From: Desulfobacterales bacterium
Lineage (GTDB): Bacteria > Desulfobacterota > Desulfobacteria > Desulfobacterales > JAAELO01
Assembly (NCBI GenBank): GCA_024226555.1
Contig: JAAELO010000058.1
Span: 1-64,000, forward strand
Length of the DNA stretch: 64,000 bases
Direction: 5' to 3'
In this document: positions 1 through 64,000 of the stretch, in pieces
How the letters are laid out: each line of letters opens with the position of its first letter
Numbering within the stretch: position 1 is the stretch's first letter
Position numbers and translations under genes: made by a program
The notes under the pieces: model-generated
The model's database searches: none
Told to the model about the DNA's origin: nothing
What the model saw: the letters and a program-made list of their open reading frames with translations, nothing else

Positions 1-146
1 AGTGCAGGATTCTCTTCCATCTCCTGAGAAACCATATCTACAAGCTCTAACCTGTTTAGCTGTAGTAGTTTAATTGCCTGCTGCAACTGTGGTGTCATTA
101 CAAGTTGCTGTGAAAGTTTAAGTTGTTGTTGTATTTCTAATGCCAT
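1..146 (-). CDS. rpoN: RNA polymerase sigma-54 factor, N-terminal fragment (runs off the left edge)
   Basis: The 48 codons visible on the minus strand start [20 protein letters not shown] and continue with [15 protein letters not shown], then EENPAL. This is the glutamine- and leucine-rich region I of sigma-54, which contacts AAA+ enhancer-binding proteins. The ATG overlaps the lptB stop by one base (TAATG), so the two are translationally coupled. The lptB-rpoN order is common in proteobacteria. The rest of the gene lies outside the window. Region I is distinctive enough for a confident call despite truncation. Confidence 0.93.
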
Positions 147-868
147 TATAGTTTAAACTCATCACCGAGATAAATTTCCCGGGCTATTTTGCTTGATGCT
201 ATTTTTTCAGGCTCACCTGATTCAATAACATTTCCATTATTTAATATATATGCTGTATCACATACACCCAAAGTTTCCCTAACATTATGATCTGAAATTA
301 AAATACCAATGCCCCTTTCTTTTAGCAGCATTATTATATTTTGAATATCTTTGACCGCAATAGGATCAACTCCTGCAAATGGTTCATCAAGTAATACAAA
401 AGTAGGATCAGTTGCAAGAACCCTTGTTATTTCAAGGCGTCTTCTTTCTCCGCCAGATAAAACACTTGCTTTTTGTTTTGACAATCTTTTAATTCTTAAA
501 TCATCAAGTAGTTTATCCGCTTTTTTATTTCTTTCAGCTTTATTTAAAGGAAGTTGCTCTAATATCGCCATAACATTTTGCATAACTGTAAGTTTTTTAA
601 AAATTGATGATTCCTGAGGAAGATACCCAATCCCTTTCCTTGCTCTTTTATACATTGGAAGAGCTGTTAAATCCTCATCATCTAAAAAAATTGATCCCTC
701 ATCAGGTTTAATCAACCCAACTGCCATATAAAATGTTGTTGTTTTACCAGCACCATTTGGACCCAAAAGTCCAACAACCTTACCACTCTCAACTTTTAAA
801 TTTACAGAGTCTGAAACTCTTCTTTCTCCATAAATTTTAACCAGATTATTTAATGATAGTATTGCCAT
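146..868 (-). CDS. lptB: LPS export ABC transporter ATPase LptB
   Basis: This 240-residue cytoplasmic ATPase powers extraction of lipopolysaccharide from the inner membrane with LptF/LptG, which are not in the window. The Walker A motif GPNGAGKTT is at about residues 36-44. The signature [11 protein letters not shown] and Walker [14 protein letters not shown] follow, with the H-loop in ISDHNVRE. The length and the ERRR signature variant match LptB rather than other ABC ATPases. It sits between lptA (15 bp gap) and rpoN (1 bp overlap) in a kdsA-kdsC-lptC-lptA-lptB-rpoN operon, which supports the assignment. Confidence 0.95.
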
Positions 869-883
869 ATTATTATTTCAATA

Positions 884-1420
884 TCAAAATTTAAATCCTG
901 CTTTTTCATCAGGATTTATTATGGTATTTGCTCCTTCAACAGAAATTTTACCAGTTACTACATTATATTCTATTCTACTTCCTGAAATTCGGTTCTTACC
1001 TGTTTCAAGTAATGTGTTTTTACCAGAAAGAACCAGAATTCCAGTTAAATCTGTATAAACAGCAGATTCTGTAACAATTTTCTTATTTTCAGATATTATT
1101 ATAACACTGCCTTTGGCAATTATTTTTTTAACTTTATCATTTTTGAATTTACGAACTCTATTTTTTAATTTTTTCTGTTCACTACTTGAATAATAGAAAA
1201 CTTTAACTCTATCTGCTGAGAGTGTTGAAACTCCATATACGCCCTTAAAATTTCCAACAAACTCAATATATTGACCTTTTGTGCCAACTATAACAGAATC
1301 AGAACTAGTTGATATAGTTCTATTTTCCTTTACTGTAAGTTTTGTCTGAGCCAATACAGTTTGATTTAAAAACATTGATATAAAAATTGTAATAAAACAT
1401 ATTAATTTATAGATTTTCAC
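884..1420 (-). CDS. lptA: LptA/OstA-like periplasmic LPS transport protein
   Basis: A 178-residue protein with an N-terminal signal peptide (hydrophobic stretch to about residue 24, ending LAQ). A repetitive beta-rich body follows, of the OstA type, with segments such as GNFKGVYGVSTLSADRVKVFY and AVYTDLTGILVLSGKN. LptA forms the periplasmic bridge that carries LPS from LptC to LptD. The start is GTG, with AAGGA about 7 bases upstream, and it overlaps the end of lptC by 14 bp. Sequence identity to classical LptA looks low, so the call rests on signal peptide, OstA-like pattern and position between lptC and lptB. Confidence 0.82.
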   Translation of the reverse strand: MKIYKLICFITIFISMFLNQTVLAQTKLTVKENRTISTSSDSVIVGTKGQYIEFVGNFKGVYGVSTLSADRVKVFYYSSSEQKKLKNRVRKFKNDKVKKIIAKGSVIIISENKKIVTESAVYTDLTGILVLSGKNTLLETGKNRISGSRIEYNVVTGKISVEGANTIINPDEKAGFKF

Positions 1421-1961
1421 TAAAATATCCTTTTACCTTGCCTTTAAACTCAATCCTGTTTTCTGATAGGTTTACAACCATATTCTTAGCAATAAGCCTT
1501 GAGATGTCACTTTTGATTATAACTTTACCTGTACTGAACAAAATATTCTTACTTCTTACATATTTTAACTCTTCTGTTTCAAATGTATAAACAGCATTTT
1601 TTATCAAAACACCGCCGAAAATTTTTATATCTTTTGTACCCATATTGATCTTGGCTTCTGATGCTATTATAACAACTTTTTCTCCATCTTTGTAAAAATA
1701 AGAAAGTTCAGTTTTTATCAGTTTGACAGTCTGTTTTTTAGGAAATATTAAAGCCTTTTCAGCTTTTAAAATTCCAATTATTTTTCCTTTATTTCTTGCT
1801 GTTTGCTTAAAGTTTTTAATAGTAACAGTTGCACCTGATTCTATAATGGATATATCGGTTACATCTTTTTTTTCGTTTTTATCATCTTTATTAAAAAGAT
1901 AGAAAATAACACCAGCAATAGAGATTATAACGATTAAAATCTTAATTACTCTGGATTTCAT
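1407..1961 (-). CDS. lptC: LptC-like LPS export protein, inner-membrane anchored
   Basis: A 184-residue protein with one N-terminal membrane segment (about residues 7-24, ILIVIISIAGVIFYLF) and a periplasmic beta-jellyroll-like domain. The repeating pattern (EKALIFPKKQTVKLIKTELSYF, then KINMGTKDIKIFGGVLIKN) fits the LptC/YrbK family. LptC receives LPS from LptBFG and passes it to LptA. Its ATG overlaps the kdsC stop (ATGA), and its 3' end overlaps lptA. LptC sequences diverge strongly, so operon context carries much of the weight. Confidence 0.8.
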   Translation of the reverse strand: MKSRVIKILIVIISIAGVIFYLFNKDDKNEKKDVTDISIIESGATVTIKNFKQTARNKGKIIGILKAEKALIFPKKQTVKLIKTELSYFYKDGEKVVIIASEAKINMGTKDIKIFGGVLIKNAVYTFETEELKYVRSKNILFSTGKVIIKSDISRLIAKNMVVNLSENRIEFKGKVKGYFSENL

Positions 1962-2479
1962 TTACTGTATCTTTCTATAATACCATTTAATAGATTTTTA
2001 GATGATAATATTCTTTCACAAATTTCTCTTACTGCACCTTTTCCACCGTTAGCTTTTGTTGTAATATCAGCAATCTTTTTTAATTCATTATGAGCATCTG
2101 CAACAGCAACAGATAAACCAACACGTTTCATTGCTGGAATATCAGGAAAATCATCCCCTATGAAACAAGCATTTTCTGCATTCAGATCAAATTTAACAAG
2201 TATATCTTTTAATGCCTCTTCTTTGTCAGAGATACCATCAAAGATATGTTCTATTTTTAAATTTCTGCATCTGTGTAACAAAGCTTCAGAACTTCTTCCT
2301 GTGATTATTCCTACATCAATACCTGAGTCTTTTAGCATCCTGATGCCCAAACCATCTTTTACACTAAAAGTTTTTATCTCATTACCATTATTATCATAAT
2401 TTATACTTCCATCTGTTAAAACACCATCAACATCTAATAATAGTAATTGTATATCCTGAAGTTTTTTTTCAATATCCAT
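1958..2479 (-). CDS. kdsC: 3-deoxy-D-manno-octulosonate 8-phosphate phosphatase KdsC
   Basis: A 173-residue HAD-superfamily phosphatase without a cap domain, the size typical of tetrameric KdsC. Motif I is LLLDVDGVLTDG (nucleophile Asp at about residue 16), motif II is GIITGRSSEAL, and motifs III/IV include GDDFPDIPAMKRVGLSVAVADAH. It removes phosphate from Kdo-8-phosphate to give Kdo for LPS inner core. It lies 5 bp after kdsA, which makes its substrate, and overlaps lptC by 4 bp. Confidence 0.95.
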   Translation of the reverse strand: MDIEKKLQDIQLLLLDVDGVLTDGSINYDNNGNEIKTFSVKDGLGIRMLKDSGIDVGIITGRSSEALLHRCRNLKIEHIFDGISDKEEALKDILVKFDLNAENACFIGDDFPDIPAMKRVGLSVAVADAHNELKKIADITTKANGGKGAVREICERILSSKNLLNGIIERYSK

Positions 2480-2484
2480 ACTAA

Positions 2485-3300
2485 TTAAGAGACCTTCCTG
2501 ATTTTAATTAAACTTGTTAAAATATCCTCAAGATTTTCAAGTTTTAATGAATTAGGACCATCACAAAGAGCTTTGTCAGGATCCTTATGAACTTCAAGAA
2601 AAATAGCGTCAACACCTACTGCAATAGCAGCTTTTGCTAAAACAGGGGCAAATTCTCTATTGCCACCAGACTTTCCACCTTGTCCTCCTGGGATCTGAAC
2701 ACTATGTGTTGCATCAAAAACAACAGGATAACCTAACTCCTGCATTATTTTGATGCCTCTAAAATCAACTACAAGATTGTTGTACCCGAAACAACTACCT
2801 CTTTCTGTTAATAAAATATTATCATTTCCATAAGATTTTATTTTTTCTACAACATTTTTCATATCAAGAGGAGATAAAAACTGACCTTTTTTTACATTAA
2901 CTATTTTGCCAGTTTCCGATGCAGCTTTTAGCAAACTTGTCTGACGACATAAAAATGCAGGTATCTGTATAATATCGAGAACATCAGCTGCTTTATCAAC
3001 CTCATCAACAGTATGAATATCTGAAATTACCGGAATATTTAATTCATATTTGATTTTCTTTAAAATACTTAAACCTTCATCAACGCCAGGTCCTGTATAA
3101 CTGGTTACAGATGTTCTATTATCTTTTAAGTAAGAAGCTTTAAAAATATAATTAAATTTAAGTTTGTTTGAAAGTTTTTTTAAAAACTCTGCTATTTCAA
3201 AAGCTGATTCATAATTTTCAAGTACGCAGGGACCTGATATAATGGTCAGTGGGTTATTTTGTCCTATTTCAAAACCACACATTTTTATAGTTTTGTACAT
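2485..3300 (-). CDS. kdsA: 3-deoxy-8-phosphooctulonate synthase KdsA
   Basis: A 271-residue TIM-barrel enzyme that condenses phosphoenolpyruvate and arabinose 5-phosphate to Kdo-8-phosphate. Recognisable blocks are ISGPCVLENYE near the N terminus, FKASYLKDNRTS, GPGVDEGL, IPAFLCRQTSLL, the KKGQFLSPLDM loop, and FDATHSVQIPGG. The Cys before the RQT block and the CDGPNSL tail may indicate a metal-dependent form, but this is inferred. It is the first gene of the minus-strand LPS operon. AAAGGA precedes the ATG, and the 196-bp gap to the divergent M23 gene should hold its promoter. Confidence 0.95.
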   Translation of the reverse strand: MYKTIKMCGFEIGQNNPLTIISGPCVLENYESAFEIAEFLKKLSNKLKFNYIFKASYLKDNRTSVTSYTGPGVDEGLSILKKIKYELNIPVISDIHTVDEVDKAADVLDIIQIPAFLCRQTSLLKAASETGKIVNVKKGQFLSPLDMKNVVEKIKSYGNDNILLTERGSCFGYNNLVVDFRGIKIMQELGYPVVFDATHSVQIPGGQGGKSGGNREFAPVLAKAAIAVGVDAIFLEVHKDPDKALCDGPNSLKLENLEDILTSLIKIRKVS

Positions 3301-3496
3301 TATATTTCCTTTCTAAACATGAACTTTTAAATAAAATTCTTTTTAGCATCTTTAGCATTCTTTTAAAAGAATATGTAACTAACATTATCGGTAAATTGCT
3401 CTTTATTTTTATTATCAAAACACTCCTTGATTGATTTTCTATAAACTGATATTAATTTGGATTAATTTTATTCCGATTTAATGGGGGTTTAAAGCT

Positions 3497-4843
3497 TTGA
3501 GATCAAAACAAAAATCATGGAAAAAGTTTTTAATAATTATTGCTATAATATTGATGGTTCCAACAATCTGGTTATTAATACAGCGTATGGAAGGGGAACC
3601 TCCAAAGGTTAATGTTGAACTATCATCTGAATATTTAGGAAAAAAAGGAATTATAGAATTACAAATTTCAGATTTCAAATCCGGAGTCAAGAAAGTATGG
3701 GTATCAATTTTCAAAGACGGAAAAGAATCTGTTATTTTTAATGAATCCTACAGTAAAGATAATTTCTTTAAAGCTGGTAAAATAAAGACAAAATCAATTA
3801 CTGTTGCTTTATCTCCTGAAAAAATTGGTATTAATGATGGAGCTGCAATTATCAGAATCGCTGTGTGGGACCATTCATGGAGACTTAATAAAACTTACCT
3901 TGAAAGAAAAGTTATTGTAGATACAACTCCACCAGAGGTAGATGTTTTAAGCAGATTTCATAGAATTTATAGGGGTGGAACAGGATTTGTTATTTATCAA
4001 ATACCTGAAGAAGGAACACAAAATGGTGTTGTCGTTGGAGAAAATTTCTTTCCTGGATATTCCGGAAATTTTAAAAACAAAAATATATACATGTCTTTTT
4101 TTGCGATATCACACAAACAGAAAACAAAATCAAAAATTTATTTAAAGGTTACAGATAGAGCAGGAAATATAAGGTTGAAAGGATTTGCGCATAAAATTAT
4201 TCCTCGAAACAACAGGAGAGACAAAATAAGACTCTCTGATAATTTTTTAAAATGGAAACTTCCTCAGTTTGATACTGATAAAAAAGCACCTCTTTTAAAA
4301 CAGTTTTTATATGTTAATAGAGAAATCAGAAAACATAATGGTATTGAAATCACTTCGCAAGGTAATAAAAGTATCAATAAATTATTGTGGAAAAACAGAT
4401 TTTTAAGATTACCTGGTGCATCAAACAGAGCAAAATATGGCGATTACAGAAGTTATTATTACAAAGGTAGAATTGTAGATTACCAATATCACCTTGGTAT
4501 TGACCTTGCATCAAACAAAAATGCTCCGGTACCAGCAGCTAATAGTGGTATTATCGTACTTGAAAAAAAAATAGGAATCTACGGGAAGACAGTTGTTATA
4601 GATCATGGTTTCGGCCTTTTCTCAACCTATTCCCACCTTTCTATGGTCTTTGTAAAAAAAGGCGACTCTGTTAAAAGGGGAGAAATTATTGGAAGAACCG
4701 GTATTACAGGTATGACTGGTGGTGACCATCTGCATTATGGTATGTATGTTAACAATGTTTTTGTTAATCCTATTGAATGGTGGGATACAAAATGGATTGA
4801 AAACAATATATTATCTAAAATAGAACAGGTCGAATCTAATTAA
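3497..4843 (+). CDS. Membrane-anchored M23 family metallopeptidase
   Basis: A 448-residue protein with one N-terminal membrane anchor (about residues 11-28). An extracytoplasmic beta-rich region follows, containing a PKVNVELSSEYLGKKG block and a VDTTPPEVDVLS segment of Ig-like character. The C-terminal LytM/M23 domain spans about residues 325-435. Zinc-ligand motifs are HLGIDLAS and DHLHYGMYV, with YSHLSM between them. Such proteins cleave peptidoglycan cross-links or, when inactive, activate amidases; here the ligands look intact. The start is TTG with GGGGG about 10 bases upstream. Transcription diverges from kdsA, so it may be envelope-linked. Confidence 0.85.
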   Translation: MRSKQKSWKKFLIIIAIILMVPTIWLLIQRMEGEPPKVNVELSSEYLGKKGIIELQISDFKSGVKKVWVSIFKDGKESVIFNESYSKDNFFKAGKIKTKSITVALSPEKIGINDGAAIIRIAVWDHSWRLNKTYLERKVIVDTTPPEVDVLSRFHRIYRGGTGFVIYQIPEEGTQNGVVVGENFFPGYSGNFKNKNIYMSFFAISHKQKTKSKIYLKVTDRAGNIRLKGFAHKIIPRNNRRDKIRLSDNFLKWKLPQFDTDKKAPLLKQFLYVNREIRKHNGIEITSQGNKSINKLLWKNRFLRLPGASNRAKYGDYRSYYYKGRIVDYQYHLGIDLASNKNAPVPAANSGIIVLEKKIGIYGKTVVIDHGFGLFSTYSHLSMVFVKKGDSVKRGEIIGRTGITGMTGGDHLHYGMYVNNVFVNPIEWWDTKWIENNILSKIEQVESN

Positions 4844-4878
4844 TCATTTAATAAAAAATTAGAAATTAGGCGTTAAAA

Positions 4879-6069
4879 ATGACAAAAAAATTTAAAGTTA
4901 ATAAAAGTTTCAAAGAAATTAATGAAAAGATTAAATCCGGTAAAGTTGTTGTAGTTACAGCTGAGGAAATAATAGATATTGTTGAAAAGGAAGGGCCTGT
5001 TAAAGCAGCTGAAAAGGTTGATGTTGTGACAACAGGTACTTTTGCTCCAATGTGTTCATCGGGAGCTTTTTTAAGCCTTGGCCACTCTCAACCAGGAACA
5101 AAAATTTCTGAAACTCTTCTAAATAATGTTCCGGCATACTCTGGAATTGCAGCTGTTGATTGTTATATTGGAGCAACTGAACCGTGCCTTGATGATCCTC
5201 TTAATAAAGTACATCCGGGTGAATTTAATTATGGTGGTGGACATGTACTTCAGGATCTTGTTGCTGGAAAAGAAGTTTATCTTGATGCTAAAGCATATGG
5301 TACAACATGTTATCCGAGTAAAGAGTATGAAAAAAAATTCACCTTAGATACAATACCTAACGCTACTCTTTGCAACCCAAGAAATGGATACCAAAATTAT
5401 AATTGTGCAGTGAATCTTACCCAAAAAACTATATATACTTACATGGGTACTTTGAAACCTAAAGGTGCAAATGCTAATTATTGCTCATCTGGTGAATTAA
5501 GTCCTCTCTTTAATGACCCATTATACAAAACTATAGGTATGGGAACCAGAATATTTTTAGGCGGCGGTGTTGGATACATTACTTTTGACGGTACCCAGCA
5601 TAAACCAGATGTTGAGAGAACAAAGAAAGGAATTCCATGCTCTCCTGCCGGTACTTTATTTGTTATGGGTGATTTAAAACAAATGAATGAAGAGTTTCTT
5701 ATGGGTGTTAGTTTAAGGGGTTATGGTTGTTCTCTTTCTGTTGGATTAGGTATTCCAATACCTATTTTAAATGAGGAGATGGCAGAATTTACATCTATTT
5801 CGGATAAAGATATTTATACAAATGTCGTAGATTATGGAAACGATTACCCTAAGGGTATATCAAATCCTCTTAGAAGAGTTAGTTATGCAGAACTTAAGAG
5901 TGGTAGTTTTGAACTAAATGGAAAAAATGTACAAACAGCTCCTCTTTCAAGTATGGTAAAAGCACGTAAAATTGCTGAATCTCTAAAAGAATGGATATCT
6001 GATGGAAAATTCTTTTTAGGAGAACCTCAGTTTAATTTAACCGGGCCTATGAATATGAATAATAAATAA
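4879..6069 (+). CDS. Homocysteine biosynthesis protein, DUF39 / HcyBio family
   Basis: A 396-residue protein recognised by VVTTGTFAPMCSSGAFLSLG near residue 45, GEFNYGGGHVLQDLVAGK, CNPRNGYQNYNCAVN and GTRIFLGGGVGYI. In methanogens and sulfate reducers this family makes homocysteine from aspartate semialdehyde and a sulfur donor in anaerobic cells. Conserved Cys residues in the MCSSG and NYNCAVN blocks are candidate sulfur carriers. The NIL/ferredoxin-like partner known from methanogens is not next to it here; the next gene is pyrB, 18 bp downstream. Family membership is confident, while the exact reaction is known only from a few organisms. Confidence 0.88.
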   Translation: MTKKFKVNKSFKEINEKIKSGKVVVVTAEEIIDIVEKEGPVKAAEKVDVVTTGTFAPMCSSGAFLSLGHSQPGTKISETLLNNVPAYSGIAAVDCYIGATEPCLDDPLNKVHPGEFNYGGGHVLQDLVAGKEVYLDAKAYGTTCYPSKEYEKKFTLDTIPNATLCNPRNGYQNYNCAVNLTQKTIYTYMGTLKPKGANANYCSSGELSPLFNDPLYKTIGMGTRIFLGGGVGYITFDGTQHKPDVERTKKGIPCSPAGTLFVMGDLKQMNEEFLMGVSLRGYGCSLSVGLGIPIPILNEEMAEFTSISDKDIYTNVVDYGNDYPKGISNPLRRVSYAELKSGSFELNGKNVQTAPLSSMVKARKIAESLKEWISDGKFFLGEPQFNLTGPMNMNNK

Positions 6070-6087
6070 AAAAATTATGAGGAACTG

Positions 6088-7008
6088 ATGAGTTTTAATA
6101 AAAAGCATATTCTTGACATTGGTTCATTAAGTCATGAAGAGATAACACATATTTTAGATACTGCAGATTCAATGAAAGAGATATCTGAAAGACCTGTTAA
6201 AAAAGTTCCTACTTTAAGAGGAAAAACAATAATATTGTTTTTCCATGAACCAAGTACAAGAACAAAAGTTTCATTTGATATTGCAGCTAAAAGACTGAGT
6301 GCTGATAGTATTTCCATATCATCTTCAGGAAGTAGTATGGTTAAAGGTGAAACGTTGATAGATACTGCAAAAAATCTTCAGGCTATGAGACCAGATATTG
6401 TTGTAATGAGGCATTCATCATCAGGTGCGTCAAATATTCTCTCAAAAGTACTTGATACTTCTGTCATTAATGCTGGAGACGGTATGCATGCTCATCCATC
6501 TCAATCTTTACTTGATATGATGAGCATTAGAGAGGTTAAAGGCGATCTTAAAGGTTTAAAAGTTGCTATTATTGGAGATATTGCTCATAGTCGTGTAGCC
6601 AGATCCAATATGGAAGGCTTAAAAACAATGGGGGCAGAAGTTATTATCTCCGGCCCTCCTACAATGATTCCAATTGGTATTGAATCATATGGAGTTAAAG
6701 TCACATACGATGTTAATGAGGCTGTTGCTGGTGCAGATGTTATTATAATGCTAAGAATCCAGAAAGAGAGGCAGGAAAACTTTCTTTTTTCAACAGAGAG
6801 AGAATATTCCAAAACATTTGGTTTGAATGAAGATAGGCTTAAACTCGCTGATCCAAATGTTCTTATAATGCATCCTGGTCCTATGAATAGAGGCGTTGAA
6901 ATTAGTAATGAGGTTGCAGATGGCCCATACTCAGTTATTTTAGAACAGGTAACAAATGGTGTTGCTCTGAGAATGGCTCTTTTTTACCTTTTAGCCGGAG
7001 TTTCTTAA
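6088..7008 (+). CDS. pyrB: Aspartate carbamoyltransferase catalytic subunit PyrB
   Basis: A 306-residue enzyme that joins carbamoyl phosphate and aspartate in pyrimidine synthesis. The carbamoyl-phosphate loop is FFHEPSTRTKVSF (about residues 50-62). The HPSQSLLDM block and the C-terminal MHPGPMNRGVEI motif are typical of ATCase and separate it from ornithine carbamoyltransferase. It is fused end to end with pyrC (TAA directly followed by ATG). No pyrI regulatory subunit is visible. Confidence 0.96.
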   Translation: MSFNKKHILDIGSLSHEEITHILDTADSMKEISERPVKKVPTLRGKTIILFFHEPSTRTKVSFDIAAKRLSADSISISSSGSSMVKGETLIDTAKNLQAMRPDIVVMRHSSSGASNILSKVLDTSVINAGDGMHAHPSQSLLDMMSIREVKGDLKGLKVAIIGDIAHSRVARSNMEGLKTMGAEVIISGPPTMIPIGIESYGVKVTYDVNEAVAGADVIIMLRIQKERQENFLFSTEREYSKTFGLNEDRLKLADPNVLIMHPGPMNRGVEISNEVADGPYSVILEQVTNGVALRMALFYLLAGVS

Positions 7009-8271
7009 ATGAATAAAATAATTCGTGGTGGCAGAGTTCTTGACCCCGGTAATATAGATTCAATACAGGATATTTATATAAAAAACGGGCTTATTTCTGA
7101 AGCTTTTCCTGATTCAGAAGCAAATGAGATAATAGATGCAAAAAATCTTATTATTACACCTGGTTTAATTGACATGCATGTCCATTTAAGAGAGCCGGGA
7201 CATGAGTATAAAGAAACAATTGAAACAGGATGCCATTCTGCAGCAGCTGGTGGTTTCACAGCAGTTTGTTCAATGCCTAACACAAACCCTGTTAATGACA
7301 ATCCTCAAACTACCAGATTTATTATAAAAAAAGCATCTGAAGCAGGTTTTTCAAGAGTTTATCCTGTTGGTGCTATAAGTAACAATTTAAATGGCCAAAA
7401 AATGTGTGAATATGGTGATCTTAAACAAGCTGGAGCTATTGCTATTTCAGATGATGGAATGCCGGTTGAAAACGGAATGCTCATGAGGAGAGCTTTTGAA
7501 TATGCGAAAGCCTTTGATTTGTTGGTTATATCACACTGTGAAGATCTCAATCTTGCTGCAAATGGCTCTATGAATGAAGGAGAAACCTCAACAAAACTTG
7601 GTCTTGTTGGAATACCAAATATTTCAGAAAGTTTAGTTGTTTCAAGGGATATTGGACTTTGTGAACTCGCTGATGGAAAACTTCATATAGCTCATGTAAG
7701 TACAGAAGAATCTGTAAATGTTATTAGAGATGCAAAAAAAAGAGGTATAAAAGTAACCTGTGAGACAGCTCCACATTACTTTACCTTAACTGACAAGTCA
7801 GTTGGTGATTATGACACACATGCCAAAATGAATCCTCCCCTTAGATCTGAAAATGACAGATTAGCAATAATTACAGGGTTAAAAGATGGTACTATTGATA
7901 TAATTGCAACTGATCACGCTCCTCACTCGGCTTTAGAAAAGGATGTGGAATTTGATAAAGCTGCGAACGGAATAATTGGTTTAGAAACTTCCCTTTCATT
8001 AGGTCTTAAGTTAGTTATTGACAAGCAAATTAATTTAGATGATCTAATAGTAAAAATGTCAAAGTCTCCTGCATCAATTTTAGGTATTGATAATTCGATT
8101 AAAATTGGTAATAATGCTGACTTGACATTAATTGATCTTTCAAGAGAGTTTTTAGTTGATTCAAATGAATTTAAATCTAAAAGTAAAAATTCTCCTTTTG
8201 TTGGATGGAAATTAAAAGGTCAGGCGGTAAAAACTATTGTTTCAGGAAATGTGGTTTTTGATAGACATTAA
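7009..8271 (+). CDS. pyrC: Dihydroorotase PyrC (class I type)
   Basis: A 420-residue amidohydrolase that closes N-carbamoyl-aspartate to dihydroorotate. Metal-binding HVHLREPGHEYKE lies near residue 57. CSMPNTNPVND, ISHCEDL, AHVSTEES and the catalytic ATDHAPHS follow in order. The length and HVHLREPG motif mark the longer class I form found next to pyrB in many bacteria. It starts directly at the pyrB stop, so the two are surely co-transcribed. Confidence 0.96.
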   Translation: MNKIIRGGRVLDPGNIDSIQDIYIKNGLISEAFPDSEANEIIDAKNLIITPGLIDMHVHLREPGHEYKETIETGCHSAAAGGFTAVCSMPNTNPVNDNPQTTRFIIKKASEAGFSRVYPVGAISNNLNGQKMCEYGDLKQAGAIAISDDGMPVENGMLMRRAFEYAKAFDLLVISHCEDLNLAANGSMNEGETSTKLGLVGIPNISESLVVSRDIGLCELADGKLHIAHVSTEESVNVIRDAKKRGIKVTCETAPHYFTLTDKSVGDYDTHAKMNPPLRSENDRLAIITGLKDGTIDIIATDHAPHSALEKDVEFDKAANGIIGLETSLSLGLKLVIDKQINLDDLIVKMSKSPASILGIDNSIKIGNNADLTLIDLSREFLVDSNEFKSKSKNSPFVGWKLKGQAVKTIVSGNVVFDRH

Positions 8272-8286
8272 TCTTTAAGGATTGCT

Positions 8287-8658
8287 ATGACACACAATTA
8301 TGATAAAGGTTTTACTTTAATAGAACTGCTTGTTGTAATATGTATTATTGGTCTGATTCTAACAGTTGCAACTCCAATGTATAGCGAATACAAAAAAAGG
8401 GGTTACATATCTACCATGAAAAGTGACCTTAATATTATTCGGACTGCACAGGAACTTTATTATTCTGAAAATGATAATTACCTTGCAGTTGGTGACTTGA
8501 AAGAGGAATTAACCTCTTACGGATTTAAAAATTTTTCTAATGGAAATTCTGCAGGGATTGAAGTTTTAGAAAATGAATATACAGTTACAGTTTCTTCATC
8601 CAAAACTTCTTCTAAAGTGTTATACAGTAGTAAGACTGGTTTAACTGAATTGAAATGA
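8287..8658 (+). CDS. Type IV pilin-like protein (prepilin)
   Basis: A 123-residue protein with a short leader, MTHNYDKG, followed by FTLIELLVVICIIGLILTVA, the class III prepilin motif with Glu at mature position 5. PilD-type peptidase would cut after the Gly and methylate the Phe. The rest is a small globular domain (QELYYSENDNYLAV) as in minor pilins and type II pseudopilins. No other pilus or secretion gene is near. It sits 15 bp after pyrC and may simply be carried in that operon. Confidence 0.88.
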   Translation: MTHNYDKGFTLIELLVVICIIGLILTVATPMYSEYKKRGYISTMKSDLNIIRTAQELYYSENDNYLAVGDLKEELTSYGFKNFSNGNSAGIEVLENEYTVTVSSSKTSSKVLYSSKTGLTELK

Positions 8659-8679
8659 TAACTATCAAGAGGAGATCCT

Positions 8680-9132
8680 ATGAAAAAAATACTCTTAACC
8701 ATAATTGTAATAATATTACTAACTTCTTCAGGTTGTATTAATACTATTAAGAAAAAAAGTGGTGATAAGATCGACCCTGATAGTCCAAAACCGTCATATT
8801 TCAATTTTCCTGATGTCTTAATACCGCTTGAACTTACAAAAGACAGAGAAGGGTCTGTTATCTATATGAACTCTAACACTAAAGCCGGAGTGCTAAACCT
8901 TACAGGAAAAGCAACTTTTGGTTATCTCATAGATTTTTTTAAAGAAAATATGGATAAAGATAACTGGCATTTAGTTAGTGAAAATGAAACATCAACAAGA
9001 ATGATTTTAATGTTCAGGAAAAAATGCAGATGGAGCATTATTGATATAGATGGAGATTCTTCAACCGCAAGGGTTTCTATCTGGGTTACACCTTCATCAA
9101 CATCTGCTAAACCTATTGGGCTTTTGAAATAG
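8680..9132 (+). CDS. Predicted lipoprotein, function unknown
   Basis: A 150-residue protein with a signal sequence and lipobox LTSSGC at about residues 14-19, so a lipid-anchored envelope protein is predicted. The mature part has a basic linker and a compact domain (ELTKDREGSVIYMNSNTK, then GYLIDFFKENMDKDNWHLVS) with a typical alternating alpha/beta pattern. It lies between the prepilin and coaBC at about 20-bp spacings, in the same operon. I do not recognise a named family. Confidence 0.75.
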   Translation: MKKILLTIIVIILLTSSGCINTIKKKSGDKIDPDSPKPSYFNFPDVLIPLELTKDREGSVIYMNSNTKAGVLNLTGKATFGYLIDFFKENMDKDNWHLVSENETSTRMILMFRKKCRWSIIDIDGDSSTARVSIWVTPSSTSAKPIGLLK

Positions 9133-9150
9133 TTTTAAAAGGATTTATAT

Positions 9151-10350
9151 ATGAGAAATTTAAGTGGAAAAAATATAGTTCTTGGTATCTCAGGAGGTAT
9201 TGCAGCATACAAAAGTGTTGAATTAATGAGATTGCTTCAAAAACAAGGAGCCGATGTTAAGGTAATTCTTACTGATTCAGCTCTGGAGTTTGTAACACCT
9301 CTTACTTTTCAGATATTATCAGGTAATCCTGTTTATACAAAAATGTTTGGTGATGAGTATGAAACGTCTGTCAGACACATTGATTGGGCCGAAAAAGCAG
9401 ATTGTGTAATTATTGCACCAGCTACTGCAAACACAATAGGTAAGCTTGCAAATGGCATCGCTGATGATGTTCTAAGTACATTTATGCTTGCTATTGATTG
9501 CCCTGTTGTTCTTTGTCCTGCAATGAACTCTAAAATGTATGAAAACAGAGTTGTACAAAAGAATCTTGATTTTTTAGAAAATGAAGGATTTATGATTATT
9601 GAACCATCAAGTGGTGAATTGGCTTGTGGCACAAAGGGAAAAGGAAGATTTCCTGAACATGATTTCATAGTTCATAATTTGATTAAAAGAATGTTTCCAA
9701 AAGATCTTGAAGGTAAAAAGATTCTTATTACAGCAGGTCCTACCAGAGAATCATTCGATCCTGTCAGGTATATTTCGAATCATTCATCAGGAAAAATGGG
9801 TTATTCTCTGGCTAAAATGGCAGAATTAAGAGGAGCTGAAGTTACTCTTGTTTCCGGCCCAACAAATCTTAATACACCATATGGTGTTAATCTATTACCT
9901 GTTACTACAGCTGAAGAGATGGCAGATCAGGTTTTTTCACATATGGATGATAAGGATATTATAATTAAGGTAGCAGCCGTAGCTGATTACAGTCCTATCA
10001 CTATTGAAGATAAAAAGATAAAAAAATCAGATGATGACCTTACTATAACTCTTAAGAAAAATTTAGATATTTTAAAAGAGATAGGTAAAAAGAAAAAAGA
10101 TCAGATATTAGTTGGATTTGCTGCTGAAACAAATGAAATGGAAGAGTATGCATCACGAAAACTTTTAGAAAAGAATCTTGATATGATAGTTGGAAACATT
10201 GTCGGTATCCCTGACTCTGGTTTTGGTGCAGACACAAATAAAGTTACAATGTTTTTTAAATCCGGTGATAATGTAGAGTTACCTTCCATGGAAAAAGATA
10301 AGGTCGCAAACTCAATTTTAGATAAAATCTATAAAAGATTTTTAAGATAA
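9151..10350 (+). CDS. coaBC: Bifunctional phosphopantothenoylcysteine decarboxylase/synthetase CoaBC
   Basis: A 399-residue two-domain enzyme of coenzyme A synthesis. The N-terminal flavin decarboxylase (CoaC) shows LGISGGIAAYKSVEL, HIDWAEKADCVIIAPATANT with the active His, and the CPAMNSKMYEN motif near residue 127. The C-terminal synthetase (CoaB) from about residue 185 starts KKILITAGPTRESFDPVRYI and contains SSGKMGYSLA, KVAAVADY and LVGFAAET. It joins 4'-phosphopantothenate to cysteine and decarboxylates the product to phosphopantetheine. Full length, in operon with the UDG gene 8 bp downstream. Confidence 0.96.
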   Translation: MRNLSGKNIVLGISGGIAAYKSVELMRLLQKQGADVKVILTDSALEFVTPLTFQILSGNPVYTKMFGDEYETSVRHIDWAEKADCVIIAPATANTIGKLANGIADDVLSTFMLAIDCPVVLCPAMNSKMYENRVVQKNLDFLENEGFMIIEPSSGELACGTKGKGRFPEHDFIVHNLIKRMFPKDLEGKKILITAGPTRESFDPVRYISNHSSGKMGYSLAKMAELRGAEVTLVSGPTNLNTPYGVNLLPVTTAEEMADQVFSHMDDKDIIIKVAAVADYSPITIEDKKIKKSDDDLTITLKKNLDILKEIGKKKKDQILVGFAAETNEMEEYASRKLLEKNLDMIVGNIVGIPDSGFGADTNKVTMFFKSGDNVELPSMEKDKVANSILDKIYKRFLR

Positions 10351-10358
10351 TCAGAAAA

Positions 10359-11054
10359 ATGGAAAATGAAACTTCAATAAATGAAATATGTGATGATGTT
10401 TTAAACTATCTGGGTTATATTTCATCATCAGGATGTAAGGGATTTGATAGCAGTTCTGATATACTTAATATTGTAAATAATTTAGATCAAATAAAAGTAA
10501 AACTTAAGCAAAATGTAGTTGATAGTAAAGTTGATGTAAAAAATAAGGGATCAAAATGTAATGATTGCATTTTATCAGGTGATTTCATTAATGGTCTTGG
10601 TAATTCAAATTCAAAAATAGTGTTTATTTGTGAGAGTCCGGATATAGAAAAAAACCTGATGGATGAGAATAATGATACTGGTAAACTTTTTCTAAAAATG
10701 ATGGAAGCAATTGGTATTACGAAAAATGATATTTATATAACCTATCTTTTGAGATGCACTGTTCCTGAGCACATTCTGCCATCTGAAAATGATTATACAC
10801 TTTGCTCAAGTGAACTTGAAAATGAGATTTCATCTATTAAACCTTCAGTAATTTGTGCATTAGGCTCTAATGTTACACGAATCCTAATGAAGAAAGAAGG
10901 TTCTGTTTCAGATCTTAGGGGCCACTTTTTTGAATATGGAAGATCAGTACTATATCCTACCTTTAACCCCTCTTTTTTAATTAAACACTCAGAAAGAAAA
11001 AAGGATGCATGGAGTGATTTAAAAAAACTTCAGGAAAAACTTTCAGAAATTTAA
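10359..11054 (+). CDS. Uracil-DNA glycosylase family 4-like protein with altered catalytic motifs
   Basis: A 231-residue protein whose C-terminal ~170 residues match family 4/5 Fe-S uracil-DNA glycosylases. Four Cys placed as in the 4Fe-4S site are seen (KCNDC, LLRCTVPE, YTLCSSEL), followed by IKPSVICALGSN and LRGHFFEY. Two motifs deviate. The usual GEAPG water-activating loop reads CESPDIEKN, and the usual HP motif near the C terminus reads PTFNPSFLIKHSE, with Asn for His. It may have changed specificity or reduced activity. The N-terminal ~55 residues are low-similarity. It follows coaBC, an order also found in other deltaproteobacteria. Confidence 0.8.
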   Translation: MENETSINEICDDVLNYLGYISSSGCKGFDSSSDILNIVNNLDQIKVKLKQNVVDSKVDVKNKGSKCNDCILSGDFINGLGNSNSKIVFICESPDIEKNLMDENNDTGKLFLKMMEAIGITKNDIYITYLLRCTVPEHILPSENDYTLCSSELENEISSIKPSVICALGSNVTRILMKKEGSVSDLRGHFFEYGRSVLYPTFNPSFLIKHSERKKDAWSDLKKLQEKLSEI

Positions 11055-11161
11055 AACCTAAAACCATTCAATCCATTGACTTTTCCAATTTTATGAGTAT
11101 TTTATCAAGTGCATTTTTTAATTAAAAACGTTTAATGTTTATTTAAAAAAAACATTGAAAT

Positions 11162-11188
11162 TTGATAATTTTCACATTGTAGTATAAT
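11162..11188 (+). promoter_or_regulatory. Candidate sigma-70 promoter for hslVU-arg genes
   Basis: In the 162-bp gap before hslV there is a perfect -10 box TATAAT at 11183-11188. A TTGATA candidate -35 lies at 11162-11167 with a 15-bp spacer, shorter than the usual 17. The -10 is about 29 bp before the hslV ATG. Read by eye and not tested. Confidence 0.45.
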
Positions 11189-11216
11189 TAAACTTTTAAA
11201 ATGGTGAATAAGAGAG

Positions 11217-11750
11217 ATGGATAACTTTCACGGAACTACTATACTTGCGGTTAGAATCGATAATAAAATAGTTGTGGCTGGAGATGGACAGGTAACACTT
11301 GGAAGCACAATAACTAAACATAAAGCAAGAAAAGTTAGAAGAATTTACAACGATAAAATCATTGTGGGATTTGCAGGGGCCACTGCCGACGCTCTTAACC
11401 TTTCTGAAAGACTTGAAGGGAAACTCGAAAGGTTCAATGGAAATCTTACAAGAGCTGCAGTTGAATTAGCAAGGGACTGGCGAACAGATAAGTATCTTAG
11501 AAGACTCGAAGCTATGATGATTGCTGTTGATAATGAAAAAATATTCTTAATATCCGGTACTGGAGATGTTATTGAACCGGACGAAGGAGTTATTAGCATA
11601 GGTTCAGGTAGTGCATCTGCCCATGCCGCAGCTTATGCATTAGTAAAAAATACAGAACTTTCAGCAAGGGATATTGTGGAAAAATCCATGGCAATTGCTG
11701 CATCTCTTTGTATATATACAAATGATTCAATAACTATTGAAGAAATATAA
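11217..11750 (+). CDS. hslV: ATP-dependent protease subunit HslV (ClpQ)
   Basis: A 177-residue proteasome-type peptidase. The pro-segment MDNFHG is removed to expose Thr7 in TTILAVR as the N-terminal nucleophile. The conserved GDGQVTLG block, [22 protein letters not shown] and [14 protein letters not shown] follow. It forms a double hexamer capped by HslU, which is encoded 17 bp downstream. Confidence 0.97.
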
Positions 11751-11767
11751 TTTAGGAATAAAATAGA

Positions 11768-13108
11768 ATGAGTGACTTAAAACCGTCTGAAACAGTTCAG
11801 GAACTTGATAAATACATTATTGGTCAGGGAAAAGCAAAAAAATCTGTTGCCATAGCTTTAAGAAACAGATGGAGAAGAAAGCAGGTTCCTGATGATTTAA
11901 GGGATGAGATAGCACCTAAAAATATCATCATGATTGGACCAACCGGAGTTGGTAAAACTGAAATTGCCAGAAGATTAGCTTTACTAACTGATTCTCCTTT
12001 TTTTAAAGTTGAAGCTTCAAAATTCACAGAGGTTGGTTACGTTGGTCGTGATGTCGAATCGATGATACGAGATTTATTGGAAATCACTGTTAACAAATTG
12101 AAATCTACTGAGTATGAAAACGTTCAGGAAAAAGCTGAGAAAATTGCTGAAGAGAAAGTTCTTGATCTACTTCTTCCAAAAGCACCATCAGATGATAATG
12201 ATAACGAATCTCAGCTTAGTATAGCTACTCCTGATAGTACAAGAGAGAAACTAAGAACAATGCTAAAATCAGGAAAACTTGATAACAGATACGTAGATCT
12301 TGATATAAATGAACAACCACCAATGGTTGAGATATTTTCTAATATTGGCATGGATGATTTAGGCATCAATGTTAAGGATATGCTTGGTGGGATGATGCCT
12401 AAAAATACTAAACGAAGGAAAGTTAAAGTTCCTGAAGCTTTAGAGATAACAGCAAGCGAGGAAGCTCAAAATCTTGTTGATATGGACAAAGTCGTAAATA
12501 ACGCAATTGAGCTTGTTGAGCAATCCGGTATTATTTTTCTTGATGAAATTGACAAAGTAACAGGAAATAATGGTTCAAACAGCCCTGAAGTATCACGTGA
12601 AGGTGTTCAAAGAGACCTGCTACCAATTGTCGAAGGAAGTAGTGTTCCTACAAAGTATGGAACCGTTAACACTGACCATATTCTTTTTATTGCATCCGGT
12701 GCTTTTCATATGTGTAAACCATCTGATCTGATTCCTGAGCTTCAGGGCAGGTTTCCAATTAGAGTTGAACTTGATTCTCTTGGTAAAGATGAATTTGTCC
12801 GTATTTTAACAGAGCCTCAAAATGCCCTTCTTCTTCAGTATATTGCTCTTCTCAGAACTGAAGATGTTAGTGTTGTTTTTGAAGATGAGGCTGTTGAAGA
12901 GATTGCAAGAATTTCCGAAGATGTTAATACAAAAACAGATAATATAGGAGCAAGAAGACTCCATACTGTAATGGAGTGTTTACTTGAAGACACTCTTTTT
13001 GATGCTCCGGATCTTGAAGAAAAAAACATTACAATAGATAAAAAGTTTGTTATTGATAAGCTCAAAGGTATTGTTGAAGACGAAGACCTTAGCAGATATA
13101 TACTCTAA
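11768..13108 (+). CDS. hslU: ATP-dependent protease ATPase subunit HslU (ClpY)
   Basis: A 446-residue AAA+ unfoldase that feeds substrates to HslV. It begins [22 protein letters not shown]. Walker [13 protein letters not shown] lies near residues 60-71, the pore motif [11 protein letters not shown] follows, and Walker B is [11 protein letters not shown]. The inserted I domain lies between (about 110-240). The C-terminal motif ending EDLSRYIL docks into HslV. Complete and directly coupled to hslV. Confidence 0.97.
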
Positions 13109-13120
13109 TCGAGGATAGTT

Positions 13121-13996
13121 ATGGAAACCAATGTTGCAGAAATTCTAATTGAAGCTTTACCATACATCAGGAAGTTTGCAGGTAAAACCATTGTAATTAA
13201 ATATGGTGGTCATGCAATGGTTGATGAAGAGCTTAAAAGAAGCTTTGCAAGAGACATTACACTTTTGAAATTTATTGGATTAAACCCTGTGGTTGTCCAT
13301 GGTGGTGGGCCTCAGATCAATAAAGTACTTGACAGCATGGGGATTTCATCAAAATTTGTTCGTGGTATGAGAATGACCGATGAACCCACAATGGATGTTG
13401 TCGAGATGGTTTTAGGTGGGAAAGTTAATAAATCCATTGTTGCCCAGATCAACTCAGAAGGTGGAAAAGCTGTAGGGTTAACTGGTAAAGATGGAGACCT
13501 TATAAAAGCTGATAAGCTAAAACTTGTTTATCAGGAGGAAAATAAACCTCCTGAGATTATTGATACAGGTCTTGTTGGCAATGTTACAGAAATTAACCCG
13601 GAAATTATAGATACTCTAACTAATCAGGGCTTTGTTCCAATAATAGCTCCGGTTGGTGTTGGCAAAAACGGAGAAACATTCAATATTAATGCTGACCTTG
13701 TGGCAAGCAAAATTGCTATATCTCTAAACGCTGAAAGACTTATTCTTCTTACCGATGTGGAAGGAATAATGAAATCAGATGGTTCACTTGTTTCATCTTT
13801 TAAAACCTGTGATGTAGATTCTTTTATAGATGATGGAACAATATCAGGTGGAATGATACCAAAAGTCGAGTGTGCAAAAGAAGCTGTGGAAAATGGTGTT
13901 GATAAAGTACATATATTGGATGGTAGAAAAAAACATGTTTTTATTCTTGAGCTTTTTACAGATGAAGGAATAGGAACTCAGGTGACAGGTGATTAA
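13121..13996 (+). CDS. argB: Acetylglutamate kinase ArgB
   Basis: A 291-residue amino-acid kinase that phosphorylates N-acetylglutamate in the acetylated arginine pathway. Key blocks are VIKYGGHAM near residue 27, [34 protein letters not shown] and [13 protein letters not shown]. It is the first arg gene in a run argB-argF-argG-argH, 12 bp after hslU, with argF beginning immediately at its stop codon. argA, argC, argD and argJ are not in this window. Confidence 0.96.
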
Positions 13997-14911
13997 ATGA
14001 ATAAAGATATACGTTCGCTTTTAGATCTGACTAAGGAAAATATAGATTTCCTTCTTAATAGAGCTATTGAACTAAAAAAGAGACACAAAAAAGGTATTAG
14101 CGATAACTCTTTAGCTGGAAAATCAGTTGGGTTAATTTTTGACAAAGCTTCTACAAGAACTAGAATATCATTTGAAACAGCTACTATTCAACTTGGTGCT
14201 ACACCAATTTTTATGAATGCTAAAGATATGCAGCTATCACGAAGTGAACCAATTAAAGATACTGCAAGAGTGTTATCAAGATATATAGACGCTCTTGTAC
14301 TAAGAACATATGAACAGGATTTAATAGATGAATTCTCTGAATATTCTTCTATTCCTGTGATAAATGCTTTAAGTGATATGTACCATCCTTGCCAGATTCT
14401 CAGTGATATTATGACTGTTGTTGAAGCAAAAGGAGACTATAATCAGAAAATAGTCTGGATTGGCGATGGAAACAATGTTGCACATTCATGGATTAATGCT
14501 GCTTCTATTTTAGGTTTTGAGTTAGTATTAGCTTGTCCAAAGGGTTACTACCCTGATGACAAAATTCTTAAAGATGCTCAAAAGAAAAACAATAAAATTG
14601 TTGTTGTTGAAGATCCATTTGAAGCAATAAAAGATGCAGATGTCGTAAATACGGATGTTTGGGCAAGCATGGGGCAGGAATCCGAACAGAAAAAACGCGA
14701 AAAAGCATTTGCTGGTTATGAAGTAAATTCAAAACTTCTTGAGAAAGCCAAGATTGATAAAGTAGTTATGCATTGCCTTCCAGCTCACAGAGGTGAAGAG
14801 ATTAGTGAAGAAGTTTTAGAGGGAGAGTTTTCTGTTGTCTGGGATCAGGCAGAGAATAAAAGACATATGCATAAATCAATTTTAGAAACTTTGATTAATA
14901 ACAATAAATAG
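13997..14911 (+). CDS. argF: Ornithine carbamoyltransferase ArgF
   Basis: A 304-residue transferase making citrulline from ornithine and carbamoyl phosphate. The phosphate loop DKASTRTRISFE is at about residues 52-63, HPCQILSDI binds carbamoyl phosphate, and HCLPAHRGEEIS is the ornithine-transcarbamylase-specific Cys motif. NTDVWASMGQE is also diagnostic. It starts at the argB stop with no spacer, so translation is probably coupled. Confidence 0.96.
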   Translation: MNKDIRSLLDLTKENIDFLLNRAIELKKRHKKGISDNSLAGKSVGLIFDKASTRTRISFETATIQLGATPIFMNAKDMQLSRSEPIKDTARVLSRYIDALVLRTYEQDLIDEFSEYSSIPVINALSDMYHPCQILSDIMTVVEAKGDYNQKIVWIGDGNNVAHSWINAASILGFELVLACPKGYYPDDKILKDAQKKNNKIVVVEDPFEAIKDADVVNTDVWASMGQESEQKKREKAFAGYEVNSKLLEKAKIDKVVMHCLPAHRGEEISEEVLEGEFSVVWDQAENKRHMHKSILETLINNNK

Positions 14912-14932
14912 AATCGATATAGGGAGACCGTC

Positions 14933-16132
14933 GTGTCTGATATAAAAAAAGTTGTACTGGCTTATTCAGGTGGACTTGATACATCTGTAATTTTGAAATG
15001 GTTAATTGAAACATATGATTGTGAAGTTGTAACTTTTTCTGCAGATATCGGCCAGGAAGAGGAATTAGACGGACTTGAGGAGAAAGCACTTAAAACAGGT
15101 GCTGTTAAAGCATATGTTGACGACCTTACGGAAGAGTTTGTTAAGGATTTTGTTTTTCCAATGTTCCGTGCAAATGCAATCTATGAAGGTGAATATCTTC
15201 TTGGAACTTCAATAGCAAGACCATTAATCTCCAAACGCCAAATGGAGATAGCAAAAATTGAAGGAGCTGATGCAGTTAGTCATGGTGCAACTGGAAAAGG
15301 AAACGATCAGGTCAGATTTGAGCTTTCATACTATGCTATTGACCCGGCAATAAAAATTGTTGCCCCATGGAGAGAGTGGGACCTTAATTCAAGAACGGTT
15401 CTTATGGATTTTGCAACAAAACATGGTATTGAAGTTCCTCAAACACCTAAAAAACCATATAGTACAGATAGAAATATTCTGCATATCAGTTATGAAGGTG
15501 GTGTTCTTGAAGATCCTTGGGCTCACGCAACTGATGATATGTATACAATGTCAGTTTCCCCTGAAAGTGCTCCTGATACTCCGGAAGTTATTGAAATAGA
15601 GTTTAAAAAAGGAGATCCGGTTGCAATTAATGGAACAAAGATGTCCCCGGGTGTTCTTTTCAAAGAGTTAAACAGATTAGCTGGTAGAAATGGTATTGGA
15701 AGAATTGACCTTGTTGAGAACAGATTTGTCGGCATGAAATCAAGGGGTGTTTATGAAACTCCTGGTGGAACTTTGCTTCGTCATGCTCATATGGGTATGG
15801 AATCTATTACATTAGACAGGGAAGTAGCCCATTTACGGGACTCATTAATTCCTAAATATGCTGAAATAATTTATAATGGTTTCTGGTTCTCCCCTGAAAT
15901 GGAGATGTTACAGGGTATGGTTGATATGACCCAGCAGAATGTAAATGGTACAGTTGCCATGAAACTATATAAAGGTAACTGCTATGTTTTAGGAAGAAAA
16001 TCTGACCAATCGATATACAATGAAGATTTTGCCACATTTGAAGATGATGATGTGTACAGTCAGAAAGATGCAGAGGGTTTTATTAAGTTAAATGCCCTTC
16101 GTTTGAGAATCAGAAAGATGATGAATAAATAA
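14933..16132 (+). CDS. argG: Argininosuccinate synthase ArgG
   Basis: A 399-residue type 1 enzyme that couples citrulline and aspartate with ATP. The P-loop-like [14 protein letters not shown] is at about residues 9-22. [25 protein letters not shown] and [11 protein letters not shown] follow in order. The start is GTG, preceded by AGGGAG. It lies between argF (21 bp gap) and argH (29 bp gap). Confidence 0.97.
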
Positions 16133-16161
16133 TTACAGAAATAATATTTTAGGAAAAAGAT

Positions 16162-17547
16162 ATGTCTTATAAACCCTGGGATGGAAGATTTGCAGAAAAA
16201 ACAGATGCTCTTGTAGAGGCTTTTACATCTTCAATAGATGTGGACAAACATCTTTATAAATATGATATTGAAGGCAGTATTGCACACTCAAAGATGATGG
16301 CGAAACAAAATATCATCTCAAATGAAGATGCAAAATCAATTGAAGAGGGCCTTTTAAAAATAAAAGAAGAGATTGAAACTGGTTCTTTTGAATACAGCGA
16401 CTCACTTGAAGATATCCATATGCATATCGAATCAAGACTTGTTGACCATGCTGGAGATTCTGCGAAAAAACTTCATACTGGTAGAAGCAGGAACGATCAG
16501 GTGGCCCTTGATGTAAGACTGTACTTGAGAAATGAAACAAATATAATAATTGATCAATTAAAATCATTTCTTGATGTTATTGTTAATTTTTCAAAAAAAC
16601 ATATCGATATTCCGGTTGCCGGGTATACCCATCTTCAAAGAGCTCAGCCGGTTCTTTTATCCCACCATATGATGGCTTATTTTGAGATGTTTAAGCGTGA
16701 TATGGAAAGGTTTAAAGACTCATTAAAAAGAGTAAATGTTATGCCCCTTGGTTCAGCTGCTTTAGCTGGAACAACTTATAATATAGACAGGGAACTAACT
16801 GCGGAATTACTAAATTTTCCTGAAGTATCAAAAAACAGTATGGATTCTGTTTCAGACCGTGATTTCATTATGGAGTTTAACTCAATTGCTTCAATATGTA
16901 TGGTTCATTTCTCAAGAATATCAGAGGAACTGATCATATGGTCATCATCTGAGTTCAATTTCATAGAAATTTCCGATGCATTTACTACCGGAAGCAGTAT
17001 TATGCCACAAAAGAAAAATCCTGATGTTGCTGAAATTGTCCGTGGTAAAACAGGCAGGGTTTTTGGTAACCTGATGACGATACTGACTCTTATGAAATCT
17101 TTGCCACTTGCTTACAATAGAGATATGCAGGAGGATAAGACGCCTCTTTTTGATACTGTGGATACTCTTAAAGCATGCATAGCAGTTTATAAAGGTATGC
17201 TACCTAACATAAAAGTAAATAAAGAGAATATGTATAATTCAACAACTGTTGGCTTCATAAATGCCACAGATATGGCTGATTATCTTGTAACTAAAGGTAT
17301 GCCATTTCGTGAAGCACATAGTGTTGTTGGAAAAACTGTTAGCTTTGCTCTTTCTAAAAATAAAGAGATACATGAGTTAACTGTAAAAGAACTTAAAGAA
17401 TTTACTGAACTGGCAGATGAGAAACTTTTCAAATTTCTTACTACTGAATCCATGATTGAAAGACGAATCTCATCTGGTGGAACTGCAACATCAAATGTTA
17501 AAACTGCAATTGATGAAGCTGAATCCTACTTAAAGGCAAATTCTTAA
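16162..17547 (+). CDS. argH: Argininosuccinate lyase ArgH
   Basis: A 461-residue fumarase/aspartase-superfamily enzyme releasing arginine and fumarate. It opens with KPWDGRFAEKTD and contains HTGRSRNDQVALD, AGYTHLQRAQPVLLSHH and the signature GSSIMPQKKNPD near residue 280. Length and motifs are standard. It ends the arginine gene run. The next gene, a lipoprotein, starts one base after its stop. Confidence 0.97.
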   Translation: MSYKPWDGRFAEKTDALVEAFTSSIDVDKHLYKYDIEGSIAHSKMMAKQNIISNEDAKSIEEGLLKIKEEIETGSFEYSDSLEDIHMHIESRLVDHAGDSAKKLHTGRSRNDQVALDVRLYLRNETNIIIDQLKSFLDVIVNFSKKHIDIPVAGYTHLQRAQPVLLSHHMMAYFEMFKRDMERFKDSLKRVNVMPLGSAALAGTTYNIDRELTAELLNFPEVSKNSMDSVSDRDFIMEFNSIASICMVHFSRISEELIIWSSSEFNFIEISDAFTTGSSIMPQKKNPDVAEIVRGKTGRVFGNLMTILTLMKSLPLAYNRDMQEDKTPLFDTVDTLKACIAVYKGMLPNIKVNKENMYNSTTVGFINATDMADYLVTKGMPFREAHSVVGKTVSFALSKNKEIHELTVKELKEFTELADEKLFKFLTTESMIERRISSGGTATSNVKTAIDEAESYLKANS

Positions 17548-17548
17548 G

Positions 17549-17959
17549 ATGAATAGAAAATATATTAAATATTTCTATCTTTTGACTTTGTTTTTTCTGT
17601 TTGATTGTGGTGTTAAATCAGATCCTTTACCACCTGAGGAATTCCCTCCTCCTTCTATTGTAAGTATTAAATATTCAATAGAAGGGGATAAGGTAAAACT
17701 TGAATGGGATTCTCCTACCGAAGAAAAATTTAAAAGTAGCACACTTTCTCACTATAATTTATTTAAAGCATCTTATTCAAAAGAATCTTTTTGTGACAAA
17801 TGTCCAATAAACTATAAAAAAATTGCTGAAGTTCAAAGTGATTTAAACTATTACTTTGAAACTCTTCATAAAGATAGATACTACTTTTATAAAATAACCG
17901 TTGTTGCTGAAAATGGCCTGGAAAGCGAAAGTTCTGAAACTATTAAATTTGATTATTAA
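17549..17959 (+). CDS. Small lipoprotein with fibronectin-III-like domain
   Basis: A 136-residue protein with a signal sequence and lipobox LFDCG at about residues 17-21. A Pro-rich linker (DPLPPEEFPPPS) and a single beta-sandwich-like domain follow (VKLEWDSPTEE near the start, YYFYKITVVAENGLESESSE near the end). The pattern is that of a fibronectin type III fold. Its function is unknown. A short lipoprotein after argH is also seen in other deltaproteobacteria, so this is a conserved neighbour rather than a chance ORF. Confidence 0.72.
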   Translation: MNRKYIKYFYLLTLFFLFDCGVKSDPLPPEEFPPPSIVSIKYSIEGDKVKLEWDSPTEEKFKSSTLSHYNLFKASYSKESFCDKCPINYKKIAEVQSDLNYYFETLHKDRYYFYKITVVAENGLESESSETIKFDY

Positions 17960-17968
17960 CTGGCGGAT

Positions 17969-18454
17969 TTGATGACAGCTTATATATCTATTGGTTCGAA
18001 CATTGGTAATAAAGAGGATAATTGCAAGCGAAGTATCAAAGCTTTAAAAGAACTTGATAAAGTAAAATCAGTAAAAAAATCATTTTTTTATAAAACTTCC
18101 CCTGTTGATTATGAAGACCAGGATTGGTTTATAAATTGTGCAGTTGAGGTTGAAACAGATTTTTCCCCAAATGAACTATTGAAAGCGATTCACTCAATAG
18201 AGCATAAAATGGGAAGAAAAAGAGACCTTAGGTATGGCCCAAGAATTATTGACCTTGATATAATATTTTTTGATGACCATATAATTGAATCTGAAGACCT
18301 GATTGTTCCACATCCAAGAATGCATGAACGTTTTTTTGTTCTGCAACCGTTAAAAGATCTAAATGGTAATTTTAATCATCCTGTTTTAAAGAAATCAATT
18401 GACCAGTTAATTGAAAATATTAGTTCTTCTGAACAGGAGATTGATAGGCTATGA
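17969..18454 (+). CDS. folK: 2-amino-4-hydroxy-6-hydroxymethyldihydropteridine pyrophosphokinase FolK
   Basis: A 161-residue HPPK of folate synthesis, transferring pyrophosphate from ATP to hydroxymethyl-dihydropterin. Typical blocks are ISIGSNIGNKEDN at the N terminus, FYKTSPVDYEDQDWFINCAVEV, and GPRIIDLDIIFFDD with the metal-binding Asp pair. VPHPRMHERFFVLQPL is near residue 105. Its stop overlaps the next gene's ATG (ATGA). folP and folB are not nearby. Confidence 0.95.
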   Translation: MMTAYISIGSNIGNKEDNCKRSIKALKELDKVKSVKKSFFYKTSPVDYEDQDWFINCAVEVETDFSPNELLKAIHSIEHKMGRKRDLRYGPRIIDLDIIFFDDHIIESEDLIVPHPRMHERFFVLQPLKDLNGNFNHPVLKKSIDQLIENISSSEQEIDRL

Positions 18455-18732
18455 GAATAATTCCATTACTTTTCTATTTAGCCATTTTTTATCTGATATA
18501 TAAGTTTATAAGGTCATTGATTACTAATTCTCTTAAAAACGATGAAAACAAAAATCATGATAGAAGGTTCAGCAGGTCGGAAGCAAAATCAGATGATCTG
18601 ATTCAGGACCCTTATTGCAAAGTTTTTTTTCCAAAAAACGATGGATATCCTTTAAAACTAGATGGAAAAACATTCCAATTTTGTAGCGAGAAGTGCCGAG
18701 ACAGTTTTTATCTCGATAATAAAAACGATTAA
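18451..18732 (+). CDS. Small membrane protein with YHS/TRASH-like cysteine motif
   Basis: A 93-residue protein with one N-terminal transmembrane helix (about residues 3-22) and a charged linker. The C-terminal Cys motif includes DPYCKVFFP and FQFCSEKCRDSFY, resembling YHS or TRASH metal-binding domains. It is translationally coupled to folK. It could bind a soft metal at the membrane, but no transporter is adjacent. Function unknown. Confidence 0.72.
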   Translation: MRIIPLLFYLAIFYLIYKFIRSLITNSLKNDENKNHDRRFSRSEAKSDDLIQDPYCKVFFPKNDGYPLKLDGKTFQFCSEKCRDSFYLDNKND

Positions 18733-18760
18733 CTTATGGGAACTCATAAATATTGAGACC

Positions 18761-18813
18761 GTCATTCCTGAGAATATTTAGTTTGATTTGTAGACCAAAT
18801 ATGAGTCAGGAAC
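18761..18813. repeat. Palindromic repeat, GTCATTCCTGAG family, copy 1
   Basis: Left end GTCATTCCTGAGAATATTT pairs with AAATATGAGTCAGGAAC at the right end around a central ~16-nt segment. The same ends occur at 31285, 34762, 34994 and 35081. Confidence 0.75.
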
Positions 18814-18868
18814 CCATTATGATTAAAGAAAAAGAAATTTTAATTTAAAAAATTATTTTATTTTTCTT

Positions 18869-19010
18869 TTGTCGGGTGCATTCTATGCACATTTATTGCT
18901 ATATAAAAATTCAATCATTAAAAAAGAAAATCAGGATTTCTCCTACTGCCTTTATATCTTTAGTCCTTGTGAAGGTGCGTTGATAAACCATTAACACACC
19001 CTACGAACTG
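18869..19010 (-). repeat. REPIN-like element, inverted distant copy
   Basis: Two short palindromes flank about 80 bp: GTGCATTCTATGCAC (18877-18890 region) and an imperfect GGTGCGTT...ACACACC pair (18972-19001). The interior includes GATTTCTCCTACTGCCTTTA. Its reverse complement aligns along its whole length with 32817-32949, immediately upstream of the RAYT gene. This shows it belongs to that REP family. Confidence 0.75.
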
Positions 19011-19086
19011 TATCTTGGAGTTTTGGATGATTGTGCCAGCTTACACCTTACGAACATTCCATTAACGAATGAAAATGGCTTAGCAG

Positions 19087-19137
19087 TTACCATACCTGTT
19101 TATTAAACTTTTCAAAAGTTTACCTGCCGGGAGGCGG
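19087..19137. repeat. AAACTTTTCAAAAGTTTA palindrome repeat, copy A
   Basis: The sequence GTTACCATACCTGTTTATT is followed by AAACTTTTCAAAAGTTTA and then a GC-rich mini-hairpin. Related copies are at 31371-31430 (inverted) and 34886-34932. Confidence 0.65.
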
Positions 19138-19196
19138 TTTTTCTAATTTTGTTTAACAAAAAAAGTTCTATTAATGTTTTTAGGGAACATAAAAAA

Positions 19197-19226
19197 AAGG
19201 TGGTTAGGATTTCTCCAGACCACCTT
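19197..19226 (-). terminator. Rho-independent terminator of the dapL-hslO operon
   Basis: A perfect 8-bp stem AAGGTGGT / ACCACCTT with a 14-nt loop. Read on the minus strand, the stem is followed by eight T residues. It lies 25 bp past the hslO stop. Confidence 0.88.
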
Positions 19227-19250
19227 CAAATTTCTTAAACAATTCTGTTA

Positions 19251-20186
19251 CTAATTAGTTCTTTTATTATATAAGTCTTCAATTTGTTCTTTATCGTAAG
19301 TATATGATGTATTGCAGTTATGGCATTTGATTTCCAGAGGAAACGGGCCATTTTCTGCTATATCCTTTAATTCATCAATCGGAAGCATCTCTACCATGCC
19401 GCCAATTTTCTTATCATCACATCTGCAAAAGAATTCTACTCTATAATCGCCTAACTGCTTAGGTTTCAAAGATTTAAACTCTTTACTGATTAAAATATCA
19501 GGGTCCTGATTTTCTTCATAAAATTTTCCAATAGAAGGAAAATTATTTATCTTATCTTCAAGTTTAATGATTGATTGCTCATCAGCTCCTGGCATTGCCT
19601 GTATAAAAAGACCTCCAGCTCCTTTTACGTTCCCATCTTTATCAAAACTAACGCTTAGATTAAAAGCTGTTGGAGTCTGCTCACTTTTATGAAAATAGTT
19701 AGCAATATCATTTGCAATATCACCATATTCAAGCATTATTTGCCCTGTATATGGTTGTTTTGCATCCTCAAGGTATTTTGTAACAGATATGAATCCTGCA
19801 CCAAAAAATTTAGAAAGATTGAAACTTTCAAGGGGTTTATCAAGTTCAATTGCCTGATTTTTAAGAAAACCACGAACCTCTCCAAATGAGTTTGATTCGA
19901 CTGTTAGCCCCTTTAAAGGTCCTGAGCATTCGATCTTTACAGCTACTCTATCATTACCTTTTAAATTTGCAGTGAGCAGAGATGCTGCAATATAAGCTTG
20001 CCCTGCAATCAGTGTTTCAAGAATTCCAAGATCAAAATTAGACCTCATCTCATTGACCATTCTGGTGCAATTTACAATTGCGCACCTTATGTGGCCATCA
20101 TCCATTATGTAATTATAAAGCCTGTCATTTTTACTTGCTAACAGTTGCTGCTTTAAATCATTTCCGAATAACTTCTTTTTTTCCAT
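19251..20186 (-). CDS. hslO: Redox-regulated molecular chaperone Hsp33
   Basis: A 311-residue cytoplasmic holdase activated by oxidation. The C-terminal zinc centre is intact: FFCRCDDKK and IKCHNCNTSY supply the CxC and CxxC pairs. The N-terminal domain shows VRCAIVNCTR-like and LLTANLKGNDR blocks of the family. The last gene of the minus-strand operon, 2 bp after manB, and followed by a clear terminator. Presence of Hsp33 suggests exposure to oxidative or heat stress even if the lifestyle is largely anaerobic (inference). Confidence 0.94.
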   Translation of the reverse strand: MEKKKLFGNDLKQQLLASKNDRLYNYIMDDGHIRCAIVNCTRMVNEMRSNFDLGILETLIAGQAYIAASLLTANLKGNDRVAVKIECSGPLKGLTVESNSFGEVRGFLKNQAIELDKPLESFNLSKFFGAGFISVTKYLEDAKQPYTGQIMLEYGDIANDIANYFHKSEQTPTAFNLSVSFDKDGNVKGAGGLFIQAMPGADEQSIIKLEDKINNFPSIGKFYEENQDPDILISKEFKSLKPKQLGDYRVEFFCRCDDKKIGGMVEMLPIDELKDIAENGPFPLEIKCHNCNTSYTYDKEQIEDLYNKRTN

Positions 20187-20188
20187 TA

Positions 20189-21544
20189 CTATTCCATCTC
20201 ATTTTTCAATCTTGAAAGGTTTGACTCCACAAGATCTTTTATTTCATACAATCTTTTTTCTGATAGTGCTTCGAATCTTAAAACAAGAGCGGGTTGAGTA
20301 TTTGAAGCTCTAATTAGTCCCCATCCATCATCAAAGAGAACTCTCATCCCGTCTATATCGATAACTTCATACTTCTCTTTGAAATATGCTGTTACTTTAT
20401 CAGTCAGTTTAAACTTAAGATTATCAGGACATTCAACACGAATTTCCGGTGTATTAAAGGTTTCAGGAATATCCTCCAATAGTTCTGACATCTTTTTACC
20501 TGTTTTATCAAGAATTTCAAGAAGTCTTAGTGTTGAATATATAGCATCATCAAAACCAAAAAATCTGTCTTTAAAAAAGATATGCCCGCTCATTTCACCG
20601 GCAAGTTCTGCTTTTTCAATTTTCATCTTCTCTTTAATTAACGAGTGGCCTGTTTTCCACATTATTCCACGACCACCATTTTTTTCAATATCATCATAAA
20701 GGGTTTTAGAGCATTTTACTTCTGATATGAATGTTGATCCGGGTTTTCTTTCAAGAATCTCCCTTGAGAATATTATCATTAACTGGTCTCCGTAAACCAG
20801 ATTACCTTTTTCATCGACAACACCTATTCTGTCTGTATCACCATCATAACCAATACCAATATCAAGACTATTCTCTTTAACAAGCTTAATAAGATCCTGC
20901 ATATTTTCAGCAACTGTTGGATCTGCTTCATGATTTGGAAAAGTTCCATCCATATCACAATAGATATCTTTTACTTCCATGCCAAACTCTTTTAGAAGAG
21001 GAACTGCAACCACACCACCGGTTCCATTACCTGCATCCACACCAACTTTCAATTTTGTATTTATTGATATGTTATTTCTTACAAACTCAAGGTACGGTGT
21101 TATTGCATCAATATCAGTTCTTTGGCCGCTTCCAGTCTCAAATTTTCCACTTTGAATTATTTCCCAAATCTCTAAAATACCTTTTCCATGTATTGAATCG
21201 GTACCGGAACATAGCTTAAACCCATTATATTCAGGAGGATTATGACTTGCTGTAACCATAACTCCACCTTCAAGTTCAAAATGATGTATTGAAAAATATA
21301 AAATTGGTGTTGGACAAACTCCTATCTCCATAACATCACATCCGGTTGACAGAAGGCCTTCAACTAAACTATCTGTATATTCGTCTGATGTTTGCCTGCA
21401 ATCTTTACCAACGGAAACTTTCCTGTTTCCTCGTTTTAAAAGGTATGTTCCAATGCCTTTTCCGATCAGTTTTACATCATTTTTATCTAAATCTTTTCCT
21501 GCAACACCTCTGATATCGTACTCTCTAAATATACCGGAATCCAT
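20189..21544 (-). CDS. manB: Phosphomannomutase/phosphoglucomutase
   Basis: A 451-residue alpha-D-phosphohexomutase. It begins FREYDIRGVAGKDL, the substrate-specific start of PMM/PGM enzymes such as AlgC. The phosphoserine loop is VTASHNPPEYNGFKL (about residues 97-111). The metal loop is GYDGDTDRIGVVDE and the sugar-binding loop includes ELAGEMSGH. The C-terminal phosphate-binding RASNTQPALVLRFEA is present. It interconverts hexose 1- and 6-phosphates for LPS or exopolysaccharide precursors. Substrate preference is not decided by sequence. Confidence 0.9.
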   Translation of the reverse strand: MDSGIFREYDIRGVAGKDLDKNDVKLIGKGIGTYLLKRGNRKVSVGKDCRQTSDEYTDSLVEGLLSTGCDVMEIGVCPTPILYFSIHHFELEGGVMVTASHNPPEYNGFKLCSGTDSIHGKGILEIWEIIQSGKFETGSGQRTDIDAITPYLEFVRNNISINTKLKVGVDAGNGTGGVVAVPLLKEFGMEVKDIYCDMDGTFPNHEADPTVAENMQDLIKLVKENSLDIGIGYDGDTDRIGVVDEKGNLVYGDQLMIIFSREILERKPGSTFISEVKCSKTLYDDIEKNGGRGIMWKTGHSLIKEKMKIEKAELAGEMSGHIFFKDRFFGFDDAIYSTLRLLEILDKTGKKMSELLEDIPETFNTPEIRVECPDNLKFKLTDKVTAYFKEKYEVIDIDGMRVLFDDGWGLIRASNTQPALVLRFEALSEKRLYEIKDLVESNLSRLKNEME

Positions 21545-21557
21545 TAATCACTCCTTT

Positions 21558-22358
21558 TTATCTTATAAGAAAAACTAATGCTCCGGCAGCAAAACAATAT
21601 GGAGCAAACAGATAGAATTTCCCTTTTTTTATTATGATCATAAAATATTTTAAAACAAAATAACCTGTCACAAATGAGACTAATGTTCCAACAATTATCT
21701 CTGTTGTGAATATATCTAAACTTAAACCCTGTTTATAAAGTTCAAGTATTTCCGCACCAACAATTGCAGGAATAGATAGTAAAAACGAATATTTTCCAGC
21801 AAGTTCCCTGTTAACACCCATTATTTGACCTGTAACTATTGTAGACCCTGATCTTGAAATACCGGGAATTATAGCAAGCCCCTGTGAAATACCAATTATC
21901 ACAGCAGTCTTAAATGAAAACAGAGTCTCTTTATTATCCTTTTCTTTTATAAAATAGGATGATCCGACAATCACTCCAGTTACTATAAGCATCGCACCTG
22001 TTAATTCAATAGATGAAAAAATCGTATCAACATGTTTACTGAGAAAAAGTCCTATAAATGCTGTGGGAATCGAACCAACTATTATTAAAAAACCCAGTTT
22101 TATATTTGTTTTTGTTTCAAAATCTTTATCTTTTTCAAAAATTTTAAATATACTTTGAATTATATTAAGTATATCTTTCCTGAAAACAATGAAAATAGCA
22201 GCAAGTGTCCCAATGTGGACACTAATATTAAAAAAAACATCTACATCTTTGATACCTAGTAAATGATTTACAATAACCAGATGCCCGGAACTACTTATTG
22301 GTAAAAACTCGGCCAAACCCTGAATGATACCAAGAATAATCGCATCAACTAAACCCAT
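21558..22358 (-). CDS. uppP: Undecaprenyl-diphosphatase UppP (BacA)
   Basis: A 266-residue polytopic membrane enzyme that recycles undecaprenyl pyrophosphate to the monophosphate carrier of peptidoglycan and LPS synthesis. The two family signatures are present: GLAEFLPISSSGHLVIV near residue 15 and IPGISRSGSTIVTG near residue 165. About eight hydrophobic segments are visible. Gene order moeA/PBP-uppP-manB is tight (15 and 13 bp gaps). Confidence 0.95.
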   Translation of the reverse strand: MGLVDAIILGIIQGLAEFLPISSSGHLVIVNHLLGIKDVDVFFNISVHIGTLAAIFIVFRKDILNIIQSIFKIFEKDKDFETKTNIKLGFLIIVGSIPTAFIGLFLSKHVDTIFSSIELTGAMLIVTGVIVGSSYFIKEKDNKETLFSFKTAVIIGISQGLAIIPGISRSGSTIVTGQIMGVNRELAGKYSFLLSIPAIVGAEILELYKQGLSLDIFTTEIIVGTLVSFVTGYFVLKYFMIIIKKGKFYLFAPYCFAAGALVFLIR

Positions 22359-22373
22359 AACTAAAAAAACCTC

Positions 22374-24287
22374 CTAGATGATTATTTTCCCGGTCATACT
22401 GGTACCATAACCGCCTAATTGTTCAACTCTTTTTTTAAATTTATCACTATTTACAGTTTCAAGAAGATTTTGAATATTAACAGTTTCAAAATATTCCTCT
22501 TTTATAATTAAATCATATTGCTCTGTTACTACTGGAATAAAATCAAGATTTAGAGCTTTTGCTGCTGCATATATACCTAAACCAACATCAGCTCGTCCAC
22601 TTAAAACAGAAACAGCCACAGACATATGAGTAAACTCTTCATCTTCGTATCCATTAATTAAGTTTTTAGAAATATTGTTTTCTTTAAGTGTGTAATCAAG
22701 TAATATTCTGGTTCCTGATCCTGCCTGTCTGTTCATAAAAAAAATATCATCTCTTAAAAGATCATTTACATCTTTAATATTTTTTGGATTACCTCTGGGA
22801 ATAATAAAACCCTGATCACGTAATACAAGATTTACAAGTTTTACATTATGACCTTCAAGATGCTTTTTTATATATGAAACATTATAAGATCCATCTTCAG
22901 GATCAAGAAGGTGTGTACCTGCTATGTGGCATGTTCCATTTTTCATAGCCAGAATACCACCCATACTTCCCACATGGCTTGATGATATAGTCAGTGAACT
23001 ATTAACATCCTTAATCTGATCTTCAATAAGATCAATACTATTATCATGACTTCCAACAGCTACAATTCTATTTTTAATTATGGAAAATGGACGTATTAGT
23101 TCACATGTAACACTCTCATTACTTTTTATTCCTTCAATATTTGAAGGTATTTTTATGATTCCATCAGCCTTGGTTAATGATGTAATATTTCCAGATCCTC
23201 TTGGAAGAGGAGTTGCTACAACTTTATCTCCCACAACTCCAAGGCTTACCCTTAGAAACTCTTCAACTCCGATTTTTGAAGATATCTTTTTCACAGGTGT
23301 TATTTCAACTTTTTGCCTGTCAAAACTTCCTTTACCAATTAATCTTTCAATTAGTGGTTTTACAAATTGCTCAAAAACTATGATCGTTGAAACCGGATAT
23401 CCTGGCATTCCAAAAATTGGCTTTTCTTCAATATCACCCATAATCACAGGTTTACCAGGCATCATTGTTACACCATGGACAAAAACATCACCAAGGGATT
23501 CAATAACAGGTTTGGAATAATCAAATGAACCTGCAGAAGATCCCCCAATTATAAGAATAATATCAAATTTATGATTTTCGCTTACAACTTTTTTTATTAA
23601 ATCTAAATCATCCACTAAAATATTATGAACTTTTGGTTCAGCACCTGATTCTTCGCACATTGCAGCTAGAACATATGAATTAGACTCAATCACTTTTCCT
23701 TGTTCAAAGTTCTCTATCTTATCATTTTTCCAGTCAAAAATTTCTGAACCTGTGGGAATTATCAAAACTCTGGGCTTTTTCTTAACATTAACTTTAAATA
23801 TGCCTGCAGAAAGAAGAGCTCCTATACAATATGGAGTAATAGTATGTCCTTTTGTATAGATAATCTCAGTTGCAACAATATCTTCACCCATTTTACGTAC
23901 ATTTTTCCAGGGGTAAACAGGAGCTTCAATAAATAGTTCATCATTTTCTCCTTCAATTACATCCTCAATCATAATAACCGAGTTACAATCTTCTGGAATT
24001 ACATGACCTGTATTAATATGAAAAGCAGTTTTACCGATATCAAGTTTTAAAGGTTCTCTTTCACTTGCAGAAAATGTTTCTTCAGCTTTTATTGCAATTC
24101 CATCCATTGCTGATGAATGGAAATTTGGAGATGATATTTTAGCGAACACTGCCTCAGACAGAACCCTACCAGTAGAGTCAGGAACATTTACATTTTCAAT
24201 TTCAGTGCTTAGACTATCAAATCTTTCAAAGAGAAGATTTTTGGCCTCTAACCTGCTTTTTTTCTGCAAGTATACATTTCTACCCAT
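22374..24287 (-). CDS. moeA: MoeA-like molybdopterin molybdotransferase fused to a PBP-like domain
   Basis: A 637-residue fusion. Residues 1 to about 400 are MoeA-like: SSAMDGIAIKAEE, NTGHVIPEDCNSVIMIED, LIIPTGSEIFDWKND, GGSSAGSFDYSK and MMPGKPVIMGDI. The remaining part from about 405 is a periplasmic-binding-protein-like domain (GSHDNSIDLIED, MNRQAGSGTRILLDY, HMSVAVSVLSGRADVGLGI), as in other MoeA/PBP fusions, and is thought to sense molybdate or tungstate. The tandem MoeA next to it suggests the two paralogues serve different metals or cofactors. That split is inference. Confidence 0.9.
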   Translation of the reverse strand: MGRNVYLQKKSRLEAKNLLFERFDSLSTEIENVNVPDSTGRVLSEAVFAKISSPNFHSSAMDGIAIKAEETFSASEREPLKLDIGKTAFHINTGHVIPEDCNSVIMIEDVIEGENDELFIEAPVYPWKNVRKMGEDIVATEIIYTKGHTITPYCIGALLSAGIFKVNVKKKPRVLIIPTGSEIFDWKNDKIENFEQGKVIESNSYVLAAMCEESGAEPKVHNILVDDLDLIKKVVSENHKFDIILIIGGSSAGSFDYSKPVIESLGDVFVHGVTMMPGKPVIMGDIEEKPIFGMPGYPVSTIIVFEQFVKPLIERLIGKGSFDRQKVEITPVKKISSKIGVEEFLRVSLGVVGDKVVATPLPRGSGNITSLTKADGIIKIPSNIEGIKSNESVTCELIRPFSIIKNRIVAVGSHDNSIDLIEDQIKDVNSSLTISSSHVGSMGGILAMKNGTCHIAGTHLLDPEDGSYNVSYIKKHLEGHNVKLVNLVLRDQGFIIPRGNPKNIKDVNDLLRDDIFFMNRQAGSGTRILLDYTLKENNISKNLINGYEDEEFTHMSVAVSVLSGRADVGLGIYAAAKALNLDFIPVVTEQYDLIIKEEYFETVNIQNLLETVNSDKFKKRVEQLGGYGTSMTGKIII

Positions 24288-24294
24288 TTTTTTT

Positions 24295-25521
24295 CTACAA
24301 AGGTATTACATTAACCTTTGCCCCTTTATATAAACCTTCAGTGTTTTTGTCTATTTTCACTAAACCATCAGCTTTAATAACTGTGTTTATCAGGCTGGAC
24401 TTTCCTAAAACCGGAGTTGCGATAAACTTACAATCTTCAATATTTGTTTTTACTCTTATAAAATCAGTTCTACCTGTAACAGATGCAACATTTCTTGATA
24501 AAACTGCAGTGGATGTTTTTTCAACAGACCTTTCACTTATACCTTTTAATCTATCTATGAAAGGTTCCACAACTACTTTCATAACAACCATTGCAGAAAC
24601 TACATGTCCGGGAAGACCAAATACAGGTTTTCCATCAATATCAGCTAAAATTGTGGGTTTTCCAGGGCTTAGTGAAATCCCGTGTACTAAAATTTCTGAA
24701 TTTGCCATTGATGACAATACTTCAATAGTAAAATCTCTCGTTCCTACAGAGCTACCACCTGACATTAATAAAATATCTGTTTCCTTTAAAGCCTTTTCAC
24801 AAATATTTTTCAGATCATCATAATTGTCTTTTACAATACCGTAATTTATGCCAATACAACCACATTTCAGAACTATTGATCTGATAGAATAGGAGTTGAT
24901 ATCACGAATTTTTCCAGGCGAAACATCTTCATCAATACTTACGACTTCATCCCCCGTTGAAATTATCCCAACAACAGGTTTTTTATATACAGGTATGACT
25001 GAATAACCAAAAGCAGCTAAAAGCCCTATTTCCTGAGCTCTTAATATAGTCCCTTTTTCTAAAATAACTTCATCTTTTTTAAAATCATCATCAAAAAGCA
25101 CTATATTTTGAAAAGGAGCTACACTCTTAAAAACTTCAATAGTAGAGTCGTCTACCTCATCTGTATCTTCAACCATAGCAACAGCATCAGCACCCTCGGG
25201 CAGCATTCCACCAGTTGATATTTTTGCAGCTTCTAAAGAGCCAATCGAAAAATCGGGAGTCTCACCCATTTTGATATTACCAATAATTTCTATCAGGGCC
25301 GGATTGGATGAACTTGCACCAAAGGATGACTTTGCTTTAATTGCAAAGCCATCCATTGTAGATCTTGTAAAACCAGGAAGGTTTTCATCTGATTTGATAT
25401 TTTCTGCCAATATACGATCACAAGCATCGTCTATTGAAATATTCTCTTTATCTTTATGAAGGAATTTTTCAGTTTTACTAATAACTTCATCTAAATCAAC
25501 TACTTTAAAAAATTCTTTCAT
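24295..25521 (-). CDS. moeA: Molybdopterin molybdotransferase MoeA
   Basis: A 408-residue MoeA that inserts molybdate into adenylated molybdopterin. Motifs: RSTMDGFAIKAK, STGGMLPEGADAVAMVEDTDEV, GIISTGDEVVSIDEDVSPGKIRD, MSGGSSVGTRDFT and SPGKPTILADIDGKPVFGLPGHV. I chose the ATG at 25521 (MKEFFKVVDLDEV) because GAAGGA lies 7 bases before it. The longer reading frame would run into dapL. It precedes the MoeA/PBP fusion by 7 bp. Confidence 0.93.
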   Translation of the reverse strand: MKEFFKVVDLDEVISKTEKFLHKDKENISIDDACDRILAENIKSDENLPGFTRSTMDGFAIKAKSSFGASSSNPALIEIIGNIKMGETPDFSIGSLEAAKISTGGMLPEGADAVAMVEDTDEVDDSTIEVFKSVAPFQNIVLFDDDFKKDEVILEKGTILRAQEIGLLAAFGYSVIPVYKKPVVGIISTGDEVVSIDEDVSPGKIRDINSYSIRSIVLKCGCIGINYGIVKDNYDDLKNICEKALKETDILLMSGGSSVGTRDFTIEVLSSMANSEILVHGISLSPGKPTILADIDGKPVFGLPGHVVSAMVVMKVVVEPFIDRLKGISERSVEKTSTAVLSRNVASVTGRTDFIRVKTNIEDCKFIATPVLGKSSLINTVIKADGLVKIDKNTEGLYKGAKVNVIPL

Positions 25522-25540
25522 ATAAAATCCTTCATATTTT

Positions 25541-26764
25541 TTATGAGAAGATTTTTGATATTCTCCCCATGGCTTCAATAACATTTTCGTAACTATTAAA
25601 AGCACTTATTCTGATATAACCCTGTCCACAGGAACCGAATCCTGCACCCGGTGTACATACTACCCCAGCTTCATTTAAAAGCATATCAAAAAATTCCCAT
25701 GATCCTTTTTTTCCATCTATCCATATATAAGGAGAATTCTCACCACCAACGCAATCAAAGCCAAGTTTTGTAATTTCATCTCTGATAATTTTGGCGTTAT
25801 TCATATAATAATCTATGGTTTCCTTAACCTGTTTCTTTCCTTCTGAGCTGTAAACTGCCTCTGCAGCTTTCTGAACAGGATATGACACACCATTAAATTT
25901 TGTACAGTGTCTTCTATTCCATAAACAATGCAGACCTTGCTTATTTCCCTCAGCATCGTAACCCATGCATTCTTTCGGAACTACAGTAAAAGCGCATCTT
26001 GTTCCTGTAAAACCTGCTGTTTTTGAAAAACTTCTAAACTCTATAGCAACCTCTTTAGCACCTTCTATCTCATAAATTGATTTTGGAAGGGAATCATCAG
26101 TAATAAAAGCTTCATATGCAGCATCATATAAAATCAGAGCTTTGTTTTCCCTTGCATAATCAACCCATTTCTTCAGTTCATCTTTTGAGATTGTAGAACC
26201 TGTAGGGTTATTTGGAAAACATAGGTAAATCAGATCAACAGGCTCAGTTGGAAGCTGTGGAACAAAACCGTTCTCTTTAGTCGTATCAAGATAAGTTATA
26301 CCTTCATATCTTCCATCCTTATAAAAACCACTTCTTCCAGCCATAACGTTTGTATCCAAATAAACCGGATAAACAGGGTCTGTAATAGCAACTTTTATAT
26401 CATCAGAAAACAGTTCCTGAATATTTCCTGAATCGCACTTAGCTCCATCACTGATAAAAATTTCATCGGCCTGAATGTCTGCTCCTCGTGACTGGAAATC
26501 CTCAATTGCAATAACCTCTCTTAAAAAATCATAACCCTGCTCAGGTCCATATCCTCTGAAGGATGAATCATTATCCATTTCATCAACAGCTTTATGGAAA
26601 GCTTCAATACAAGCTTTTGGCAGAGATTTTGTAACATCTCCTATACCTAATTTTATTATCTCTTTATCTGGATTTTGCTCCTGAAAGCTATTAACCCTTT
26701 TTGCGATATCAGAAAAAAGGTAAGAAGCCTGAAGTTTATTGTAATTTTCATTAATTTTTATCAT
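25541..26764 (-). CDS. dapL: LL-diaminopimelate aminotransferase DapL
   Basis: A 407-residue class I/II PLP aminotransferase that makes LL-diaminopimelate directly from tetrahydrodipicolinate. It begins [18 protein letters not shown], typical of Dap[34 protein letters not shown] and the PLP-lysine block [17 protein letters not shown] are present. It supplies meso-DAP for peptidoglycan and lysine. First gene of the minus-strand operon; the promoter should lie in 26765-27044. Confidence 0.95.
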
Positions 26765-27044
26765 TTTATAGCCCCATATGAATTTTATGTTTATTTTAAT
26801 AGTTATTTATAATTATTCATTTATTAAAGGTTTGTCAAGAATATATATTGACTATAAAAACATTTTAAATGAACATATGTCTGCTTCAGCCATCTATATG
26901 CGCATATTATTCTGCGCAAAGTTCTGCATTTAACTATATATGTATTATATGATTATGTTTAGCTATTGCACTTTTAATATATTAATATATTCTGTATTAA
27001 ATTTTATTACTTGTCCCCAGTTTAATAGATATTGGAATTTAATT

Positions 27045-28277
27045 ATGATCTCTAAAAATATTTTACTAATAGACCCAATAAGCTCTCAATCAGCTTACTT
27101 GGAAGAAACTATAAAGTTAGGCTATAAACCATATGCCCTCTTTACCAAAATTTTCAATAAACTTCCTGATTCTTTAGTGAAAGATATTGATTTTGATAAG
27201 TACGAAGAGATATTTTTTTTTAATTCAATGGAAGAAACTATACCAAAACTTGAAAAATTAAAATTAAATTCTGTAATTCCTTGTAGTCAGTTAGCTTTAG
27301 GTGTTTCTGATTTTATTGCCAAAAATCTTAACTTAATTGGTAACCCCACTGAAAGTTTTAAATATCGAATAAATAAAGCTTTTATGAGGGAAAGACTTCG
27401 ATCAAAAAATATAGAAAATATTAAGTATATTCTTACAGATAAAATAGATGAAATTTTAGATTGGGTTAAGTCAACAAAATACCCGGTTATTCTTAAACCT
27501 CCTGAATTAACAGGAGGTAGCGTTTTGGTAAAAAAATGTTTTAATAACGATGATGTTATCATGGCATTTAATGATATTTTATCAATGAAGGATGTTTTTT
27601 TTCAAAATATTGAAGGTAAAGTTTTAGCTGAGGAATATCTTTATGGAAAAGAATATATTGTAAATATTTCCAACAATCATAACGAAAGACATTTAATCGC
27701 TATAGCAGGAGTTGATAAACTCCAGGTAAACGGAAATGCGAGTATATATAAAAATGTTTACTCAATTGATTTAAATTCTGAATTAGCTATAAATATATCT
27801 AATTATGCAATATATGTTAGTGAAGCCTTCGATATTACTGTTGGAATAAATGATATAGAAGTTAAAATAACCCCTAATGGTATTAGATTAGTTGAATTAA
27901 ACAATAGATTATCCGGTGCAAAAATACCTTACTCAATTGAGAAATGTTGCGGTTTTAATAGCTATCAGGAAAATATCCGACTTTTTTCAGGGGAAAATTT
28001 ATCAAACAACAATATTAAATATTCCAGAAATTATAACATATGCTTTTTATCTAATAAATCACCAGGTAATATCCGGAAAATTACAGGTTTAGAAACTATT
28101 AAAAAGCTAAATTCCTATGATTATCATGAGATTTCTACTGAAGTAGGTCAATATTTCCCCGAAACAAAAGATCTGTTTACGTCATGGGGCATGGTTATTT
28201 TAATTAATGAAGATATTGATCAATTAAAATCCGATACAGAAACTGTTCATAGAGAAATTGAACTAAAAACTGGATAG
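27045..28277 (+). CDS. ATP-grasp ligase, L-amino-acid-ligase/carnosine-synthase-like
   Basis: A 410-residue ATP-grasp protein. The ATP-binding part has YPVILKPPELTGGSVLVKK and a hinge near VLAEEYLYGKEYIV. The metal-binding end is GINDIEVKITPNGIRLVELNNRLSG. This arrangement resembles ligases that join amino acids or couple them to a carboxylate. The ATG at 27045 (MISKNILLIDPISS) is preferred because the upstream 35 codons are hydrophobic and unlike the family. Base composition is slightly more AT-rich than in neighbouring housekeeping genes. It heads a cluster with an aldehyde dehydrogenase and an aminotransferase. Substrate unknown. Confidence 0.78.
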   Translation: MISKNILLIDPISSQSAYLEETIKLGYKPYALFTKIFNKLPDSLVKDIDFDKYEEIFFFNSMEETIPKLEKLKLNSVIPCSQLALGVSDFIAKNLNLIGNPTESFKYRINKAFMRERLRSKNIENIKYILTDKIDEILDWVKSTKYPVILKPPELTGGSVLVKKCFNNDDVIMAFNDILSMKDVFFQNIEGKVLAEEYLYGKEYIVNISNNHNERHLIAIAGVDKLQVNGNASIYKNVYSIDLNSELAINISNYAIYVSEAFDITVGINDIEVKITPNGIRLVELNNRLSGAKIPYSIEKCCGFNSYQENIRLFSGENLSNNNIKYSRNYNICFLSNKSPGNIRKITGLETIKKLNSYDYHEISTEVGQYFPETKDLFTSWGMVILINEDIDQLKSDTETVHREIELKTG

Positions 28278-28344
28278 AATATTATATCTTGGAATTTTTA
28301 TATCATTTTCAGGATTGTATCTTGATAATTTAAGAATAAATAAA

Positions 28345-28475
28345 TGGAACTTTTAATAATTAGAATTTTTATTGAAATACAAGGGTGAGAAAAAAAATAA
28401 TTAGCCGGTTTTACAACAGTTATTTTTTTTGAACAATGCTGTAGTTAGATCAAAAGGCTGTTATTATAAGTTCCC
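28345..28475 (+). mobile_element. MITE-like element, GGGAACCTCTAATAATTAG family, copy 1
   Basis: A 131-bp element between the ATP-grasp and ALDH genes. The left end TGGAACTTTTAATAATTAG and right end TTATTATAAGTTCCC match the other copies. The internal segment ATTGAAATACAAG is shared with copies at 33891 and 59673. Flanks TAAA/TACA agree in three of four bases, so a decayed target duplication is possible. Its right end is 17 bp before the ALDH start, so it carries or modifies the leader of that gene. Confidence 0.7.
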
Positions 28476-28492
28476 TACAGAGATCAGGAAAA

Positions 28493-29833
28493 ATGAATTT
28501 ATTTGAAATTTCAGAAGAAATAGAAAGATTTAATGATAATTTAATAAATAATAATGAATCTATCGTAAATTCAATTATTAAAGAGAATGCATTTAGAAGA
28601 GATAACGTATATTTAAGAGAGGTAGAAGTACCATATAATCTTAGTAAGAGATTTTTAAACTCAGATAATTATAACATTCCAGACCTCGATACAAATCTTA
28701 CAGAATCACCATTAACAACTGATTTATGTAACAAAATGTTCAAACCATTTAATTTAGAAAAGAATAGGTCAAAAGGAAAAGTAGCATTCATACTACCGAG
28801 TAATGGTCTGGTCAATATTTTTGCAAGATCAGTCCTGCCAACTTATTTAGTTGGTAACGAAATATTATTAAGATTTCCTGAAAGAAACATTTCAACATCA
28901 AATATTTTTAAAAAGAATTATCTTAAACACTTTAAAAATATATCCATTTCAAATTTAGCTTCTAAAGAATTCATTAAAAACTGCCTTAATGACAGCTCTA
29001 TACACACAATTGTAATTTATGGCAGTAATACATGGATCAGAGAATACTGGAATCTGTTCATATTTTCCGGTAAAAAAATCATATTTGAGGGACCAGGAAA
29101 TGATTCCGTTATTGTCTCTGAAAATTCCGATATTGATTTAGCAGCTCAATCTACCTTACGAGGTATTCTAAATAATGATGGTCAATCATGTATAGCAACA
29201 AAAAGAGTGTATGTTAATTCCAATGTTGCTGATACATATTTTGAAAAACTCACTAACCTTGTAAAAAAAATAGAGTTTGCACACCCTGAAGAATCAAACT
29301 GTAGTTCATCAGTAGGCCCTATCCTTTCTGATAAAATTAAAAATACTATCAGATCACAACATAATGATGCAATGGGGTTCTACAATCATGGAGATTTTAA
29401 ACCCGCTAAAATCATATATAATACAGAAACCAAAGAAGATTCCTTCCATGGAAAACACGTGCTTTATTACAAACCTTCAATTTACCTTTGCCATCCACAA
29501 ATGAAAATGGTTGTTAACGAAACATTTTACCCTGTAATTCCAGTCGTTAAATACGATTCGGAAGATGAACTCGTTAAATACATGAATTATAGTAATCTTG
29601 GTATAAATTGTAATATATTTGGAAACCTTAAAGACTCAACTCATAAAAAACTCTGGAAAATGAACAGGCTTGTTTTTAAAAACACCCTGGCAACAGACAT
29701 GGAAAATCAAAATTTTAGTTTCAGAATCGATGGAGGTCGTAAAGAATCAAGTTTCATTCTTAAAACAGAACAAAACTCTTTTCTGAAAATTGATGGCCCC
29801 CGCTTAATGGAACTTGAAACTATTAATAATTAG
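28493..29833 (+). CDS. Aldehyde dehydrogenase family protein
   Basis: A 446-residue ALDH-superfamily enzyme. The Glu of the catalytic pair is in IIFEGPGNDSVIVSE and the nucleophile Cys in NDGQSCIATKRVY. The C-terminal NETFYPVIPVVKYDSEDELV and NYSNLGINCNIFG follow the usual ALDH pattern. The N-terminal ~90 residues are unusual and short of a classical Rossmann start. It could oxidise a semialdehyde or reduce an activated acid. The aminotransferase 8 bp downstream suggests an amino-aldehyde intermediate (inference). No exact substrate can be assigned. Confidence 0.8.
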   Translation: MNLFEISEEIERFNDNLINNNESIVNSIIKENAFRRDNVYLREVEVPYNLSKRFLNSDNYNIPDLDTNLTESPLTTDLCNKMFKPFNLEKNRSKGKVAFILPSNGLVNIFARSVLPTYLVGNEILLRFPERNISTSNIFKKNYLKHFKNISISNLASKEFIKNCLNDSSIHTIVIYGSNTWIREYWNLFIFSGKKIIFEGPGNDSVIVSENSDIDLAAQSTLRGILNNDGQSCIATKRVYVNSNVADTYFEKLTNLVKKIEFAHPEESNCSSSVGPILSDKIKNTIRSQHNDAMGFYNHGDFKPAKIIYNTETKEDSFHGKHVLYYKPSIYLCHPQMKMVVNETFYPVIPVVKYDSEDELVKYMNYSNLGINCNIFGNLKDSTHKKLWKMNRLVFKNTLATDMENQNFSFRIDGGRKESSFILKTEQNSFLKIDGPRLMELETINN

Positions 29834-29841
29834 GAAATATC

Positions 29842-31161
29842 GTGGACAATGTAAACTTTGTAAAAAAGCATAACTATGGTACCTGGTCTGTTCAAAAAGA
29901 TTGGAATCCACTTCATATAGTTGATGCAGAAGGATGTTATTTCACAGATTCAAACAATAACAATTATCTGGACTTTTCATCCCAGGCAGTATGTTCCAAT
30001 CTTGGACATAAGAATCAAAATATAATTGATGCTATAGCTAAGCAAGCTGAAAACCTCAGTTATGTAGCTCCATGGTTTACAACTAACATAAGAGCTGAAC
30101 TATCAAAACTGTTAGTAGAAGTTTACCCAGATGGTTTAAACAAATTCTTTTTTTCCACATCAGGCACCGAAGCCAATGAAGCAGCGTTTAAAATTGCCAG
30201 AATGTATACAGGAAAATATAAAATTATCTCAAGATACAGTTCTTATCACGGATCAACACCAGGTTCCATCTCAGCAACAGGGGATTTAAGAAGATGGACT
30301 CATGAAAAATATTCAAAAACAGATGGTTTTATCTTTGGACCTGAGTGTAACTGTTACAGATGTCCATTTAATCTGGATCAGGACAGTTGCAACGTTCAGT
30401 GTGTTGAATATTTTGACTACATGCTCCGAAATGAAATGAATGTTGCAGCAATCATTATAGAACCAATTGTTGGTACAAATGGGGTTTTAATTCCACCTGA
30501 TAATTATCTTCCAAGACTCAGGGAGATATGCAGTAAACATAATGTTTTACTAATTTTTGATGAAGTTATGACTGGTTGGGGAAGAACCGGGGAATGGTTC
30601 GCCTGCAAACACTGGAATACAATACCAGACATTATTACAACTGCCAAAGGATCAACATCAGCATACGCACCACTCGGTATAACCGCAACATCTGAAAAGA
30701 TAGCATCATTTTTTGATGATAATATGTTTTCACATGGTCATACATATGAAAGCCACCCTCTTCTATTAGCAACAGCTAAAGCAACAATCGAAGAGATGAT
30801 CAGGCTCAACATAAATCAGAATTCTACTGAAATGGGTATTTATCTTGGAAAAGCACTTAAAATACTAAAGAATAAACATAAATCCATTGGCGATATCCGA
30901 GGAAAAGGACTGTTCTGGGCCGTGGAAATAGTTAAAGATTTAAAAACTAAAATACCTTTCAACACACCAATGGATAAATATGAGAACAGGAATATTTTAA
31001 CAAATCAAATATGTAAGGAGATGATGAATAACGGTGTTTATATGTTTTCATGGATTTCACATTTCATATTAGCACCACCACTAATAATTAGTAAAAAAGA
31101 TATAGATTTTGCAGTTTCTGTTTTTGATAAATGCCTGAATATAGCAGATGAGATGCTTTAA
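29842..31161 (+). CDS. Class III aminotransferase, PLP-dependent
   Basis: A 439-residue omega-aminotransferase type enzyme. SGTEANEAAFKIAR binds phosphate, IFDEVMTGWGRTGEWFACKH holds the PLP Asp, and TTAKGSTSAYAPLG contains the Schiff-base Lys. A Cys-rich insertion (ECNCYRCPFNLDQDSCNVQC, about residues 172-191) matches one subset of class III aminotransferases rather than ArgD or HemL. The start is GTG, with AGGAA upstream. Gene order ATP-grasp/ALDH/aminotransferase suggests synthesis or breakdown of an omega-amino acid conjugate. Confidence 0.85.
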   Translation: MDNVNFVKKHNYGTWSVQKDWNPLHIVDAEGCYFTDSNNNNYLDFSSQAVCSNLGHKNQNIIDAIAKQAENLSYVAPWFTTNIRAELSKLLVEVYPDGLNKFFFSTSGTEANEAAFKIARMYTGKYKIISRYSSYHGSTPGSISATGDLRRWTHEKYSKTDGFIFGPECNCYRCPFNLDQDSCNVQCVEYFDYMLRNEMNVAAIIIEPIVGTNGVLIPPDNYLPRLREICSKHNVLLIFDEVMTGWGRTGEWFACKHWNTIPDIITTAKGSTSAYAPLGITATSEKIASFFDDNMFSHGHTYESHPLLLATAKATIEEMIRLNINQNSTEMGIYLGKALKILKNKHKSIGDIRGKGLFWAVEIVKDLKTKIPFNTPMDKYENRNILTNQICKEMMNNGVYMFSWISHFILAPPLIISKKDIDFAVSVFDKCLNIADEML

Positions 31162-31284
31162 TTAATAACTTCTTACTTGATAATTATTACGTTTTTTAAT
31201 CGCCCTTTTATAAATCAAAACCCTTTGTTGAAGCAGTTCTTGTCTCCCATCCCAATAAAACCATTCAATACTCATAACCTGCGT

Positions 31285-31347
31285 GTCATTCCCGAGAATA
31301 TTTTTACAGACGCCTTTCCTGTAAAAATGTGAGTCGGGAATCTCAGG
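31285..31347. repeat. Palindromic repeat, GTCATTCC family, copy 2
   Basis: Ends GTCATTCCCGAGAATATTTT and GTGAGTCGGGAATCTCAGG pair over most of their length, with inner arms TTTTTACAG / CTGTAAAAA. It is the mirror of the copy at 34762. Confidence 0.78.
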
Positions 31348-31370
31348 TTTATAAAACACTTTAAAAACAC

Positions 31371-31430
31371 CTCCGGTGGCTCTGCTGAGAGCTAAACTTT
31401 TGAAAAGTTTAATAAACAGGTATAGTAACC
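31371..31430. repeat. AAACTTTTCAAAAGTTTA palindrome repeat, copy B (inverted)
   Basis: AAACTTTTGAAAAGTTTAAT is followed by AAACAGGTATAGTAACC, the reverse complement of the copy at 19087. The outer GCTCTGCTGAGAGC hairpin is also shared with the copy at 34886. Confidence 0.65.
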
Positions 31431-31588
31431 TCTAAAATCACAACATTAATCAAGAACAGAGACAAAAAGGTTCTTCCAGAGAAAATTTGATAATACATCT
31501 TTAATTTCAACAACTGTCATTCCTGAGAATGTTTTAGACAATTTATTTAATTATGTTTTTTGAACTTTTATTGTGAAAAATATACCAG

Positions 31589-32332
31589 TTAATCGACACT
31601 GTACTTCTTCTGTATTTTTTTGAATTTTGCTGTTTGTTTAAATTGTGTAAGCGCTTTTGCAAACTGCTTAGACAGAGTCTCTGTAACAGTTTTTTTTGAG
31701 AATGCGATATATCCATTATTTTTTGAGATAGGAGGATTCACTCGTTCAATTTTATTGGTGAATCCCATTTTTTTTCCATACCAGTCAGTCACCATTGTAT
31801 TGTTAACCAATAATGGATGTCTTCCTTTAACAATTTTTTTTAAGAGAATTTTAACAGAATTCACACCTTCAATTTTCAATGAAGGGATAGCAGTATCAAA
31901 TTTTGGTCCATAAGACATCCCACTAATTACCCCGATTCTATCCTTAATTTTTGATAAATCTCCATCATAGCTAAATTTAAAGCCTTTTATCTTATAAAAA
32001 GCGATTCTTTCATAGGCAATCACATTACCTTTCTGATAGTGAAGCCACTTAGATCGATCATTATTTTTGAAAATAAATGCAATTCCATCAACCATTCCAC
32101 TTTTCGAAGAGTAAAGGCATCTCTTCCAGGGATAAATCTTGAATTCAGCACTATGTCCCATACGCTTCATCACTGCATCTATAAGTTCAACAACATATCC
32201 TTTGACCTTATTATCATTAGGATAATGATAAGGCGCATAGTCGTTGCAAGCAATTTTGAAATTTCTGGCATACACCGAATTTAAACCAATACACAAAATT
32301 ATAGTCAAAATTATAAAAATATTCTTAAACAT
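31589..32332 (-). CDS. Periplasmic substrate-binding protein (PBP type 2)
   Basis: A 247-residue protein with a signal peptide (to about residue 22, VYA). The mature part starts FKIACNDYAPYHYPNDNKVKGYVVELIDAVMKRMG, as in amino-acid-type solute-binding proteins. YPWKRCLYSSKSGMVDGIAF and IGVISGMSYG are also typical. No permease or ATPase is nearby, so it is an orphan binding protein, possibly feeding a distant transporter or sensor. It stands alone on the minus strand, inside the repeat-rich patch. Confidence 0.85.
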   Translation of the reverse strand: MFKNIFIILTIILCIGLNSVYARNFKIACNDYAPYHYPNDNKVKGYVVELIDAVMKRMGHSAEFKIYPWKRCLYSSKSGMVDGIAFIFKNNDRSKWLHYQKGNVIAYERIAFYKIKGFKFSYDGDLSKIKDRIGVISGMSYGPKFDTAIPSLKIEGVNSVKILLKKIVKGRHPLLVNNTMVTDWYGKKMGFTNKIERVNPPISKNNGYIAFSKKTVTETLSKQFAKALTQFKQTAKFKKIQKKYSVD

Positions 32333-32385
32333 AATCTCCTCCTTTTTTACCTATAAAAGCAATACGAAATTTTGGGTTAAATATA

Positions 32386-32554
32386 GGGAATCTCTAATAA
32401 TTAGAATTTTTGATTAAAAACAGATTATAAAAGCTTTTATTTTTATAAAATCTCTGCATAACAAAAACAACGGGTTGATTCGTTTATAAAAAAGGTTTCA
32501 TTTTATTTTTGTTATATCTTTGATTCGCAAAAAGATCAGTTATTAGAGATTCCA
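32386..32554 (+). mobile_element. MITE-like element, GGGAACCTCTAATAATTAG family, copy 2 (with TSD)
   Basis: A 169-bp element with ends GGGAATCTCTAATAATTAG and TTATTAGAGATTCC plus one mismatched terminal base. TATA immediately flanks both sides (32382-32385 and 32555-32558), a plausible 4-bp target duplication. It carries two internal hairpins with centres AAGCTTTTA (32431-32439) and AAGGTTTCA (32492-32500). The second has arms ATAACAAAAA / TTTTTGTTAT. Confidence 0.78.
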
Positions 32555-32726
32555 TATAACTTTATAAAATTTGGATTTAATTGTTGGTAACTATTTGTAA
32601 TATAATAGAATAAAAATTTCTTAGAATCAATTAATTTCTTTGTTAATATCTGCTGAATTCTATACAAGGTATTTATAGGAAGCGAAAATCAGAAAAAGCT
32701 TCAATTTTCTTTTCTTTCAGAAAATG

Positions 32727-32780
32727 AGGCTGTGTCAAAATTCATTTATTTACTTAATTTTGTTATTAATGACACAGCCT
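32727..32780. repeat. Short hairpin resembling paired IS ends
   Basis: Perfect 11-bp inverted ends AGGCTGTGTCA / TGACACAGCCT enclose 32 bp of AT-rich DNA. GGCTGTGTCA starts occur in terminal repeats of some IS families, so this may be a collapsed IS or tiny MITE. It could also act as a terminator hairpin, but the T-tract is weak. Confidence 0.5.
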
Positions 32781-32816
32781 TTAAGCTCTTATCCTTTATT
32801 ATACTAAAAAATCCAG

Positions 32817-32949
32817 CTTCGTAAGGTGCATTTTATGCACCTTCACAAAGAAAAATATAATAAAGGCAGATAGGAGAAATCTTGACTGCCTTTTTTAATG
32901 GTCGAATTTCTATTTTCACCTAAATGTGCACAGAGTGCACCCTACAAAA
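32817..32949 (+). repeat. REPIN flanking the RAYT gene
   Basis: Two REP palindromes in a pair. The first is AAGGTGCAT-TTT-ATGCACCTT (32823-32843). The second is GTGCACAGAGTGCACCCTAC (32926-32945). They are separated by about 80 bp containing an inner GGCAG/TGCC hairpin. The unit lies 115 bp before the RAYT start, and an inverted full-length relative lies at 18869-19010. REP pairs next to their own RAYT are typical of this transposase family. Confidence 0.78.
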
Positions 32950-33064
32950 TAACATTAAACGTTTTATAAGAAATAATTTTGGATATTATACAAAAAGCAT
33001 TTATAAACCATTTGCATATCGAACAATATATTATTTTACTCTTGTTTTAAATAGTGAGGTCAAA

Positions 33065-33607
33065 ATGTCTAATTATCGAAGAGCTAAGACAGGAGGTGGA
33101 ACTTTCTTTTTTAATATTGTTTCATATCGACGGCAGAAAATTCTTTGTGATAACGTTTTAAGGGAAGCTTTACGTACAGCAATTAAAGAAGTACAAAAAG
33201 CTAAACCTTTTATTATTGATGCATGGATTTTGCTACCCGATCATTTACATTGTATGTGGACATTACCAAAAGGAGATTCAAATTATGGTGTTAGGGCAAT
33301 GATAAAGAGGAATGTGACAAAATCCTGTGGTAAAGGCTATTACAACAATGAATATATGACACAGTCTAAAATAAATAGAAAAGAATCGACAATCTGGCAG
33401 AGGCGTTATTGGGAGCATCAAATTCGTGATCAGGATGATTATAATAACCACATTGACTACATCCATTACAATCCTGTTAAACAGAAACTCGTTAAAAATG
33501 TTAAAGATTGGGAGTATTCTACATTTCACAGGTTCGTAAAGAGTGATATTTATAGAGGAGACTGGGGTGGAATTGTAAAAATTTCAAATATAGATTTTTG
33601 TGAATAA
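33065..33607 (+). CDS. REP-associated tyrosine transposase (RAYT, Y1/HUH family)
   Basis: A 180-residue single-domain HUH nuclease. The metal-binding motif is LLPDHLHCMWTLP. The candidate catalytic Tyr region is YNNHIDYIHYNPVKQKLV. FFFNIVSYRRQKIL near the N terminus and WEYSTFHRFVKSDIY near the C terminus are also characteristic. I set the start at the ATG at 33065, which has GAGGT upstream and begins MSNYRRAKTGG, the usual family start. Such proteins cut and move REP/REPIN palindromes. A strong terminator follows the gene. Confidence 0.9.
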   Translation: MSNYRRAKTGGGTFFFNIVSYRRQKILCDNVLREALRTAIKEVQKAKPFIIDAWILLPDHLHCMWTLPKGDSNYGVRAMIKRNVTKSCGKGYYNNEYMTQSKINRKESTIWQRRYWEHQIRDQDDYNNHIDYIHYNPVKQKLVKNVKDWEYSTFHRFVKSDIYRGDWGGIVKISNIDFCE

Positions 33608-33622
33608 TCTTATAATTAATTT

Positions 33623-33652
33623 AAGGAGTGGTTGAATTAACAACCACTCCTT
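33623..33652 (+). terminator. Rho-independent terminator after the RAYT gene
   Basis: Perfect 12-bp stem AAGGAGTGGTTG / CAACCACTCCTT with loop AATTAA, followed by TTTCTTTT. It sits 16 bp past the RAYT stop. Confidence 0.92.
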
Positions 33653-33890
33653 TTCTTTTACAGAACGCCTTTTTCACGCCGATTTGCTATTAAGGACTAT
33701 AAAAAAAATTATGGGCAGGTAACAACTTCCTTCAAGTATCCAAAATAGCAAATGTTATGTAGTATTTGTTTATTGTAGCCAAGCCTCAATCACGCAGAAC
33801 CAGTGTTTTAGTTGAAAGAATTCTTCAACTAATATTTTTACTTAAAAAATATGAAACTATTTAAGTTTTTACCGGTTCCAAATTACACAT

Positions 33891-34036
33891 GTTGCCAATT
33901 AATAATTAGAAATTTGATTGAAATACAAGACATGAGAAAAAATGAACACTAAAACAAAAAAGGTTTAATTTTGTTTTAGCTTCTTTTTTTCGAAGAACGC
34001 TGTATTTCGCATCAAAGAGCAATTATAAAGGGCAAC
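33891..34036 (+). mobile_element. MITE-like element, diverged copy
   Basis: The left part reads GTTGCCAATTAATAATTAG, followed by AAATTTGATTGAAATACAAG. The right end GGGCAAC mirrors the altered left end GTTGCC, so both ends changed together. The internal hairpin has perfect 11-bp arms CTAAAACAAAA / TTTTGTTTTAG (33949-33959 and 33969-33979) around centre AAGGTTTAA. Confidence 0.62.
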
Positions 34037-34761
34037 TCAATTAGTAACAAACCTGATTGATAAAATCAGTATAAAAAGCGGTAGATTCTGCACTATTAAA
34101 GCTCATGCAGCATTTTATACATGTTTTAATTCGTTTTAAACATTCAGTTTGTTTTTGGTGTAAAATCTGCCCGGTGTGAAAGAGGCGTTGACGGAACTTC
34201 TGTTTCTCGATAAAAGAGATGGTAGACATGGCTCTTTTTCCTTAATGAGTGAAGAGTTAATGTTAGAGTCGATAACGGAGTTCGTCGCTCCTTATCGGCT
34301 CGCTCTGTAGTAAAAAATAGGATTTTTTACTAACTTTTTAAAAGTCTATTACCTGCATATGTATAATTCAAGTATAAAATCATCTTTTTATTATTATTTT
34401 TTTATCTTCCATTCATTTTTTGAAAATTTATAGATTTTACTTGATAGTGAAATTATCTTAAATTTAAAGTTTTTTATTCAAATAGATTTCGAATGTTTAG
34501 TTATAGGGTCTTAAGGTGATTCCTGATTTGGTATTTTTGTATATTATTAATTTTATGAAGTAAATAATTGCTTCTGAAAATTTTTATATTTTATGAATAT
34601 TGTAGCAAGTTTGATTTAAAATGTAGTTATATTTTCAGGTATATAGAGATTTTTAAAAAAAGTTGAAATATTTTTGATCGCAAATTTTACCTCCATTTAT
34701 ATTAGGGACATTTGAAATGGAGATTTTGTATTGTTTCGTATCCAACATTATACTTCTTAAG

Positions 34762-34828
34762 CCTGAGATTCCTGACTCATAATTTTACAGGAAAGGCGTT
34801 TGTAAAATCATTCTCAGGAATGACACGG
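34762..34828. repeat. Palindromic repeat, GTCATTCC family, copy 4
   Basis: CCTGAGATTCCTGACTCA at the left and TTCTCAGGAATGACACGG at the right, with inner arms ATTTTACA / TGTAAAAT. It is the inverted form of the copy at 31285 and nearly identical in its outer 20 bp. Confidence 0.78.
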
Positions 34829-34885
34829 TGCTTTCATTGGTGGCAAGTCTCAGCTACAAAACCATTTTTAAAATTTCATTCTTAA

Positions 34886-34932
34886 TCTGTTTGTTAAACT
34901 TTTCAAAAGTTTAGCCTCTCGGCAGAGGGTTT
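34886..34932. repeat. AAACTTTTCAAAAGTTTA palindrome repeat, copy C
   Basis: CTGTTTGTT is followed by AAACTTTTCAAAAGTTTAGC and a CCTCTCGGCAGAGGG mini-hairpin, in the same order as copies A and B. Confidence 0.65.
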
Positions 34933-34993
34933 TGCTTTTTTCCAAACAGAATTTCTATTTCATGTGAAGAAAATTTTATAAGATCAAAACCAT

Positions 34994-35049
34994 GGATTCC
35001 CGACTCGAATTTTTTAAAAATATTTTTAAAAATTCCTCTCGGGAATGAC
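34994..35049. repeat. Palindromic repeat, GTCATTCC family, copy 5
   Basis: GGATTCCCGACTCGAATTTT pairs with the right part ending CTCTCGGGAATGAC around a TTTAAAAATATTTTTAAA-like centre. Confidence 0.72.
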
Positions 35050-35080
35050 GACCAGTCTGGTAATTAGCAATTTCATTAAA

Positions 35081-35328
35081 CCTGAGAGTCCTGACTCACA
35101 ATTTTACTGGAAAAGCTAAAATGATGATGTATTATTTAAAGATATCCTTAAATTCCAATTTGATCTCTGCTTAATGTTAACCTCTAATAATTATGGAATA
35201 GTTAATTCTTCGAAAATAAGACTGCAAAACAAAATAAAACCATTTTTGTTTTGCAGTCTTATTTTCTCAAGCTATATTAATCATAGTTTCATTGGCTTAG
35301 AGGTTACCAGGAATGACACGGTGCTTTG
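35081..35328. repeat. GTCATTCC-family palindrome, apparently split by an inserted element
   Basis: The left half CCTGAGAGTCCTGACTCACA starts at 35081. A matching right half CAGGAATGACACGGTGCTTT occurs only at 35308-35327, the same bases that end the copy at 34762. Between them lies about 195 bp, including the MITE-related element at 35178-35306. I infer that the palindrome was interrupted by insertion. Confidence 0.5.
35178..35306. mobile_element. MITE-related element with a 23-bp perfect hairpin
   Basis: Ends TAACCTCTAATAATTATGG and TTAGAGGTTA make a 10-bp inverted pair and resemble the MITE family left end. The core is a perfect inverted repeat, 35212-35234 with 35244-35266 (23 bp each), around the 9-nt loop TAAAACCAT. 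That loop is the complement-type version of the centre AAGGTTTTA seen in other copies. Confidence 0.62.
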
Positions 35329-35351
35329 AGCGGATGTTTTGACTCGCGGTT

Positions 35352-35756
35352 TTAGTTTATTTTGGAATAATTCTTTTTCCAGGGATTTTTTGAATTTTTG
35401 AAATAATATTTCATTGCACCTTTCATGGCTTCTACAGCCATTTCAGCGCAATGAAATTCATTTTTGGGAAGTGATTCGAGAAATATTTCAATATCGGAAG
35501 GGGTGATAGCAAGAGTCTGCTTTATTGATTTTCCATTGGAAAGATGTATTAAAGCGTTTGCACAGGCATTTGAATTAATACATCCATCGATATTATATTT
35601 AACAGAGACGAGTACCTCATCTTCTATTTTAATGTAATATTCTATTGTATCGCCACATTCTCCTTTGGCCTTGCCGTATCCATCAAAATCTTTCAGTATT
35701 TTTTTTTCTGATGTTTTAAGCCCAAACTCGAGAAATTTTTCTGAAACTTCACCCAT
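35352..35756 (-). CDS. IscU/NifU-like iron-sulfur cluster scaffold protein
   Basis: A 134-residue NifU_N/IscU-type protein. The three Cys positions of a scaffold are visible: KGECGDTIEYY, NIDGCINSNACANALI and FHCAEMAVEAMKGAMK. This domain assembles transient Fe-S clusters for transfer to apo-proteins. No cysteine desulfurase or other isc gene is adjacent. It begins directly at the stop of the 58-residue gene (TAA then ATG), downstream of livF, so co-transcription with the importer is likely. Why it sits there is unknown. Confidence 0.83.
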   Translation of the reverse strand: MGEVSEKFLEFGLKTSEKKILKDFDGYGKAKGECGDTIEYYIKIEDEVLVSVKYNIDGCINSNACANALIHLSNGKSIKQTLAITPSDIEIFLESLPKNEFHCAEMAVEAMKGAMKYYFKNSKNPWKKNYSKIN

Positions 35757-35933
35757 TTACTTCTTACTTTTCTCCGGATACTTTTTATGTGAATCTCTAA
35801 CAGATTCTTCCACAGCATCGTAGACTTCTTTAAACGATTCTTTAAAGCTTGAAGGAGATACGCGACCTCCTTCTACAAACTTTACAACAATCTCTTTTGC
35901 AGCTCTTAATATCTGCTCATTGATTGATGCCAC
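35757..35933 (-). CDS. 58-residue small protein, function unknown
   Basis: This short gene starts at GTG with GGAGGA eight bases upstream, one of the best ribosome binding sites in the window. It encodes ASINEQILRAAKEIVVKF, then VEGGRVSPSSFKESFKEVY and a Lys-rich tail. It is predicted helical, soluble and amphipathic. It lies 28 bp after livF and its stop abuts the NifU-like ATG. I believe it is a conserved small protein but cannot name a family. Confidence 0.75.
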   Translation of the reverse strand: MASINEQILRAAKEIVVKFVEGGRVSPSSFKESFKEVYDAVEESVRDSHKKYPEKSKK

Positions 35934-35961
35934 TTATATAGTCCTCCAATAATTATTTTAA

Positions 35962-36669
35962 TTACATCCCTAAGTAAGCATTCTTAACATCTTCATTGCT
36001 AAGAAGATTTTCACCGGTATCTGTCATGGTTATTCTGCCATTTTCCATAACATAACCTCTATCTGCGGCCTTTAGTGCAAGGTTCGCATTTTGCTCTACA
36101 AGGAATACTGTAGTTCCGCTATCTTTGTTAATCTTTTTAATAATTTCAAAAATCTGCCTGATAATAATTGGAGCGAGTCCAAGAGATGGTTCATCAAGTA
36201 GAAGCAGTTTAGGTCTTGCCATCAACGCTCTTGAGATTGCGAGCATTTGTTGCTCTCCACCGCTTAATGTTCCACCGGGTTGATTTCTTCTCTCATTTAA
36301 TATTGGAAAAAGATCAAAAATGTAATTTAAATCTTTTGATATGTTTGCTTTATCTTTTCTGAGAAAAGCTCCCATATCCAGATTTTCGGTTACTGTGAGA
36401 TGTGGAAAGATATGTCTTCCTTCAGGAACCTGACATAGTCCCATCGATACGATTTTTTCTGAGGTCATATCATTGATAGGTTTACCCATGAACAGAACTT
36501 CGCCACTTTTTGGAGGAACAATTCCGGAAATTGACATTAGAGTTGTGGTTTTTCCGGCACCATTAGCACCAATCAGAGTGATTATCTCACCCTCTTTTAT
36601 TTCAAGGCTTACATCTTTTAAAGCCTGAATATTTCCATAGTATGTATTTATATTCTTCAGCTTAAGCAT
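35962..36669 (-). CDS. livF: Branched-chain amino acid ABC transporter ATPase LivF
   Basis: A 235-residue ATPase. Walker [12 protein letters not shown] is near residue 34, the signature is LSGGEQQMLAISRAL and Walker B is LLLLDEPSLGLAP. CQVPEGRHIFPHLTV is a LivF hallmark. It overlaps livG by 8 bp and pairs with it to energise the LivHM permease. Confidence 0.95.
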   Translation of the reverse strand: MLKLKNINTYYGNIQALKDVSLEIKEGEIITLIGANGAGKTTTLMSISGIVPPKSGEVLFMGKPINDMTSEKIVSMGLCQVPEGRHIFPHLTVTENLDMGAFLRKDKANISKDLNYIFDLFPILNERRNQPGGTLSGGEQQMLAISRALMARPKLLLLDEPSLGLAPIIIRQIFEIIKKINKDSGTTVFLVEQNANLALKAADRGYVMENGRITMTDTGENLLSNEDVKNAYLGM

Positions 36670-37552
36670 CTTCTATATCTTCTCCGAGGTATGCTTTAAT
36701 AACAACGGGATTATCTCTGATCTCTTCTGGTGTACCAGTTGCGATCCCTTTACCATAATCAACAACATAAATTCTCTCAGATAGTTCCATGACAAGTTTC
36801 ATATCATGTTCAATCAGAAGAATAGATATTTGATCTTCGTCCCGTATTTTATATATAAGGTCAACAAGATCTTTTGTTTCCTGGGGGTTCATTCCCGCTG
36901 CCGGTTCATCAAGAAGTAATAAGAATGGTTCTGTTGCCAGAGCTCTTGCTATCTCAAGACGTCTTTGATCACCATAGGGGAGATTTTTTGCAAGTTCATC
37001 TGAGAGATGATCCAGCCCTGTCTTTTTGAGTAATCTATAACATTCCTCTATGACTTCTTTCTCTTCTTTCCTGGTACCTGGTCCTCTAATTACGGCTCCG
37101 GGAATACCTGCATTTGTTCTGCAATGTCTTCCTATCATAACATTTTCAAGAACAGTCATATTTTTGAAAAGGCGAATATTCTGAAAAGTTCTTGCCATCC
37201 CTCTTTCAGTAATTTCATTTGGTTTAAGACTTCTGAATAAAAGCTGAGGAAAATATTTTTTAAGAGATTTTAAGACAGATTCTGGTAAAAATCTAAATAA
37301 CGGATTTACTACAACATTTGGTACTAAATCGTTTATTATTTCAGTATCTCTTTTTGGATGAGTTATGGCGACTTCACCGTTAGTGGGTTTGTATATACCA
37401 GTGATACAATTGAAAAAAGTAGTTTTTCCTGCTCCATTTGGACCAATCAATGCTACTATTTCACCCCTGAAAATCTTTATATCAAGGCTATCTATGGCTC
37501 TTAACCCACCAAAATCCTTAGTTAGGTTTTTTACATCAAGAATTGGTTTCAT
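36662..37552 (-). CDS. livG: Branched-chain amino acid ABC transporter ATPase LivG
   Basis: A 296-residue ATPase with Walker [19 protein letters not shown]. The characteristic GMARTFQNIRLFKNMTVLENVMIGRHC follows, the signature reads LPYGDQRRLEIARALA, and Walker B is LLLLDEPAAGMNP. An insert around residues 65-110 (VPNVVVNPLFRFLPESVLKS) makes it longer than E. coli LivG. Overlaps livM by 4 bp and livF by 8 bp. Confidence 0.95.
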   Translation of the reverse strand: MKPILDVKNLTKDFGGLRAIDSLDIKIFRGEIVALIGPNGAGKTTFFNCITGIYKPTNGEVAITHPKRDTEIINDLVPNVVVNPLFRFLPESVLKSLKKYFPQLLFRSLKPNEITERGMARTFQNIRLFKNMTVLENVMIGRHCRTNAGIPGAVIRGPGTRKEEKEVIEECYRLLKKTGLDHLSDELAKNLPYGDQRRLEIARALATEPFLLLLDEPAAGMNPQETKDLVDLIYKIRDEDQISILLIEHDMKLVMELSERIYVVDYGKGIATGTPEEIRDNPVVIKAYLGEDIEDA

Positions 37553-38844
37553 ATCTTTTGTTTTCTTATTATTTTATATGTACTTCTAACATTGCTAATG
37601 ATTCCCTGGGGTCTGAAAATCATCATTATTACCATGGTTGCTCCAAAGACTAACATTCTGTAGTCATCAAAAGCTCTAAGATATTCAGGTAACAGCGATA
37701 GAATAAGTGCTCCAATTATAACTCCAATTACTGAGCCCATTCCTCCAAGTACAACTATTGATAAAATTATGGCAGATTCCATAAATGTAAAACTTGCAGG
37801 ATTTATGAAGCTTGTTTTTACTGCTATCATAACGCCGCACATTCCTGCCCATGATGCACCCATCGCAAATGCTGTAAGTTTTGTTTTTGTTGTGTCTATT
37901 CCCATTGCCTGACATGCAATTTCATCTTCCCGAAGAGCCATCCAGGCTCTACCGATCCTTGAGATTTGCAGTCTGTTAACAACAAAGATTGTAAAAAGCA
38001 CAAGAAATATCATTAGAAAATATATAAAAGGTATTGATTCAATACTGTTTAAGCTAACTCCAAAGTTTGGTTTAGCAATTTTTGCAATACCACTTGGGCC
38101 ATTTGATAGCTCGTTCCAGTTTTCAAGAACCAGTCTGATAATCTCACCAAACCCAAGGGTAACAATTGCAAGATAGTCTCCACGTAATCTAAGAACAGGA
38201 AAACCTAAAATCAATCCACATATTCCTGCTATAAGCATAGCTAACGGCAATACAATCCAAAAACTCCAGGGTTGTGCTATAATTTCAAAAAAAGTTGTAC
38301 CGAACAGATCATTCAAATACAGACTTAATTGAAGAAGACCATGTCCAATTATACCTGACTGAGTATTCAAAATTGCATATGTATAAGCACCGACTGCATA
38401 AAAGGCTACGTATCCGAGATCTAATAAACCTGCTAAACCAACAACAATATTCAGACCTAAACCCAAAACAACAAAAATAAGAGCTGAAATCATTATATTT
38501 GTCTGGTATGGTCCAAGAACAAAAGGATAGGCTATTGCGAATGTGATAATAGCCCCTAACAGACCATATTTTATTTCCTTTTTTGAATTCAGAAGTTCTA
38601 TCAGTGCTGATGATTTTTGTTTATCTTTTGATAATTTTTTCTGACCAAGTTTTTTTCTTCTAAAAAAATCCCTCCAGAAAAAGGAAAGTACAAAACTAGC
38701 TATTCCAACTATGGCTATATTTTCCCATCTCCAATCAATAGTATTTTCGTTGGAATTAACCCGAATTACCATTATTGGAAATGTTAGAAAAATAAACCAT
38801 AGCGAAACCAAAAATGATTTTTTGATTTCTTCAAATGTTAACAT
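37549..38844 (-). CDS. livM: Branched-chain amino acid ABC transporter permease LivM
   Basis: A 431-residue polytopic permease. The core starts near residue 115 with a NIVVGLAGLLDLGYVAFYAV block. LRLRGDYLAIVTLGFGEIIR and a LREDEIACQAMGID coupling-helix motif follow. The N-terminal ~110 residues add extra hydrophobic segments as in E. coli LivM. It forms the channel with LivH. Confidence 0.94.
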   Translation of the reverse strand: MLTFEEIKKSFLVSLWFIFLTFPIMVIRVNSNENTIDWRWENIAIVGIASFVLSFFWRDFFRRKKLGQKKLSKDKQKSSALIELLNSKKEIKYGLLGAIITFAIAYPFVLGPYQTNIMISALIFVVLGLGLNIVVGLAGLLDLGYVAFYAVGAYTYAILNTQSGIIGHGLLQLSLYLNDLFGTTFFEIIAQPWSFWIVLPLAMLIAGICGLILGFPVLRLRGDYLAIVTLGFGEIIRLVLENWNELSNGPSGIAKIAKPNFGVSLNSIESIPFIYFLMIFLVLFTIFVVNRLQISRIGRAWMALREDEIACQAMGIDTTKTKLTAFAMGASWAGMCGVMIAVKTSFINPASFTFMESAIILSIVVLGGMGSVIGVIIGALILSLLPEYLRAFDDYRMLVFGATMVIMMIFRPQGIISNVRSTYKIIRKQKI

Positions 38845-38909
38845 TATTGCGTCTCCAAATTATTTTTAGCTTACTTTATTATCGTAAACATTTATTTCAA
38901 TTTTAATAA

Positions 38910-39827
38910 TTATACTTTTTGTGATGTGCTTCTACCTAAAATACCTTCAGGTCTGAATATTAGAATTAATACTAATAGGGAAAATGCAAAAACATCTTCA
39001 TAATCACTTGAAATATATCCTGTTCCAAAGCTTTCAGTCCAGCCAAGAACCAGACCTCCAAGAACAGCACCGGGAATACTGCCAATTCCACCAAGAACAG
39101 CTGCTGTGAATGCTTTTAATCCAGCAATAAAACCTATATAGTAATTAATCTGTCCGATATATGATGCTATCAATACACCACCGATAGCAGCAAGAGCAGA
39201 TCCGATTATAAAAGTAAAAGAAATAATTTTATTAACACTAACACCAACCAATCGTGCCATCATTCTATCCTGAGCCGTGGCTCTCATAGCTTTTCCCAAT
39301 CTTGTATACTTTACAATCAGTGTCAAAGCTATCATCACAATTGCTGAAATAATTATAATAATTAGTTCTTCTGTTCCAATAATCTCTTTATAAGGTTTCA
39401 ACCATTCAAATTCAGGTATTAGTGAATTGAATTTCATGAAGTTTTCTGTTTGAGCAAGTAATACATAATTTTGAAGAAAAATAGACATACCAATAGCACT
39501 AATAAGAGGAGAGAGCCTTGGTGCTTGTCTCAGAGGTTTGTATGCTATTTTTTCAATTGTATATCCATAAGCTGATGAGTAGATTATAGCTGTTCCTGTT
39601 GCAAGAATTAATATTGCAATCATAGGAAAACCAAACATTGTTAAAACGCTTGATACTATCAGAGCAGTAAATGCTCCTATCATATAAATTTCACCATGTG
39701 CAAAATTTATGATCTCAATAATTCCGTAAACCATTGTATAGCCGAGGGCTATTAATGCATAAATACTTCCCTTAGTTAAACCACTTAAAAAAAGCTCTAA
39801 GAAATATTTAATATTTTCATGTTCCAT
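38910..39827 (-). CDS. livH: Branched-chain amino acid ABC transporter permease LivH
   Basis: A 305-residue permease of about eight helices. IYALIALGYTMVYGIIEIIN and FAHGEIYMIG near residue 30 are diagnostic. AMRATAQDRMMARLVGV is the cytoplasmic coupling motif. I prefer the ATG at 39827 because the resulting N terminus (MEHENIKYFLELFLSG) matches E. coli LivH length. A GTG six codons upstream (39845) is possible. Separated from livK by a terminator-like hairpin. Confidence 0.93.
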   Translation of the reverse strand: MEHENIKYFLELFLSGLTKGSIYALIALGYTMVYGIIEIINFAHGEIYMIGAFTALIVSSVLTMFGFPMIAILILATGTAIIYSSAYGYTIEKIAYKPLRQAPRLSPLISAIGMSIFLQNYVLLAQTENFMKFNSLIPEFEWLKPYKEIIGTEELIIIIISAIVMIALTLIVKYTRLGKAMRATAQDRMMARLVGVSVNKIISFTFIIGSALAAIGGVLIASYIGQINYYIGFIAGLKAFTAAVLGGIGSIPGAVLGGLVLGWTESFGTGYISSDYEDVFAFSLLVLILIFRPEGILGRSTSQKV

Positions 39828-39882
39828 CTTAGGTTTATACTCCACAATTTTAGTTTCATTTAATGAAACTACTTATCTAAAA

Positions 39883-39916
39883 AAAAGGTATGGTAAAAAA
39901 AAATACCACACCTTTT
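39883..39916 (-). terminator. Intra-operon terminator/attenuator between livK and livH
   Basis: On the minus strand, AAAAGGTGTGGTA and TACCATACCTTTT pair with one mismatch, followed by a run of T. Its place just after livK suggests partial termination, giving more binding protein than permease. Confidence 0.75.
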
Positions 39917-39932
39917 AATTATTAAAATAAAA

Positions 39933-41060
39933 CTATTTAAGTTCTACATACTTTCCGTTTTTAACCTGGTATATAGAAAAACCTACACCAATAGCGTCAC
40001 CTTTTTTATCAAAACGAATTGAACCTAAAGGAGTATCAACATTTTTTTCTCTTAGTGCTTTAACAACAGCGTCATAATCTGTAGTTCCAGCTTGTTCTAT
40101 AGCATTTAGCATAGCAAGCGTTGCAGCATAAGCATTTAGAAAAAATGCACCTGGATCTTTTTTGTATTTTGCTTTATGAGCTTTTTGAGCTTTTATAGTT
40201 AGAGGATTACTTGAAGTGTCTTTTGGACCTGTTGCATAAACCCCTTCTGCGTATTGAGCAGCTACTTTTATAAAGGTATCATCTTTAACACCATCATCAG
40301 ATATAAAAATAGTTGACATATTTTTCTTACGCATCTGGCTAACTAATTTAGAAGCTTCAGGGTGGTATCCACCAAAAATAATAGCTTCAGCACCAGATCT
40401 CTTAACTTTCTGAATTACAGCAGAGTAATCTACAGCACCTGGAGTTATACCTTCATAAAGAACAACTTCAGCTTTACCGGATTCTTCAAGAAATTTCTTT
40501 GCGAATTCAGCAAGACCTTTACCATAATCACCTTTATCGTGAATTACAGCGATCTTTTTAAGATTTAATGTATTTAGAGCAAAATCAACTTCCAATTTTG
40601 CCTGAGCATCATCTGATGCGATTGTTCTAAAAAAGTTTGGATAATCACCACTCTGAGTTAGAGCAGGATTTGTTGCAGAAGGAGACATGCAAAGAACCTT
40701 TGAATCATTATAGATTCCAAGAGCAGCTTTTGTAGCACCACTGCAAATATGCCCAAGAACAACGTGAGCACCGGATGAAACAAGTTTAGTTGCTGTGTTT
40801 GTAGCTATTTCAGGTTTACAAACATCATCTTCAGCCATAATTTCTACTTGACGACCAAGGATTCCACCCTTCGCGTTGATTTCATCAACAACAAGCTGAG
40901 CAGCATTAATTGATGGAATACCATAAGAAGCAAGGTCTCCACTGTGTGCTCCGGCTATTCCTAATTTAATTGGTCCTTTATCCTTATCAGTTGAACCGCA
41001 GGAAAAAAGGAATACACAAGATATTGCAACAACAAATAATGAAAAAAATACTTTTTTCAT
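39933..41060 (-). CDS. livK: Branched-chain amino acid ABC transporter substrate-binding protein, lipid-anchored
   Basis: A 375-residue type I periplasmic binding protein. The signal sequence ends in lipobox LFSCGS (about residues 18-23), so the protein should be lipid-anchored instead of free. IKLGIAGAHSGDLASYGIP, GHICSGATKAALGIYND and FFRTIASDDAQAKLEV are typical of LivJ/LivK and related amide or short-chain receptors. It is the first gene of the liv operon. The actual ligand may be a branched-chain amino acid or another small amide. Confidence 0.92.
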   Translation of the reverse strand: MKKVFFSLFVVAISCVFLFSCGSTDKDKGPIKLGIAGAHSGDLASYGIPSINAAQLVVDEINAKGGILGRQVEIMAEDDVCKPEIATNTATKLVSSGAHVVLGHICSGATKAALGIYNDSKVLCMSPSATNPALTQSGDYPNFFRTIASDDAQAKLEVDFALNTLNLKKIAVIHDKGDYGKGLAEFAKKFLEESGKAEVVLYEGITPGAVDYSAVIQKVKRSGAEAIIFGGYHPEASKLVSQMRKKNMSTIFISDDGVKDDTFIKVAAQYAEGVYATGPKDTSSNPLTIKAQKAHKAKYKKDPGAFFLNAYAATLAMLNAIEQAGTTDYDAVVKALREKNVDTPLGSIRFDKKGDAIGVGFSIYQVKNGKYVELK

Positions 41061-41398
41061 AAAAATTCCCCCATTTTTTTATTTATACTTATTATTAATC
41101 TTTAAACGCCCTTAAGATAGTAATAATACAGGTTATGAGTCAAGTTAAAAAAGTTGGCTTTAATATAATTAAAGAAATAATTGTTGCTGATTTTTTTTTA
41201 TATTTGTACTAAATACAGAGTTCTTAATTATAAAGGTTAGCTTGATACTTTTTAAAAATTGATCAATTATTTTATGTATTTTTCTTTTTTAACAAATTTT
41301 TTGATCAAATATTACAAACTGCTTAATTTTTTTTAATAAAATAAACGTGTGAATGCTTTAAACTTAATTTTTAAAATTAAATTTTTTAGGATAAAAAA
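41061..41398. other. Divergent intergenic region between livK and nadK
   Basis: 338 bp, very AT-rich. It contains two TTGATCAA palindromes (about 41260 and 41300), but I can assign no operator or riboswitch. Promoters for both divergent transcripts should lie here. Confidence 0.5.
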
Positions 41399-42271
41399 GT
41401 GAAAAAAATTGGATTAGTTGTAAAACCAAATAAATATGCTCTGAAAAAAGCTGATGAGTTAGAGAGATGGTTAAAAAACAAAGGTATTGAAGTATTTAGA
41501 AAAGAAAATAATGTTCCTGAAAATGGATTTAGAATCAATCTAAACTGGGATAACAGTAAGCACCTTGTTCCTGAAAATTTACTTTGTGTTTTCGTATTAG
41601 GTGGTGATGGTACTTTTCTTAGCGCATCAAGATGGATTGGTAACAGAAAAATTCCGGTTCATGGAATCAAATTTGGTGATGTGGGATTTTTAGCCGAAAC
41701 AGAAGATGATGCTGAACTTTACAAGTTAGCTGAGAAAGTAATTTCAGGTGATTTTGAAGTTGAGCATAGAATGCGCCTTATAACAAAAGTTATCAGGCAA
41801 AATAAAGTTATAGCAGAAGGTCTTGTTTTAAATGATGTTGTTATTAATAAAGGTGCTCTGGCAAGACTTGCAAATATTATAACTTATATAGATGATAACT
41901 ATTTAACAACATTTCGAAGCGACGGACTAATTATTTCAACGCCAACAGGTTCAACAGCATATTCACTCGCAGCAGGAGGTCCTGTTGTTCATCCAGCTGT
42001 TCCCGGAGTTGTTGTAACACCAATATGCCCTTTTACCCTAACCAACAGACCTATAATTTTACCCGATAATGTAGAAATTAAAATCAAACTTGATGACAAG
42101 GCAAATGATATTATCCTGACGTTTGATGGACAGGAAGGACTTGAGATAAAAACAGGAGATACAATTCATATTAAAAAAAGTCCATATCCACTTGAACTTA
42201 TAAAATTACCCCATAGAAACTATTTCAATGTACTTAAAGCAAAACTTGATTGGAGTGGTGGAAGATCCTGA
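41399..42271 (+). CDS. nadK: NAD kinase
   Basis: A 290-residue kinase making NADP from NAD. The GGDGTFLSASR block holds the catalytic Asp (near residue 66), VLNDVVINKGALARL follows, and FRSDGLIISTPTGSTAYSLAAGGPVVHP is the NAD-binding core. The GTG start is preceded by AGGA. NADPH supply fits with the polymer genes downstream, though the 349-bp gap suggests separate transcription. Confidence 0.96.
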   Translation: MKKIGLVVKPNKYALKKADELERWLKNKGIEVFRKENNVPENGFRINLNWDNSKHLVPENLLCVFVLGGDGTFLSASRWIGNRKIPVHGIKFGDVGFLAETEDDAELYKLAEKVISGDFEVEHRMRLITKVIRQNKVIAEGLVLNDVVINKGALARLANIITYIDDNYLTTFRSDGLIISTPTGSTAYSLAAGGPVVHPAVPGVVVTPICPFTLTNRPIILPDNVEIKIKLDDKANDIILTFDGQEGLEIKTGDTIHIKKSPYPLELIKLPHRNYFNVLKAKLDWSGGRS

Positions 42272-42620
42272 GAAAACAGGTTTTTAACTTCTTTATTGCA
42301 ATATTAGGGATTATATCCCTTAGGCTTAATATTTAAACAGCCCCCGTCCGCTTGTGGCGGGGAGCCTTTAATTAAAACTTTGTATTTTACATATTTTCCC
42401 ATCTTAGCAAAAAAAAATAATTTATTTCCCTAAATATTAATTTTTTTTATTTTTAGATTTCAAATATTCTACTTATCATGCTATAGTTATTAATCTAAGT
42501 AGTTAATCTTATAATATATTTTCTAAAATAAAAATTAATCAATGCTTAGTCATGATTTCTTTGTAGTTTAATAGCTGATAAACATTTCAAGGTTTTTAAC
42601 TAATAAACAGGAGTAAAAGA
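42272..42620. other. Intergenic region with two hairpins upstream of the DUF3141 gene
   Basis: A 349-bp gap. AGGGATTATATCCCT (42306-42320) is a small perfect palindrome. A GC-rich island CCCCCGTCCGC-TTGT-GGCGGGG (42341-42362) stands out from the AT-rich surroundings and may end the nadK transcript. No ORF seen. Confidence 0.55.
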
Positions 42621-44780
42621 ATGATTCCCAATTTCGCAAGCGATTTGAACAATTATACAGGTCTTTTTACCGATTTTTTTGAATATAATTATGATTTTGT
42701 TCAAAGAAATACACTTTTTTTAGATACTTTAAGAAAACAAGGTAACGTTTTTCATGAACATAATAAAAATGGGATGCCGCCTGTTTTTGATGAAGGTTTT
42801 GATACCGAAATTATTATAGATGGACGTGATTTCGATAAACCTGTTAACTACGCTCTTTTGAAAATAACTTCAGATAATGGTGTTGAAATTGATGAAACAG
42901 CAAGACCAATAATCATTATAGATCCAAGAGCAGGACATGGACCTGGTATCGGTGGTTTTAAAAAAGATTCTAATATTGGTGTTGCTCTTAGAAACAAAAA
43001 CCCTGTTTATTTTGTTATTTTTTATCCAATTCCTGAAAAAAATCAAACTCTGGATGATGTAAAAAAAGCTGAAGTAACATTTATTAAAGAAGTTGGGAAA
43101 CTTCATCCTAAGGCTGACAAACCTGCAGTAGTTGGAAATTGCCAGGCTGGTTGGGCAATAGCACTAATGGCTGCAGATGAACCGGATTTAGCAGGACCTA
43201 TAATGCTAAATGGCTCTCCCTTGTCATATTGGGCTGGAAAAGATGGTTCAAATCCAATGAGATATAAGGGGGGATTAATAGGTGGTATTTGGATGTCTTC
43301 TCTTTGGGCTGACCTTGGAAATGGTCATTTCGATGGAGCTAACCTTGTTAAAGGATTTGAAGATCTCAATCCAGCTAACACTATGTGGAAAAAACTTTAT
43401 CATGTGTATTCAAACATCGATACTGAAGAGGGTAGATTCCTTCAGTTTGAGAGATGGTGGAACGGATTTTATTTTATGAATAAGGAAGAGATTAAATCAA
43501 TAACAGAAAATCTTTTTGTTGGTAATAAATTAGAATCTGGAGAATTCGAGTTTGAAGAGGGTCGAAAAATTGACCTCAAGAAACTTAAAGAGCCTGTAAT
43601 ATTATTTTGTTCTGAAGGTGATAATATAACACCGCCAACTCAAGCTTTAAACTGGGTTATGAAAGTTTGGGGTACAGTAGAAGAGATTAAAAGACACAGA
43701 CAGGTTATTATATATCTGGTACATGAAAATATAGGTCATCTTGGTATTTTTGTATCAGGAAAGGTTGCAAACAAAGAGCATAAACAGATTATTGGAAATG
43801 TCGATCTGGTTGAGCTTTTATCACCTGGTCTTTATGAAATGGTAATCGATGAAGAACCTAAAACAGATAAAAAAGGAAAAAAGAAAGACTTCTGTTCAGA
43901 ATTTAATGTTAAATTTGTAGAGAGAAATTTCAGTGATATTATGAATTTTGATGATGGCCTTGAAGATGAAAAGGATTTTGAAGTTGTAAATAAAGTATCT
44001 TCCTTTAATGATCAAATATATGAAATGATGATCAGTCCATTAGTTAAATCTTTATCAAATGAGACTTCAGCTGAGTTTCTAAGAACAATACATCCTCTTC
44101 GTAAAGATCGTTATACTTTTTCTGATCTTAATCCTTTTATGAGTTACTTCAAAACCATGGCACCGTACGTTAAAAAGAACCGTAAGCTGGTCTCAAAAGA
44201 AAATGTTTTTCACAAAGTTGAAAAAGTTGTGTCAGATTTAATAGTTACTTCATTTGATTATTACAGAGATGCAAATGACACTACTAATGAGTTTATATTT
44301 AAAAATATCTATGGAAATCCGGTACTAAATGATTTTTTTGGTACCAGTGAGACAAACGGCGTTGAAGAAAAAAAGTTAAAAGATAAAATGAGTTCAATTA
44401 AAAGAAAGGACACAATAAACTGGAAGAATAAAATAGAAGAAGGGAGTTTAATTGAAGGATGCTCACGCATAATGGTCGCAATGGCCAAAGTAGATGATAA
44501 TATTGACCATAAAGAGTTAAAAGCTATGGAAAAGATTATGTCTAATCACATTAAATTAACTAAAGATAAGAAGATAAAACTTACAGAAATACTAAAAGAT
44601 CAGTCAAGGATTCTTCAGGTTAATGAAAAAAATGCTATTGATGCTCTTCCTTTACTTCTGAAATCAAAAAAGGATAGAGAGATTGGAATAAAAATAGCTC
44701 ATAAAATAGCAAAAGCTGATGATATCGTTGTAAAAGAAGAAAAAGCTCTTATTAAAAAAATTGAGACACTCCTAAATTAG
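42621..44780 (+). CDS. DUF3141 alpha/beta-hydrolase with TerB-like C-terminal domain
   Basis: A 719-residue protein. Residues ~90-400 form an alpha/beta hydrolase of the DUF3141 type. PIIIIDPRAGHGPGIGGFK precedes a Cys nucleophile elbow VGNCQAGWA. Candidate acid VILFCSEGDNITPP and His HENIGHLGIF complete a triad. DUF3141 proteins often lie next to PHA synthases. From about residue 590 a helical segment (SLIEGCSRIMVAMAKVDDNI, then KIAHKIAKADDIVVKEEKAL) resembles a TerB-like fold. RBS AGGAG. The next gene follows after 8 bp, so the two probably act together. Function is not established. Confidence 0.8.
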   Translation: MIPNFASDLNNYTGLFTDFFEYNYDFVQRNTLFLDTLRKQGNVFHEHNKNGMPPVFDEGFDTEIIIDGRDFDKPVNYALLKITSDNGVEIDETARPIIIIDPRAGHGPGIGGFKKDSNIGVALRNKNPVYFVIFYPIPEKNQTLDDVKKAEVTFIKEVGKLHPKADKPAVVGNCQAGWAIALMAADEPDLAGPIMLNGSPLSYWAGKDGSNPMRYKGGLIGGIWMSSLWADLGNGHFDGANLVKGFEDLNPANTMWKKLYHVYSNIDTEEGRFLQFERWWNGFYFMNKEEIKSITENLFVGNKLESGEFEFEEGRKIDLKKLKEPVILFCSEGDNITPPTQALNWVMKVWGTVEEIKRHRQVIIYLVHENIGHLGIFVSGKVANKEHKQIIGNVDLVELLSPGLYEMVIDEEPKTDKKGKKKDFCSEFNVKFVERNFSDIMNFDDGLEDEKDFEVVNKVSSFNDQIYEMMISPLVKSLSNETSAEFLRTIHPLRKDRYTFSDLNPFMSYFKTMAPYVKKNRKLVSKENVFHKVEKVVSDLIVTSFDYYRDANDTTNEFIFKNIYGNPVLNDFFGTSETNGVEEKKLKDKMSSIKRKDTINWKNKIEEGSLIEGCSRIMVAMAKVDDNIDHKELKAMEKIMSNHIKLTKDKKIKLTEILKDQSRILQVNEKNAIDALPLLLKSKKDREIGIKIAHKIAKADDIVVKEEKALIKKIETLLN

Positions 44781-44788
44781 GTGACAAT

Positions 44789-46546
44789 ATGTTAAATCTA
44801 ATAAACTTTTCTTCCGATGATCTTTTAAACATAGCTGGATACTCTCCTGCAAATAATGTTGAACAATATAAAACAAATGTACCTATTTCAAGTAAGATAA
44901 TTGGAGGAAATATCAGATATTTCCTTCAATTTAAAAACCTTCTTGGAACCATATCAAAAAAAACTTTTCTTTTCGGTCCTTTATCTGTTTTAGCAGGTAT
45001 GCAAAAAGAGATTATTGATTTTTCATTTACAGCACCGATAACAGCACATGCTAAAGAATGTACCGCTAAAGGTGAGAATCCAGATATTTATGTTGTCCTT
45101 AATGAAAAAATAGAAAAGGATTATTCAGAACTTCTATATGATTTCTCTGGAGAATTTATTAGTAATGGAAAATTTAATAAATCTAAAGCTAAAAAAATAT
45201 CTTCAACTTTTCATGGTAACCTTTTTCTAATCAATAGGATGAGAACTTTTGCAAGACTTGAACTTAGTTATCAATCCCTCGGGCTTACAGGGCTAAACGC
45301 TATGAAAGAGTTATTAGTAACTCTAATAATTGCTATAACCGAACAACCTGTAAAGGGGGATCTACCCTATGTATCAAAAAAGAGAGAATTTAATTTAGAT
45401 GAATATGTTGCCGAATGCAGATTAAGAATAGAAAAACTGTATGAGTTTAATGCCTTTGAAATTAAAACTTTTTCAGAGAATTTTACTAAAGGAAAAATAG
45501 GTTATCTTAAATATGAAATTGTAGAAAAATCAGAAATTCACATTATGAAACTCAGGTATTATCAATCAAAAAATAAAAATGGCAAAATTTTATACCTGGC
45601 TTCTCCTTTAATCAATAAACCTGAAATTTTTGATCTTTCAAAGGGCAAATCTGTTGTAGAAGGACTTTTAAATATGGGGTTCGACGTATATTTGCAAGAT
45701 CCTGGAGAACCTTCAAAAAAAGAGGCTGCCCTTGGTCTGGATTTCTACGGTAAAGAGGTTCACGACAAATACATTGATCTGATAAAAGAAAGACATAAAA
45801 AAGCTGAAATCTATGTAATAGGTTATTGTATGGGCGGAACCCTTGTTTTACCGTATCTTGCAAGAAGAGCAGAAGAAAGGCTTGAGCAAGGTAAAAAGAT
45901 GGACATTAAAAAAATTATATTAATGGCATCACCATTTAAATTTGATGATGAGACTAAATCCGGTCATAAGCCAATGAGAAAAGTTATATCGAATGACTAT
46001 GATAAAATTTTAATGAATGAAATGTATGGAGATGTAAATGTTCCTCCTCAAATAATAGAAGTTGGAATGAATGAAATTCAGCCAGGAGTTCGTTATTATG
46101 TTCGTTGTGGTTTTTATGGTCGTGCAGCCTACCCTGGGGCTATTGAAGATTCTGCCCCATTTTTATATTGGCTTACACACGGAACAAAATTTCCAGCTAA
46201 GGCCCATAGGGAATGGATAAATGATATTTTTGTAGATAATAAAATTTATAAAGGATCTTATTGCTTACCTTCTAAAAGTAAAAATTTTAATAATAAACCT
46301 GTTAACATGGAAATTCTGGAAAAAGCTGGTGTGACAATTTTTGATTACAAAGGTACAAGAGATCCAATATCACCTTCTAGCACTTGTATAGCTGGTGAAC
46401 TATGGGGTTTGACCACTAATAATATATCTCGTAAAAGCAATGGCTTAAATCGGGTTATAGAAAAAAACATTGGTCATATTTTTGTTGTTAGTAAAACTCT
46501 TCTTAAAGATTTTCTGGATGATGTAGAATCTTTTTTAAATTTATAA
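44789..46546 (+). CDS. PHA-synthase-like (PhaC-related) alpha/beta hydrolase
   Basis: A 585-residue protein. The C-terminal half resembles PhaC: the nucleophile elbow is VIGYCMGGTLVLP with Cys in place of lipase Ser, the acid is in FDYKGTRDPISP and the His in KNIGHIFVVSK. The N-terminal ~250 residues are unlike classical PhaC N domains (LTGLNAMKELLVTLIIAITEQP is a recognisable block). It is co-transcribed with the DUF3141 gene. It might polymerise or hydrolyse hydroxyacyl thioesters, or be a granule-associated transferase. Assignment beyond the fold is inference. Confidence 0.72.
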   Translation: MLNLINFSSDDLLNIAGYSPANNVEQYKTNVPISSKIIGGNIRYFLQFKNLLGTISKKTFLFGPLSVLAGMQKEIIDFSFTAPITAHAKECTAKGENPDIYVVLNEKIEKDYSELLYDFSGEFISNGKFNKSKAKKISSTFHGNLFLINRMRTFARLELSYQSLGLTGLNAMKELLVTLIIAITEQPVKGDLPYVSKKREFNLDEYVAECRLRIEKLYEFNAFEIKTFSENFTKGKIGYLKYEIVEKSEIHIMKLRYYQSKNKNGKILYLASPLINKPEIFDLSKGKSVVEGLLNMGFDVYLQDPGEPSKKEAALGLDFYGKEVHDKYIDLIKERHKKAEIYVIGYCMGGTLVLPYLARRAEERLEQGKKMDIKKIILMASPFKFDDETKSGHKPMRKVISNDYDKILMNEMYGDVNVPPQIIEVGMNEIQPGVRYYVRCGFYGRAAYPGAIEDSAPFLYWLTHGTKFPAKAHREWINDIFVDNKIYKGSYCLPSKSKNFNNKPVNMEILEKAGVTIFDYKGTRDPISPSSTCIAGELWGLTTNNISRKSNGLNRVIEKNIGHIFVVSKTLLKDFLDDVESFLNL

Positions 46547-46561
46547 AAAATAATTCAATTT

Positions 46562-46590
46562 TTGACTTGACCTTTCATTAAATTTACTCT
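46562..46590 (+). promoter_or_regulatory. Candidate sigma-70 promoter of the tRNA gene
   Basis: TTGACT at 46562-46567, a 17-bp spacer and TACTCT at 46585-46590. The tRNA begins 33 bp further on. Confidence 0.55.
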
Positions 46591-46623
46591 AAAAGTCTGC
46601 CTGTACTTTGAGTAACAAATTAA

Positions 46624-46701
46624 GGCGAAGTAGCTCAGCTCGGTTAGAGCATTCGGTTCATATCCGAAGTGTCCGGGGTTCAAATCCCTGCTTCGCTACC
46701 A
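46624..46701 (+). tRNA. tRNA with anticodon CAT (Met or lysidine-modified Ile)
   Basis: A full cloverleaf can be drawn. Acceptor GGCGAAG pairs with CTTCGCT (one G-U), the D arm is GCTC...GAGC, and the anticodon stem is TTCGG / CCGAA with loop TTCATAT. The T arm is CGGGG-TTCAAAT-CCCTG, and the CCA end is encoded. The anticodon is CAT. It lacks the three G-C pairs in the anticodon stem typical of initiator tRNA, so it is an elongator Met or an Ile2 tRNA. Which of the two cannot be settled without comparing identity elements. Confidence 0.95.
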
Positions 46702-46709
46702 TATAATGA

Positions 46710-46740
46710 AAAGCCTGTATTTTAATAAATACAGGCTTTT
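46710..46740. terminator. Bidirectional terminator between tRNA and phasin-like gene
   Basis: Stem AAAGCCTGTATTT / AAATACAGGCTTT with loop TAATA. A T-run follows on the plus strand and an A-rich flank gives a T-run on the minus strand. It can end both the tRNA and the convergent small gene. Confidence 0.88.
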
Positions 46741-46741
46741 T

Positions 46742-46990
46742 TTATTTCTTTGCAAACTCTGTTGCAACTTTAGTAGAAAGTTCATAAGAATCTACTATAT
46801 ATTTATTATTTAACTTAACAATCTCCTCCATAGAATTTAATACTTTTTCATATTGATCAGGATTGAAAAAATTTTTAAATCCAAACATCTTATCAAAACG
46901 ATTTGCTTTGAACATTTCATTAACAATTTCTGTATTAAAAAATTTCTTCATCTTTTCATGGTCAAACATATCAAATGGATTTGTACTCAT
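46742..46990 (-). CDS. Short phasin-like protein
   Basis: An 82-residue helical, amphipathic protein with NPFDMFDHEKMKKFFNTEIV and KVLNSMEEIVKLNNKYIVDS blocks. The last part resembles the central helix of phasins, which coat polyhydroxyalkanoate granules. It is shorter than usual phasins (100-190 residues). The flanking PHA synthase-like genes on both sides support the role. GGAGA lies upstream of the ATG. Assignment is moderate because short helical proteins can look alike. Confidence 0.62.
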   Translation of the reverse strand: MSTNPFDMFDHEKMKKFFNTEIVNEMFKANRFDKMFGFKNFFNPDQYEKVLNSMEEIVKLNNKYIVDSYELSTKVATEFAKK

Positions 46991-47545
46991 TAAAAAATCT
47001 CCTTTTTTTGATTGAAAATAAAAAACTGAAATTAATTTAAAAAAATCTGATAATTTAAAAAAAGCAGGACTGGGTTAATTTAGAAACACAATTAATAATT
47101 TCTGGATTTGAAATTAAAAATAATTTTATCATTTTTTCTTGTAAAAATAAACACTTAATTAAATGATTAAATCATTTACCGCATCGCACAAATATTGAAA
47201 AAACGCTCAATTATATTAACGTCAGTATAATCCATGATGTTTCGCATCGCAACATTTATTGTTTTAAATCTTATTTTCCTTAAATTCGAACTCTCAGCAA
47301 ACAGCTTATATTCAAGGTTTTAGCTAATTCGACCTCAATATTTGCACAAATATTAATATTATGATATTTTAAATTAAAATTAAATTCATATCATTTCTAT
47401 TGAACTTCATTCTGTTTTGATATTTTTACATTTAGCATTTTATATAAAATTTAAACAACTCCTTATAAAACATTTATCAAAAGCGAAATGCTTTTGTTCA
47501 TATATCTTTTATTTTTTATAAGCTTTATAAAATAGGAGTATTATC
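46991..47545. other. Divergent intergenic region between phasin-like gene and KAS III
   Basis: A 555-bp AT-rich gap. The motif CGCATCGCA occurs twice (about 47182 and 47246), roughly 65 bp apart, and could be an operator for a granule regulator. This is speculation. No ORF or RNA gene was recognised. Confidence 0.5.
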
Positions 47546-48517
47546 ATGAACCAACCATTTATATTATCAACAGGTAGTTACCTTCCTGATAAAATCGTTT
47601 TAAATGAAGATTTAACACAGTTTCCTGCTAATGTTTTACCCATAATTTCACAAAAGACCGGTGTTAAAGCCAGGCGGCATGCTGCCAAAGAACAATGTAC
47701 ATCAGATTTAGCAATTAAAGCAGCTTTAAAATGTCTTGAAAAAGCTTCATTTAAACCAAAGAATATCGATTGCATAATTGTATCAACCTCATCACCGGAT
47801 AGAATACAACCGGCAACAGCAACAAGAGTTCAACATAAAATTGGAGCATCCAAAGCCTTTGCTTTTGACATCAATTCAGTATGCTCAGGAAGTGTTTATG
47901 GACTTTTTCTTGCTGATTCAATGATAAGGTCAGGTAGTTGTAAAAACGTTTTGTTTATCGCTTCTGAAGTATATTCAAAAATCACAAATCGAATGGACTT
48001 TTCAACTTTTCCATACTTTGGAGATGGTGCTGGTGCTGTGCTATTGTGCTCCGAAAATTCCCCTGGAATCATTATGTCCCGTTTAGCAACTGATGGAAGT
48101 GGAAGTAATACGGTTTGCATACCTGGTGGGGGCACGATGAATCCTTTAAGTATAGCAAAATCAAATGAAACATTCTTTAAAATGAATGGGAAAAAGGTAT
48201 TTGATTTTGCGATATCAAAAGGCACCAAAATTATTAAAGAACTAATTAAAGAAGCAAAAGTTAATAAAAAAGAGATTAATCAATTTGTTTGTCATCAGGC
48301 AAATATAAATATTCTGCATAAAATTGCTGAGAATCTTGAAATACCTAAAGAAAAATTTTTTGTTAACCTGGATAAATATGGAAATACAGCCAGTGCTTCT
48401 GTTGTAATTGCACTTGATGAAGTGTTTTCAAACAAACTAATTAAAAAGGATGACCTTGTGATGACAATCGGATTTGGTGGTGGCTTATCATGGGGTGCGA
48501 ATTTAATCAGGGTATAG
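47546..48517 (+). CDS. Beta-ketoacyl-ACP synthase III family protein
   Basis: A 323-residue KAS III-like thiolase-fold enzyme. The Cys-His-Asn triad is readable: FDINSVCSGSVYGL (Cys near residue 113), VCHQANINI (His) and KYGNTASASV (Asn). GDGAGAVLL and the C-terminal GFGGGLSWGANLIRV are standard. KAS III condenses an acyl-CoA with malonyl-ACP, and some members act as acyltransferases. It is 29 bp ahead of an ACP gene and upstream of a PHA synthase, and is not in a fab cluster, so a dedicated rather than housekeeping role is likely. Confidence 0.9.
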   Translation: MNQPFILSTGSYLPDKIVLNEDLTQFPANVLPIISQKTGVKARRHAAKEQCTSDLAIKAALKCLEKASFKPKNIDCIIVSTSSPDRIQPATATRVQHKIGASKAFAFDINSVCSGSVYGLFLADSMIRSGSCKNVLFIASEVYSKITNRMDFSTFPYFGDGAGAVLLCSENSPGIIMSRLATDGSGSNTVCIPGGGTMNPLSIAKSNETFFKMNGKKVFDFAISKGTKIIKELIKEAKVNKKEINQFVCHQANINILHKIAENLEIPKEKFFVNLDKYGNTASASVVIALDEVFSNKLIKKDDLVMTIGFGGGLSWGANLIRV

Positions 48518-48546
48518 TTTAAAATTTAACAAAAGGGAGGTAAGAA

Positions 48547-48774
48547 ATGAGTATTTTTGAAAAAATTGTCGAAGGTATTTTTGAATTGTTCCCTTCTGCA
48601 GATGAAATTGAAATTAACGATGATACAGTTTTGGAAGAGATTCCAGATTGGGATTCAATGGCATCAGTTAATTTTATGATGTTTCTTCAGCAGGCGTTTG
48701 ATATTCAACTACCAAATGATTTTTTACATGGTGAACTTAAAATTAGTGAAATTGTAACTCAGGTAGGGGGTTAA
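48547..48774 (+). CDS. Acyl carrier protein-like
   Basis: A 75-residue acidic four-helix protein. The phosphopantetheine site is in EIPDWDSMASVNFMM (Ser near residue 38), a variant of the DSL motif, with Met after the Ser. GGGAGG lies 4-5 bases before the ATG. It sits between KAS III and PHA synthase, with only one base to the next start. It likely carries acyl groups for KAS III and perhaps for the downstream synthase. It is unlike housekeeping AcpP (SLDTVELVM). Confidence 0.88.
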   Translation: MSIFEKIVEGIFELFPSADEIEINDDTVLEEIPDWDSMASVNFMMFLQQAFDIQLPNDFLHGELKISEIVTQVGG

Positions 48775-48775
48775 T

Positions 48776-50398
48776 TTGATTACAGATCCATTTGATATCA
48801 CTTCATCGCTTACAAATCTGTTAACTTCATGGACTAAAAATTCAGATGGGCTCAAAGATATGTTTAAAAAACTTGAGGAAGATATTAATAGTAACTTCCT
48901 CAATTTTTTACAAACTAATGACAAATCTGAAAATAAATTTAAAAAGGATTTAATCAAAAAAGTTAGAAGTAATAGTAAATATGCCAGGAAAAACTTCATA
49001 ACTATTCATAAGTGGATTCAGGAATTCGTAGAAAATGTTCCGGAAACAAGCGATAAAGAGAAAGAACGGTACCTGTTTTGGTCTAAACAGATACTTAACG
49101 CAATTTCACCATCAAATTTTTTCTGGACAAATCCTACAGCTGTGCAAAACTTTTTAAACTCAGAAGGAGGCAGCTTTAAAAATGGGATTGATAACTGGTT
49201 TAAAGATTATTCAAAAGATAATCTTATTAGTTTTGCAAATGAAGATGCTTTTGCTGTTGGAGAAAATTTAGCCACTACAAAAGGTTCAATAGTTTATAAA
49301 AATGATATATTTGAATTGATACAATATGAATCAGTAACTAAAGAAAATTATAAAGTTCCAATAGTTATGATTCAACCCTGGATAAACAAGTATTATATCT
49401 TTGACCTAACTGAAGAGATGAGTTTCGTTAAATATCTCACTGAAAAGGGTTTCACTGTTTTTATGACAAGTTGGCGAAACCCTGATATCACTTTAAGAAA
49501 TTTGGATTTTGAGGATTATATTTTTGATGGAGTCCTTAAATCTATAGAAATCGCAAACGATATTTGTAAAACAAAAAAATCCCATGTTACTGGATACTGT
49601 ATTGGGGGAACTGCATTGACAGCGCTATCAGGTATTTTAAATAATAATAAAATGAAAAATCCAATCCTTGATATCTCTCTTTTCGCATCTTTAACAGATT
49701 TTTCTTCACCAGGTGAAATCTCTTTTTTTGTTAGTAAAAAATCTATACAAAAAATTAAAGAACTAATGGAAATAAAAGGTTATTTAAAAAGTAGTTATAT
49801 ATCTCAGACATTCAGGCTTTTAAAATCTGAAAGTCTAATATGGCCATACTTTGCGAACAATTATTTAAATGGTTCAAACCCTCCAAACTCTGATGTTTTT
49901 TACTGGAATAGCGATAGCACAAGGCTTCCAGAAAAGATGAGTATTTTCTATCTTAATGAGTTTTATCTTAGAAATAATCTGATTAAAAGCAATGCACTTA
50001 AATTCAGAGGCTTTCCCTGTGACATATCCAAAATAAATCAACCCGTATATATTGTTGGTGCAGAGCAGGATCATATAGCACCGTGGAAAGAAACTTATAA
50101 GATATGTGACCATATATCTTCTGATTCGGTTTTTATTTTAGCATCTGAAGGCCATATTGCAGGCTTTTTAAATCCACCATCCCCAAATTCAAGAAGGAAA
50201 TATCGTATAATTGATGACAACAATATAGGTAAATTAACTAAAGATTTTAATGAAATTGAACCTAATATTGGTTCATGGTGGGATCATTGGACTGACTGGC
50301 TTATCGAACAAGATAGTAACAAAATATCATCAGTGGCTGTTGGTAATAAGAAATACCCTGTTTTATATGATGCTCCAGGCAAATATGTAATGGGATAA
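48776..50398 (+). CDS. phaC: Poly(3-hydroxyalkanoate) synthase, class I-like PhaC
   Basis: A 540-residue PhaC. SPSNFFWTNPTAVQNFLNSE is in the N-terminal half, and the nucleophile elbow HVTGYCIGGTAL (Cys near residue 280) follows. YIVGAEQDHIAPWKETYK gives the Asp and LASEGHIAGFLNPP the His. The core matches class I/II synthases and is clearly closer to PhaC than the 585-residue paralogue. The start is TTG with GGGGG a few bases upstream, and it is coupled to the ACP. It polymerises hydroxyacyl thioesters at the granule surface. Which thioester (CoA or ACP) it uses is a question. Confidence 0.88.
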   Translation: MITDPFDITSSLTNLLTSWTKNSDGLKDMFKKLEEDINSNFLNFLQTNDKSENKFKKDLIKKVRSNSKYARKNFITIHKWIQEFVENVPETSDKEKERYLFWSKQILNAISPSNFFWTNPTAVQNFLNSEGGSFKNGIDNWFKDYSKDNLISFANEDAFAVGENLATTKGSIVYKNDIFELIQYESVTKENYKVPIVMIQPWINKYYIFDLTEEMSFVKYLTEKGFTVFMTSWRNPDITLRNLDFEDYIFDGVLKSIEIANDICKTKKSHVTGYCIGGTALTALSGILNNNKMKNPILDISLFASLTDFSSPGEISFFVSKKSIQKIKELMEIKGYLKSSYISQTFRLLKSESLIWPYFANNYLNGSNPPNSDVFYWNSDSTRLPEKMSIFYLNEFYLRNNLIKSNALKFRGFPCDISKINQPVYIVGAEQDHIAPWKETYKICDHISSDSVFILASEGHIAGFLNPPSPNSRRKYRIIDDNNIGKLTKDFNEIEPNIGSWWDHWTDWLIEQDSNKISSVAVGNKKYPVLYDAPGKYVMG

Positions 50399-50512
50399 AT
50401 ATCTGTTTATACTTGCACATTTTAACCTCAGACTTTATCATAAAAATAGCTATTCGAATTTTTTTTTTAATATTCTCAAATTTCAATGAGTAGTATCTGC
50501 CCGGAGAGATTG

Positions 50513-51478
50513 ATGATACCATTAAGAGATGCGAATCCGTCAAAAAATTTCCCTTATGTAACTTATTTTATAATATTACTTAATATTTTCGTATATTTCT
50601 ATCAATTGTCATACGGAAATAATCAAAATGTTTTTATTTATACGTACGGACTAGTACCAGCAAGATACACAAATCCTGCTTTCTTTTTTCATTTTACTCC
50701 TTTTCAACAAGCTTTTTCTTTTTTTTCATATATGTTTCTTCATGGAAATACACTTCATTTGATCACAAACCTCTGGTCCCTTTATATATTTGGTGATAAT
50801 ATTGAAGATCATATGGGCCACATTAAATATTTAGTATTTTACATAATGTGTGGTTTTCTATCTGGTATTTCGCATCTTTTTATTAATCTGGATTCTGTTG
50901 TAGCAACTATTGGAGCAAGCGGTGCTATAGCAGGTGTTATGGGAGCCTATTTAGTTCTTTATCCCCGGGCAAAACTATTAACTCTATTACCAGTATTTTT
51001 CATACCTCTTTTTTTTGAAATTCCAGCTTTTATATTTTTAGGATTTTGGTTTGGCCTTCAGGTTTTTAATGCCACATCTAATAATCCTGCTGAAGTCGCC
51101 TGGTGGGCACACATTGGAGGTTTCGTATTTGGAATATTAATACTTAAACTCTTTTCACTAATACCAGATACTGTAATTGAAAAAAAAATAAAGAACTTTT
51201 CAAAGAAAAAGAAAACTCCTGGTCTGCGATATATAAAACCAAATGGTTTTATTGATAATCTTAACATATATGCAACTATTGAAATTTCAAAGTTTGAAGC
51301 AACCATAGGAGTGACCAAATTTCTTAATATTCCACTTGGAATTCATAAGAGAATTTTAAGAGTACGCATTCCAAAGGATATTGTATCTGGTAGTAAACTT
51401 GTACTTAATGGATATGGTCATAATGATAAGTTTGGAGAAAAAGGCGACCTTATATTAAATGTTAATGTATCTTTATAA
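50513..51478 (+). CDS. Rhomboid intramembrane protease fused to a DnaJ C-terminal-like domain
   Basis: A 321-residue protein. Residues ~15-220 are rhomboid: about six or seven helices, HGNTLHLITNLWSLYIFGDN, the Ser motif GASGAIAGVMGAYLVLYP (near residue 140) and the His in WWAHIGGFVFG. A basic linker leads to a soluble tail from about 250 to 321. The tail reads like DnaJ CTD: IYATIEISKFEATIGVTKF, then ILRVRIPKDIVSGSKL, GYGH and GEKGDLILNVNV. The ATG at 50513 is chosen for its GGAGAG site. No J domain or zinc finger is present. The tail may bind clients for the protease (inference). Confidence 0.82.
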   Translation: MIPLRDANPSKNFPYVTYFIILLNIFVYFYQLSYGNNQNVFIYTYGLVPARYTNPAFFFHFTPFQQAFSFFSYMFLHGNTLHLITNLWSLYIFGDNIEDHMGHIKYLVFYIMCGFLSGISHLFINLDSVVATIGASGAIAGVMGAYLVLYPRAKLLTLLPVFFIPLFFEIPAFIFLGFWFGLQVFNATSNNPAEVAWWAHIGGFVFGILILKLFSLIPDTVIEKKIKNFSKKKKTPGLRYIKPNGFIDNLNIYATIEISKFEATIGVTKFLNIPLGIHKRILRVRIPKDIVSGSKLVLNGYGHNDKFGEKGDLILNVNVSL

Positions 51479-51496
51479 TTTCCAAAAATCATACTA

Positions 51497-51776
51497 TAGA
51501 ACCTCTATTAAAGGTTTTAATTTATAATAATTACATTCTTTTTTGTGAACAATTCAATGTAGTACTAAGCATTCAAATTGTCACAAGGGAACCTCTAATA
51601 ATTAGAATTTTGGATAAAATACAAGGCATTTCAAAAAATAACGAGCCGATTTTATTACAGTTTTTTTTGGAAATAACAAAGTATTTTACCAAAAGAACAG
51701 TTATTAGAGATTCCCACAAGCTAATATTAATGAAAACAACTGTCGTTCGATCAAAAGACAGTTGTTAGATGTTCCC
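51497..51776 (+). mobile_element. Diverged MITE-like element interrupted by another copy
   Basis: The left end TAGAACCTCTATTAAAGG and right end GTTGTTAGATGTTCCC match family ends when the central 51587-51715 insertion is removed. ACTGTC / GACAGT arms near the right end and an AAGGTTTTA centre (about 51511-51519) are family traits. Confidence 0.55.
51587..51715 (+). mobile_element. MITE-like element, copy 3 (with TSD, nested)
   Basis: A 129-bp element. Ends GGGAACCTCTAATAATTAG and TTATTAGAGATTCCC form an almost perfect inverted pair of 15 bp. ACAA flanks both sides (51583-51586 and 51716-51719), a clean 4-bp target duplication. It lacks the internal AAGSTTTNA hairpin found in longer copies. 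Confidence 0.8.
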
Positions 51777-51869
51777 TTAAAATGATTACTTGCATAATTC
51801 ATTTTATTCTCTTAATATCTAATATCAATACGTTTAAGGATACTAACTTTTAAATAAATACTTATCTCA

Positions 51870-54134
51870 ATGTTCAAAAAAATCTATAAAAGTATAAATC
51901 TTAAATTCTTTTTTGATAGGAAGTTGTCAAATAGAATAGTTATGTATGTCATCCTTTGTAGCTCTCTAATTACAATTTTCACAACACTTTTCCAGCTATA
52001 TATTGATTATCGACAAGATAAAAAAGCACTTTATGACAATATTTATTTAATTGAAGAGAGTTACTTACAGTCTATAAGTTCAAGCCTTTATAATTTCGAT
52101 ATAGATCAAATAAAAAACCTTTTATATGGAATTTTAAAATTTAAAGGTATTGAATATATTGAAATAAATGAAACCGGAATTTACAGAATAGCTGTTGGTA
52201 ACAAAATATCATCTCCTTCAAGAATTACCAATATTCCAATATATTATAAAGTTTCCAATAATAAAACAACTAAACTTGGTAATATGATGATATTTACTAG
52301 TTTACAGGATATTTATAAACAGTTATTCAGAAAGTTCCTTTTTATATTGGGTTCAAATGCAATAAAAACATTTCTTGTATCAATATTTATATTAATAATC
52401 ATACGTTTGTTAGTTACTAAAAACCTGACAACTATAGCAGATTATGCAGAAAAACTAGATCTCAACAAATTAGATGAGAAACTTGTATTTTCAAAAAGAA
52501 ATAGTTTTTTTCAAAGCGATGAATTTTATAAAGTAGCAAGTGCAATCAATGATCTAAGGTTAAGGCTTAAGGATGATATTACCTCAATCAAAAAATATGA
52601 AATAGATCTTAAATCAAGTGAAGACAGATTTAGACAACTTACTAATGCTTCCTGGGAAGCTCTTATAATACATGATGGAATCAATATCCTGCTTGCTAAT
52701 GACTATTTTTACAGCATGTTCGGATATGAAAAAGGTGAACTTCCTTTTAATGAGATCTTCACAAAACTTTTTGACCACGAATCCCTTGTCTTAATCGAAA
52801 AATATAGTTATTCCGATTTTATAGGTCCTTATGAAATAAAAGGTATTGTAAAGGATAGCTCAGAAATACTTATTGAAGTTAGGGTTAGAAGAATTCAATA
52901 TAAAGGGCAAAAAGTTCTTCTTTCAGCTATGAGAGATATTACAGAAAGGGTTTGGGCTGAAGAGGAAGTAAAAAAACTCAGAAACTATCTTAAAAATATA
53001 ATTGATTCAATGCCATCAATCATTGCAGGGGTAAATACAAATAGTGAAATCACACTTTGGAATCTGAAAGCAGAGGAAAAGACCAATGTTCCGGCAGAGG
53101 AAGCTATTGGAAAAAAATTAGAAACTATTTTACCTTATATTCCAATTAATACACACGATATTGAAATGGCTATTAAAAACAAAACGCCACACAATAAATC
53201 AAAAGTTATTGTTATTGAAGATGATCAGAAAATTTTCTATGACATAACTATATATCCATTAATAGCGAATGGTTCTATAGATGCGGTTATAAGAATAGAT
53301 GATACTACTGAAGAAGTAAAAATTGAAGAGATGATAGTGCAATATGAAAAGATGCTTTCTGTTGGTGAATTAGCAGCCGGTATGGCACATGAAATTAATA
53401 ATCCTTTGGCTGGAATTCTACATAATTCCCAGGTCATAAAAAACCGATTCTCAGAAAAAAATAATAAAAACATATATTCTGCTATTGAAGCTGGAACAAC
53501 TATGGATAAATTAAATACCTATCTGACAAACCGCAATATTCACAAAATGCTTGATATGGTAATTGATTCAGGAGAAAGAGCTGCTAAAATTGTAAACAAC
53601 ATGCTTAGTTTTAGTAGAAAAAGCTCTTTAGATTTCTCTACTTATCGAATAGATGATCTACTTGACCAAGCCATTGAAATTGTATCTAATGATTACAATC
53701 TTAAAAAGAAATATGATTTCAAAAATATAAATATTATAAAAAATTACAGCAATAATATTCCCGATATTCAATGTGATGGAAATATGATTCAACAGGTTTT
53801 CTTAAATATCATCAAAAATGGTGCATATGCTATTTCAGAGAGGTCTAATAGAGCGGACAGTCCTTTTATTAAGATATTATTAAATCATACTGATGATAAA
53901 ATTATAATTGATATAGAAGACAATGGGTCAGGAATGGATGAACAAACAAGAAAAAGAATTTTTGAACCTTTCTTTACAACAAAAGATGTTGGAGTTGGAA
54001 CTGGTTTAGGTCTTTCTGTATCTTACTTTATTATTGTTGAAAATCATAGCGGAAACCTCAGTGTTGAGTCAACAGAGGATGTGGGCACAAAATTTATGTT
54101 GGAAATACCTATTTCTCAGGATTTAAGTAGCTAA
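51870..54134 (+). CDS. Membrane-bound PAS sensor histidine kinase
   Basis: A 754-residue orphan kinase. Two transmembrane helices (about 26-46 and 165-190) bracket an extracytoplasmic sensor. A HAMP-like linker, then two PAS domains (from about 255 and 372) follow. The H-box is GELAAGMAHEINNPLAGILHNSQ near residue 502. N, G1 and G2 boxes are IQQVFLNIIKNGAYA, DNGSGMDEQTRKRIFEPFFTT and GVGTGLGLSVSY. All catalytic motifs look intact. No response regulator is next to it, so its partner lies elsewhere. Signal unknown. Confidence 0.9.
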   Translation: MFKKIYKSINLKFFFDRKLSNRIVMYVILCSSLITIFTTLFQLYIDYRQDKKALYDNIYLIEESYLQSISSSLYNFDIDQIKNLLYGILKFKGIEYIEINETGIYRIAVGNKISSPSRITNIPIYYKVSNNKTTKLGNMMIFTSLQDIYKQLFRKFLFILGSNAIKTFLVSIFILIIIRLLVTKNLTTIADYAEKLDLNKLDEKLVFSKRNSFFQSDEFYKVASAINDLRLRLKDDITSIKKYEIDLKSSEDRFRQLTNASWEALIIHDGINILLANDYFYSMFGYEKGELPFNEIFTKLFDHESLVLIEKYSYSDFIGPYEIKGIVKDSSEILIEVRVRRIQYKGQKVLLSAMRDITERVWAEEEVKKLRNYLKNIIDSMPSIIAGVNTNSEITLWNLKAEEKTNVPAEEAIGKKLETILPYIPINTHDIEMAIKNKTPHNKSKVIVIEDDQKIFYDITIYPLIANGSIDAVIRIDDTTEEVKIEEMIVQYEKMLSVGELAAGMAHEINNPLAGILHNSQVIKNRFSEKNNKNIYSAIEAGTTMDKLNTYLTNRNIHKMLDMVIDSGERAAKIVNNMLSFSRKSSLDFSTYRIDDLLDQAIEIVSNDYNLKKKYDFKNINIIKNYSNNIPDIQCDGNMIQQVFLNIIKNGAYAISERSNRADSPFIKILLNHTDDKIIIDIEDNGSGMDEQTRKRIFEPFFTTKDVGVGTGLGLSVSYFIIVENHSGNLSVESTEDVGTKFMLEIPISQDLSS

Positions 54135-54158
54135 ATAAAATTTTTTGTTAAAAAATAA

Positions 54159-55523
54159 CTAAATAAACTTTTTTATAAAATAATCAAATTTTGTTTTTTT
54201 TAGCCTTCCAACTATCTTCTTTACCTCTTTTGGATATTCTTTAATTTCTGGAATTTCTCTAAAACTTGCTATTTTAGTTGAGTTTTCAAGTATTCTTTCT
54301 TTTTCAATTTTAAAACTCTCAAATAGAATTTCTCTTTCATCATATATAATCATTCCATTCTCAAGATCCAAATTCCAAGCTCTCGGATTTAAATTGCTAC
54401 CCGTTAAAAGATAATATTTTTTATCGCTTTCAATACCTTTTATATGAAAAGTATTTTCATTATGTTTCCATATAAAAACATTCAATATTCCACTATCAAT
54501 TTTCTTTGAGAATTTTTTAGCAAAATTTCTTAAGTTTTGCTCATAAATATAAGGCAAAATATCAATTTTTCTGAAATCATTGCCAGGTGGTGTATAAAAA
54601 TCGTTTGCTACTATATCACCAACAACCAAATTTACTTGAACAGAGTTCTTTAAAAGATTTCTTATCTCTTTTAGAATTTTTTTTGGGAAATTTAAATATG
54701 GTGTATATATAGTTATATTTTCTTTTGAATTTTTGAGTAAAGCTAAAACAGTATCATTTAACTCATTATTTTTTTTCCCAAATCCAGATAGAAGAGTTAA
54801 AGCAACCTCATCATTTTTTGTTTCTGATGAGTCTTTACAATCTCCATCATAATTGTAAGCGGCTTTGGAAAGTGATTTTTTAAGTTTCCTGATATCTTTT
54901 TTAATATCTTTTGTATCTATACCATTTTCATCTTCAAACAATGAGACTGCACTATTACTTAAAAGGTATTCCTCAAGATAAGCAACTGTTGCATCTGCAA
55001 TTTTTTTGTTATTTATTATAAAATATCTGTCTAAGCGATATTTATCAAAATGATTTAAGTAAATATTATTTAAACTTGCACCGCTATAGATATATGTATC
55101 ATCAAATGTAAAACCTTTTAGGTGCAAAACACCAAAAATTTCTTTCTTTTTTACAGGTACTCCATATATACCAATTTCAGAACGAAAATTCTTCTTAAAT
55201 TCATTATAAAAGACGATATTACCTTTATTATTTTTTTCACCTATTAAACCTCTCTGGGCTCTGTGAAAATCAACAAATATCTTAATATCTAATTTTTGAT
55301 TTCTCTCTTTAGCTTTGTATAAGGAGGTTAAAATATTTCTGCCAGCTTCATCATCCTGTAGATATAGAGCAGACATATAAATTCTTTTCTCTGCCTTTTC
55401 TATATGCTCTAAAACAGCCTTATAAAAAAAGCTAGTACTTTCTAAAATTTGAATGTTTTCTGCTTGAATATGGATTCTAGGCTTTTTTTCTAAATCTTTT
55501 CTTCTAATAATTCTTTTAATCAT
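54159..55523 (-). CDS. pssA: CDP-diacylglycerol-serine O-phosphatidyltransferase PssA (PLD superfamily)
   Basis: A 454-residue protein, near the 451 of E. coli PssA. Two HKD motifs are seen: VLHLKGFTFDDTYIYSGASL (about residue 132) and NTFHIKGIESDKKYYLLTGSN (about 357). An NLNPRAWNLDLENG block follows the second. It makes phosphatidylserine, the precursor of phosphatidylethanolamine, at the inner membrane surface. It converges on the kinase gene with only 24 bp between. Other PLD-family functions are possible but the length and overall pattern favour PssA. Confidence 0.85.
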   Translation of the reverse strand: MIKRIIRRKDLEKKPRIHIQAENIQILESTSFFYKAVLEHIEKAEKRIYMSALYLQDDEAGRNILTSLYKAKERNQKLDIKIFVDFHRAQRGLIGEKNNKGNIVFYNEFKKNFRSEIGIYGVPVKKKEIFGVLHLKGFTFDDTYIYSGASLNNIYLNHFDKYRLDRYFIINNKKIADATVAYLEEYLLSNSAVSLFEDENGIDTKDIKKDIRKLKKSLSKAAYNYDGDCKDSSETKNDEVALTLLSGFGKKNNELNDTVLALLKNSKENITIYTPYLNFPKKILKEIRNLLKNSVQVNLVVGDIVANDFYTPPGNDFRKIDILPYIYEQNLRNFAKKFSKKIDSGILNVFIWKHNENTFHIKGIESDKKYYLLTGSNLNPRAWNLDLENGMIIYDEREILFESFKIEKERILENSTKIASFREIPEIKEYPKEVKKIVGRLKKTKFDYFIKKFI

Positions 55524-55920
55524 AACGGGGTAATTTATTTTATTGGTAAAAACATGTCAATAATTTATTTAAATCGACAATTATTATATTGTTAAAAATA
55601 TAAAAAGCATCGATAAACTCAGTATGTCTTTAAGGGGAATTAAAGATGAAACTGCTAAAGCAATTTTTTCAGGAAAATGTCTTATTTTTATAACCTGATG
55701 AGTTTATCGATGCTAAACTTATTATAGTTTTTATTTAATTATTTTTAAAGAGCAAATTAGATATATTATTTAATTATTTCAATACTTTTTCTTGCTGATA
55801 TTTCTTCATCGTTGAATAATGTTTGTTTGTAAAAAATTAAACCTCAATTTAATTAGAGCTATATTATTCTTTTTTTCTAAATTTTTAATTTAATAAACTG
55901 ATAAAGCATTTTTTTTGCAT
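55524..55920. other. Intergenic region with a 109-bp inverted-repeat element
   Basis: 397 bp between pssA and the beta-barrel gene. The main feature is the inverted repeat at 55606-55714. The rest is AT-rich with no feature I can name. Confidence 0.6.
55606..55714 (+). repeat. Inverted repeat with perfect 16-bp ends enclosing a 15-residue ORF
   Basis: AGCATCGATAAACTCA (55606-55621) is exactly inverted at 55699-55714. Between them lies AAGGGG followed by ATG at 55646, starting a frame of 15 codons (MKLLKQFFQENVLFL) that stops at 55693. The element could be a small transposon derivative, a structured RNA or a tiny-peptide gene. No other copy is seen in the window. Confidence 0.6.
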
Positions 55921-56856
55921 CTATATTTTGAAAGATATACCCGTCCCAATTATTAATGAATTCTGATCATAAAATTTTATATTTGATTCATTTAAAGTAC
56001 ACATTCCTAATGTGAAAAAACTTAAATTCTCATAACCCATAAATTCAGATAATGTGAACATTATAGTTCCTTCATAAACGTTGTCTTTTCTTAATTTATT
56101 AAACGTAGGATGTAGTTTGTCATATTCTCTATCTTCAAATGATGCTGATATTATTGTCATAGCTCTTTCTGAAAAAATAAGCATCTGGTCTAATTTTATA
56201 ATATTTCCCTCATAGGAATAACAATCACCATCAAAATCACCTTTAGAATATCCAAACCCAGGAATTATAGTATAAAATGGCGCAAGAGGTATATTAACTC
56301 CTATTTCAAATACAGTAGATCGCCCTTCTCTTTTTAAATCACTGTTACTTTTTCCTAAATCATCATCTTTTATTTTATATTCCGTATCAGTAACACTAAA
56401 GTTTATAAATTCAAAAAACTCTTCAATCTGTAGTGTTGTTGAAATAGTTTCCAGATCTGTTTTTCCTCTATTTGTTCCTGTTATATAAGGATTTTTCCAG
56501 ATCTCTTCTTCTTCATATTTTAATGCTAAAGAGAGATCTCCAAATTGACCCAGATTTTGTCCCAAGGCTAAACTATGGCTACCCTCATATTCATAGAGTA
56601 CAAAGGGTCCAACCTCAGAAAATTTGTAACTAACTTTAAAATTCCCATAAGGTTCGAGTATCTCTCTGTTTTTACCATCCTGATTTATAGAATTGATTAA
56701 TTTGTCATCATCATAGTTAAAATTGCTTTCCGTATTTCCATATAAAATCCCAGCTGATATTTCAAAATTAAAACCATTATGTAGTTCATCATCTGAAAAT
56801 CCGTTAACCGGACTAATAATTATTAATAAAATACACACAATTAGTTTAAACTTCAT
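55921..56856 (-). CDS. Predicted outer-membrane beta-barrel protein, function unknown
   Basis: A 311-residue protein with a signal peptide (to about residue 20, NGFSDD). Repeated alternating beta strands follow (NFEISAGILYGNTESNF, YEGSHSLALGQNLGQFG, FEIGVNIPLAPFYTIIPGFG). It ends with a hydrophobic final strand IIGTGISFKI ending in Ile. That pattern is typical of an outer-membrane barrel. The ATG at 56856 fits the GGGAG ribosome site better than one three codons upstream. I do not recognise a family. Confidence 0.75.
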   Translation of the reverse strand: MKFKLIVCILLIIISPVNGFSDDELHNGFNFEISAGILYGNTESNFNYDDDKLINSINQDGKNREILEPYGNFKVSYKFSEVGPFVLYEYEGSHSLALGQNLGQFGDLSLALKYEEEEIWKNPYITGTNRGKTDLETISTTLQIEEFFEFINFSVTDTEYKIKDDDLGKSNSDLKREGRSTVFEIGVNIPLAPFYTIIPGFGYSKGDFDGDCYSYEGNIIKLDQMLIFSERAMTIISASFEDREYDKLHPTFNKLRKDNVYEGTIMFTLSEFMGYENLSFFTLGMCTLNESNIKFYDQNSLIIGTGISFKI

Positions 56857-57251
56857 TTCATTCATTCTCCCTTTATTAATTATATTTTAAAGGAGTCTCT
56901 CATAACCAACTTTTTAATTATTAGAGAGTTGCCTTTACTTAAAAAGAGAACTCTCATTTTCTGACATACTTATCTATCTAAAAGTCAATGAATTGCTAAT
57001 AATCAATGTTGTATTCTATTAGAATTGTAATGAGATGTTTTTTTTTTGATGGTCTATAATTTGATAATGTAAACCTTTTATGCTATCAATGTTTATATCA
57101 AGGGAACCTGTAATAAAGAGGTTTTTAACTTGAAAATCATCGTTTATAAAAAATCTTTCTATTTAATAATACTCAAAGTTATCTGAGTATCCCTGATACA
57201 TACTTCTTACCCCTTAGTTTTTAACATAATATATTCTTGAAAGGATTTTGC
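56857..57251. other. Intergenic region upstream of acetoacetyl-CoA synthetase
   Basis: 395 bp between the divergent beta-barrel and aacS genes. A short, weak MITE-like relative with ends GGGAACCTGTAATAA and TTATCTGAGTATCCC lies at 57102-57193. CTCTCATAACC and TTATTAGAGAG segments near 56895-56935 form another small hairpin. No gene seen. Confidence 0.5.
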
Positions 57252-59204
57252 ATGGAAAAACTACTATGGACCCCTTCTAAAAATCGAGTTGCAGATTCAA
57301 ACATGTCTAACTATATCAAATTCATCAACAATAAGTTTAAAACTGAATTTTCTAATTATGATGAACTTTACAAATGGTCAGTAACTAATATCCCGGATTT
57401 CTGGGAATCAATCTGGGATTATACAGATATAAAATATTCAATAAAATATGATGAAGTTATTGATAATATAAATAAAATGCCTGGGGCTAAATGGTTCAAA
57501 GGAGCAAGACTTAACTTTGCTGAAAACCTTTTAAGATATAGAGATGATGAAACTGCAATTATTTTTAAAGGTGAAAACCGTAAATCTGTTTCAGTTACAT
57601 ATAACGATATGTATAAACAAGTAGCACAGATTGCATCATCTTTAAGAAAAGAAGGTGTAAAAAAAGGGGATCGTGTCGTTGCTTTCATGCCAAACATTCC
57701 TGAAACAGTTTTCGCAATGCTCGCTGCAACAAGTATTGGAGCTGTATGGTCATCATGCTCTCCTGATTTCGGAATAAAAGGAGTTCTGGATAGATTTGGA
57801 CAAATAAAACCAAAAGTGCTTTTTACAGCTGATGGATATTTTTTTAAAGGAAACAGAATTGATTCATTGAATCGAATTTCAGATATTCTTGAAGAGTTAC
57901 CCTCAATCAAAAAAGTTGTTGTTATACCATTTTCAGAAACAAACCCTGATATCAGTGGTATCAAAAATGCTGTTTCATTTGATAAATTTAAAGATGATAA
58001 TACAGAAGAGATAGATTTTGAATATGTTGATTTCAATGACCCCCTATATATTATGTATTCATCCGGAACGACTGGTCTGCCAAAATGTATGGTTCAAAGT
58101 GTTGGTGGAATTCTTCTACATCACTTAAAAGAACTTATTTTACATACTGATGTTAAAAGAAGTGATAATATCTTTTACTTTACTTCATGTGGCTGGATGA
58201 TGTGGAATTGGTTAGTTAGTTCACTTGCAACAGGAGCTTCAATTGTACTTTTTGATGGTAACCCATTCCATCCTGATCCAGGTACTCTTTTTGAAATGAC
58301 TCAAAATGATAAAGTCACAATATTTGGAACAAGTGCAGGTTTTGTATCTGCATTACAAACTGCAGGCTACAAACCAAAAGAGAACTATGACCTTTCGTCA
58401 TTACGAACCGTATTGTCAACTGGTTCCCCACTCTCTAATGAAAATTTCGAATTTATTTATAAAGAGTTTAAAGAAGATATCCAGCTTTCATCAATATCTG
58501 GAGGATCTGATTTAAATGGTTGTTTTGTATTAGGCAATCCAATGTCTCCTGTTTATGCTGGTGAACTTCAATGCAGAGGACTTGGTATGAAAGTAGATTC
58601 CTTTGATGAAGATGGAAATAGTGTGAGAAATGAACCTGGTGAATTAGTTTGTACTGCACCTTTTCCATCCATGCCAATATACTTCTGGGATGATCCGGAT
58701 GGAAATAAATACTACTCTGCTTATTTTTTTATGTTTCCAAACATATGGAGACATGGTGATTATATTGAGATTAATGATAGAGGTGGAGTTACCATCTATG
58801 GAAGAAGTGATGCAACACTCAATCCTGGTGGTGTAAGAATTGGAACTGCTGAAATTTACAGACAAGTTGATTCAGTAAATGAAATAGAAGACAGCATTGT
58901 TCTTGGACAAAACTGGAAAAATGATGTTAGAATTATTTTATTTGTTAAATTAAAACCTGATTTTAATATGGATAAAGAGTTAATCAGCAAGATAAAAAGT
59001 ACAATACGAACAAATGCATCTCCAAGACATGTACCTGCAAAGGTAGTACAGGTTCAGGATATTCCTTATACTTTAACTATGAAAAAAGTAGAGATGGCTG
59101 TGAAAAAGGTTATTGATAACAAGCCTGTAATAAATAAAGATGCTTTAAAAAACCCGGAAGCACTTGATTATTTCGCTAATATTAAAGAGTTAAATGAGGA
59201 TTAG
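57252..59204 (+). CDS. acsA: Acetoacetyl-CoA synthetase (acetoacetate-CoA ligase)
   Basis: A 650-residue ANL-superfamily ligase. It starts MEKLLWTPSKNRVADSNMSNY, typical of acetoacetyl-CoA synthetases. The AMP-binding motif is YIMYSSGTTGLPKCMVQS (near residue 265). TSCGWMMWNWL and SISGGSDLNGCFVLGNP follow, then TLNPGGVRIGTAEIYRQVD and the C-terminal PYTLTMKKVEMAVKK Lys motif. It activates acetoacetate, which links poly-3-hydroxybutyrate breakdown to central metabolism, so it fits the PHA genes upstream. AAGGA is 6 bases before the chosen ATG; an earlier in-frame ATG lacks such a site. Confidence 0.92.
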   Translation: MEKLLWTPSKNRVADSNMSNYIKFINNKFKTEFSNYDELYKWSVTNIPDFWESIWDYTDIKYSIKYDEVIDNINKMPGAKWFKGARLNFAENLLRYRDDETAIIFKGENRKSVSVTYNDMYKQVAQIASSLRKEGVKKGDRVVAFMPNIPETVFAMLAATSIGAVWSSCSPDFGIKGVLDRFGQIKPKVLFTADGYFFKGNRIDSLNRISDILEELPSIKKVVVIPFSETNPDISGIKNAVSFDKFKDDNTEEIDFEYVDFNDPLYIMYSSGTTGLPKCMVQSVGGILLHHLKELILHTDVKRSDNIFYFTSCGWMMWNWLVSSLATGASIVLFDGNPFHPDPGTLFEMTQNDKVTIFGTSAGFVSALQTAGYKPKENYDLSSLRTVLSTGSPLSNENFEFIYKEFKEDIQLSSISGGSDLNGCFVLGNPMSPVYAGELQCRGLGMKVDSFDEDGNSVRNEPGELVCTAPFPSMPIYFWDDPDGNKYYSAYFFMFPNIWRHGDYIEINDRGGVTIYGRSDATLNPGGVRIGTAEIYRQVDSVNEIEDSIVLGQNWKNDVRIILFVKLKPDFNMDKELISKIKSTIRTNASPRHVPAKVVQVQDIPYTLTMKKVEMAVKKVIDNKPVINKDALKNPEALDYFANIKELNED

Positions 59205-59293
59205 TTTTTTTTCATAAATGCTTAAAAAATTGAATATGTTTTCATTTTAATGTTGATGTGTTAAAAAAAATCTAAAAATAAGAGGATATATAA

Positions 59294-59671
59294 ATGCATC
59301 AACATAATTTCAATGTACAGGTTTATTATGAAGACACAGATCATTCTGGTGTCGTCTACCATTCAAACTATCTTAAATATTTTGAAAGAGCCAGAGAAGA
59401 CGTTATAGGAATTGATACATTAAAAAAGTTATGGCATGAAGAAGGAATTGGTTTTGCTGTTTATAAATTAACAGTCAACTACAGAGAAGGTGCTGTTTTT
59501 GGAGATAAACTTGAAATTAGATCAACTTGGATTAATGAAAGTGAATACAGAACAGTTTGGAAACAGGAAGCATGGAGAGAAAACGGTACAAAAGCCGCTG
59601 TTTCAGCCGAAATTGAGCTTGTTTGTCTGGATAGAAACAAAAAATTGATACCAATCAAAGATTTTATTTAG
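59294..59671 (+). CDS. YbgC/FadM-type acyl-CoA thioesterase (4HBT fold)
   Basis: A 125-residue hotdog-fold protein. NVQVYYEDTDHSGVVYHSNYL and KYFERAREDVI are the diagnostic start of the 4-hydroxybenzoyl-CoA thioesterase group, with the catalytic Asp in EDTDHSGVV. It hydrolyses acyl-CoA esters of short or hydroxylated chains. It follows aacS after an 89-bp gap, and its stop codon directly borders a MITE-like element. Confidence 0.92.
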   Translation: MHQHNFNVQVYYEDTDHSGVVYHSNYLKYFERAREDVIGIDTLKKLWHEEGIGFAVYKLTVNYREGAVFGDKLEIRSTWINESEYRTVWKQEAWRENGTKAAVSAEIELVCLDRNKKLIPIKDFI

Positions 59672-59672
59672 A

Positions 59673-59865
59673 GGGAACCATTTAATAACTATAATTTTGA
59701 TTGAAATATAGCGTTTACAAAAGCTTTTAGTTTTGTAAAATCTCTGTAATAGAAAAAATAACGAGCGGATTCGTTTATAAAAAGCTTTTATTTATAAACA
59801 TTATAACAGTTTTTTTTTCGTAATAACGAAGTAGTTCATTTAAAAGATGGTTATTAGAGATTCCC
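59673..59865 (+). mobile_element. MITE-like element, copy 4
   Basis: A 193-bp element. Left end GGGAACCATTTAATAAC and right end TTATTAGAGATTCCC. Flanks TAGA and TGGA agree in three of four bases. It has two internal hairpins: TTTACAAAA / TTTTGTAAA and GTTTATAAA / TTTATAAAC (59773-59781, 59791-59799), both with centre AAGCTTTTA. It starts two bases after the thioesterase stop. Confidence 0.75.
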
Positions 59866-59944
59866 TGGATCTATTTCACGGTAAATCTTTATTGAGATCT
59901 TTAAGATTCAAATACAAAACATGAGAACTCAGTAAATTTTTATT

Positions 59945-61666
59945 ATGAACTCATTTAATTTAATAATTCCATATTTCAAGCAACATAAACTAAGAATAGC
60001 TATAGGTTTGTTAAGCCTCATTACTGTTGATATTTTTCAACTCTCTATTCCAAGAGTTGTTAAACATACCATTGATGCTTTAACTATATTTGACATTAAA
60101 ATTTCAAAACTTCTTGAATATAGCCTTTTGATATTATTCCTGGCTTTAATGATTGCAATATTCAGATATATTTGGCGTCGCAGTCTTATTGGTTTATCAA
60201 GATATATTGAAAAAAAGCTTAGAAACAAACTCTTCCACCATATTCAAACTCTTTCAACACCTTTTTTTAACAAAACCAAGACGGGTGATTTGATGGCCCA
60301 TGCAACTAACGATCTTAACCATATCAGAATGGCTACAGGCATGGGTTTGGTTGCTCTAACCGATAGTATTTTCCTTGGAACAACATCAATAATATTTATG
60401 ATTTATATAAATCCCACACTAACTTTATATGCTATCCTTCCAATGCCTCTAATAATGTTAGTAGCTCTATTTATGAGTAAAAAAATGCATAAAGCATATC
60501 AGGAAACCCAGGCTGTTTTTTCTGAATTGACTGAAAGTGTAAGAGAGTTTTTTTCAGGAATTCGTATTGTGAAATCATATCAAATTGAAAATAACAGTAT
60601 CTTAAGCCTCAAATCCACATCAAACAATTATGTTAAAAAAAATATCAAACTTACAGCGATGACTGGAACTCTTTTTCCTTTAATGATGATGATATCAAAC
60701 ATAAGTATTGGTATTGTCCTTTTAAAAGGCGGAAAGTTAACAATTGAAGGGGTCATAACTCCTGGTGATTTTGTGGCATTCATGAGTTATCTTGGTCTTC
60801 TTGTATGGCCAATGATGGCAGTAGGCTGGGTTATTAATCTTATCCAGAGAGGCCGCGCTTCTCTTGATAGATTAAATGTAATTTTTCAAACTGAACCTGA
60901 AATCTCAGATATCAATAACCCACTATTGTTAAAAAAGGTTCATAAAGGAGTTGAATTTAATCAAGTTAGTTTCAAATTCGATGGTGCAAAAGACCTAACT
61001 CTGAAAAACATTGATCTTAAAATCGAATTTGGCAAAATTACAGGATTAGTAGGCCCCCCGGGATGTGGTAAAACAACTCTTCTAAAATTATTTCCAAGAA
61101 TAATTGATGTTGATAGCGGATCTGTTAAAATTGATGATAACAACATAAAAAAATATAAAATTGATGATCTAAGAGAACGCTTTTCTTTTATGGAACAGGA
61201 ACCTTTTATGTTTTCAGGTTCGATTCTTGATAATATAACTTTTGGCAATAATCTTTCTGAAGAAGATCTTTCTTATTTATTAGATAAAGCATGTTTAACA
61301 GATACTATCAAACGATTTCCAGAAGGTGTAAATACTATAATCGGTGAAAAAGGAGTAATTCTATCAGGTGGACAGAAACAAAGAGTAGCTTTTGCAAGAG
61401 CTTTATTAAAGAGAGATAGCATATTTCTGCTTGATGATCCAATAAGTCAGGTTGATACCGAAACAGGAACAAAATTAATAGATAGTATAGTAGGTTCAAA
61501 TACCGTTGTTATATCGTCTCACAGATTCAGTGCATTAAAAAAAGCAGATATAATTTATGTTATTGAAGATGGTAGAATTACAGGAAGTGGTAAACATGAT
61601 GAATTGATTATAAGCAATAAATACTATTCAAATTCCTACCATATGCAAACATATTTAGAGGAATAG
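59945..61666 (+). CDS. ABC exporter half-transporter, degenerate-site subunit
   Basis: A 573-residue fused membrane-ATPase protein, MdlA/YheI-like. Six transmembrane helices occupy residues ~15-300. The ATPase domain has Walker A GPPGCGKTTLL near residue 375, canonical signature LSGGQKQRVAFARAL and Walker B IFLLDDPISQVD, where the catalytic Glu is Asp. That loss is typical of the non-catalytic site in heterodimeric exporters. The partner begins 1 bp after its stop. Likely exports lipids, peptides or drugs; the substrate is unknown. Confidence 0.92.
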   Translation: MNSFNLIIPYFKQHKLRIAIGLLSLITVDIFQLSIPRVVKHTIDALTIFDIKISKLLEYSLLILFLALMIAIFRYIWRRSLIGLSRYIEKKLRNKLFHHIQTLSTPFFNKTKTGDLMAHATNDLNHIRMATGMGLVALTDSIFLGTTSIIFMIYINPTLTLYAILPMPLIMLVALFMSKKMHKAYQETQAVFSELTESVREFFSGIRIVKSYQIENNSILSLKSTSNNYVKKNIKLTAMTGTLFPLMMMISNISIGIVLLKGGKLTIEGVITPGDFVAFMSYLGLLVWPMMAVGWVINLIQRGRASLDRLNVIFQTEPEISDINNPLLLKKVHKGVEFNQVSFKFDGAKDLTLKNIDLKIEFGKITGLVGPPGCGKTTLLKLFPRIIDVDSGSVKIDDNNIKKYKIDDLRERFSFMEQEPFMFSGSILDNITFGNNLSEEDLSYLLDKACLTDTIKRFPEGVNTIIGEKGVILSGGQKQRVAFARALLKRDSIFLLDDPISQVDTETGTKLIDSIVGSNTVVISSHRFSALKKADIIYVIEDGRITGSGKHDELIISNKYYSNSYHMQTYLEE

Positions 61667-61667
61667 C

Positions 61668-63623
61668 ATGAAAACAAGTAGCTACTTTGATGAAGAAAGT
61701 ATAAAAAAAAGAAGTGATACGAAACTGTTAAAACTGGTTCTCCCTTTTTTAAAACCTTATATTAAATTTATAGTAATTTCTATATTCACAATAACTTTTA
61801 TCACTTCTTTAAACCTTGTAATTCCATATATTACAATGTTTGCAATTGATACTTATATAGTTCCAGAAGATACAAATAAAGATTCTAATATAGAAAAAAC
61901 AAAAAAAAGATTCCTTACATTTCCTTCAAGCAATAATGAAATTGAAAGCATTGTAAATAAATATGATGGTCTGTTTATAAGAGATAATGATGATTATAAA
62001 ATTCTCTATATTAATATGTCAAAACTGGAAATATCTGATATTAAAAAACTTCGTAAAAAGGACCTTAAAGGTGTTGAAATTGCATCACTTTTCCTTTTCT
62101 TAGTTGTTATAACAAGTTTTATTTTAGAATTTACACAGATGATGATCATACAATTTATTGGCCAGAAAATAATGCATGATTTCAGAATCAAAATTTTTAA
62201 TCATATACTTTTCAAAGATATAATATACTTTACCAGAAACAGCGTTGGCAGACTTGTAACCCGTGTTACCAATGATGTTGCAAATATGCAGGAGATGTTT
62301 ACATCAATTCTTACATTTGTATTTAAGGATTTTGTAATACTTTTTGGAATTATTGTAATCCTCTTATCAATTAATTTTAAATTAGCACTTATAACATTTA
62401 TTATTCTTCCATTTATCTTTTTAATAGCTTTTGTATTTGCTAAATATTCAAGGGAATCCTTTAGAACACTCAGGCTAAAAGTAGCAGAGATAAATTCCCG
62501 ATTTTCAGAAACAATTGGTGGAATAAATATTATTCAACTGTTCAAACAAGAAATGCAAAACTACAAAATTCTTAAAGATCTTAACCATGAAAACTATTTA
62601 GCAGGTATGAAACAGATCCATATTTTCGCACTTTTTATGCCTACAATAGAGCTATTAGGAACTATAACATTAGCTATGATAATATTTTATGGTGGAGAAC
62701 TTGTGTTATCTGAAGACATTTCAATAGGTATTTTAGTTGCATTTACATCATACCTTAGAATGTTTTTTAGACCTATCAGAGATATTGCTGAAAAATACAA
62801 TATTCTTCAGAATGCTCTTTCCTCCGCAGAGAGAATCTTTATGATTTTTGAGGACAGTGATATATCATCAGAAGAAGAAAGAAGCGGTAAAATAATATTA
62901 AAATCATTTGAGAAACTTGATTTTAAAAATGTTTCTTTTTCTTATGATAATAAACAAAAAGTTCTTATAGACCTCTCTTTTTCTATTAATAAGGGTGAAA
63001 CAATAGCTGTTGTTGGTCCAACAGGATCCGGAAAAACAACTTTAATTAATTTAATTGAAAGATTCTATAATACAACAAATGGCACTATAGAATTGAATGG
63101 AATTGATATTAATGAATTCACAATTGATTCAATACGTAGTAAAACTGCAGTAGTAATGCAAACACCATTTCTTTTTTCAAGCAGTATTCGTGATAATATT
63201 ACCGGAATCAAGCATGTTGAAGAGGAAAGATTAAACGAAATTATTACTGACTCAAATTGTGATATGATAATAGACAAACTTGATAAGGGAGTTGAAACAA
63301 TTCTATCTGAAGAAGGTTCATCCATATCAAGTGGAGAGCGGCAATTGATATCAATTGCAAGGGCTTTTGTATCTAATCCTGAACTGATTATTTTAGATGA
63401 AGCAACCTCTTATGTGGATTCAGATTCTGAATGGAAAGTAAAGGAAGCTATGTCAAAACTTATGAAAAACAGAACAACCATAATCATAGCCCATAGACTT
63501 CTAACAGCAGCAACGGCAGATAATATACTTGTTTTAAATAATGGAAAACTGATTGAATCAGGAAACCACAAGAATCTAATGGAAAAAAGAGGTTTCTACT
63601 ACAAACTTAAATCACTCGAATAG
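61668..63623 (+). CDS. ABC exporter half-transporter, catalytic-site subunit
   Basis: A 651-residue partner of the preceding protein, MdlB/YheH-like. It has six helices, with a ~70-residue insert between TM1 and TM2 (about 68-135, NNEIESIVNKYDGLFIRDND). Walker A is GPTGSGKTTLI and Walker B is LIILDEATSYVD with intact Glu. The signature is altered to ISSGERQLISIARAF. Combined with the Asp in its partner, this gives one normal and one degenerate ATP site, as in TM287/288 and BmrCD. Confidence 0.92.
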   Translation: MKTSSYFDEESIKKRSDTKLLKLVLPFLKPYIKFIVISIFTITFITSLNLVIPYITMFAIDTYIVPEDTNKDSNIEKTKKRFLTFPSSNNEIESIVNKYDGLFIRDNDDYKILYINMSKLEISDIKKLRKKDLKGVEIASLFLFLVVITSFILEFTQMMIIQFIGQKIMHDFRIKIFNHILFKDIIYFTRNSVGRLVTRVTNDVANMQEMFTSILTFVFKDFVILFGIIVILLSINFKLALITFIILPFIFLIAFVFAKYSRESFRTLRLKVAEINSRFSETIGGINIIQLFKQEMQNYKILKDLNHENYLAGMKQIHIFALFMPTIELLGTITLAMIIFYGGELVLSEDISIGILVAFTSYLRMFFRPIRDIAEKYNILQNALSSAERIFMIFEDSDISSEEERSGKIILKSFEKLDFKNVSFSYDNKQKVLIDLSFSINKGETIAVVGPTGSGKTTLINLIERFYNTTNGTIELNGIDINEFTIDSIRSKTAVVMQTPFLFSSSIRDNITGIKHVEEERLNEIITDSNCDMIIDKLDKGVETILSEEGSSISSGERQLISIARAFVSNPELIILDEATSYVDSDSEWKVKEAMSKLMKNRTTIIIAHRLLTAATADNILVLNNGKLIESGNHKNLMEKRGFYYKLKSLE

Positions 63624-63632
63624 TGTAAATTT

Positions 63633-64000
63633 ATGAATGAAGAGAATAAAGCAGGCGAAATAGTTAACAGCTTATGTGAAAATGGATGGGAAGCCTATAT
63701 TGCAGGTGGAGCAGCAAGAGACCTTATTTCCGGAGCAATACCTTCAGATTTTGATGTCGTTACAAATGCATCCTATAACGAAATAAGAGAACTTTTTAAA
63801 GGACATAAACTCTCTGTTGTGGGTGTTAGTTTTAAAGTATGTATTGTTGATGGTATTGAGGTTGCTACTTACAGAAAAAATTTATCATTTGATAATAATA
63901 ATGAGATTATTGCTGATTCAATCCATGAAGATCTAAAAAAAAGGGATCTTACAATAAATGCAATGGCATTTTGTCCATGGAACGGTGATATTGTTGACAT
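63633..64000 (+). CDS. CCA tRNA nucleotidyltransferase / poly(A) polymerase, N-terminal part (runs off right edge)
   Basis: The first 122 codons are visible, starting MNEENKAGEIVNSLCENGWE. YIAGGAARDLISGAIPSDFDVVTNA is the nucleotidyltransferase signature (GGxxRD and DxD). ATYRKN and EDLKKRDLTINAMAF follow, the neck of class II CCA-adding enzymes. It adds or repairs the CCA end of tRNAs. It starts 9 bp after the ABC exporter. The C-terminal part, which would tell CCA-adding from poly(A) polymerase, is outside the window. Confidence 0.93.
   Translation, partial: MNEENKAGEIVNSLCENGWEAYIAGGAARDLISGAIPSDFDVVTNASYNEIRELFKGHKLSVVGVSFKVCIVDGIEVATYRKNLSFDNNNEIIADSIHEDLKKRDLTINAMAFCPWNGDIVD

Follow-up and report, generated by a model that had tools for sequence, protein, structure and literature searches.

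PHA synthases (PhaC) have been described as enzymes acting on CoA esters, and it is held that a transacylase such as PhaG is required wherever fatty acid synthesis is linked to PHA. In engineered E. coli, overexpression of FabH or FabD feeds PhaC, according to the passages of PMC8231600 and PMC8357295 that cite Taguchi 1999 and Nomura 2004, and in an engineered route to PHB the thiolase is replaced by NphT7 (PMC10530661). No operon combining a PHA synthase, a KAS III and an acyl carrier protein (ACP) was found described in the open-access literature, which set the scope of the search. Such an operon resides in the window, the stretch of Desulfobacterales DNA of 64,000 nucleotides analysed here. 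The component families are known; what appears new is the arrangement, the co-specialised KAS III-ACP pair and the clade of PhaCs. On a nearly even balance, genomic comparisons favour the view that the three genes form one module, acting as a private supply of ACP-tethered monomers for a distinct subfamily of PHA synthases.

The trio and its surroundings in the window

The features discussed are listed in Table 1. The three genes are co-directional, and are separated by 29 bases (KAS III-ACP) and by 1 base (ACP-PhaC); order, strand and gaps had been given exactly in the preliminary description. The TTG start of PhaC, 1 base past the ACP stop, is preceded by a ribosome site (GGGGG) located within the end of the ACP gene, and is supported by the Asp residue D4, conserved right at the N-terminus in all the relatives aligned. 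A promoter scan gave results no better than those obtained with shuffled sequences.

Table 1. Positions of the features in the window, and of PilZ genes at loci of relatives
Feature	Position	Strand	Remarks
DUF3141 protein (PF11339, 788 bits), TerB-like C-terminus	42621..44780	+	alpha/beta hydrolase, a distant relative of PHA enzymes
Second PhaC-like alpha/beta hydrolase, 585 aa, class III-like	44789..46546	+	TIGR01836 112 bits, below cut-off; GYCMGG box
82-aa ORF, between tRNA and KAS III	46742..46990	-	phasin-like in look only; no family match above cut-off
KAS III (FabH-like, 323 aa)	47546..48517	+	residues contacting CoA and ACP rewritten in its clade; triad C113-H250-N280 intact
Shine-Dalgarno-like AGGGAGG, 5' of ACP start	48534..48540	+	sequence
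Private acyl carrier protein (75 aa)	48547..48774	+	WDSMA site; helix II start neutral
Class-I-like PHA synthase, trio clade (540 aa)	48776..50398	+	TTG start; C275-D432-H460
Rhomboid protease with DnaJ_C-like C-terminal domain (unusual fusion)	50486-51478		downstream of PhaC
PilZ-domain protein	L043:8192-8701		
PilZ-domain protein	L048:8266-8784		
PilZ-domain protein	L049:4684-5205		
PilZ-domain protein, fragment	L047:4986-5219		

The KAS III belongs to the FabH family by its intact C-H-N triad, which had been read from the sequence alone, and by its scores on two curated models, TIGR00747 (311.9 bits, cut-off 292.1) and NF006829 (344 bits, cut-off 249). The ACP matches ACP models weakly (best E 4.8e-5), and when searched by itself has no Pfam match at E 0.01; the cut-off of PF00550 is passed by 5 of the 6 orthologues found first, not by the window copy. 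The phosphopantetheine serine is located in the WDSMA motif, and DS[MI] occurs in all 27 ACPs compared. The DSM site of this protein had been described early as non-housekeeping; a separate, normal AcpP, acidic and of the DSL type, is encoded elsewhere in the genome by the housekeeping fabG-acpP-fabF genes (contig C351, locus L174). Three further FabH-like proteins of the same genome keep the canonical residues. The synthase had been taken for a full PhaC, and is confirmed as such by the PhaC_N domain (PF07167, 161.9 bits, cut-off 23.7) and by the residues C275, D432 and H460, which do not vary among the 20 trio PhaCs and the 27 canonical ones; the cut-off of TIGR01838 (622.65) is however not reached, either by the window protein (505.7 bits) or by the PhaC of genome G706 (526.1 bits). 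The fold is plain from solved homologues.

Upstream of the trio, and on the same strand, the second PhaC-like gene begins 8 bases past the DUF3141 gene. The two genes denote a PHA-type neighbourhood, rather than a fatty acid synthesis operon. The DUF3141-TerB fusion and the class-III-like PhaC homologue may form a single PHA locus with the trio. A tRNA-Met gene with a terminator-like stem follows the second PhaC-like gene, and precedes the 82-aa ORF. A tight common phasin downstream of PhaC was considered and rejected, the 80-aa ORFs of different loci being not alignable. No gene for a 3-hydroxyacyl-ACP:CoA transacylase of the PhaG type lies at the locus beside the window trio. Genes for a GT2, an MMPL exporter, an acyltransferase or a thioesterase, which would mark an aryl polyene-like cluster, do not adjoin the trio.

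The genome containing the window (G000) measures 7.7 Mb, and is split into 904 contigs. It encodes a full-length DsrA (605.9 bits), from which the organism is probably sulfate- or sulfite-reducing. Contigs C313, C493, C453, C754 and C847 carry several very long open frames (~2,600-4,300 aa), parts of which resemble ketoreductases or acyltransferases; these frames probably encode PKS or PUFA-type synthases.

Distribution and phylogeny

Contiguous KAS III, ACP and PhaC genes, in this order, were identified in 20 genomes, which represent ten families in two classes, all within the phylum of the window. The preliminary description would have been refuted by a trio conserved in no relative, which is clearly not the case; the conservation excludes chance adjacency. 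Trio genomes of the window's order are G000, G040, G059 and G187; those of the other class are G706, G589, G907, G901, G904, G850, G848, G847, G846, G874, G791, G872, G787, G786, G769 and G906. The loci in G769 and G906 are partly cut by contig ends. In G073 both halves of the trio lie near contig ends, and the gap would measure at least ~0.8 kb if these were joined; in G204 and G905 the contig ends before the PhaC position. The genomes are drafts, and the samples were drawn from the window's phylum. Within the window's own order the module occurs in few genomes (5 of 389), and no FabD gene adjoins it; both points count against a private supply.

When 96 relatives were searched with PhaC, the top matches were found in G073, G059 and G040 (42-49% identity), and all the four strongest were of the trio type, the linkage in G073 being broken by contig ends. 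The ordinary PhaCs (33-39% identity) with flanks that were inspected have neither a KAS III nor an ACP within 1.5 kb. A PhaC profile search of 395 phylum genomes at E 1e-170 matched trio PhaCs solely (n=3). From the class sample, KAS III searches retrieved G187 and G204, and from the phylum sample G706 and G589; within the class of G706, 22 of the 155 genomes gave a match. Wherever the contig permits the check, PhaCs of the trio type are accompanied by KAS III and ACP. The distance from ACP to PhaC varies from about -17 to +98 bases across trio loci, and 16 of the 19 measured relatives allow a gap of 25 bases or less. Of 22 genomes checked, 12 have the trio PhaC as their sole strong class I match; seven trio genomes carry an ordinary PhaC too, which again counts against a private supply. 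A contig scan for the trio in named organisms returned just an Acidimicrobiales PhaC, with neither KAS III nor ACP. The plasmid PhaCs closest to the trio, found in Skermanella, Azospirillum and Paracoccus (42-45% identity), have no adjoining KAS III or ACP genes, and plasmid KAS IIIs are at most 42% identical to the trio KAS III.

A gene for FabD (malonyl-CoA:ACP transacylase) directly follows PhaC in 13 genomes, all featuring second-class loci. Genome G874 has another FabD gene in a fabD-fabG-acpP-fabF operon, and the trio-linked gene is there clearly an extra copy. The trio-linked FabD of G706, G589, G907 and G904 may be the main FabD of the cell rather than a private one, a point against private supply. 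A search for a ketoreductase of matching phylogenetic distribution had been proposed at the outset. In two relatives such a gene lies downstream of the trio: a FabG-type reductase gene is located 167 bases 3' of PhaC in G059 (NF006072, 323.6 bits, cut-off 298), and a weaker relative in G187. Both in the window and in G187, the trio lies among further PHA-type genes. In relatives from the window's order, a PilZ-domain protein of ~170 aa is encoded directly 5' of KAS III (Table 1), which hints at a c-di-GMP control of the module.

In the trees, trio PhaCs are placed on one side of a branch (SH-aLRT 100), apart from 27 other PhaCs, which include the canonical PhaCs of seven trio genomes; membership of this clade is directly established. 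The window PhaC is the most divergent member of the clade, which counts against a private supply. KAS IIIs form one clade (SH-aLRT 100), together with two sister sequences from loci L053 and L054. A KAS III-ACP pair with no following PhaC was found in five further genomes, and these KAS IIIs are nested inside the PhaC-linked ones. The link to PhaC thus looks older, and loss of PhaC, or recruitment of the KAS III-ACP pair away from it, is the simpler history. The neighbours of the pair in G836 and G837 (GT2, MMPL protein, lipid-A-type acyltransferase, 4HBT thioesterase) make an aryl-polyene-like set, partly visible in G841 and G773. The pair is therefore not exclusive to PHA, and a different lipid product is possible. 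At loci L136, L139, L140 and L142 the aryl-polyene-like set includes MMPL proteins with a methyltransferase domain, and radical SAM/B12 proteins. A sister KAS III (50% identity), which has no CoA clamp and is paired with an ACP, is encoded at loci L081 and L082; in the latter, the next genes encode an AMP-binding ligase, SDRs and a methyltransferase, as well as a second ACP, in what appears as a small specialised-metabolite cluster.

Residue changes in the three proteins

KAS III residues were compared in 28 clade members and 28 canonical FabHs, according to the numbering of E. coli FabH. In the clade W32 is changed to L, I or M, R36 to K, R151 to F, Y or M, R249 to N or H, F115 to S or G, and F87 to Q in 28/28; K214 and K256/K257 are mostly lost. 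From established FabH work, we take R249 to be the ACP dock. This residue and the CoA clamp (W32/R151, R36) are replaced in every clade member covering the position, whereas W32, R36 and R249 are retained in all 28 canonical FabHs. In FabH, the CoA adenine stacks on W32 and R151, the phosphopantetheine arm is in contact with R36 (PMC4606726), and F87 sits in the acyl pocket (PMC8231600). Changes are found also in the ACPs, at positions equivalent to acidic helix-II residues of AcpP: in all the 27 proteins compared E41 is replaced by N, and D38 by a residue other than aspartate. The co-specialisation of the two proteins is a direct observation, and fits a pair insulated from housekeeping fatty acid synthesis. 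The disappearance of the CoA clamp suggests that the starter of KAS III is unusual, and possibly protein-bound, as it may come from an acyl-protein instead of acyl-CoA. A role of KAS III as a CerJ/ChlB3-type acyltransferase was rejected: the triad of those enzymes is Cys-His-Asp (PMC9573744), and the Asn of the C-H-N triad (N280) is conserved here.

The trio PhaC clade has gained four basic positions (R347, R357, K/R371, K/R475), found in 95-100% of the members, and features a change from F to S at position 372. The segment around residues 357-372 corresponds to a part of Chromobacterium PhaC that has been assigned to the lid, and to the contacts with CoA and within the dimer (PMC5509742, PMC10215190). 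By a rough count, a special enrichment of trio-specific changes in the lid segment is not significant. The new basic residues hint at an ACP dock. The window PhaC lacks R357 and K371, two of the four, which counts against a private supply, and the basic residues hence hint at ACP docking, and do not prove it.

Proposed pathway, alternatives and known systems

The linkage of the genes and the intactness of their catalytic residues are directly established, and the reactions, the starter and the direct use of an ACP thioester by PhaC are proposed as follows. The private ACP would be loaded with malonyl by FabD, encoded next to PhaC in one class, elsewhere in the genome of the window. KAS III would condense an acyl starter with malonyl-ACP to 3-ketoacyl-ACP, C113 being the acylated nucleophile, H250 and N280 assisting decarboxylation. 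A FabG-type reductase would convert the product to (R)-3-hydroxyacyl-ACP, and PhaC would move the hydroxyacyl group from the ACP onto C275, and then add it to the polyester chain. As PhaC is proposed to take the hydroxyacyl group straight from the ACP, neither a PhaA thiolase nor a PhaG transacylase would be needed. The engineered strains, in which overexpressed FabH or FabD feed PhaC and NphT7 replaces the thiolase, indicate that a condensing enzyme and malonyl units are chemically sufficient. It had been raised as a possibility that acyl-ACP made or accepted by KAS III feeds the synthase, which the comparisons support in part. A dedicated supply is favoured by the conserved trio, by the KAS III-ACP co-specialisation, and by the FabG and FabD genes linked in two and 13 genomes, respectively; the direct use of hydroxyacyl-ACP by PhaC and a PHA product are what we infer from the comparisons. 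Tentatively, and with somewhat less than even confidence, we propose a subfamily of PHA synthases that may accept hydroxyacyl groups directly from a dedicated ACP, served by a KAS III that would have abandoned the usual manner of using CoA esters; polyester synthesis would be largely tethered to a carrier protein, and shielded from the CoA pool as well as from housekeeping fatty acid synthesis.

Hydroxyacyl-ACP might otherwise be made and its acyl group then passed to CoA, with either KAS III or FabD in the role of an ACP:CoA transacylase, or through an unlinked enzyme, PhaC using ordinary hydroxyacyl-CoA. This would be the natural counterpart of the engineered FabH-PhaC and FabD-PhaC strains, where overexpression of either enzyme supplies PHA monomer in E. 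coli; FabD is moreover the fourth gene in 13 loci, and PhaC keeps a full class I catalytic core. The KAS III clade has however lost the CoA adenine clamp and R36, which argues against a CoA-dependent transacylase role, and the close spacing of ACP and PhaC, very short at most of the loci, suggests a direct partnership. We regard a transfer to CoA as rather unlikely. It is just as hard, or slightly harder, to credit that the PhaC-like protein is an acyltransferase ending a specialised lipid or polyketide-like pathway, and makes an ester or a short oligoester, not a storage polymer. Such a role would suit the alterations of the lid/dimer-contact segment (S372, K/R371, R357, R347), the canonical PhaC also present in seven trio genomes, the same KAS III-ACP pair found with GT2, MMPL, lipid A acyltransferase and 4HBT thioesterase genes, and the sister KAS III and ACP beside an AMP ligase, an SDR and a methyltransferase. 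It accords poorly with the genomes that have no strong class I match besides the trio PhaC (12/22), with the additional PHA-type genes at the window and G187 loci, and with the nesting of PhaC-less KAS IIIs in the PhaC-linked clade.

KAS III, ACP and FabD are families of fatty acid synthesis, and housekeeping genes might lie beside a PHA synthase by coincidence. This is highly improbable: the housekeeping fabG-acpP-fabF genes reside on another contig, three other FabH-like genes of the window genome encode canonical residues, and the trio is conserved with specialised residues of its own. A coincidence appears largely refuted, given trio conservation and the separate AcpP.

The module here proposed, a private supply of ACP-tethered monomers to PhaC, would have wider meaning. 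A widespread natural KAS III-ACP-PhaC operon points to an ACP-based route drawing monomers from malonyl units. If true, this would broaden the range of substrates that PHA synthases are held to use, and provide a self-contained cassette for PHA engineering. Three small genes would suffice to test whether PhaC can accept ACP thioesters.

In the engineered E. coli strains, as proposed for the trio, a PHA synthase is supplied with intermediates of the fatty acid type through a KAS III or a malonyl transacylase. Those strains rely on the housekeeping ACP and on a CoA-accepting FabH, whereas the trio is a natural operon having its own ACP, and a KAS III with no CoA clamp. In the PhaG route to mcl-PHA of Pseudomonas the monomer originates from 3-hydroxyacyl-ACP, as it would in the trio route; the acyl group is there moved to CoA, whereas the trio features a dedicated ACP and no linked PhaG. 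The acetoacetyl-CoA synthase NphT7, a KAS III-type enzyme, replaces PhaA by using malonyl units, as proposed for the trio, but works with CoA esters and no ACP; in the trio the ACP is encoded within the operon. Class I PhaCs (Cupriavidus necator 5HZ2, Chromobacterium 5XAV/6K3C) share with the trio PhaC the fold family, the C-D-H triad and the PhaC_N domain. The trio PhaC differs from them in forming a separate clade, in the shorter N-terminal region, in lid and dimer-contact residues, and in a TIGR01838 score that falls short of the cut-off. A KAS III is combined with a private ACP, as in the trio, in aryl polyene, dialkylresorcinol and flexirubin clusters, and KAS IIIs of the trio clade occur in an aryl-polyene-like cluster. 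In contrast to the trio, such clusters have no PhaC, and GT2, MMPL or acyltransferase genes do not adjoin the trio in the window.
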